From a virus: DNA of 30,923 nucleotides. The stretch lies in the IMG/VR virus record IMGVR_UViG_3300017788_000109, positions 1 through 30,923 of that record; one strand, given 5' to 3'. A program made the translations under genes and the position numbers. Of the stretch, positions 1 through 30,923 are shown one piece after another (position 1 is the first letter of the stretch; each line of letters begins with the position of its first letter). The notes under the pieces were generated by a model that saw only the letters and a list, made by a program, of their open reading frames with translations, did not search any database and was not told where the DNA came from.

Positions 1-461
1 CCGCGGCCCAGATCTACTTCCATGCCCGGGGGTCCGAACGCTCCACTATCCCACTGCATCTTTGTCTGGGTGCCTGTGGCACCACCCACGGCCACAGTGG
101 CCATGCCGTCCTGGATCGATACGACCTGGCCTGATTTGCGATGAGCCTGGGTACCCGGGAAATCGATAGTGACCCGATCCCCCACTGAGACTTCGTCCAG
201 TTGTTGTTCACGTGTCAAGAGTTTGCTCCGGCCTGTGGGACCCTTGGCACCGCGGCTCATTGTTTTTTCTTCGCCTAGCTTCTTCTCAGCAGCAACGGTT
301 TTTTTGAAGTCCATGTACTTTTCATTCAATCGTTGGGCTACCGATGGTTCTGCTTTAGCAGACTCATTAAGTTCTTTAAGCACGCTCTGCGGCTTAGTAG
401 GAGCGGGTTCCAGCGAAGCCAGCTTGCTGAGAATGTTGTATATGTTGTCGTGCTTGTTCAT
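1..461 (-). CDS. Unknown phage protein, 3' end cut by window edge
   Basis: An open frame of 153 codons runs from an ATG at 461 to the left edge of the window without a stop, so the C-terminus is missing. The start overlaps the stop of the upstream gene by four bases (ATGA), which suggests translational coupling and fixes the start. The product begins MNKHDNIYNILSKLASLEP. It has a charged, probably helical N-terminal half rich in Lys and Glu (about residues 1-70). A more beta-like stretch follows, with the pattern VGDRVTIDF and then VVSIQDGMATVAVGG, which looks like a small SH3/KOW-like barrel. I do not recognise the family. It lies downstream of gp4 and gp16 homologues, so a structural, scaffolding or packaging role is plausible but not shown. 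Confidence 0.75.
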   Translation of the reverse strand, partial: MNKHDNIYNILSKLASLEPAPTKPQSVLKELNESAKAEPSVAQRLNEKYMDFKKTVAAEKKLGEEKTMSRGAKGPTGRSKLLTREQQLDEVSVGDRVTIDFPGTQAHRKSGQVVSIQDGMATVAVGGATGTQTKMQWDSGAFGPPGMEVDLGR

Positions 462-1081
462 TTTTTCTTTCCTCGTGGATCGGGGTTTTTGGTATTCACC
501 GGGCTGGTATTGCCCTGCGGCAGATCAGTCGTGGTCTTGGCTTTTTCGCCCCGGTGCAGATCTTTGGCCAGTATACTGTCGTTGACATTTTTGACCTGTT
601 GGGGTTGATTTTCTGATCGAGCCTTTTGCAATTCTTTCAATAGATTGTCCACACGCTTGAGTCCCACGTGATCTTGTGCATTGTCATCATCTTTGTAGGT
701 GTCTACACCTGCTCGCAAACTTTCTTCGGGTGTGGTGGCATCATGCGCGGCAAGTATGCCATCTTCAAGCGGAGTTCGCACCACGATCTGTCCAGCCGGA
801 ATACCAGAACTGTTGTGTATTACAGCTCGGATACTTTCTGGGGTGGCAGGATAATTCAATTTGATTTCAAACTGCTGGCGGCCTACTGCGCCAAGATTGG
901 CGAATTCAATGGTATGAGCGACTGGCTGACTTTTGGGTTTGCTAATGTCTGCTAGATCAAAAGCAGCTAGACCTCGTTCGATCTTGTCTAGCAAGTCGCT
1001 GGTTAGATCGCAATCGGCTATGCGCACGCGGAAATCAAAGGTCCGTTTGCTTTCGACTAGATATTCCTTAAATGCTTTCAT
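458..1081 (-). CDS. Conserved T4-like phage protein of unknown function
   Basis: The product has 207 residues and begins MKAFKEYLVESKRTFDFRVR. An N-terminal 'MK.FKEYL.ES' segment followed by a beta-rich region (about 15-125) recalls, from memory, a family frequent in marine T4-like phages, where proteins start with FKEFL.ES and contain motifs such as 'KFD...I..PK..P'. Here the matching stretch is about residues 38-53 (LAAFDLADISKPKSQP). The C-terminal third is hydrophilic, Lys/Asn/Gln rich and probably disordered. The start is ATG at 1081 with GGAT about nine bases upstream, and a GCTAAATA late-type motif lies 19 bases before it. The gene overlaps the next one by ATGA. The function is unknown; a head-related role is inferred only from the neighbours. 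Confidence 0.8.
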   Translation of the reverse strand: MKAFKEYLVESKRTFDFRVRIADCDLTSDLLDKIERGLAAFDLADISKPKSQPVAHTIEFANLGAVGRQQFEIKLNYPATPESIRAVIHNSSGIPAGQIVVRTPLEDGILAAHDATTPEESLRAGVDTYKDDDNAQDHVGLKRVDNLLKELQKARSENQPQQVKNVNDSILAKDLHRGEKAKTTTDLPQGNTSPVNTKNPDPRGKKK

Positions 1082-1099
1082 GTTTGCATCCTATATCAA

Positions 1100-1591
1100 C
1101 TATTTAGCTGAATCTGTTTTTTTGTTCTGGCCCAGTATCTGTTGCAACAGACTGTTTCTGTCAAGGACCACCCCTTGCCCTTCGATTGGCACAGGATTGG
1201 TAGTACCTTCTTTTTGTGAAATCTGATCGATTCTGAGCTTTTTTAGCTGCAATTCTACCATGCGCAATTTTTTGTCCATTTTAGCCTGCTTGGCCGTGAT
1301 GGCATGCCCTAGCAATGTGCCTGCAGTTTGAAAGATAACTCCAGAATATCTAGGTTCCACATTCATGCCCAGGTCCATGAGATCCTGGAACTTGTCTTGG
1401 GCTAAAGAGGCTAACTCATCCATTTCTTGATCAGCGGCTTCGAGATCGCGCACGCCTGGAAGAGCAGCATCTATCTTGTCAATGGCCTCGTCTATGCTCT
1501 GTATTTGCTCTTTATGATCTGCGATAGCCTGTTGGGGATCATCTGCTATAATCGTAGGAAGATCGAACAGTTGTTCTAGTTTTTTAGTCAT
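1100..1591 (-). CDS. gp16: Probable small terminase subunit (gp16-like)
   Basis: The product has 163 residues and is almost entirely helical by composition. It starts MTKKLEQLFDLPTI, an opening common in gp16-type proteins (a short 'LFDLP' peptide before the helices). Two helical stretches with heptad-like spacing lie at about residues 20-75 and 95-130. The segment from about 72 to 112 (LMDLGMNVEPRYSGVIFQ, then GTLLGHAITAKQAKMDKKLR) matches my memory of small terminases of marine T4-like phages, in which the central helix pair oligomerises. T4 gp16 is similar in length (about 160-165 residues). Small terminase binds DNA and regulates the gp17 packaging motor. No gp17 is visible in the window, unlike the T4 order 16-17-18, so the call is moderate. 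The gene follows the gp4 homologue. Confidence 0.55.
   Translation of the reverse strand: MTKKLEQLFDLPTIIADDPQQAIADHKEQIQSIDEAIDKIDAALPGVRDLEAADQEMDELASLAQDKFQDLMDLGMNVEPRYSGVIFQTAGTLLGHAITAKQAKMDKKLRMVELQLKKLRIDQISQKEGTTNPVPIEGQGVVLDRNSLLQQILGQNKKTDSAK
1101..1108 (-). promoter_or_regulatory. Late promoter-like motif GCTAAATA
   Basis: GCTAAATA lies over the stop codon of the gp16-like gene, 19 bases before the ATG at 1081. It has the same octamer and spacing as at the tube and gp13 genes. Confidence 0.45.
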
Positions 1592-1596
1592 GCAGG

Positions 1597-1604
1597 TATT
1601 TACC
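1597..1604 (-). promoter_or_regulatory. Weak late promoter-like motif GGTAAATA
   Basis: GGTAAATA overlaps the stop of gp4 but is only five bases before the gp16-like ATG, too close to leave a leader. It may be a chance match. Confidence 0.2.
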
Positions 1605-2037
1605 GCTTGGATCCTTGGTGGAAGATCTCATTTTCAGTTACCACTCTAAAACGCATGCCGTTTTGCTTGCACCATGCATTGGCGGCGGCCCACTTGGAAT
1701 GATTCAGTGCCACGTAAGCCTTGTCTCGTAAACTGCGGGCGCTTTCCATAGTGGTCTCAGTGCTGGGTTTTACCTCTATCAGTTCAGCGTGTTTTTGATT
1801 ACGGCTGTCCACATAAATGATAAGGAAATCAGGAACATAGATGGTCTGTCGATTGGTAAAAGGATTTCTGTAGGGAATATTGATGCTTTCACTGGCCCAT
1901 TGCAGCACCGCAGGATTGTTGTCACAGAACTGCATGAAAGCAAACTCCCAACCGGATCTATAGGTAGGTGTGCCTTTGCCTATGTATTTGGCAGGATTGC
2001 GTATCTGGAATTTTCCTTGTGCGTATTTCCTGCTCAT
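1600..2037 (-). CDS. gp4: Head completion protein gp4 (nuclease-fold)
   Basis: The product has 145 residues, close to T4 gp4 (about 150). The opening GKFQIRNPAKYIGKGTPTYR is the characteristic 'NP.KY.G...P.YRS.WE' signature of the family. A PD-(D/E)XK-like set of residues is visible: E31 in RSGWEF, D70 in YVPDF, and E88 and K90 in LIEVKP. This is the arrangement seen in Vsr/TnsA-like endonuclease folds. The tryptophan/asparagine helix WAAANAWCKQNGMRF (about 116-130) is also typical. In T4, gp4 is needed to complete heads before tail joining and may trim packaged DNA ends. The start overlaps the stop of the upstream gene (ATGA), indicating coupling. Family assignment is confident; the nuclease activity is inferred. 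Confidence 0.88.
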   Translation of the reverse strand: MSRKYAQGKFQIRNPAKYIGKGTPTYRSGWEFAFMQFCDNNPAVLQWASESINIPYRNPFTNRQTIYVPDFLIIYVDSRNQKHAELIEVKPSTETTMESARSLRDKAYVALNHSKWAAANAWCKQNGMRFRVVTENEIFHQGSKR

Positions 2038-2414
2038 GCCAAGATACTGCGTTGTACAAAAAAGCTGGCCTTGGGTTGATTTACTATGCCTAGCAAGCTG
2101 GTATTCACTCGATTGAGATTCAAGAACGCGGCTAGGAACACATCAATTTCACCGGGCTGTAATTTTTTGAAATCTGCCAGCACGCTCATGGGATTGTTAT
2201 TTTGAGCTAGACTGGTATAAACCACAGCAGTGGTTATCAAGCGAGCAGATTCAACATCTCCAGTCACTGTTTCAAAATAACTCTGTATGGCTGCATCCAC
2301 GTCAGTGGTGGTGTTCAAGGTAGGTTGGAAATAGTTGTTGAAAAACTTGGCAGCTTCTTGCTGTGCCTGTTGAGTGATTTCTGCTGCTCGGCTGGGTAAA
2401 TTGTTTGCGTCCAT
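2034..2414 (-). CDS. Conserved small phage protein of unknown function
   Basis: The product has 126 residues and starts MDANNLPSRAAEITQQAQQE. It is mostly helical, with a Gln/Ala-rich N-terminus and a C-terminal block LQPGEIDVFLAAFLNLNRVN followed by TSLLGIVNQP. I associate this block with a small protein found next to tail genes in many marine T4-like phages, but no function is known to me. A GGGG ribosome binding site lies about eight bases before the ATG at 2414. The gene starts three bases after the stop of the tube-initiator-like gene and overlaps gp4 by four bases, so it sits in a tight translationally coupled set. It could be a baseplate or tail accessory subunit; that is inference from position only. 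Confidence 0.75.
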   Translation of the reverse strand: MDANNLPSRAAEITQQAQQEAAKFFNNYFQPTLNTTTDVDAAIQSYFETVTGDVESARLITTAVVYTSLAQNNNPMSVLADFKKLQPGEIDVFLAAFLNLNRVNTSLLGIVNQPKASFFVQRSILA

Positions 2415-2417
2415 ATG

Positions 2418-3845
2418 TTATGCCCCACCAAAACCCTGTTGAGACGATGATATTAAATCGGCTGCGTCGTTTATGTTTATGTTCAATCTGGCAGCGATTT
2501 CTGCTGTGAGTTCTTCTACTGAAAACTGCGATAGGCTCCTGGTCTGTGCATCAGTAGATAGATCTGTTTGATCCAATCTTGGAAACTCGGCCGTGGACGA
2601 CTCTGGAGCACCCGACGCGGTACTAACAAAATCATTATTGCTCACAGCACGGTAATCATAGTTGGCCAACGTTTGATCTCTAGGTACATTTTTATCTGTG
2701 GTGTTGGCTAATCTTACTTCGCCGGCGGCTTGTGTGGATTGGTTGCCGTCGGCATTTAACATTCCCACAGCCCCAGCGGCAGCAAGAGTTCCGCCCACTG
2801 CCAGAAATAATCCGCCGCCTTGGCTGGTCAACAGCGAGTTGGTAGCACTGCCAATAGCAGGTGCGCTGACCGTGCTGAGCGGATTTATCCCGCCTGCCAC
2901 CACGTTTTGTACATAAGTGAGCCCTTCGTTGTTTAACAGCTTGCCTATGTTCTGTCCTTTGAAGTTTTGCTGCGCTTTGTTTATTTTGATCAGCGCAGAT
3001 GCCCAATTGCCATTGGCTAGATCGTTGGTAATATTGTCTAAGGTTTCAACAAATCCGCCAGTGCCAAAAATGCTACGACCGCCAGTAAGTCCTGGGCTCT
3101 GTACATTATCGTATAACAGCAGCATGCTATCGCCTAGAGTTTCTTTGCTTACTTTACCTTTGCGATATTTCACCTGTTCATAGGTTATGGTCATTTCGTG
3201 TTCTAGCAAACCGGTGCCACTTTCGGCGCTGTGTTCGCCGTGCCTAAAAGCCGTGATGATGGGATTTATCAGCATGTATTCGCTGAATTTCTTTCCCATC
3301 AAGCTGTACACACGTATGGCCTTGACAGGATGGTAACTGGTGTTGCGCAAGTTCTCGCTGGGATTTTCAAATTCGCTGCGCAGATTATATCCCCAACCTT
3401 CCTTGCTGCGTGCATAGTACTTGTGATTGAGAGTGTATTGCTCAGGAGTATACTCGCTGTCTCGATAGTAGAAACTCATGTAGTCGTACCAAAACTCTCT
3501 GATGATATCAGCAGAATCGTCATGGAATCTCAAAGTCACTGGATCATACTTGATGCTGCGCTGTACGATGTTTTTCCTGTTGTAGGCATTTAACACCTGG
3601 CTGTCTATAGTGAACCTAGGCAGTTGAGCTGATTTACACAAAGCGCCCATCTGTATGCCGTTCTTTTGATTGGTGCGCAAGGCGTCGAAGTCTTCTCGAT
3701 AATCAAATACCACGTAGAAAAGCCAGGCATATTTTGGATGCCTGAAAAAATTTCCGTCGACAAATATGCGTGATGCATGCTGTTGATCACGCAAATTGTC
3801 TGTGGAGTTGAGTCCTGCTATCAGCGACTGTAAGAGATTAGCCAT
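2418..3845 (-). CDS. Tail tube initiator/cap-like baseplate protein (gp54/gp48 type)
   Basis: The product has 475 residues. The N-terminal half (about 25-235) looks like the tube-like fold shared by T4 gp19, gp48 and gp54. Visible signatures are ASRIFVDGNFFRHPKYAWLF, LPRFTIDSQVLNAYNRK, VTLRFHDDSADIIREFWYDY (a helix that faces the tube lumen or interface in such folds) and EYMLINPIITAFRHGEHSAE. The last matches the 'F...TLVNP.I..W.HD' pattern I recall from cyanophage gp48/gp54 proteins. T4 gp54 and gp48 are 320 and 364 residues, so this one is longer. The extra C-terminal part holds a Gly/Ala-rich hydrophobic stretch (about 335-365, GGGLFLAVGGTLAAAGAVGM) and a disordered tail. The gene follows the tube gene but has its own late-type motif, GATAAATA, 18 bases before the ATG, with AGGA as ribosome binding site. 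Which of gp48 or gp54 it is cannot be settled here. Confidence 0.6.
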   Translation of the reverse strand: MANLLQSLIAGLNSTDNLRDQQHASRIFVDGNFFRHPKYAWLFYVVFDYREDFDALRTNQKNGIQMGALCKSAQLPRFTIDSQVLNAYNRKNIVQRSIKYDPVTLRFHDDSADIIREFWYDYMSFYYRDSEYTPEQYTLNHKYYARSKEGWGYNLRSEFENPSENLRNTSYHPVKAIRVYSLMGKKFSEYMLINPIITAFRHGEHSAESGTGLLEHEMTITYEQVKYRKGKVSKETLGDSMLLLYDNVQSPGLTGGRSIFGTGGFVETLDNITNDLANGNWASALIKINKAQQNFKGQNIGKLLNNEGLTYVQNVVAGGINPLSTVSAPAIGSATNSLLTSQGGGLFLAVGGTLAAAGAVGMLNADGNQSTQAAGEVRLANTTDKNVPRDQTLANYDYRAVSNNDFVSTASGAPESSTAEFPRLDQTDLSTDAQTRSLSQFSVEELTAEIAARLNININDAADLISSSQQGFGGA

Positions 3846-3863
3846 GAGGCATCCTGTTTCAAG

Positions 3864-3871
3864 TATTTATC
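3864..3871 (-). promoter_or_regulatory. T4-type late promoter motif GATAAATA
   Basis: The octamer GATAAATA (minus strand) lies 18 bases before the ATG of the tube-initiator-like gene. It sits directly after the T-run of the terminator that closes the tube transcript, so it would restart transcription there. It matches TATAAATA of T4 late promoters at seven of eight positions. Confidence 0.6.
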
Positions 3872-3873
3872 TC

Positions 3874-3899
3874 AAAAAAAAGCCCGGAAAAATCCGGGC
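3874..3899 (-). terminator. Rho-independent terminator after tail tube gene
   Basis: On the minus strand a perfect 7-bp stem (GCCCGGA with TCCGGGC) encloses a 4-base loop and is followed by eight T residues. It lies about 27 bases after the stop of the tail tube gene and just before the late promoter motif of the next gene. Confidence 0.9.
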
Positions 3900-3925
3900 C
3901 TGTTGTTAGCTGCGTCTTCTGGAGA

Positions 3926-4567
3926 TTAGGAAGACGTGGTAAATCCACCTCCAGTTATATCTTCTCTGTTGATAGCACGAGCAAAAGATGTGCCAACTCC
4001 AGCAACTCCTTCAGTTTGGATGGCATTGTCATACTTCATTGTCAGTGCTATCTTTACTGGGTCGTTAGTGGTATAATTTAATTCGCCATAGTTGACTTGG
4101 CTCAGCAAGCAACCATACATCTCCCAAGTCTCGAGGACTGTTGGTGTTTGTTTTCCGTTGCCACCATCAAGCATTTCGCATTTGGTGGTAAATTTGTAGA
4201 TGCTTCCGGAACGTGCGCTGGCCTGTTCCAAGAAGTCAAACTGTTTCTGCAGTTGTTGACCGATCAGCTTGCTTACCTGTCCGCTAGCATCATCTCTCAG
4301 ATTGATTGTGATATCTTGCCACATGGGTTTACCGATCAACTTGACACGGCTGTTATAGCTGTCAACTGTTATCTCATCAAAGTTTACAGTCGGACGAGTA
4401 AAATCCATCACCTGCTTGGTAAGCTCGGTTACCTGCTGGTCCCGACCAAAATTCAAAAATGTGACACGGAATCTGTAAGCCAGTTTTGGCATCAACAGGC
4501 CCTGGTTAGACGCACTCTGGTTAGTGGCTAGCGGCACTGTGAATTTTGTTAATGATGCTACAGACAT
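3926..4567 (-). CDS. gp19: Tail tube protein (gp19)
   Basis: The product has 213 residues, against 163 in T4. It forms the inner tube through which DNA passes when the sheath contracts. Family signatures include MPKLAYRFRVTFLNFG (about 26-41), a 'TELTKQVMDFTRPTVNFDEI' block (48-67) that matches the conserved 'V....RP...FE.I..D.YNS' strand, KPMWQDITINLRDD (about 79-92) and a C-terminal WEMYGCLLSQVNYGELNYTT followed by IALTMKYDNA, the typical 'G.W....NFG.LDY...E...I..T..YD.A' ending of myovirus tube proteins. The start is ATG at 4567 with a strong AGGAG eight bases upstream and a GCTAAATA late-type motif 19 bases upstream. It follows the sheath gene and is closed by a terminator, so it may be made at high level as a monocistronic late message. 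Confidence 0.93.
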   Translation of the reverse strand: MSVASLTKFTVPLATNQSASNQGLLMPKLAYRFRVTFLNFGRDQQVTELTKQVMDFTRPTVNFDEITVDSYNSRVKLIGKPMWQDITINLRDDASGQVSKLIGQQLQKQFDFLEQASARSGSIYKFTTKCEMLDGGNGKQTPTVLETWEMYGCLLSQVNYGELNYTTNDPVKIALTMKYDNAIQTEGVAGVGTSFARAINREDITGGGFTTSS

Positions 4568-4586
4568 TGTGATCTCCTAGTATTCT

Positions 4587-4594
4587 TATTTAGC
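4587..4594 (-). promoter_or_regulatory. Late promoter-like motif GCTAAATA (tail tube)
   Basis: GCTAAATA on the minus strand is followed 19 bases later by the tube ATG, with AGGAG in between. The same octamer occurs before gp13 and before the 458-1081 gene at the same distance. Confidence 0.5.
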
Positions 4595-4608
4595 ATTTTT
4601 TACCTTGC

Positions 4609-4635
4609 TTACCAGATGGCTCTGCCATCTGGTAA
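4609..4635. other. Perfect 12-bp inverted repeat between sheath and tube
   Basis: The arms TTACCAGATGGC and GCCATCTGGTAA flank a 3-base loop just after the sheath stop. The structure lacks a T-run on either strand (the minus strand continues GCAAGGTAAAAAATG), so it is not a standard terminator. It may be an mRNA 3'-end stabilising hairpin or a processing site separating the sheath and tube messages. Confidence 0.8.
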
Positions 4636-4645
4636 TCTGGTACTA

Positions 4646-7600
4646 TTATCTTCCACCCGATGCTATGTCGCCAGGGTTCTTCAAACGAATCGGGATATAG
4701 ATAAATTCCACATCCTTCATCGGCTCGATAGCAATATCCACATAAAGTTCGTTACGTGCGATACGATCGCTGGTATTGTTACTATTATCGCAAACAACCA
4801 AGTAATCATAAAGGCCGCGTTTGGCAACTAGATCGTTCATGGCACCATCAATCGCGCTTTTGATCTGATCGCGGGTGCTCTTGTCATTTGGTTCAAACAA
4901 GAACGCATTGCTGATGTCAGTCAGTATGGTCCTGACATAGTTGACCAAGCGACTCACGTTTACTCTATCGGTGCTCTGTGCCACTGCGCTGCGAGTCTTG
5001 TTGCCATACACAACGATACCTGCACCGGGTAACAGACTGATCGGATTGATACGCTGTATATACAAGAAATCTCTTTGTGCTTGTGTGATACCTGTACGAA
5101 CAAACAATCCAGTGGTGTAATTTACATAACCAAGTGCTGTGGCATTATCAACTGCTCCGCGACGTGTTCCAGCTGGTGCAAACCAAGGGAAGCTGACGTT
5201 GTCGCTAAAGATAAAAGTACGCAGGGCCATATGGCTGGCTGGTACTACGATTTCATTGCCGTTGATATCGTTGGTCAAGCCATGTGGATAGTACAGGCCG
5301 AGATATACATCGCCGCTGACTTCCGATGTGTTGCTCCAGTTGGTTACTTCGGTGGCTGTGGGCACCAAATCCAACGGCGTATCACCAATAATGAATGCAG
5401 TCTCGTTACGATCTGAATTAAGGCTGACTAGATTAGGAATCAACTCTGGATATCCTGGACAGCAGATGATGTTGTACTCGTATTGATCTTCACGGATGTC
5501 GGTGTTGCTGTCAATCGCAGCTCTCAGAGCTTTGACAACCATCTGGCGCTGTGCCTTGTGTCCATGATAAGGAGTGCCATCACTTTGAACACCGCTGGCA
5601 TTTGCCCAGGTGCTCTTGTAAGTTGGAATAGTACCAGTTTGATTGCTGCCATCGTCGGTAGCACTTGGATATGCAGTAGCAGTGAACTTGTTGTTCACAA
5701 ACTCTTTTACATTCATTCCGTTGCGGCGTGTGTTCCACAGCAAGGTACCACGTGGATACAAACGATAGTCTGGGCAATCAAGATCTATGTAATTGCTGGT
5801 AAGCATGGTAGCAATTGCTGGAATGTCTCCTGCTACTGGATCTACGATGCCTCCAACACTGTTGCCGCTGTTGTCCAGGCTGGCGTCCCAACGTGCGTCT
5901 GCAAAAACAATACCATTCTGGCTGATACGGTCGGTTTTGTTGATCAGATTCCATGTGGATCCGGTATAGCGATACAGTATGGGGAAGTTTTCAAGATCGC
6001 CGGTGTCAACCCACAGATCGCCTGCTACTAGGCTGGTGCCATCACTTTGCAGAGTAGGCTGAGTGGTGCTGAAAATAGGCCCATTGGGATCGGTGTTGGT
6101 AAGATTGTATCCGCGAGCATCGCTGCTGACTGTACGATAACCTTTCCAACCATCAGTTCCAGCAATCATGACATCTGCTTCTGTGGCATTGCCATAGTAC
6201 CAGAGCGCACCAGATTCTGGTGCCACATAAGGTGTTTCTACGCTGAATGTTAGATCCGCACCGAGCGCTTCCCACTTGCTGGCTCTGAGGCTGCCAGTAT
6301 AGGTGCCAGCAAATTCGTATTCAACGCCATCGGTACTTGTGGTTATACCAGCTGTGGCAATTGGATTGCCAGCGCCAGCTGTGGTGTCAATAAACACGAT
6401 GTCGCCGCCGCTGCGGTGTATAAAGCTGATAGCGCCATTGCTTTCCTTCTGAGCGAACACATTAGGAATGTTTCTGCTCAGGACCAAGCTCACAAACGAG
6501 TCGGTACTGGTTCCCCCGATAGCAAAGGCACCGCTGAAGGTATAAGGAACAAGACTAGAACTACCAGCCGCTGTCACGGCCAAAGTAAATGTCTGTCCAA
6601 TGGTAAATGTGCTGGTAGGGACTGCACCAGTAACTTTGGTCTGCCCTGTTCCGCTGCGCTTGAACACCCTGAAAGTGGCAGGATAGCCATCCAGGCTGCT
6701 GTGTTGCACAAACAAGCTGCCATCTGCTATACCGGTGCCACCGTTGAGAATGTCTAATCCGTATGTGGCCGCTTCCTTGCTAGCATACAAGGGAGCAGAT
6801 ACTGATGCGAATGCGCCGGTGGTGCTGTTATAACGTTTGATAACCCAGTTGGCTCCATCGCCTACTGTGCTGGTTTTGATCCAGATGCTACCGGTAGGAG
6901 CTGGTGTAGCTTCGCCTGTGGCAAATGTAGGAACTTCGGTATATGCACCGAACTTCAGCATGGGTGCAAAATAAGTGCCTGCAGTAAGACCCAGTGCGCT
7001 GGCTCCTGCACCTGCTGCAATGATCACTTTGCCGTCAGCTGTGGTGCCGTTGCTTTCGCTAAGGCTGGTTGCACGGATGACCAAACGGCCGTCGGTGTCA
7101 ATTTCAGCGCGGATTCCTTCGCCGTAATTAGGATTAAAAAAACTATTGATACTGGTTACCACGTCAGCACCAGTACAGGTTACGCCATCAGTGGCTGTTA
7201 GACTTAAGACTTCGTTATTGATGGTAACTGTTGTACCATCTGCTACTTCATTGCCTACGTAGGTGCTGAATGTGCTTTGCACAGTGACCCAGGCCTTTTG
7301 CCAATCATCGGTACCAACTGGCACCCATTCATTGCTGGCATTCTTGTAGAACAAGGGATTGTTTGCATTGTAAGCTACCACAGCATAATCGCCGATCTGT
7401 CCTACTGTAGTCTTTGGAGTGTTAAGGCTGTCAGACTGGACATCGTTGACACTGGTGATGACCCTAGGAGTAATCTTGGTATAGGTTTGAGTGCTCTGGC
7501 TCCACTGGAACACGCCGTACGTGCTCTGGCTCAGGTCCAACCACAAGAAACCATTGCTTACATCTCCTTTGGGACGAATGCTGGTAGCTGTGAGTGCATC

Positions 7601-7948
7601 TAGATCGATGTCAGCACGCACCACATAGATCTGGCTACCAATGCCTAGTGCGCTGTATGCGGCTTGTAGACCATACTCATTACGCTCGTCTCCGTGCAAG
7701 GGAGCACCACCAGAAGTACGAAAAGTTGGGTAACCCAGGGCATTGATAAGCTCGCGCTGGCTGGCAAATGTCTGCAACTTGCCTGCATTGGTCTTGGTAG
7801 TGCCGCTGGCAACACCGCCGGTGGCTGGATTGATTTTGTCTGTAGCTGTGGCCACAAGCACTAGAGGAATAGTGCCTGTTCCAGCTGGTACGTATTGGCT
7901 TTCGTCTGTGACGCTGATACTGATACCTGGTGATGTTAGAATTGCCAT
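4646..7948 (-). CDS. gp18: Contractile tail sheath protein (gp18), enlarged
   Basis: The product has 1100 residues, against 659 in T4 gp18. The N-terminus MAILTSPGISISVTDESQYV is the standard 'SPGV.I.E.D.S' start of sheath proteins. The first ~125 residues (ending IYVVRADIDLDAL) and the last ~430 carry the conserved core. The end includes GAGIVVYGNKTRS, VNVSRLVNYVRTILTDISNA, FEPNDKSTRDQIKSAIDGAM and IAIEPMKDVEFIYIPIRL, the C-terminal domain that links sheath subunits. The extra length lies between about 130 and 670 and contains several beta-rich insert modules with a 'G.LW......W' pattern (NGFLWLD near 133, GSIWIKT near 353, GALWYYG near 581, GDLWVDT near 643). These probably decorate the outside of the sheath. 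The start is ATG with AGGA nine bases upstream and an AATAAATA motif 30 bases upstream. Confidence 0.95.
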   Translation of the reverse strand: MAILTSPGISISVTDESQYVPAGTGTIPLVLVATATDKINPATGGVASGTTKTNAGKLQTFASQRELINALGYPTFRTSGGAPLHGDERNEYGLQAAYSALGIGSQIYVVRADIDLDALTATSIRPKGDVSNGFLWLDLSQSTYGVFQWSQSTQTYTKITPRVITSVNDVQSDSLNTPKTTVGQIGDYAVVAYNANNPLFYKNASNEWVPVGTDDWQKAWVTVQSTFSTYVGNEVADGTTVTINNEVLSLTATDGVTCTGADVVTSINSFFNPNYGEGIRAEIDTDGRLVIRATSLSESNGTTADGKVIIAAGAGASALGLTAGTYFAPMLKFGAYTEVPTFATGEATPAPTGSIWIKTSTVGDGANWVIKRYNSTTGAFASVSAPLYASKEAATYGLDILNGGTGIADGSLFVQHSSLDGYPATFRVFKRSGTGQTKVTGAVPTSTFTIGQTFTLAVTAAGSSSLVPYTFSGAFAIGGTSTDSFVSLVLSRNIPNVFAQKESNGAISFIHRSGGDIVFIDTTAGAGNPIATAGITTSTDGVEYEFAGTYTGSLRASKWEALGADLTFSVETPYVAPESGALWYYGNATEADVMIAGTDGWKGYRTVSSDARGYNLTNTDPNGPIFSTTQPTLQSDGTSLVAGDLWVDTGDLENFPILYRYTGSTWNLINKTDRISQNGIVFADARWDASLDNSGNSVGGIVDPVAGDIPAIATMLTSNYIDLDCPDYRLYPRGTLLWNTRRNGMNVKEFVNNKFTATAYPSATDDGSNQTGTIPTYKSTWANASGVQSDGTPYHGHKAQRQMVVKALRAAIDSNTDIREDQYEYNIICCPGYPELIPNLVSLNSDRNETAFIIGDTPLDLVPTATEVTNWSNTSEVSGDVYLGLYYPHGLTNDINGNEIVVPASHMALRTFIFSDNVSFPWFAPAGTRRGAVDNATALGYVNYTTGLFVRTGITQAQRDFLYIQRINPISLLPGAGIVVYGNKTRSAVAQSTDRVNVSRLVNYVRTILTDISNAFLFEPNDKSTRDQIKSAIDGAMNDLVAKRGLYDYLVVCDNSNNTSDRIARNELYVDIAIEPMKDVEFIYIPIRLKNPGDIASGGR

Positions 7949-7978
7949 GTTCGTCTTCCTTTATATTGACGTTGTAGA

Positions 7979-7986
7979 TATTTATT
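7979..7986 (-). promoter_or_regulatory. Late promoter-like motif AATAAATA (sheath)
   Basis: AATAAATA followed by TC lies on the minus strand 30 bases before the sheath ATG. It faces away from the plus-strand TATAAATA at 8036-8043, making a divergent pair about 50 bases apart. Confidence 0.5.
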
Positions 7987-8035
7987 CGGTTTTGGTAAAA
8001 AGTTCGGATTACACCGCCCTTAAAGTAAGGTTTAC

Positions 8036-8043
8036 TATAAATA
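8036..8043 (+). promoter_or_regulatory. Perfect T4 late promoter motif TATAAATA
   Basis: The octamer matches the T4 late promoter exactly and is followed by TC, as at two other sites in the window. It ends only eight bases before the ATG of the HNH-like gene, so if used as a -10 element the message would have almost no leader. Confidence 0.6.
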
Positions 8044-8051
8044 TCAATAGC

Positions 8052-8414
8052 ATGAACACCACATTGAGACCCATATGCTCTAGCTGCAATGCCAACAGAC
8101 CCGTGGCTGTCAATTGTCACAAGGCCGATAAAATATACTATCGCAAACAGTGCGACAACTGCATACGCATTGGAAAGAGGCTAGCACCCATTCCACCAAA
8201 ATGGTACAAGTCAGGATATAGGAAAAAATCGCAGTGCGAGCGCTGCGGGTTCAAAGCAGAAGTACCAGAGCAACAGCTACTGGTATATCACGTGGATGGT
8301 GATCTAAGCAACAACGATCGCAGCAATCTTAAAACTGTGTGTCTAAACTGCCGACCAATGGTGCAGAAATCAAGACTGCCCTGGAAGGCGGCTGATCTCG
8401 TACCAGATTTTTGA
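8052..8414 (+). CDS. Small zinc-finger / HNH-like phage protein
   Basis: The product has 120 residues from an ATG at 8052; the open frame continues upstream, but that part is antisense to the sheath gene. Two Cys-pair sets are visible. C9-x2-C12 with C34-x2-C37 could bind one zinc. C62-x2-C65 with C97-x2-C100 would frame an HNH-type core, VYHVDGDLSNNDRSNLKTVC, with H80, D82, N87 and N88. I recall small proteins of this kind ('YK.GY..K..C..CGF.A....L.V.H.DG...NN...NL.T.C.NC') as common in marine phages; some HNH proteins of phages act in packaging, others are homing enzymes. No ribosome binding site is evident. It is convergent with the dNMP kinase gene and overlaps it by 86 bases. Catalytic activity is not proven by the motif alone. 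Confidence 0.8.
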   Translation: MNTTLRPICSSCNANRPVAVNCHKADKIYYRKQCDNCIRIGKRLAPIPPKWYKSGYRKKSQCERCGFKAEVPEQQLLVYHVDGDLSNNDRSNLKTVCLNCRPMVQKSRLPWKAADLVPDF

Positions 8415-9009
8415 GATATTCGTACAGCTCATCTATGCGACCGTTGTTATCGATCACTGCATCAAACTTGGTGCCCGCCCATGATGTTTCGCTGGGATGT
8501 ATGCGATTATCTGCCAACCACTGCCGAGCAGCAGCATCTCCTTGATTGGCCTGTTCGGCTACCGAGTACCAACTGGGAATAGCACCTCGCTGTATCCATA
8601 CAATTTTGCCGCCTTGGGCTCGTATGGCTTTGACTTCGTTGGGAAAACGAACGTCACTGATCACTGTATGGTCGGAACGACGAGCCAATCTTGATTCCAA
8701 AGCAGCGATCCAGATGTCATCGTGAAAGTGATTGCGTAACACATCTGTGCCCCAGTATTGCAAGATCCAGCGCGGTGTTAGATGTGGCATGCCTAGCCTA
8801 GCAGCCCACCATTCGTCTACTTGTTCGCGCCAGGCCCTGGCTTCCGGGGTACGCCCTTCTATCAGTTCTCGGTCCCAACCAAACACAGCACTTACCGCAT
8901 CTTTCAGCGTGGCAGCAAAACTGTCCCGTCGAAATCCATGGAATCCTACCAGGTAGTCTGCTGCGGTATCTTTGCCGCTGCCAATCAGTCCGCATATTCC
9001 TATGATCAT
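8329..9009 (-). CDS. gp1: Deoxynucleoside monophosphate kinase (gp1-like)
   Basis: The product has 226 residues, close to T4 gp1 (241). It would phosphorylate dNMPs to dNDPs for phage DNA synthesis, in the cytoplasm. The P-loop GLIGSGKDT is at residues 7-15 and is followed by the family helix AADYLV. SFAATLKDAVSAVFGW (30-45) is the usual lid/NMP-binding start. ILQYWGTDVLRNHFHDDIWI (82-101) and SDVRFPNEVKAIRAQGGKIV (118-137) match the conserved 'Q..GTD..R......W' and 'D.R...E......GG..I.V' motifs. HPSE is at 171-174. About 25 residues after NLVRD exceed the usual family end and are encoded within the overlap with the HNH gene. The start is ATG directly after a hairpin and T-run; AGAGG in the hairpin arm is the only good ribosome binding site. 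A TTGACA box lies upstream. Confidence 0.9.
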   Translation of the reverse strand: MIIGICGLIGSGKDTAADYLVGFHGFRRDSFAATLKDAVSAVFGWDRELIEGRTPEARAWREQVDEWWAARLGMPHLTPRWILQYWGTDVLRNHFHDDIWIAALESRLARRSDHTVISDVRFPNEVKAIRAQGGKIVWIQRGAIPSWYSVAEQANQGDAAARQWLADNRIHPSETSWAGTKFDAVIDNNGRIDELYEYLKNLVRDQPPSRAVLISAPLVGSLDTQF

Positions 9010-9033
9010 AAAAAAGCCTCTGGTTATAGAGGC
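9010..9033 (-). terminator. Terminator-like hairpin that contains the dNMP kinase ribosome binding site
   Basis: On the minus strand GCCTCT and AGAGGC pair around a 6-base loop and are followed directly by six T residues and the ATG of the dNMP kinase. It has the form of a rho-independent terminator for the gp13 transcript, and its 3' arm also carries the AGAGG ribosome binding site, so it may act on both transcription and translation. Confidence 0.7.
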
Positions 9034-9034
9034 T

Positions 9035-9064
9035 AGTTTACGATAAAAACATAGCGTTTGTCAA
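9035..9064 (-). promoter_or_regulatory. Putative sigma70-type promoter for dNMP kinase
   Basis: TTGACA (9059-9064, minus strand) is separated by 18 bases from TAAACT (9035-9040), which matches the -10 consensus at four of six positions. The TTGACA contains the stop codon of the upstream gene. Initiation about seven bases downstream would fall at the end of the 5' arm of the following hairpin. Confidence 0.45.
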
Positions 9065-9441
9065 ACCCCGTATTTGTTCTTTTTTCTGGCTGCCACAGGA
9101 CTATGATGATGCGTGTCTGGCAGTTCCATGCTGTTCAAATTGTTTTTGTTAAGATCTTTATAGTTGGCACCTACCATTTTGTAGCTCTGCTTGAGCATTT
9201 CGGCTTCTTCTTGGGTGTAAGGATGAGCTGTGTGTTTTTTGCCATAGAAGCTTTTGGGGTCCATGTCAATTAGCTGACCTGTGCCGTCTGCACAAGCCAA
9301 AGCCAGTCCCAGACGATAATGGGTGTAATCGGTGTTGGTCCTTTCACCATCGCTAAAGATATGCAACCCGGTACTGGCTTCTTTGTATCTGTCAGGAATC
9401 TGGCCGCTGCGCACTTCATTTATTATTTCTTTGATTTTCAT
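9061..9441 (-). CDS. Conserved small phage protein of unknown function
   Basis: The product has 126 residues and begins MKIKEIINEVRSGQIPDRYK. The central part, YTHYRLGLALACADGTGQLI, DMDPKSFYGKKHTAHPYTQE and EEAEMLKQSYKMVGANYKDL, resembles a family I recall from marine T4-like phages with the pattern 'YRL...A..DG.....D..S..G....A.PYT.EE..M......VG'. The C-terminus is polar and ends DTHHHSPVAARKKNKYGV, rich in His, Lys and Arg. No catalytic motif or membrane segment is visible. The ATG overlaps the stop of gp13 by one base (TAATG), so it is probably translated by re-initiation from gp13. It may be a minor neck or head protein; nothing in the sequence proves this. Confidence 0.75.
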   Translation of the reverse strand: MKIKEIINEVRSGQIPDRYKEASTGLHIFSDGERTNTDYTHYRLGLALACADGTGQLIDMDPKSFYGKKHTAHPYTQEEAEMLKQSYKMVGANYKDLNKNNLNSMELPDTHHHSPVAARKKNKYGV

Positions 9442-10574
9442 TATCCAATTACCCAGGTATACGGTTGGCTGCCGTCGATAAAACGTTTGAGTTCATCTTC
9501 TAACATTTCTATTTCTGCTTTGGCCTCTTGTTTGAGTGCTGCGCCGTTGAGCTGTGTTCCGCCTTGAGGACCAGCTATAGTAGCAAATTTTTCACGTGCC
9601 TGGCCTAGCATTTCCTTGCAAAGCGCCAGAGCATAATCTTGCACCCAAGGATATATCCTGTCATCGTTTAATATCATGCTATCAGGCTTTTTATTATAGA
9701 TCCAGAGCAACACCGTTTCTGCAGGATCTTCATTCCCTGGAGCATATATGTTAGTGCGATTCAATTCAAATCCTGTTACACTGGCCGCGCCCAGTATGGA
9801 TTTGGCCTCAACTGTGAACAAGGTGCCCCCATTGCTTACGGTCAATACCTCATAGGTATTGTTGTATCCAGTAACGGGACAATTTATAATGCCCACTGTA
9901 CTGCCCACAGTGACCACGTCCCAAGGATCATACATTTCAAAAGTAATAGTGCTTCCCACAGCAGTTCCGGTGGCTGTAAGAGTTTTCATGCGCTTGTAAT
10001 TGTTTCCGGTGTTAGGCATTTTGCGCACGATGGTCAGTTTCTTGGTCACAGGATTCCAAGTGAAATTCATGTAACCACCAAACATGCGCATGGCCAGTTC
10101 TTGATACTGGCTGAACAGTTCATAGTTGACCAGGCCGCCCACACGACCGGCTACCAACATGTAGGTGTTTAGGTATCCTGATGCAAAAGGTTCAAATTGG
10201 CTAGCGGTGGTACCCGTGACTGATCCTATGCCTCGTCTGAACACTTGACGTACTGTTTGGATTTCAGCGGGCAGGATGTATTCTTGTGTTTCAGGTAGCA
10301 GTTCCAAGAAAGCATAGCTTTCTTCTTCGCTGTTGGCGGCACGCTGGCGGTATCGTCCCAGTGCTTTGTCTATAGCAGTTTTGTAGTGTGCTGGATCAAG
10401 TTCCACGTCCACCATTCCATCGCCCAGACGAAAACGTATGTAATCTTCTATGTCTTTGCGTTTAGTTGACGTGGAGGTGAGTGTGGAATCGTCATAGGCT
10501 ATAGGACCCGGTCCACCCAGACTATCTGCCGAGATAGCTTGCCTGCCGTTTAATCCTGTTTTAAGTGTGGCCAT
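9441..10574 (-). CDS. gp13: Neck protein gp13-like
   Basis: The product has 377 residues (T4 gp13 has 309). The N-terminal helical part DIEDYIRFRLGDGMVDVELD, then HYKTAIDKALGRYRQRAANS and ELLPETQEYILPAEIQTVRQ (about 41-110), is the opening of gp13-type neck proteins that I recall from cyanophages ('I..YCL..LG.P....v....y...id.AL..Y'). The C-terminal helix set with WVQDYALALCKEMLGQAREK (about 310-329), GPQGGTQLNGAALKQEAKAE (335-354) and LEDELKRF is also typical. Residues about 198-272 form an inserted beta module (VGSTVGIINCPVTGYNNTYE then TLFTVEAKS) resembling modules in the large structural protein at the right of the window. gp13 with gp14 and gp15 seals the head and joins it to the tail. 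The ribosome binding site GGGGA lies in a hairpin arm. Confidence 0.75.
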   Translation of the reverse strand: MATLKTGLNGRQAISADSLGGPGPIAYDDSTLTSTSTKRKDIEDYIRFRLGDGMVDVELDPAHYKTAIDKALGRYRQRAANSEEESYAFLELLPETQEYILPAEIQTVRQVFRRGIGSVTGTTASQFEPFASGYLNTYMLVAGRVGGLVNYELFSQYQELAMRMFGGYMNFTWNPVTKKLTIVRKMPNTGNNYKRMKTLTATGTAVGSTITFEMYDPWDVVTVGSTVGIINCPVTGYNNTYEVLTVSNGGTLFTVEAKSILGAASVTGFELNRTNIYAPGNEDPAETVLLWIYNKKPDSMILNDDRIYPWVQDYALALCKEMLGQAREKFATIAGPQGGTQLNGAALKQEAKAEIEMLEDELKRFIDGSQPYTWVIG

Positions 10575-10609
10575 AAAAAATCCCCGTATGCTGTATTTAG
10601 CACACAGGG
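10575..10609 (-). terminator. Terminator-like hairpin overlapping gp13 ribosome binding site
   Basis: On the minus strand CCCTGTGTGC (10609-10600) pairs with GCATACGGGG (10591-10582) with two G-U pairs, around the 8-base loop TAAATACA. It is followed by A, six T residues and the gp13 ATG. It closes the 10626-11837 transcript. The GGGGA ribosome binding site of gp13 lies in and just after the 3' arm, and the loop holds a late promoter-like element. Confidence 0.75.
10594..10601 (-). promoter_or_regulatory. Late promoter-like motif GCTAAATA inside hairpin loop (gp13)
   Basis: GCTAAATA lies 19 bases before the gp13 ATG, at the junction of the 5' arm and loop of the hairpin. A transcript starting six or seven bases further on would lack the 5' arm and leave GGGGA unpaired. 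Confidence 0.55.
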
Positions 10610-10625
10610 ACGGTGTAAGGTCTGC

Positions 10626-11837
10626 TTAGGCCACACGCAACAAAACTATATCCTTGTTCAATCTACCATTAAGACGTGTTTCTGTAGCCTTTACGCTTTC
10701 TAGGAACTTGCGCAACTGGACTTTGCTGGATTTCATAAACTCTTTTAACTGTTGTTCGGGCTTGCGTAACGTTTTGCTCACACTCTTGGTTTCATCAAAC
10801 CCAACAATAGTGGTTCCTTTCACTCCCAAGGTACCAGCGTACTGATCGGGGACGTACTTGCCTAATTTGCGAGTTTTGGCATTGTACACCCAAAGCTCTT
10901 GAGAGCCAATGATGTCCACTGGATTCACGCTGACCAGCTTGAGCTCGATATTCTCTTTGCAGTACTTTACTCTGCCGACTAATTTTTCCTTGCTGGGACT
11001 CTTTTTTACCCGGGCTTTCTTGGTAGCTTTCTTCACTCCGCGATACTGTTCAACAGCCTCTAACAGTTTGTCTATCCAGGCATAACGGGCTTTGAAGTCA
11101 ACAGCCTTGAGGTGTTTGTAACCTTCTGTGATCTGATCATCTGTCTTGGCCTGTGCCAATTCTAGCTCGGCCTTTCGATCTGCATACACTTGCACAATCT
11201 TGCCCAGCTGTGCCTGGGGTACATTCTGCGCTGTTAGGAAATCGTAAAACTTTACATCTGCCAGCTCATCGTAATAACCTTCCAGTTCGCCGATGGTGGC
11301 TGATGTTTTTTCATTCAGGCGATCCTGGATGGTGGGCACATACACAGCTTTCTTTGTCTGTTCTTCTGTAACTTCTGGTTCACCTTCGTTGTAAACATCA
11401 TACTTCACGCATACATCTCTCACAGCAGTTTCGAGATAGTCCAATGCACGAGGTTTGAGTGGCATGCCTGCCCTATGCGCGGCGATGAGGCTGCAGGCAG
11501 TGATTGGAACCCAGCGGCTCTTGATCACCTTGCTGAGATCTTGCTTGGTTATTTTGAAGTTAGTCTGTTCACCTAACCATTTGCAAAATTCTGGCTTGAG
11601 ATCTTTGACTGTGAAATGATAATTGTAGTAGTAAAAACTGCGGCGCAGATGATGATCGAATTCGTCGTCGGGCATGGCCAACGCACGTTCGGTGTCCCAT
11701 TTGGGTTCGGTACCTGTGTATTTTTCGTCCGCCAAGTGTATGCGCCGAATCACGGGCTTTTTCTTGGCTACTTTGATGCCTGTAATGATTTTGGTTGCTT
11801 TTTTAGCAACAGGCTTGCTTTTGCTGGCTGTGGCCAT
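10626..11837 (-). CDS. Lysine-rich conserved phage protein of unknown function
   Basis: The product has 403 residues. The first ~35 are very basic and low-complexity (MATASKSKPVAKKATKIITG then VAKKKPVIRR), and a second Lys-rich patch lies near residue 270-285 (KKATKKARVKKSPSKEK). Between them is a helical region (about 50-260). The C-terminal ~120 residues contain ELKLVSVNPVDIIGSQELWV, YNAKTRKLGKYVPDQYAGTL and LRKPEQQLKEFMKSSKVQLR, which match a widespread marine T4-like phage family I remember with the pattern 'VYNTK.RKL..Y......L.VKGT.I..FDE..S..KTLRKP...L'. Its function is unknown to me; the basic patches suggest nucleic acid binding. It has a perfect TTGACA-N17-TATAAT promoter and AAGGAGC before the ATG, and a terminator after it, so it looks like a separately controlled, perhaps early, gene. 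Confidence 0.8.
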   Translation of the reverse strand: MATASKSKPVAKKATKIITGIKVAKKKPVIRRIHLADEKYTGTEPKWDTERALAMPDDEFDHHLRRSFYYYNYHFTVKDLKPEFCKWLGEQTNFKITKQDLSKVIKSRWVPITACSLIAAHRAGMPLKPRALDYLETAVRDVCVKYDVYNEGEPEVTEEQTKKAVYVPTIQDRLNEKTSATIGELEGYYDELADVKFYDFLTAQNVPQAQLGKIVQVYADRKAELELAQAKTDDQITEGYKHLKAVDFKARYAWIDKLLEAVEQYRGVKKATKKARVKKSPSKEKLVGRVKYCKENIELKLVSVNPVDIIGSQELWVYNAKTRKLGKYVPDQYAGTLGVKGTTIVGFDETKSVSKTLRKPEQQLKEFMKSSKVQLRKFLESVKATETRLNGRLNKDIVLLRVA

Positions 11838-11869
11838 ACTTGTGCTCCTTGAGTTTTGATTACTCTGTA

Positions 11870-11898
11870 ATTATACAATAAAATGGATTTGGTGTCAA
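11870..11898 (-). promoter_or_regulatory. Perfect consensus sigma70 promoter
   Basis: TTGACA (11893-11898, minus strand), exactly 17 bases, then TATAAT (11870-11875). Initiation would be near 11863, giving a leader of about 25 bases with AAGGAGC before the ATG at 11837. The TTGACA contains the TGA stop of the upstream 89-residue gene. Confidence 0.88.
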
Positions 11899-12164
11899 CC
11901 GTGCTGTAAATGGGCTAGCATGAGCCATTTTTCGAAATCTTCTATGGCTTGATTTATGCGTGGTAACAATTCATCACGCTTTGCGCTGGTATCTTTATGG
12001 GTTCTGCGCAGTTCCACTTCTTCGTTGGCCAGGCGTTGTACCATGCCTTCGATGGCTCCAATCATACGGGCTAGATCTTTGCGGCATGCCTGCGGGGCAC
12101 TTTGCATTTTACCTCTTAGCTCAAATGATACCGGATCCCAATCCAGGCTGTTATTAACTCTCAT
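11895..12164 (-). CDS. Small helical protein of unknown function
   Basis: The frame is open to an upstream ATG at 12215, but the ATG at 12164 (MRVNNSLDWDPVSF) is preferred. The upstream 17 residues overlap a sigma70-like promoter and carry no family-like features. The product from 12164 has 89 residues and is predominantly helical, with charged heptad-like stretches (MIGAIEGMVQRLANEEVELR, then NQAIEDFEKWLMLAH), so it may form a coiled coil. I do not recognise the family. It lies directly upstream of the Lys-rich 403-residue gene on the same strand and diverges from the gp14 operon. No clear ribosome binding site precedes 12164, which is consistent with a leaderless message, or with a start further in at M37; I could not decide. 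Confidence 0.6.
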   Translation of the reverse strand: MRVNNSLDWDPVSFELRGKMQSAPQACRKDLARMIGAIEGMVQRLANEEVELRRTHKDTSAKRDELLPRINQAIEDFEKWLMLAHLQHG

Positions 12165-12170
12165 ACTAGT

Positions 12171-12199
12171 ATTGTAGCACCGTTTGTGGCTGTAGTCAA
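12171..12199 (-). promoter_or_regulatory. Sigma70-type promoter of the 89-residue gene
   Basis: TTGACT (12194-12199, minus strand), 17 bases, then TACAAT (12171-12176): each box differs from consensus by one base. The -10 box ends seven bases before the ATG at 12164, so the transcript would begin at or next to the start codon. Confidence 0.7.
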
Positions 12200-12203
12200 T
12201 CAT

Positions 12204-12211
12204 GATAAATA
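12204..12211 (+). promoter_or_regulatory. Late promoter motif GATAAATA (gp14 operon)
   Basis: GATAAATA followed by TC lies 18 bases before the ATG of gp14, with an AGGGG ribosome binding site between. It is divergent from the sigma70-type promoter at 12171-12199. Confidence 0.6.
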
Positions 12212-12229
12212 TCACAAAAGGGGTCCAAA

Positions 12230-13414
12230 ATGCCGCGTTTGAGCCTTTGGCGCGAGAATCATGGTAATGATTACAAATACATAGATCGCAGAATAAGCGA
12301 AATGTTCACCATTGGTGGAACAGGTATATTCGTACACAAATATCTAGGTACTACCAATGACAGCAATGACCAAGACGCTACCAGGCCCGATTATCAGAAT
12401 CAAAGCGAACTGAACATACAGGATCTACTGTTCTTAGAGAATCGTGATAGAAAATACGATTCAGACATATATGAACTGCGAGGAATGTATCAGGTGACTG
12501 ATCAAGACTTCGACCTCAAACAGTTTGGTATTTTCTTATCGATGGGCACCACGTTCATGACCTTCCATCTTAACGACATGGTGGAAACCTTAGGCAGGAA
12601 AATCATGGCCGGTGATGTGCTAGAGTTGATACATCTAAAAGATTTCCACAATCTTGACACTTCTGTTCCTTATGCACTTAAACGGTACTATGTGGTAGCA
12701 GAAGCAACCCGAGCAGCAGAAGGATTCAGTCCCACCTGGTGGCCACACCTCTGGCGGGTAAAACTACAGCCTCTGGTTGACAGCCAAGAATACAAAGATA
12801 TCCTAAATAAAATTTCTGCAGACAGCGATCCATTCACAGCCAATGCTAACGTCAGTCCGTTGGGCAACGTGATCAGCACCATGAACAAGTATCTCAGCAT
12901 CAACAGTGCTATCATTGAGCAGGCAGAGATAGAAGTGCCCAAGAGTGGCTACGATACCAGCAAATTTTACACTGTACCAGCTGAAAACGGTGAGCTACAG
13001 GATCCCGATGGCACCAATGTAGCTGATAACGTGCGTGTGGCCACAGACAGCATTACTGCGGACTCTGGCACTGCATCACCTATTGCCAAAATACAAGGGT
13101 ATCTCACAGGTGATGGATTGGCACCCAATGGACTTAGCGTGAGCATGGGAGTGGCATTTCCACAGCAGCCCATACGTGGAGATTATTTCTTACGATTGGA
13201 TTTTGTGCCCAATCGACTGTTTCGTTACGATGGGCGGCGTTGGATCAAGATTGAAGATGATGTTCGCAGCGATCTTACTCCAGGTTCAGCAGACAACACA
13301 ACACAGCGTAGTATTTTTGTTAACAATACTGGCACCTACACAGACATGCAGGGCAACGTGCATCCACAAAGACAGAGCCTTAGCAAGGCACTGAGACCAG
13401 AGGCAGATAACTAA
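12230..13414 (+). CDS. gp14: Neck protein gp14-like
   Basis: The product has 394 residues (T4 gp14 has 256). The first ~200 residues carry the recognisable part: ATRPDYQNQSELNIQDLLFL, DRKYDSDIYELRGMYQVTDQ, DFDLKQFGIFLSMGTTFMTF, then KIMAGDVLELIHLKDFHNLD and RYYVVAEATRAAEGFSPTWW. This is the gp14-type order of a helical entry, a 'GDVL..' strand and a 'Y.V.......Y' segment as I recall it from cyanophage neck proteins. The C-terminal ~130 residues add a module, GDYFLRLDFVPNRLFRYDGR then RWIKI, of the 'G.....L..Y.G..W' type seen in fibres and in the sheath here. With gp13 it forms the neck. An AGGGG site precedes the ATG. The gene is on the opposite strand to gp13 and overlaps gp15 by one base (TAATG). 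Confidence 0.7.
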   Translation: MPRLSLWRENHGNDYKYIDRRISEMFTIGGTGIFVHKYLGTTNDSNDQDATRPDYQNQSELNIQDLLFLENRDRKYDSDIYELRGMYQVTDQDFDLKQFGIFLSMGTTFMTFHLNDMVETLGRKIMAGDVLELIHLKDFHNLDTSVPYALKRYYVVAEATRAAEGFSPTWWPHLWRVKLQPLVDSQEYKDILNKISADSDPFTANANVSPLGNVISTMNKYLSINSAIIEQAEIEVPKSGYDTSKFYTVPAENGELQDPDGTNVADNVRVATDSITADSGTASPIAKIQGYLTGDGLAPNGLSVSMGVAFPQQPIRGDYFLRLDFVPNRLFRYDGRRWIKIEDDVRSDLTPGSADNTTQRSIFVNNTGTYTDMQGNVHPQRQSLSKALRPEADN

Positions 13415-14820
13415 TGGCCGTTCAATTTTTTTATGACAATCAGATTCGCAGATTCCTGCTACAGTTTACCAGGTTGATCAGCAATTTTCAAGTACAGTAC
13501 AACACCACCGACAGTGTCACTGGCAACCTGGCCCTACAAACCATACCAGTCTATTATGGAGACGGCAGCAGGCAAGCAGCTCTTATCTTGCGAGGTAACA
13601 GCGAAAACACCCTCAATGCTGTGCCGGCCATGGCGTTTTATATCAGTGCCTTGCAGTATGATCGAGCACGAGTGCAAGATCCTAGTTTTGTTGGCAAGAT
13701 GAACATACGTGAACGCAAGTACGATCCGGCCACCGGTATGCAAACACACGAGCAGGGTGATACCTATACGGTAGAACGTCCTATGCCAGTGCCTTATCTC
13801 ATGACGCTGAAGCTAGACATATGGACCAGCAACACCGAACAAAAATTACAGATTTTTGAACAGATAGTTACCTTGTTCAATCCGGCCCTAGAGATACAGA
13901 GCACAGATAACTACATCGACTGGACCAGCTTGAGTTATGTGTTGTTAAACGATGTGCAATGGACCAGCCGCACAGTGCCTATGGGTGCAGATGACAGCAT
14001 TGACATAACTACACTTACCTTTGAAGTTCCCATATTCATCTCACCACCTGCCAAGGTCACGCACATGAACGTGATACAGAAAGTGATCGGTAGCGTGTAC
14101 GACTCTTCTGGACAGCTGGACAAAGAAGTTTTTGATGAAGGTCGGCTGCTGATACGACGCAGCCTCACTGTGCTAGGCTACGGAGTGTTGCTTACCGGCA
14201 ATAGAGTCAAACTGGTTAACAAAAATGAAGGTGTCAAGGTCAATGATCTCAGCGGAGCAGATGTTTATGATTCAGGCAAAGATGTCTGGAGGAAGTTGAT
14301 CAACCAATACGGTCAGCTGATCGGGGGTACCAGTCAATTGAGGTTGGAACTCGACAATGGTACGGAACTGATAGGCACAGTGGCTTATGATCCCACAGAT
14401 GAAACACAATTGCTGTTTAATGTGTTGAATGATACTATTCCCACTAATACTATTCCAGCCATAAATGCCATCATCGATCCGTTCAAATCAAATGTGATTG
14501 ATTTACTGTATGACAATGCAGGCGCATATCAAGTTTCAGCAGGAACTAGATACCTCATCCTGGATCAGATAGGCAACATAGCATCAACTGAATTTGCCAA
14601 AGCCTGGGCACCAAATGGTGTGCCGGTTGTGGCCACTACCAATGATATCATACAATACGATGGCACACGCTGGTTTGTAAGTTTCAATAGTGCAGACCAT
14701 CAAAGTGTCCAATATGTGACTAACACCAATACCGGTATCCAATATAGATGGACCGGAGAAATGTGGGTTAAAAGTTACGAAGGACTTTATCGAGAGGCAA
14801 CATGGAGACTGGTTCTATAG
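13414..14820 (+). CDS. gp15: Tail sheath stabiliser/terminator gp15-like
   Basis: The product has 468 residues; T4 gp15 has 272. The start MAVQFFYDNQIRRFLLQFTR then LISNFQVQYN parallels T4 gp15 (FYN...RRY......LFSNI.I). IPVYYGDGSRQAALIL, VPAMAFYISALQYDRARVQD, MPVPYLMTLKLDIWTSNTEQ, QIFEQIVTLFNPALEIQSTD and TTLTFEVPIFISPPAK (through about residue 215) continue the match in order, including the conserved 'P.P....L.I.T.......Q..EQIL..F.P' block. Residues about 216-468 are extra. They contain two Trp-containing modules near the end (QYDGTRWFVSFNSA; IQYRWTGEMWVKSYEG). gp15 caps the completed tail and joins it to the neck. The gene is translationally coupled to gp14 and overlapped at its 3' end by the Nudix gene. 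Confidence 0.85.
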   Translation: MAVQFFYDNQIRRFLLQFTRLISNFQVQYNTTDSVTGNLALQTIPVYYGDGSRQAALILRGNSENTLNAVPAMAFYISALQYDRARVQDPSFVGKMNIRERKYDPATGMQTHEQGDTYTVERPMPVPYLMTLKLDIWTSNTEQKLQIFEQIVTLFNPALEIQSTDNYIDWTSLSYVLLNDVQWTSRTVPMGADDSIDITTLTFEVPIFISPPAKVTHMNVIQKVIGSVYDSSGQLDKEVFDEGRLLIRRSLTVLGYGVLLTGNRVKLVNKNEGVKVNDLSGADVYDSGKDVWRKLINQYGQLIGGTSQLRLELDNGTELIGTVAYDPTDETQLLFNVLNDTIPTNTIPAINAIIDPFKSNVIDLLYDNAGAYQVSAGTRYLILDQIGNIASTEFAKAWAPNGVPVVATTNDIIQYDGTRWFVSFNSADHQSVQYVTNTNTGIQYRWTGEMWVKSYEGLYREATWRLVL

Positions 14821-15233
14821 AAAGCTGCGGAGCGTTCATATACTGCAAGACCACGCACCGATATCTTTTCCTGCTGCGATCGCCACACAAAACTCAGCAC
14901 AGTTGGGGGCTGGTAGGTGGCAAATTAGAAAAAAATGAATCTGTTGTAGAGGCGCTGAATCGAGAAATACGAGAAGAGCTGGGCGGAGAGATCGTAGATG
15001 CCAAGCTGCGCCCCATAGAAAAATTCACCAGCGAAAATCAAAAGTTTCATTATCACACATTCATGATAGTGGTCGATCAGGAATTTGTTCCTGCCCTTAA
15101 TCACGAGCATGTGGGATTCTGTTGGGTGCCTTTAGAAAACTATCCCAGACCATTGCATCCTGGAGTATGGCGCACTTTCAAATTTGATGCTGTGATCAAC
15201 AAGATCAAAACAGTAGAAAAACTAGTTAAGTAA
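14802..15233 (+). CDS. Nudix hydrolase
   Basis: The product has 143 residues with a single Nudix domain covering nearly all of it. The Nudix box GX5EX7REUXEEXG is present as G40, E46, R54-E55, E58-E59 and G61 (GKLEKNESVVEALNREIREE then LG). Only the last hydrophobic position is replaced by glycine (G62). The substrate cannot be told: Nudix enzymes hydrolyse nucleoside diphosphates linked to another group, such as ADP-ribose, nucleotide sugars, oxidised dNTPs or RNA caps. T4 and marine T4-like phages also carry Nudix enzymes. The start is ATG inside the end of gp15 (19-base overlap) with GAGAGG before it, so it is co-translated with the neck genes. Its stop overlaps the convergent glycosyltransferase-like gene by eight bases. 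Confidence 0.92.
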   Translation: METGSIESCGAFIYCKTTHRYLFLLRSPHKTQHSWGLVGGKLEKNESVVEALNREIREELGGEIVDAKLRPIEKFTSENQKFHYHTFMIVVDQEFVPALNHEHVGFCWVPLENYPRPLHPGVWRTFKFDAVINKIKTVEKLVK

Positions 15234-15972
15234 CGCCGATGTCTGCTTCTTTGATATACGAGTCAAAATGTATCTGCCGGAAATTGCTCAATCGTTTCCA
15301 ACTGGGCGGACAGATATAATTAGGTGTTGTGGTGACTCGCACAAACTCTATTTCGTTGTAAAGGCTCATGACCTGTTCCATGGCCATGATCCAGTAGTCA
15401 TCGCTGTAGTTTTGTTTGATTGATGCATATCCGCGGGTGCCGGCATATATATTATTGTTATAATATTCTCCTGCGCAGTTGTCAAACCCTAACAGATAAA
15501 TCTTACCGTGTCCATCAAAGCAGGCCAGATACGTGGCGATAGTGCCTGCGTTGCTCACAAAGTCTTGTGGTATTAGATAAAACTTGTTTGGATATTTTAG
15601 TATTTTATCGCTGTTGGCATAAACGATATGCCGGTCACAATAACCACTTTGTACTATTTCATTGCATATCTCATTTCCAACAGCTATCATGAAAGTAGGC
15701 TCAAAATCTCTATAGAATGCATTGCACCCATAGGTTTGCATGCTGGTAGCTCCGAGCCTACCGCTGAGATGCTTCATCAACAAATTAATTGGAAAGTTTT
15801 TTCTGCTGAGACCATTGCCAATCACCGTGGCAATCTTTGAAATGTGATTGTTTGCTACTGCTGTCGGCACCCATTCGGTTTTGTACGACCACTCGTTGTG
15901 ATAAACTGCCGCTTCGGTGGTGATACGCTCACCACCGTAATTGGTTCGATAGATTTTGTTCAGCTGCTGCAA
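15226..15972 (-). CDS. Putative glycosyltransferase-fold protein (GT42/DUF115-like)
   Basis: The product has 248 residues from a TTG codon at 15972. An in-frame TGA just upstream excludes any earlier start, and GGGAT lies eight bases before the TTG. Visible motifs: TVIGNGLSRKNF (49-60), MQTYGCNAFYRDFEPTFMIA (78-97), then DRHIVYANSD (113-122) and NAGTIATYLACFDGHGKIYL followed by LGFD (141-164). A 'GNG.S' loop, then a '(G/R)CN.FY' strand, then 'G......A...G...I.L.G.D' is the order found in GT42 sialyltransferases and DUF115/MptE-like proteins, which bind nucleotide sugars or similar ligands. I recall close relatives in marine phage genomes, always of unknown function. It follows the mini-fibre gene by three bases, so it is probably expressed with the fibres and could modify virion or host glycans. 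The fold is inferred from motifs only. Confidence 0.75.
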   Translation of the reverse strand: MQQLNKIYRTNYGGERITTEAAVYHNEWSYKTEWVPTAVANNHISKIATVIGNGLSRKNFPINLLMKHLSGRLGATSMQTYGCNAFYRDFEPTFMIAVGNEICNEIVQSGYCDRHIVYANSDKILKYPNKFYLIPQDFVSNAGTIATYLACFDGHGKIYLLGFDNCAGEYYNNNIYAGTRGYASIKQNYSDDYWIMAMEQVMSLYNEIEFVRVTTTPNYICPPSWKRLSNFRQIHFDSYIKEADIGVT

Positions 15973-15975
15973 CGA

Positions 15976-16317
15976 TCATATCCCAAACACCATCGCTACG
16001 CCGTCAACATAGCTCTTTGGCACCAATGAATTGGCTGCGAAATCCGACACCGGTGCAATGCTGTAAGACAATGTGCCGGAAACTGTGAAATTTTGCACAG
16101 TCATGTTGCCTGTAAATGTGGGGGACACAAAAGTTTTATTGGTGAGAGTCTGCGAATTGACCGTGGTCACCAACTCATTTACACCACCAGCTGTCGCACC
16201 ATCGTGGATGATCAGTGTGTCTTTGTCTGTGTCGAGCGTGACTTCGCCTAGAGCACCTGTAAAACTACTGTGCTGCGCCGTGGTTCCTCTGCGGAATTGT
16301 ACTTGTGTTGCTGGCAT
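15976..16317 (-). CDS. Small fibre protein with Mtd N-terminal-like domain
   Basis: The product has 113 residues. Residues 5-45 (VQFRRGTTAQHSSFTGALGE then VTLDTDKDTLIIHDGATAGG) match the 'Q.RRGT.......F.GA.GE...DT......HDG.T.GG' pattern of the major tropism determinant N-terminal domain, which in other phages anchors receptor-binding proteins to the tail. Next come LTNKTFVSPTFTGNMTVQNF (58-77), a common fibre shaft repeat, and a C-terminal SLVPKSYVDGVAMVFGI of the 'KYVD' type often seen at fibre ends. There is no lectin or other receptor-binding domain, so it is either a short fibre adaptor or a collar-like accessory. It starts one base after the stop of the upstream mini-fibre gene and is followed after three bases by the glycosyltransferase-like gene. 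Confidence 0.82.
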   Translation of the reverse strand: MPATQVQFRRGTTAQHSSFTGALGEVTLDTDKDTLIIHDGATAGGVNELVTTVNSQTLTNKTFVSPTFTGNMTVQNFTVSGTLSYSIAPVSDFAANSLVPKSYVDGVAMVFGI

Positions 16318-16318
16318 T

Positions 16319-16876
16319 TTATGCTATGCTCCCATAATCTCTAATTAATCCTACTGGGTTGGTAATCAACCCATAATCGGCTGAAAAATTGTCTGTGGTC
16401 ACTTGCGCACCGTTAACAGTGACTTGACCTTTGAAGTCAAAATCGTTCGGAGTCATCCAAACACCGTCGTAGATGCTAATGTTTCCATATATGCCTTCGT
16501 AGCCAATGCTAATACCACCGCCTCTTGCTGCTGTAGAGTTGATCGCATTGTTTGCCATGGTAATGTTTTTGTCATTGGTAGTGATTTCTGTGGCTGCTAC
16601 CGTGGTGGTGTTTCCAGCCACATACAAGTTGCCAATAACATATACATCGCTTAAGGCACTGACCAGCCCACCCACATTCAAGCGTCCAACAACTCCTGCA
16701 CCACCTGTAACAACCAAAGCACCAGTGGTTGGACTCAAGCTGCTAGCACCAGCAATAGTTACGTTGCTGATTTGTGTAGCTTGCCGTGTCCAAGTTCCGT
16801 AGGTGGCATTATAGGTATACAGTATGTTGTTTACTGTAGCTTGCTGTCCATTAGTAGGTGATGATGGAAATGCCAT
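16319..16876 (-). CDS. Mini-fibre protein sharing repeats with the giant fibre
   Basis: The product has 185 residues. The start MAFPSSPTNGQQATVNNILY followed by TYNATYGTWTR is a 'P..G........Y.Y....G.W.R' module common at the N-terminus of phage fibres. Residues 47-70 (SPTTGALVVTGGAGVVGRLN then VGG) are a copy of the repeat that recurs many times in the 3371-residue fibre next door. The rest is beta-helix-like with 'VIGNLYVAGNTTTV' and 'GGGISIGYEGIYG', and ends with LITNPVGLIRDYGSIA. It is probably a minor tail fibre or tip subunit built on the same scaffold. A CATAAATA late-type motif lies 24 bases before the ATG, and an AAGGC site precedes it. The gene is downstream of the giant fibre gene on the same strand. 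Confidence 0.82.
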   Translation of the reverse strand: MAFPSSPTNGQQATVNNILYTYNATYGTWTRQATQISNVTIAGASSLSPTTGALVVTGGAGVVGRLNVGGLVSALSDVYVIGNLYVAGNTTTVAATEITTNDKNITMANNAINSTAARGGGISIGYEGIYGNISIYDGVWMTPNDFDFKGQVTVNGAQVTTDNFSADYGLITNPVGLIRDYGSIA

Positions 16877-16900
16877 TTTTCGTTGCCTTTTTGTTCAAAG

Positions 16901-16908
16901 TATTTATG
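16901..16908 (-). promoter_or_regulatory. Late promoter motif CATAAATA (mini-fibre operon)
   Basis: CATAAATA on the minus strand, 24 bases before the ATG at 16876, in the 45-base gap after the giant fibre gene. It would drive the two mini-fibre genes and the glycosyltransferase-like gene. Confidence 0.55.
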
Positions 16909-16921
16909 CTTGATTGATAAA

Positions 16922-19900
16922 TTACCAGGTGTATATGCCAGCTCTTCGCCAGGTATTTGGTGCTATGCATACATACAGCCACTCGCCGTCCCAGGTTATT
17001 TCACCTGTTTGTCCTGGGCTAGTTGGGCTAACAGGGCTCTGTGACTGCGTTATACGGAATTTAGGTACTTTAAGCTGCCCGGTCACTTGATCGTAGCTAA
17101 AATTGGCATTTGCTCCAAAAGTACCATTATCGTTGTACTGCACCTCACCGTCACCACCGCCGATATCTGCTTCTGGCAATATGGCTCGCAGAGGAGTGCT
17201 GAAGAAATCTACCCAGTATTCACTAGTGCCGTCGTTTATATAACGATACAGTATATCTGTGCCTGTTTGATACCACATGTCTCCGGGAGTAGGATCTGCC
17301 GGTGGAATCGCGCTGGTAGTGGTTCTAAGACCGTTTTCTCCATATACCAAGTTGCCGGTCACTGTGAAATCTGTGAAACTGATGTTGGGTGTGAATCCAA
17401 TGGTGATTGTGTTACCACTGACTGTGGTTTCAATCTGGTTAGGCACGCCAACTACCACTATAGTGTTACCACCTGTTACTGTGCTAGACCCTACATTGCC
17501 TTGCAATCCAAATGTTGTGCTCACCGAGTTACTGGTGATACTGGTGATACGACCGTAGCTGTCTACTACCACAGTAGGAATGTTTGTAGCACTGCCATAA
17601 TTGCCGGCTGCTACTCCGGTGGTAGTTAAATCCAGGCCAACGTTAAATCCATTGCTGATATTAGCAACGATATTGTCAGTGTTGGCTAGAGTGGTGGTAA
17701 TGTATGGTGTGCCATTTGCATAACGGAACGCTCCGGTCACACTGACATCACCTAGCACAGAAATATTGCCAACCACATTCAGATCGCCAAGATTGTCATA
17801 ACTGGCTGTGAGATTGGCTACACTAGCACTGGTTAAGTCAACCCAATAGTTGTTGGTTCCATCGTTAATGTATTCGTAAACTACATCTGTGTCTGTCTTG
17901 TACCAAATGTCACCAATTATAGGAGCTGCCGGGGCACTGAGCTGTGCATACTTTCTTAGTCCTCCACCGGTGACATTACCAGTTACTGCCAGGTCTCCGC
18001 CGATAACAGCTGATCCAATCACACTCAAACTAGATAGATTACCAAATCCACCGTTGTTGATCACCAGGCCACCGATCGTGGCACTTGTGCCAGATGCTAC
18101 GATATTTCCATTGACAATACTAAAGTTTGTACCGGTGATGTTTCCTGCTGTAGCATTAAATCCGCCTGCAGAAAAATACTGCCCAGTGGCTGTAAGGTTT
18201 CCTGTAGCAGTAACTTCAAATACTCCAGGAATGCTTAGACCATTTGATGCCGCTGTCAGTCCACCAGCGGAAATACTCAACGCAGATAAAGAACCTGCGG
18301 CAACAATTTGCCCGGTTGTTAGATTAGCACTTGTTAGGTTACCTACAAAATTTGCAGATGCAGCCGAAATTGCTCCTCCGGCTGTGATATTTTCTCCTGC
18401 AGAGATGTTGTTCCCAGCAAATACATTTCCTGTGATACCTGCACCGCCAACTACTCGCAAAGCACCGGTAGAATAATCTACCGCTGCGGTGCCGCTGGCT
18501 ATGGTAAAGTCGTTGTTAGTGCCAACATCTGCTGCGCTGTTGCTCACACTGGCGCTTACAAAATCTACCCAGAAAGTGCTGCTGCCATCATCGATGAATT
18601 GGTACAATATATCCGTATCAGTCTTGTACCACAGGTCGCCTACAACCGGGTTAGCAGGTGCTATTAGACTAGTGGTCTTGCGTATGCCGCCACCTGTCAC
18701 ATTACCTGTGATCACAACGTCACCACCAATAGTGGCAGTTCCTATCACGCTTAGACTGGCCAAATTACCAAAGCCGCCATTTTCAATCGTTAGCCCACCA
18801 ACAACGGCTCTGCTGCCAAGGCTGTTTATGTTGCCGCTAATTTCTAAAGCCGTTGCATTTACAACACCCAACGTAGAGCTTATTCCGCCTGCTGCAAAAT
18901 AAGATCCGCCAGCTGTGAGATTACCTGTGGCGGTTATATTACCTGTAGTGGTAATTCCACTGCTAGTAGCAGTTATTCCATTGGCTGCTAGATACGCTGT
19001 AACATTGGCATTTGAATATGTGCCTTCGTTGCCTGCCAGGATACTTACACCATTGGCATAGGTAAACAATGCACCCGAAATAGTTCCTCCGACGCTGACA
19101 TTTCCGGCGTTAACATTGCCAGTGATGCCAGCACCACCAACAACTTGCAAAGCGCCGGTATCTACATCTATGCTTGGAGTACCGCTGGTTATTACAATAT
19201 CACTTACAGTTTGTGCGCTCTGTGTTACGTTGGCGACTGCGGCGCTTACAAAGTCTACCCAAAAATTACTACCGCCATCAGTGATATACTGATAGTAAAC
19301 ATCTGTGTCGGTTTTGTACCAGACATCTCCTACCACTGGGTTAGCAGGAGCAGTAGGTTGTGCATATTTACGTAAGCCTCCGCCACTAATGTTACCTGTT
19401 GCCACAATATCTGCGCCAACTGTGAGATTGCCAACAATACCCAGTGTAGATAAATTGCCAAATCCACCATTAAGAATTTCTAGGCCACCAACTACGGCAC
19501 GAATTCCATCGCTAATAATATTGCCTGTCACGCTAAGGCTAGCACCAGTAATTTCTCCTGCTAGGGCTGTTATTCCACCAGCTGAGAAATAAGTTCCGCC
19601 GGCAGAAATATTACCTGTAGCGGTTATATTACCTGTAGTGGTAATTCCACTGCTAGTAGCAGTTATTCCATTGGCTGCCAAATAGGCCACGACATTGGCA
19701 TTTGAATAAGTTCCTTCGTTGCCTGTTAGAATACTAACGCCATTAGCATAGATAAATGCCCCAGCACTTACAGTGGTAACAGACAAGTTACCAGCATTTA
19801 TATTACCGCTAACACCAACACCGCCGGTTACTGTCAACGCTCCGGTTAAGGTACTGATGCTTGGTGTGCCAGAAACTATTTGCAAATCTTGCAAACTTTG

Positions 19901-22900
19901 TGGTGATGTAGGAGTTGCATTGCTTACTGTGGCACTGGTATAATCAATCCAGTACTTGTTGATTCCGTCATCAACATATTGATACAACACATCTGTGTCT
20001 TGCTTGTACCAAATATCACCTACCACAGGATTCACCGGAGCACTAACACTAGTGGTCTTGCGTATGCCACCACCGGTTACATTGCCTGTTACCACAAGAT
20101 TCCCACCTATGTTAGCGGATCCAATCACTCCTAAACTTGTTAAATCTCCAAACGCTCCGTTCTCGATCGTAATGCCGCCTAGCTCAGCTCTAGCACCTGT
20201 TGCGGTTATATTACCATTGATAGAAGTAAATCCATACGCCGTAATATTGCCAGCAGCTACGCTAAGTCCACCAGCAACAAAATATTGACCAGCGGCAACA
20301 ATGTTGCCATCAACTATGCTAAAATCATAACCAACTATGTTGCCAGTTGTGAGATTTCCGGTTGATACTGTACCAATAACAGCAAGCGACCCTCCGATTG
20401 TTGTGTTGGCTGTGACTTCCAAGCTGTTGGTTTGAACATGTAAATTGGCACGAATATTATTCGCTGTAAGATTTCCAGCAACGTCTACCAAACCTCCAAG
20501 ATAGAGATTACCGGAAATGCCGGCTCCACCAACCACTTGCAAAGCGCCTGTATTGATTCCAACACTATCGGTACCGCTGGCAATCGTAAAATCATTATTA
20601 GTGCTGTTATCAACTGCGGCATTAGAAACAGTGGCTCCTATGTAATCTATCCAGTAGTTGCTGGTTCCGTCATGGACATAAGTGTAGTATACGTCAGTAT
20701 CTGTCTTGTACCAAACATCACCAACTGTGGGATTGACGGGTGCTATGGTACTAGAAGTTTTACGGATGCCGCCACCAGTTATAGCACCGGTTACATCAAG
20801 ATTACCACCAACGGTTGCTGCACCGTCGATATCGACCCGGCCGGTGATAGCAGTGCTTCCACCCAAGTACAAATTGCCAGATGCGTTGATTTGTCCTGTT
20901 GTTAGATTAGATCCTGAAAGATTACCGGAGACACTTAACAGTCCTCCGATGTATGTTGCACCCGAAATTCCAGCACCACCTCTGACTACCAACGCACCTG
21001 TAGAAGTGTTGGTGCTTGCAGTTGCGGCATTCGCAACAATGTTACCACTTGCACTTACAACGCCATCGGCATATATATCACCGGTTATTCCAACTCCGCC
21101 TGCTACCCGTAAAGCGCCGGTAGATGAATCGGTACTTGGAGTTCCGCTGGTTATAGAGAAATCCACATTGGTACTGCTGTCTACAGCCGCATTGCTTACA
21201 GTTGGCCCAACGTAGTCTACCCAGAAATTTGTGGTGCCATCATTGATGTATTGATATAATACATCAGTATCAGTCTTGTACCAAAGGTCGCCCACAACTG
21301 GATTGACTGGTACTGTAAGGCTGGTTGTCTTGCGTATGCCTCCGCCTGTAACATTACCTGTGATCGCAACGTCTCCTGCGATGTCAGCACGCCCGGCGAT
21401 GCTCAAACTGCCGGCGCCAAATATGTTACCACCTACATTGAGCGTGGTCCCAACGATTGCACTGGAGCCTACATTCAATGTAGTTCCAATGTTGGCGCTG
21501 GTTCCTATCCAAGCCGCTCCGCCTATACCAATGCCGCCGGCACCGGCTACGACTAATGCACCTGTAGTGGTACTAGTGCTAACTGTTAGAGAATTTGCAA
21601 TGATATTACCGTTGGCATGTATCAATCCACCAACAAATATATTTCCGGTAATGCCTGCACCACCAACCACTCGAAGGGCACCACTCTCATCATCGGTGCT
21701 GGGTGTACCAGTAGTTATTTCTAGATCTGTCAACAAACCGGTTTCAATGCTGGCATTGCTGACTGTGGGCCCTACGTAATCCACCCAGAAATTTGTCGTA
21801 CCATCGTTGATGTACTGATACAATACATCTGTGTCGGTCTTATACCAAAGATCTCCTACAACTGGGTTGACGGGTGCTGTTAAACTGGTGGTCTTACGGA
21901 TACCGCCACCTGTTACTCTGCCTACGACGTCAAGGTTACCCGTGATATCAACACGACCTTGAGCACTAATATTTCCTAATGTGTTGAAATTACCAACAAC
22001 ATTAGCGGTGGTTCCTACCGCAAGCGATGTTCCGATTACAGCACTTGTACCAACATTCAACGTGGTAGAGATATTTGCGCCTTGGCCAACAAAGACTGCA
22101 CCACCTACACCTAACCCACCTGTGCCGGCTACGACCAACGCTCCGGTGGTAGAACTGGTGCTGGCAATTCTGCTGTTAGCGATAATATTACCATTGGCAT
22201 TTATCAATCCGCCAATCCAAAGATTTCCTGTAGCACCAATGCCGCCTACTACTGTGAGCGCACCGGTATCACTGTCATAACTTTCTGTTCCGCTGGCTAT
22301 ACGGAAGTCATTGTTTATACTGTTTTGTACCGCTGCGTTGGAAACGGTTGGTCCTACATAGTCAATCCAGTAACTGCCGGTTCCGTCATTCACATAGGTG
22401 TAGTAGACATCGGTATCGGTTTTGTACCAGACATCGCCCGGAACCGGATAGGCAGGTGCATTAATCTGAGCGTACTTCCTCAGTCCACCACCGCTCACGT
22501 TGCCAGTTACAGCCAGATCGCCGCCAATTGTGGCGCTGCCAAGAACTCCTAGACTGGCTAGATTACCAAATCCGCCGTTTTCAATAGTCAGTCCACCGAT
22601 GGTGGCTGCTAGTCCGGTAGAAGAAATGTTACCATTGCTTACACTAAACCCAAATGCCGAAAGGTTGCCGGACAAAACACTAAGACCGCCTGCTGAAAAA
22701 TAATTTCCATCAGCTGTTAAGTTTCCAACAACATGTGCAGTATTGGCAACAATTAAGCCTCCGTTAATTAAAGTGTTTCCACCAATTGTAGTATTTCCGC
22801 CAATGGTAGCTGTTCCCGCAATATCTATATTGCCATTGCCGTCGATATCGTTTAGAACCTGCAGAGTAGAGGTCTGTAGATTGTTATTAGATAAAATATT

Positions 22901-25900
22901 GTTAGCAACAAGGTTGCTGCCAAAATCAGCTATGCCTGTTGTAAAAATATTTCCAATCAGCCCAATACCACCTTGTACACGTATGGCACCGGTAGTAGCA
23001 CTTGTGCTTTGAGTATCTGTAGTGATGACAATGTCATAAGCAATCTGTTCGCTGGTAACACTGGCATTGCTTACAGTAGCACCAACGTAATCAATCCAGT
23101 ATCGATTGGTTCCATCATTTACATAAACATAGTAAACATCTGTGTCAGTTTTGTACCAAACATCACCTTCTACTGGATTGACTGGAGCAGTAGGCTGAGC
23201 GTATTTTCTCAGGCCACCACCGCTCACGTTGCCGGTTACCTCTAAGTCACCGCCGATGTTAACAGAACCTATGACTCCAAGAGTGGTCAGATTTCCAAAG
23301 CCGCCATTTTCGATTGTCAAGCCGCCAACGACAGCGCGACTACCAGAACTTTCGATGTTACCAACTGATAGTATTCCTGCCTGAACCGATATGCCACCAC
23401 CAGCAAAATAAGCTCCAGCAGCAGAAACGTTTCCGCCTATTGATATATCTGTGCCTGCGAGATAAGCAATCACGTTAGCATTTGAATAAGTGCCCTCGTT
23501 ACCCGCAAGTATGCTCACACCGTTAGCGTAAGTAAACAGACTGCCGCTGATGGTGCCTGCAGAAACATTACCGGCATTTACATTACCACTGACGCCTGCG
23601 CCGCCCGAAACGACCAAAGCACCGGTAGTTGTATCAACACTCGGTGTACCGCTAACGATGGTCAGATCTTGTAAACTTTGTGGATTGGTCGGACTTGCGT
23701 TACTTACTGTGGCGCCAACGTAGTCTACCCAGAAATTACTTGCACCGTCATTGATGTACTGATATAACACATCAGTATCAGTCTTGTACCACAGATCTCC
23801 GATTACAGGATCGACAGGCGCAGTAAGACTAGTAGTCTTGCGTATACCACCACCGGTCACATTGCCTGTTACTGCTAGGTCACCGCCAATGGTGGCTGGC
23901 CCAATAACTGCTAAACTGGCTAGGTTACCAAAACCGCCATTTTCGATTGTCAAGCCGCCGACAACGGCCAACAAACCTGTACTGACAATGTTACCATTGG
24001 TTATGCTAAAATTGTTTGTACTGAAAAATTGAGCGGACGAAACAATGTTACCGCTGGCAAGTGATATACCATTGGCTGCTAGATATGCTGTAACATTGGC
24101 ATTTGAATAGGTACCTTCGTTGCCTGCCAGTATGCTCACGCCGTTGGCATAGGTAAATTCAACTGCGCTGATAGTGCCTGTTGAAATGTTGCCGATAGAT
24201 GCATTACCAGCAACAAAAATGTTTTCGCTTACGCCGACCCCGCCGGTAACAACCAATGCACCAGTGGTTGAGCTTGTGCTCGGTGTACCGCTGACGATGG
24301 TCAGATCTTGCAGGCTCTGTGGCTGAGTTGGGCTAGCGTTGCTAACTGTGGCACTGGTAAAATCTACCCAGATGTTTTTTGTACCGTCTGTGATGTATTG
24401 ATAATAAACATCTGTGTCAGTTTTGTACCAAACATCACCCACCACCGGATTGGCAGGAGCGTTTATTTGAGCGTATTTTCTTAGGCCGCCACCGGTTACA
24501 TTTCCGGTGATTGCAAGGTCTCCACCGATGTTACCTGATCCTATCACTGCCAAACTGGCCAATGCACCAATTCCGCCGTTCTCTATGGTAAGACCACCTA
24601 TAACTGCTCGAGTACCTGAGCTTTCAATATTGCCTGATAAGTTTAATGTTGAAGCTGTTAGATTACCAGCTAATACAGTTATACCACCTGCTGAAAGATA
24701 AGAGCCGCTTGCAATTAGGTTTCCACTGGTTGTTATTCCAGTGCTGGTAGCCGAGATGCCGTTGGCAGCCAAATATGCCAGCACATTAGCATTTGAATAT
24801 GTTCCTTCATTACCAGCTAGGATACTAACGCCATTGGCATAGGTAAACAAATCTGCACTGACCGTTCCAGCATAAACATTACCAGCATTTATGTTTCCTG
24901 TTACACCAACACCGCCTGCTACGGTTAGCGCACCTGTGGTTGTGTTGGTACTTGGTGTGCCACTTACAATCTGTAGATCTTGTAAACTCTGCGGCTGGGT
25001 AGGACTGGCATTACTGACTGTGGCTCCAGCAATATCTATCCAAAAATTACTTGAGCCGTCATTGATATACTGATAGTAAACATCGGTGTCGGTCTTGTAC
25101 CAAACATCACCAACTATTGGGTCAACGGGTGCTGTTGCACTAGAAGTTTTACGGATGCCTCCGCCGGTGATGCGACCAGTTACATCAAGATTGCCACCAA
25201 TGGCTCCTGCACCAATTACAGAAAGAGTAGCTAGATTTCCAATGCCGCCATCGGCAATTGTAAGTCCGCCGATTACTGCTGTATTGCCACTGGCGGTAAC
25301 ACTTCCGTTGTTTACTGTAAATCCGTTAACACCAAAATAACTGCCAGTGGCTGTGACGTTGCCTTGATCTACTGTGATGCCGGCAGCAGAAAAATATGTT
25401 CCACCTGATGTAAGGTTGGCTGCTATCTGTACGTTCTGCGCAAATGATGCCGTTTGAAGTACACTGAGATTTCCACCAATATTAATGTTTCCGCCAACAC
25501 CCAGCCCACCTTGCCCGGTGATCACCATGCTACCAGTGCTAGTGTTAGTGCTGATTATATTCTGGTTGGCAATTATGTTGCCGCCGGTGATATCTAAGTT
25601 ACCTTGCAGATACAGATTGCCAGTTATACCTACACCACCGGCCACTTGCAAAGCACCAGTAGTCGGGCTGGTGCTTGGCGTACCACTGACTATGGCGATG
25701 TCGTTTAAGCTCTGCTGATTATACGCTGTAATATTAGCGACTGTAGCACCAGTCACGTCTACCCAGTATTTGTTGGTTCCGTCGCTTACATACTGGTAGA
25801 GAATATCTGTGCCCAGTTGATACCATTGATCGCCTACTGTAGGGGTAGATGGCGCAGACGAACTTATGGTTTGGCGAACGCCGCCGCCGGTGATGTTTCC

Positions 25901-27037
25901 CAACGCAGTAATGTCGCCACCGGCCCAGATGTTGCCACCAACACCAATACCTCCTGCGCCTGGTACAACGATTGCTCCTGTGGTGGTGCTTGTGCTTGGT
26001 ATTCTGCTGTTGGCAATAATAGCTCCACCAGCCCAAATGTTGCCACCAATGCCTAAGCCTCCTGGAGTAGGAATTACCAACGCACCACTGGTTTCACTGG
26101 TACTAGGAGTTGTTGATGATACGCTTAGATTGCCGCCGATACCTACACCGGCAGAAGTTAGAATCTGGCCACCAACATAGATATTTCCAGAGATGCCAAC
26201 TCCGCCTACCACTTGTAAGGCACCGGTATTTGCGCTGGTGCTGTCTTCTCCGCTGTTGACTACGAGAGTTCCAACAGTTTGTCCGGTAACTGGATTTACG
26301 TTGGCTATAGTAGCACCGGTGACGTCTACCCAATAGGTAGTGCCGCCGTCATTGATCCATTCATACAGTATGTCTGTGCCAACTTGATACCACTGATCGC
26401 CTTCTGCAGGGTCTGCCGGTGGAGTTGGCGAACTGACGATCTGCGGAACTCGTTTGCCATTTTGGAACAGCGTGGCAGCGGTTATGGTTGTGGTGGCGAA
26501 TAGATTGGGGACAAATATATTGCCGCTGGCAAAAGTTAGGTTTCCAGTAAGATAATCAAAGCTGGAAGTTGAAATGCCGCCCAGCTGATTGTTGACGTTG
26601 GCAAACTGTAGCTGCCCTGTACTACCAGCTGGTTCTGCTGTAGTTACTCCAAAGCTGAGATTAGTGCTGCCTAGGTCAATATTGCCTGTCGTGGTCAATC
26701 TAAAGGTACGACCGCTGTTGATCGTACCTTCTTCAACCAAGGTGATGATGGCCGGAGTTACCTTGCCTTCGGCAGAACCTGCGTTGGCGTCTTTGGTGCG
26801 TTCCCAGATACCATTGCTGCCTGTTCCTACTGCTATGACCTGATAGATACCATTTTGAGCTGCATTGGCTTGCGCACGCACCAGCACGCGATCATAAAAG
26901 TTTAAGGTGATGCCGTCTACAGTGTTAGGCATCTGCGCCAACATCACGTTTCCGATGTCCGCGGTAGTAGCGACTCTTACGCTTTGCTTAAAGTCGGTAT
27001 CAGGTATCTGACTGTATTTAGGTCTGGTTAATGCCAT
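16922..27037 (-). CDS. Giant repeat-built tail fibre protein, 3371 residues
   Basis: The N-terminal ~130 residues (MALTRPKYSQIPDTDFKQSV; VRVATTADIGN; FYDRVLVRAQANAAQNGIYQ; GIWERTKDAN) form the common phage fibre head module 'V..AT...I........VDG......DRVLVK.Q....NGIY.V..G.W.R..DA'. The rest is built from four recurring modules. A: TTGAL.V.GG.G..GN...GG, more than twenty copies. B: FTYANGVSILAGNEGTYSNA, five copies. C: GGLTIENGGFGNLASLGVIG, nine copies. D: a Trp module, P..GDVWYKTDTDVYYQY..DG...W.D, fifteen copies. The C-terminus (GQTGEITWDGEWLYVCIAPN then TWRRAGIYTW) is a known fibre ending ('G.I.WD..Y.YVC...NTW.R'). There is no S74 chaperone domain. It is probably a long trimeric beta-rich fibre reaching the host surface. 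A CATAAATA motif lies 23 bases before the ATG, and no strong ribosome binding site is visible. Confidence 0.9.
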   Translation of the reverse strand: MALTRPKYSQIPDTDFKQSVRVATTADIGNVMLAQMPNTVDGITLNFYDRVLVRAQANAAQNGIYQVIAVGTGSNGIWERTKDANAGSAEGKVTPAIITLVEEGTINSGRTFRLTTTGNIDLGSTNLSFGVTTAEPAGSTGQLQFANVNNQLGGISTSSFDYLTGNLTFASGNIFVPNLFATTTITAATLFQNGKRVPQIVSSPTPPADPAEGDQWYQVGTDILYEWINDGGTTYWVDVTGATIANVNPVTGQTVGTLVVNSGEDSTSANTGALQVVGGVGISGNIYVGGQILTSAGVGIGGNLSVSSTTPSTSETSGALVIPTPGGLGIGGNIWAGGAIIANSRIPSTSTTTGAIVVPGAGGIGVGGNIWAGGDITALGNITGGGVRQTISSSAPSTPTVGDQWYQLGTDILYQYVSDGTNKYWVDVTGATVANITAYNQQSLNDIAIVSGTPSTSPTTGALQVAGGVGITGNLYLQGNLDITGGNIIANQNIISTNTSTGSMVITGQGGLGVGGNINIGGNLSVLQTASFAQNVQIAANLTSGGTYFSAAGITVDQGNVTATGSYFGVNGFTVNNGSVTASGNTAVIGGLTIADGGIGNLATLSVIGAGAIGGNLDVTGRITGGGIRKTSSATAPVDPIVGDVWYKTDTDVYYQYINDGSSNFWIDIAGATVSNASPTQPQSLQDLQIVSGTPSTNTTTGALTVAGGVGVTGNINAGNVYAGTVSADLFTYANGVSILAGNEGTYSNANVLAYLAANGISATSTGITTSGNLIASGSYLSAGGITVLAGNLTASTLNLSGNIESSGTRAVIGGLTIENGGIGALASLAVIGSGNIGGDLAITGNVTGGGLRKYAQINAPANPVVGDVWYKTDTDVYYQYITDGTKNIWVDFTSATVSNASPTQPQSLQDLTIVSGTPSTSSTTGALVVTGGVGVSENIFVAGNASIGNISTGTISAVEFTYANGVSILAGNEGTYSNANVTAYLAANGISLASGNIVSSAQFFSTNNFSITNGNIVSTGLLAVVGGLTIENGGFGNLASLAVIGPATIGGDLAVTGNVTGGGIRKTTSLTAPVDPVIGDLWYKTDTDVLYQYINDGASNFWVDYVGATVSNASPTNPQSLQDLTIVSGTPSVDTTTGALVVSGGAGVSGNVNAGNVSAGTISGSLFTYANGVSILAGNEGTYSNANVIAYLAGTDISIGGNVSAAGAYFAGGGISVQAGILSVGNIESSGSRAVVGGLTIENGGFGNLTTLGVIGSVNIGGDLEVTGNVSGGGLRKYAQPTAPVNPVEGDVWYKTDTDVYYVYVNDGTNRYWIDYVGATVSNASVTSEQIAYDIVITTDTQSTSATTGAIRVQGGIGLIGNIFTTGIADFGSNLVANNILSNNNLQTSTLQVLNDIDGNGNIDIAGTATIGGNTTIGGNTLINGGLIVANTAHVVGNLTADGNYFSAGGLSVLSGNLSAFGFSVSNGNISSTGLAATIGGLTIENGGFGNLASLGVLGSATIGGDLAVTGNVSGGGLRKYAQINAPAYPVPGDVWYKTDTDVYYTYVNDGTGSYWIDYVGPTVSNAAVQNSINNDFRIASGTESYDSDTGALTVVGGIGATGNLWIGGLINANGNIIANSRIASTSSTTGALVVAGTGGLGVGGAVFVGQGANISTTLNVGTSAVIGTSLAVGTTANVVGNFNTLGNISAQGRVDITGNLDVVGRVTGGGIRKTTSLTAPVNPVVGDLWYKTDTDVLYQYINDGTTNFWVDYVGPTVSNASIETGLLTDLEITTGTPSTDDESGALRVVGGAGITGNIFVGGLIHANGNIIANSLTVSTSTTTGALVVAGAGGIGIGGAAWIGTSANIGTTLNVGSSAIVGTTLNVGGNIFGAGSLSIAGRADIAGDVAITGNVTGGGIRKTTSLTVPVNPVVGDLWYKTDTDVLYQYINDGTTNFWVDYVGPTVSNAAVDSSTNVDFSITSGTPSTDSSTGALRVAGGVGITGDIYADGVVSASGNIVANAATASTNTSTGALVVRGGAGISGATYIGGLLSVSGNLSGSNLTTGQINASGNLYLGGSTAITGRVDIDGAATVGGNLDVTGAITGGGIRKTSSTIAPVNPTVGDVWYKTDTDVYYTYVHDGTSNYWIDYIGATVSNAAVDNSTNNDFTIASGTDSVGINTGALQVVGGAGISGNLYLGGLVDVAGNLTANNIRANLHVQTNSLEVTANTTIGGSLAVIGTVSTGNLTTGNIVGYDFSIVDGNIVAAGQYFVAGGLSVAAGNITAYGFTSINGNITATGARAELGGITIENGAFGDLTSLGVIGSANIGGNLVVTGNVTGGGIRKTTSVSAPVNPVVGDIWYKQDTDVLYQYVDDGINKYWIDYTSATVSNATPTSPQSLQDLQIVSGTPSISTLTGALTVTGGVGVSGNINAGNLSVTTVSAGAFIYANGVSILTGNEGTYSNANVVAYLAANGITATSSGITTTGNITATGNISAGGTYFSAGGITALAGEITGASLSVTGNIISDGIRAVVGGLEILNGGFGNLSTLGIVGNLTVGADIVATGNISGGGLRKYAQPTAPANPVVGDVWYKTDTDVYYQYITDGGSNFWVDFVSAAVANVTQSAQTVSDIVITSGTPSIDVDTGALQVVGGAGITGNVNAGNVSVGGTISGALFTYANGVSILAGNEGTYSNANVTAYLAANGITATSSGITTTGNITATGNLTAGGSYFAAGGISSTLGVVNATALEISGNINSLGSRAVVGGLTIENGGFGNLASLSVIGTATIGGDVVITGNVTGGGIRKTTSLIAPANPVVGDLWYKTDTDILYQFIDDGSSTFWVDFVSASVSNSAADVGTNNDFTIASGTAAVDYSTGALRVVGGAGITGNVFAGNNISAGENITAGGAISAASANFVGNLTSANLTTGQIVAAGSLSALSISAGGLTAASNGLSIPGVFEVTATGNLTATGQYFSAGGFNATAGNITGTNFSIVNGNIVASGTSATIGGLVINNGGFGNLSSLSVIGSAVIGGDLAVTGNVTGGGLRKYAQLSAPAAPIIGDIWYKTDTDVVYEYINDGTNNYWVDLTSASVANLTASYDNLGDLNVVGNISVLGDVSVTGAFRYANGTPYITTTLANTDNIVANISNGFNVGLDLTTTGVAAGNYGSATNIPTVVVDSYGRITSITSNSVSTTFGLQGNVGSSTVTGGNTIVVVGVPNQIETTVSGNTITIGFTPNISFTDFTVTGNLVYGENGLRTTTSAIPPADPTPGDMWYQTGTDILYRYINDGTSEYWVDFFSTPLRAILPEADIGGGDGEVQYNDNGTFGANANFSYDQVTGQLKVPKFRITQSQSPVSPTSPGQTGEITWDGEWLYVCIAPNTWRRAGIYTW
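18930..18988. repeat. 59-bp exact direct repeat, copy 1
   Basis: This is identical base for base to 19620-19678, 690 bases away, which is the spacing of the surrounding fibre repeat units. Most other repeat copies in this gene differ at many silent sites. Confidence 0.9.
19620..19678. repeat. 59-bp exact direct repeat, copy 2
   Basis: Second copy of the 59-bp repeat at 18930-18988. It lies within a unit encoding ITATSSGITTTGNI (minus strand) between modules B and C of the giant fibre. Confidence 0.9.
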
Positions 27038-27060
27038 GGCAGAACTGTCTCAATTTATAC

Positions 27061-27068
27061 TATTTATG
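27061..27068 (-). promoter_or_regulatory. Late promoter motif CATAAATA (giant fibre)
   Basis: CATAAATA on the minus strand, 23 bases before the giant fibre ATG, immediately followed by a second similar octamer, TATAAATT. The pair sits in the loop of a TGTCTC/GAGACA inverted repeat (27046-27051 and 27069-27074). Confidence 0.55.
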
Positions 27069-27099
27069 GAGACATGATCCAAAAGAAAAGTACATAAAG

Positions 27100-27123
27100 A
27101 AAAAGGGCCTTGCGGCCCTTTTT
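27100..27123. terminator. Bidirectional rho-independent terminator
   Basis: A perfect 10-bp inverted repeat, AAAAAGGGCC / GGCCCTTTTT, with a TTGC loop. It lies 20 bases past the stop of the large structural gene and works in either direction because both arms end in A/T runs. It separates that gene from the late promoter of the giant fibre. Confidence 0.92.
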
Positions 27124-27142
27124 CTGTCTCCTCTGCTGCGGA

Positions 27143-30100
27143 TTACGCTTGAGATTCGATGTATGTAATTTGAATGTCAACGTTCGCTTGTGATCCTTGA
27201 GCAGGTACAATGTTGAACGCCACTATCTCGTTACCGTTTGGATAGAAGCCAGTTCCTGGAAGAACTGCACCACCAATTTCCTTAACGTTGCGCAGATCGA
27301 TAAATCCAGAGTTAGTAGCACTTACTGGAATCGAGAACAACTGCTCGCCGCCTTGTGCATATGGCAGAATGTTGTGATGTCCTCTTGGGCTCAAGTCAAA
27401 CACTACCGAGTTCACACCCCACAGATTGGTTGGCTTGTCTGTGGCTGGATACACGTTTGCAACGAACTGTGTAAAGCTAGGCTGGTTGAAACCACCTGTT
27501 TGTAGCGTGCCGCCTGGTTGGTTGAAACGTACATTCAACGGCTGCCAGTTAGCACTTATAATGTTGGTTGGATTCAACACCGCTTGCAACAAGAAACGTG
27601 GCTTCAAGGTAGCAGCAGTATCTGCGATGTTAACGAACATGTTCTGCAACAGCAACTGAGCGCGGTTGATCAAGTCCTTGCTACCCAGTTCGCCTGTGAC
27701 AGCGTTAGTAATCGCAGGAGCCAGTCTCATCATAAACAAGGTCTGTACCTGTGTACCCAGCACGTTTAGGTTAGCTAGGTTATAGGTAAACTGATACGAA
27801 CGATCAACGTCAAAGCGTCCGTCTAGGATGACCGCCGAACCCCAGTGATTGAGGTCTGGGCTGGCAGTGATACTAAACAGTCGGCAGGTCGAAGTATCTG
27901 CGTGTGCTACACCTGATCCTTGTGGATTCAATCCCATGCTCATGGAACGAGTCTGGTTAAGATTGAAGTTCGAAATCACTGCGCTACGTGTGAGTCCACA
28001 GATGTTGCCGTTGCCTGCGAAAGGACCTGCTGTGTAAGTGATCAATTCGTCGTTGATCAACACTGTAGCTGGTGCAGAGGCCGTGGCAGTTGGAAAATCA
28101 ACGATAGATGTCAGCGACACGTTTCCTGTTTCGCTGGCTGCTAGCGGCAGGGCCAATCTAGAGATAGCATTAGTTCTGTTGGAACTCATGTAACGAGCTG
28201 GCAAGTTACCTGAACGCATGAACGCTTCGTCATTCACGTTGTTGTTCTTGACACGGTGTGCCCAGATCATCTTGCCGTCTGTGGTGCGCAGGCCCCAGTC
28301 GATGAAGCCGGCACCATACCAGGTGTACTGGATGGCAACCATTTGCATCTTGGTCTTGTCTAGCACATAACCGCTAGGTCCGGTGCCGTCCAGCTTGTCG
28401 AGATTAAAGTGCTCTTGAGGAACATTGAGTGTGTCAATCACGCTCATTCTAGCTTCGGCTGCGTTGATAGATCCGCGATATGTTGGAGTGATGTACATTT
28501 CGTTCTGACCCACAACACGGCTCACTGTGTGGTTTTGTCCGCGAATAACAATCTGATCACCCACATCCAGCTGGTCAACAAATCTAGTAAATCTGTCGCC
28601 TGCTACCAGGTGTTGGTTGATACCCACGTTTACTCGACCCAATACTTCGCGGGTGGCGCTGCGTCGGCCAACTTTGATCTTGATACCGTCATGTTCCCAG
28701 TACACACCGTTTTGGTCATCAAACATGCCCACGCGGACTCTTGCACCGTGCCAATTTACTACGCTGAACTTGGGGAATGTTCCGTACGTTGGTGTTGTGG
28801 CTCCTAGAGTATCTTTAGCCAGCACAGTGAAGTTTGTTGCGTTAACGATAGAATTTACCAGATAATGATTGTTGTACCCGCTGGTAGTGATACCAAACAA
28901 GGAGATATTGGCGCCTATCTGCAATCCATGCTCGAGTTCTGTAAGGATAGTAATTGTGCTGGCCACGCTGGTACCTGACGCTACCACATTGGTGACAGTA
29001 AACGTTGGGCACAAGCTGATACCTGTGGTAAACATCATGCCCTTGCCGCTTTGGTAGCGGAAGTATTTCTTGGTCTGGCGAGCCACTTCAAAACCAAATG
29101 CTGGAGCGTTTACACCAATGTTGGTTCCACCATCAACTGGACGGTGACGTACCAAGCTGGTTGGGTACAGTGTGATGTTACCATTGATCTGGCTTTGTGT
29201 TCCAATTGCTGCCACAGTGGCCAGTGCGTTGGCCACGATAGCACCCGGCTTACTTACAAAAGTGAACTGATTGCTAAATGGAACACTGTTGATAACAAAA
29301 ACACCAGATGCATGAGTATTGGCATTTTGTGCACCAAACAGTTGAGTTTGTATAATCATACCCGGATACAGACCATGCGGTTGTAGGGTAGTCACTGTGA
29401 TGGTGCTAGGTGTTCCCACGTTTGACACGATGCTGGCGTACTGGATATTGGCACCTGAATACATTCCGCCTTTACGCACCACGATATCATTAGAAATAAC
29501 CGGTGAGCTCAGCATGTACCCGACGTCTCTGTTAGGAGAGTATTTTGGAAAATACGCCATGTAGTTTACATCGTTGATAGTGTTAAAGTAGATACCTTCA
29601 ACGTTGGCGTTATTCAAGCCCAAGGTAGACACAAAAGCGTTAGCAACGTTAGCCACACCGGTTACTGCTGCACTTTGCCCAAACGGGCTGGCGCCGTTAA
29701 CTGATGATGGAATACCGTGTGCGTTGGCATTGATACCAATCACTGGCACGTTGACGTTACCTGCTACAAACACACCTGCTGCTGTGATGCACAGCGACCC
29801 AGCTGGTGCAGCACTTATAGCTTGTGTACCAAGAGCACTACGTACCACGGTGAACGCACCGTCTGGGGTCACTGCGACTGTGGTAGGACGCACGATTTCA
29901 ATATTGGAATTGCTGCCCAATCCAGGGCTGAGTTCGCTGGCCATGTTGACCTTGGCGATAATCGAACCTGGGTTGATGATTGGGCTGGCGTTGGTGTTCA
30001 TCCAGCCACGAGTTATTGTGAGTGTACTGTTGGTAGTATCAACCTGGTCACAACGGAACAGTTCGATGTTGGCAGCAAAGCCAGCGGTCACGTTAGCGTT

Positions 30101-30923
30101 GATTGATTTGATCCTGGCACCAATTGGCAAAGTCTGCACTGAGTCGCTGTTGGTTCCCAACAGTTGTCGTGTGATTCCTAGCGCATTGGTGCCGCCGCCG
30201 GCGTTGACGCCTACCAGCTCAAAAGTGCCACCAATGGCAGTTTCAACAGCCAAGACCACTGCCTGTTGTGCTGCGAGAGCCACGTTGGTGGCTAAAGCAC
30301 TGGCACCGGATGTGACTGCGGTGGTAGCTACAATAGCCACGTCGTTGTCAGGAAGAGTAACAATAACACCAATATCGCCTGCATTCCAGTGTTGAGTGCT
30401 CAGCACTGTGAATGTTTTCTGTGCAGGACCACCGTTGGCCAATGTCACGCTGCGGGCACCCCCAGTAACGGCCGAGTTGGCCACCCAGGTAGTACCACGT
30501 GGAGCACTTGTGCCCAGTGGTTGGTTTATGATGATCTTGTAATCGTTAACGTTGTGGCTGGGTCCAGTGTTACCTTGATAGCTGACCGGAAAACCCAGCG
30601 GGAAGTTCGTAAGAGTAACTTGTGGGAGGAAACCCTGGTTCAGCGTCTTGAAACTGGTTCCGCCTGCGCCCACCTGGGTAATGTTACCGTTTGAACCTGC
30701 TGTCAGGAGCGTGGCATAACCATGAACGTTGGCTTGTACATCAGTACCAGGCACTTCATATGTCATAGAAGTTTGGAATCCAGCAGTAAAGCTGGCCCAC
30801 TTGGTCTGTTGCAAACCATATTCAAAGTCTGCATCGATCAAGGATTCTGGCAGTGCCATACGCTGACGTTCTACTGCATCAATGCCAAAGTCGTGTGTGC
30901 GAACACGCAGCTCCACAGTCTCA
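27143..30923 (-). CDS. Large virion structural protein (baseplate/fibre-associated), 5' end cut
   Basis: More than 1257 residues are encoded. The frame stays open to the right edge (a GTG at 30916 is in frame but need not be the start), so the N-terminus is probably missing. Near the visible start is RQRMALPESLIDADFEYGLQ then QTKWASF, which I recall as 'P..LID.DFEYG.Q.TKWE' from large structural proteins of T4-like cyanophages. Near residues 830-890 (FNLDKLDGTGPSGYVLDKTK, MQMVAIQYTWYGAGFIDWGL) and later (LNHWGSAVILDGRFDVDRSY) the same family continues. Two inserted beta modules of type 'HGL..G..I........Y.V.SI...FTV' lie at about 500-560 and 645-700. The C-terminal ~250 residues are helical to beta mixed and end QITYIESQA. 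It is likely part of the baseplate or the base of the fibres; the exact T4 equivalent is not clear. A terminator follows. Confidence 0.75.
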   Translation of the reverse strand, partial: ETVELRVRTHDFGIDAVERQRMALPESLIDADFEYGLQQTKWASFTAGFQTSMTYEVPGTDVQANVHGYATLLTAGSNGNITQVGAGGTSFKTLNQGFLPQVTLTNFPLGFPVSYQGNTGPSHNVNDYKIIINQPLGTSAPRGTTWVANSAVTGGARSVTLANGGPAQKTFTVLSTQHWNAGDIGVIVTLPDNDVAIVATTAVTSGASALATNVALAAQQAVVLAVETAIGGTFELVGVNAGGGTNALGITRQLLGTNSDSVQTLPIGARIKSINANVTAGFAANIELFRCDQVDTTNSTLTITRGWMNTNASPIINPGSIIAKVNMASELSPGLGSNSNIEIVRPTTVAVTPDGAFTVVRSALGTQAISAAPAGSLCITAAGVFVAGNVNVPVIGINANAHGIPSSVNGASPFGQSAAVTGVANVANAFVSTLGLNNANVEGIYFNTINDVNYMAYFPKYSPNRDVGYMLSSPVISNDIVVRKGGMYSGANIQYASIVSNVGTPSTITVTTLQPHGLYPGMIIQTQLFGAQNANTHASGVFVINSVPFSNQFTFVSKPGAIVANALATVAAIGTQSQINGNITLYPTSLVRHRPVDGGTNIGVNAPAFGFEVARQTKKYFRYQSGKGMMFTTGISLCPTFTVTNVVASGTSVASTITILTELEHGLQIGANISLFGITTSGYNNHYLVNSIVNATNFTVLAKDTLGATTPTYGTFPKFSVVNWHGARVRVGMFDDQNGVYWEHDGIKIKVGRRSATREVLGRVNVGINQHLVAGDRFTRFVDQLDVGDQIVIRGQNHTVSRVVGQNEMYITPTYRGSINAAEARMSVIDTLNVPQEHFNLDKLDGTGPSGYVLDKTKMQMVAIQYTWYGAGFIDWGLRTTDGKMIWAHRVKNNNVNDEAFMRSGNLPARYMSSNRTNAISRLALPLAASETGNVSLTSIVDFPTATASAPATVLINDELITYTAGPFAGNGNICGLTRSAVISNFNLNQTRSMSMGLNPQGSGVAHADTSTCRLFSITASPDLNHWGSAVILDGRFDVDRSYQFTYNLANLNVLGTQVQTLFMMRLAPAITNAVTGELGSKDLINRAQLLLQNMFVNIADTAATLKPRFLLQAVLNPTNIISANWQPLNVRFNQPGGTLQTGGFNQPSFTQFVANVYPATDKPTNLWGVNSVVFDLSPRGHHNILPYAQGGEQLFSIPVSATNSGFIDLRNVKEIGGAVLPGTGFYPNGNEIVAFNIVPAQGSQANVDIQITYIESQA

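Follow-up and report, generated by a model that had tools for sequence, protein, structure and literature searches.

The window analysed here, meaning the whole stretch of DNA under study, is a 30.9-kb IMG/VR virus record from a phage of the T4 superfamily that is kin to jumbo phages. A nucleotide search among phages returned no match for the window, protein searches led to distant jumbo phages, and no relatives of its gp13 were found in GTDB genomes. The genes and elements around gp13 are as follows.

11870 to 11898, minus strand: sigma70-type promoter of the 403-aa gene, TTGACA-17-TATAAT (12/12), conserved in relatives
10626 to 11837, minus strand: 403-aa gene (PHROG 11903), upstream of gp13 and kept before gp13 in relatives
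10580 to 10611, minus strand: RNA hairpin of 13 bp with a 6-nt loop, from folding and from covariation in relatives
10611 to 10599, minus strand: 5' arm of the hairpin, GTCCCTGTGTGCT
10598 to 10593, minus strand: loop, AAATAC
10592 to 10580, minus strand: 3' arm, AGCATACGGGGAT
10594 to 10600, minus strand: late promoter box CTAAATA inside the hairpin; the same box precedes other late genes
10587 to 10588, minus strand: predicted late transcription start in the 3' arm, placed by T4 spacing
10581 to 10585, minus strand: Shine-Dalgarno sequence GGGGA, within the 3' arm
10575 to 10580, minus strand: T6 run adjoining the ATG; stem and T6 together resemble an intrinsic terminator
10574 to 10572, minus strand: ATG of gp13
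9441 to 10574, minus strand: gp13-like head-tail adaptor (neck protein; Ad2), 377 aa (PHROG 211, E 1.6e-31)
between gp13 and the next gene, minus strand: 126-aa open reading frame
8329 to 9009, minus strand: deoxynucleoside monophosphate kinase (dNMP kinase), 226 aa (PHROG 139, E 1.3e-53)
7948 to 4646, minus strand: tail sheath
4567 to 3926, minus strand: tail tube
27067, 16907, 10600, 7985, 4593, 3870 and 1107, minus strand, and 12205, plus strand: [AC]TAAATA sites

The window also holds a repetitive 3371-aa open reading frame (27037 to 16922, minus strand), probably a fibre-like virion protein.

The gap between the 403-aa gene and gp13 reads GTCCCTGTGTGCT-AAATAC-AGCATACGGGGAT-TTTTT-ATG on the minus strand. 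Its 13-pair stem, with some G-U pairs and six G-C pairs, is followed directly on the 3' side by the T-run. The computed fold has an energy of −21.7 kcal/mol (z −4.8), which none of 200 shuffles equalled, and the hairpin ranks first among 32 terminator-like sites in the first 20 kb of the window. An Rfam search with the hairpin gave only a sub-threshold chance match, to NsiR1. The original prediction had described a 10-bp stem with a T-run at the gp13 ATG and a late promoter element in the loop. The hairpin and the T-run are real and the box does lie within the hairpin, but the stem has 13 bp and the box runs from the upper end of the 5' arm into the loop. The prediction had also placed GGGGA in the 3' arm, where it is indeed found and is paired in the long-transcript fold, and a late start inside that arm at 10588/10587, the position that T4 box spacing gives as well. 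The hairpin is thus confirmed, and the case for it is stronger than first claimed.

Evidence that the box is a late-type promoter came from several directions. Late promoters are of the type TATAAATA in T4 and CTAAATA in Aeh1, with the T4 late box at −13 to −6 relative to the start (PMC1524935), and an ATAAATA motif has been reported to precede structural genes of CBB and GAP32 (PMC5259590). Most late-type starts in the window have [AC]TAAATA shortly before them, and the TAAATA core is invariant across aligned gp13 leaders. A gp55-like late sigma factor (PHROG 12791/234) is encoded in 7/9 of the related records searched. The recurrence of the box, its invariant core and the sigma factor in relatives together bear out the predicted promoter type. 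Elsewhere in the window (3901 to 3862, minus strand), a terminator, AGGCCCGGATTTTTCCGGGCTTTTTTTT, stands directly before a late box, the two side by side without overlap.

The 403-aa gene has a perfect and widely kept sigma70-type promoter, so early messages should run into gp13. In most relatives this promoter is near-consensus and lies upstream of gp13 by 1.2-1.8 kb, an interval that usually contains no late box. The conserved promoter is consistent with the earlier proposal that transcripts arrive at gp13 from the upstream gene. The clearest relative without a gp13 hairpin, L059, is also without a strong (≥10/12) sigma70 promoter upstream. A strict rule, that an early promoter upstream means a lock (a stem that buries the ribosome site), was considered and rejected: it fails for PA5oct, which has an 11/12 early promoter upstream, yet no lock. 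The association is therefore not universal.

The search for gp13 gave 79 related viral loci, with 57 distinct leaders among them. Nearly all 79 have a hairpin before the gp13 ATG, with TAAATA kept in position in the loop or upper stem and with AGGA, GGGA or GGGGA in the 3' arm, while the arm sequences differ widely. The module is shared by the named jumbo phages GAP32, CBB, PBECO4, BF and Munch. In some lineages (L026, L032, L057 and L058), the 5' arm falls within the coding sequence of the upstream gene, whose stop codon overlaps the late box. Covariation was assessed in 25 divergent gp13 leaders, aligned by MAFFT on sequence alone, where 89.5% of cells are paired and compensatory changes on both sides occur in 10/11 pairs. 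Compensatory cells number 61, against 18.9 in shuffles, and the covariation score is 0.608, against 0.234 for shuffles and at most 0.20 for slid structures. Mapped on the gp13 protein tree, pair-type changes number at least 47 in total, many of them separate. By this measure, the base pairing of the stem is kept by selection. Arms that neither persisted nor covaried had been named beforehand as the outcome that would count against the original prediction; what emerged was strong conservation together with covariation. Departures from Watson-Crick pairing in the stem comprise 36 G-U and 4 A-C, counts that are not phylogenetically independent, and the excess of G-U speaks for selection acting on the sense RNA rather than on a DNA site.

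Computed accessibility suggests what the pairing is for. Two RNAs were compared for each leader, a long transcript and a short one begun at the predicted late start and thus lacking the 5' arm. Across the 57 distinct leaders, the median unpaired probability of the ribosome site is 0.001 in the long RNA versus 0.61 in the short one; for GGGGA in the window, the values are 0.002 and 0.59. The site is unpaired with a probability below 0.1 (that is, more than 90% paired) in the long transcript for 51/57 leaders, and when the shuffle is confined to the sequence upstream of the box, the mean unpaired probability is 0.31. There is some variation among relatives: the stem of the L022/L025/L028 group does not quite reach the ribosome site, which is 0.59-0.71 unpaired, and in some leaders accessibility in the short transcript is moderate (0.3-0.6). 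Fold, 5'-arm shuffles and covariation all favour the earlier suggestion that long transcripts would hide GGGGA.

The gp13 leaders also stand out among the leaders of this phage group. Their median folding energy is −20.8 kcal/mol, versus −6.0 kcal/mol for other late leaders, and 49/57 fold better than all 100 shuffles. The number of base pairs enclosing the box in the minimum-free-energy structure proved not to be discriminating, as other late genes also form long weak helices; the analysis relied instead on energy, ribosome-site accessibility and 5'-arm shuffles. In seven long contigs, gp13 leaders top the late leaders by stability, alongside a GIY-YIG-like gene in G003, and in most long contigs no late-promoter lock is stronger than that of gp13. 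The G003 gene (L096:7995) is a 220-aa GIY-YIG-like open reading frame (MKYKKDYYGYVYEWI) with a strong hairpin joining late promoter and ribosome site, like those of the T4 I-Tev/Seg endonucleases. A scan of 3127 start-codon contexts (~0.9 Mb of the phage group) for strong stems that hide the ribosome site gave 8 matches, all of them at gp13 or dNMP kinase, and none in three shuffles per context. As positive controls, wider scans recovered T4 e, gene 49 and I-TevII.

These data make it very probable that the gp13 hairpin is a stage-specific translation switch built around a late promoter, of the T4 e/soc/I-Tev type, silent early and on late. Early in infection, host RNA polymerase would transcribe the 403-aa gene from its strong sigma70 promoter, and RNA continuing into gp13 would fold the hairpin, bury the Shine-Dalgarno sequence and leave gp13 untranslated. 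In the window, the T-run may also end many of these run-in RNAs. At the late stage, the phage gp55-like sigma factor would use the TAAATA box inside the hairpin; the RNA would then begin in the 3' arm without the 5' arm, the lock could not fold, and gp13 would be translated. The start site, the timing, the translational repression and the termination are what we infer from sequence.

The competing explanation that survives best, although it is unlikely, is that the hairpin serves mainly as the intrinsic terminator of the upstream gene, with the overlap of ribosome site and late box saving space and having no translational role. The strong, G+C-rich stem followed by T6, at the head of the terminator list, fits this explanation, as does a T-run after the stem in the closest kin of the window and before the gp13 ATG in most named jumbo phages (GAP32, CBB, BF, XaC1 and PBECO4 among those with it). 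Across relatives, however, the U-run is not conserved: a T-rich tail (≥6 T in the last 9 nt) is present in only 16/57 distinct leaders, whereas nearly all retain the stem and the box and have the ribosome site buried, and termination does not need a Shine-Dalgarno sequence as its 3' arm. The terminator in the original prediction thus holds up well for the window and several named jumbo phages, but it does not extend to most relatives. Because most relatives that keep hairpin and promoter have no T-run, it would be the lock, not termination, that selection has preserved. Termination is plausibly an addition to a conserved core of lock and promoter.

A protein could act on the same RNA. The hairpin might be a translational operator bound by a RegA- or gp43-like protein, or an RNase III-like processing site, rather than a passive lock; T4 has such operators at initiation regions (PMC3014915), and a bound protein is compatible with all of the observations made here. 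We consider this very improbable, given that neither loop nor arms hold conserved sequence besides the promoter box and the Shine-Dalgarno sequence, and that the stem alone is, by computation, enough to bury the ribosome site. Least credible of all is a role at the DNA level, with the inverted repeat serving as an operator or cruciform to which some regulator of the late promoter binds, since the arms have been rewritten almost freely while pairing holds, unlike a protein site, and the G-U over A-C asymmetry is an RNA signature, even though the promoter box sits at the centre of the repeat and I-TevI represses its own late promoter via an overlapping operator (PMC2988022).

Alongside the proposed late switch at gp13, the window holds a mirror element 1.5 kb downstream, where a terminator-like hairpin hides the ribosome site of dNMP kinase.

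9035 to 9064, minus strand: sigma70-type promoter before dNMP kinase, TTGACA-18-TAAACT
9015 to 9034, minus strand: dNMP kinase hairpin AGCCTCT-ATAACC-AGAGGCT, followed by a T-run and the ATG, with covariation in relatives
9021 to 9017, minus strand: Shine-Dalgarno sequence AGAGG, in the 3' arm of that hairpin

RNA from this promoter is predicted to start at 9028, where 5' arm and loop of that hairpin adjoin. The element recurs in most relatives, with T-rich tails in 26/33, and its arms covary (93.5% of cells paired, double changes in 5/7 pairs); it is not present in the L066/L069/L072/L078 group. An early-type dNMP kinase gene behind late genes thus appears, from its sequence, to be insulated in the manner of gp13. 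GAP32-like phages have the tail sheath directly behind dNMP kinase, and there the sheath gene carries a separate lock (CCTCCAATAAATA...TTTTTGGAGG). In the tail sheath leaders of named jumbo phages (L133, L135, L137 and L139-L146), CCTCCAATAAATA ... TTTTTGGAGGATT precedes the ATG as a second late-promoter lock. Two further genes, of 177 and 173 aa (GAP32, L158 near 17013 and L147 near 16304), have a late box within a hairpin that conceals the ribosome site, with a T-rich stretch after it. A broader proposal, which we put forward tentatively and at slightly less than even chances, is that in jumbo T4-like phages early and late genes alternate along one strand, each junction being insulated by some 35-40 bases that combine terminator, promoter and lock. 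The promoter would be late before late genes that follow early ones (gp13, often tail sheath) and sigma70-type before early genes that follow late ones (dNMP kinase), and each gene would be translated only from the RNA of its own promoter.

The closest parallels come from T4. On long early RNA, the ribosome site of T4 e is held in a helix, and RNAs from the late promoters just before the gene do not include the 5' strand and are translated efficiently (PMC3014915). The locks of e, soc and gene 49 are, like that of gp13, hairpins that join a late promoter to a ribosome binding site. They control lysis (lysozyme), accessory capsid and recombination genes, whereas the gene here encodes the neck protein gp13; unlike them, the gp13 lock has a terminator-like T-run in some lineages and is kept across very divergent jumbo phages. 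I-TevI, I-TevII and I-TevIII, segB and Aeh1 mobE likewise combine a late promoter with a ribosome-site hairpin behind early or middle transcripts (PMC2988022). These homing-endonuclease locks share the gp13 arrangement but control mobile genes, while gp13 is one of the phage's own structural genes. In T4 itself, a hairpin precedes the gp13 ribosome site, but it leaves the site unburied and contains no late box. The gp13 box is of the same type as the boxes of Aeh1 (CTAAATA; PMC1524935) and of CBB and GAP32 (ATAAATA; PMC5259590), and the available portions of these promoter and terminator reports mention no hairpin lock at gp13 or sheath.

The early-type element has relatives as well. In our scan, the T4 early genes alc, regB, modB, alt.-3 and nrdC.8 (regions L168, L171, L167 and L165) showed a stem hiding the ribosome site beside an early-type −35 sequence, GTTTAC. 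These stems resemble the dNMP kinase element but are without a T-run before the ATG, and because of them an early-type lock is not without precedent. The literature searched yielded the T4 locks, and nothing on a gp13 lock or on a composite of terminator, promoter and lock. The principle, then, is known from T4; as far as we found, the novelty here lies in the gene that it controls, in how widely and deeply it is conserved, in its being joined to a terminator-like T-run, and in the mirror element. On broad comparative evidence, a regulatory device described for a few T4 genes is thereby extended to a virion gene across a wide and largely uncultured group of giant phages, and it offers a rule, legible from sequence, by which genes in such genomes can be classed as early or late in expression. 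The mirror pair of gp13 and dNMP kinase gives rise to a specific insulation hypothesis that can be tested in the culturable phages GAP32, CBB and PBECO4.
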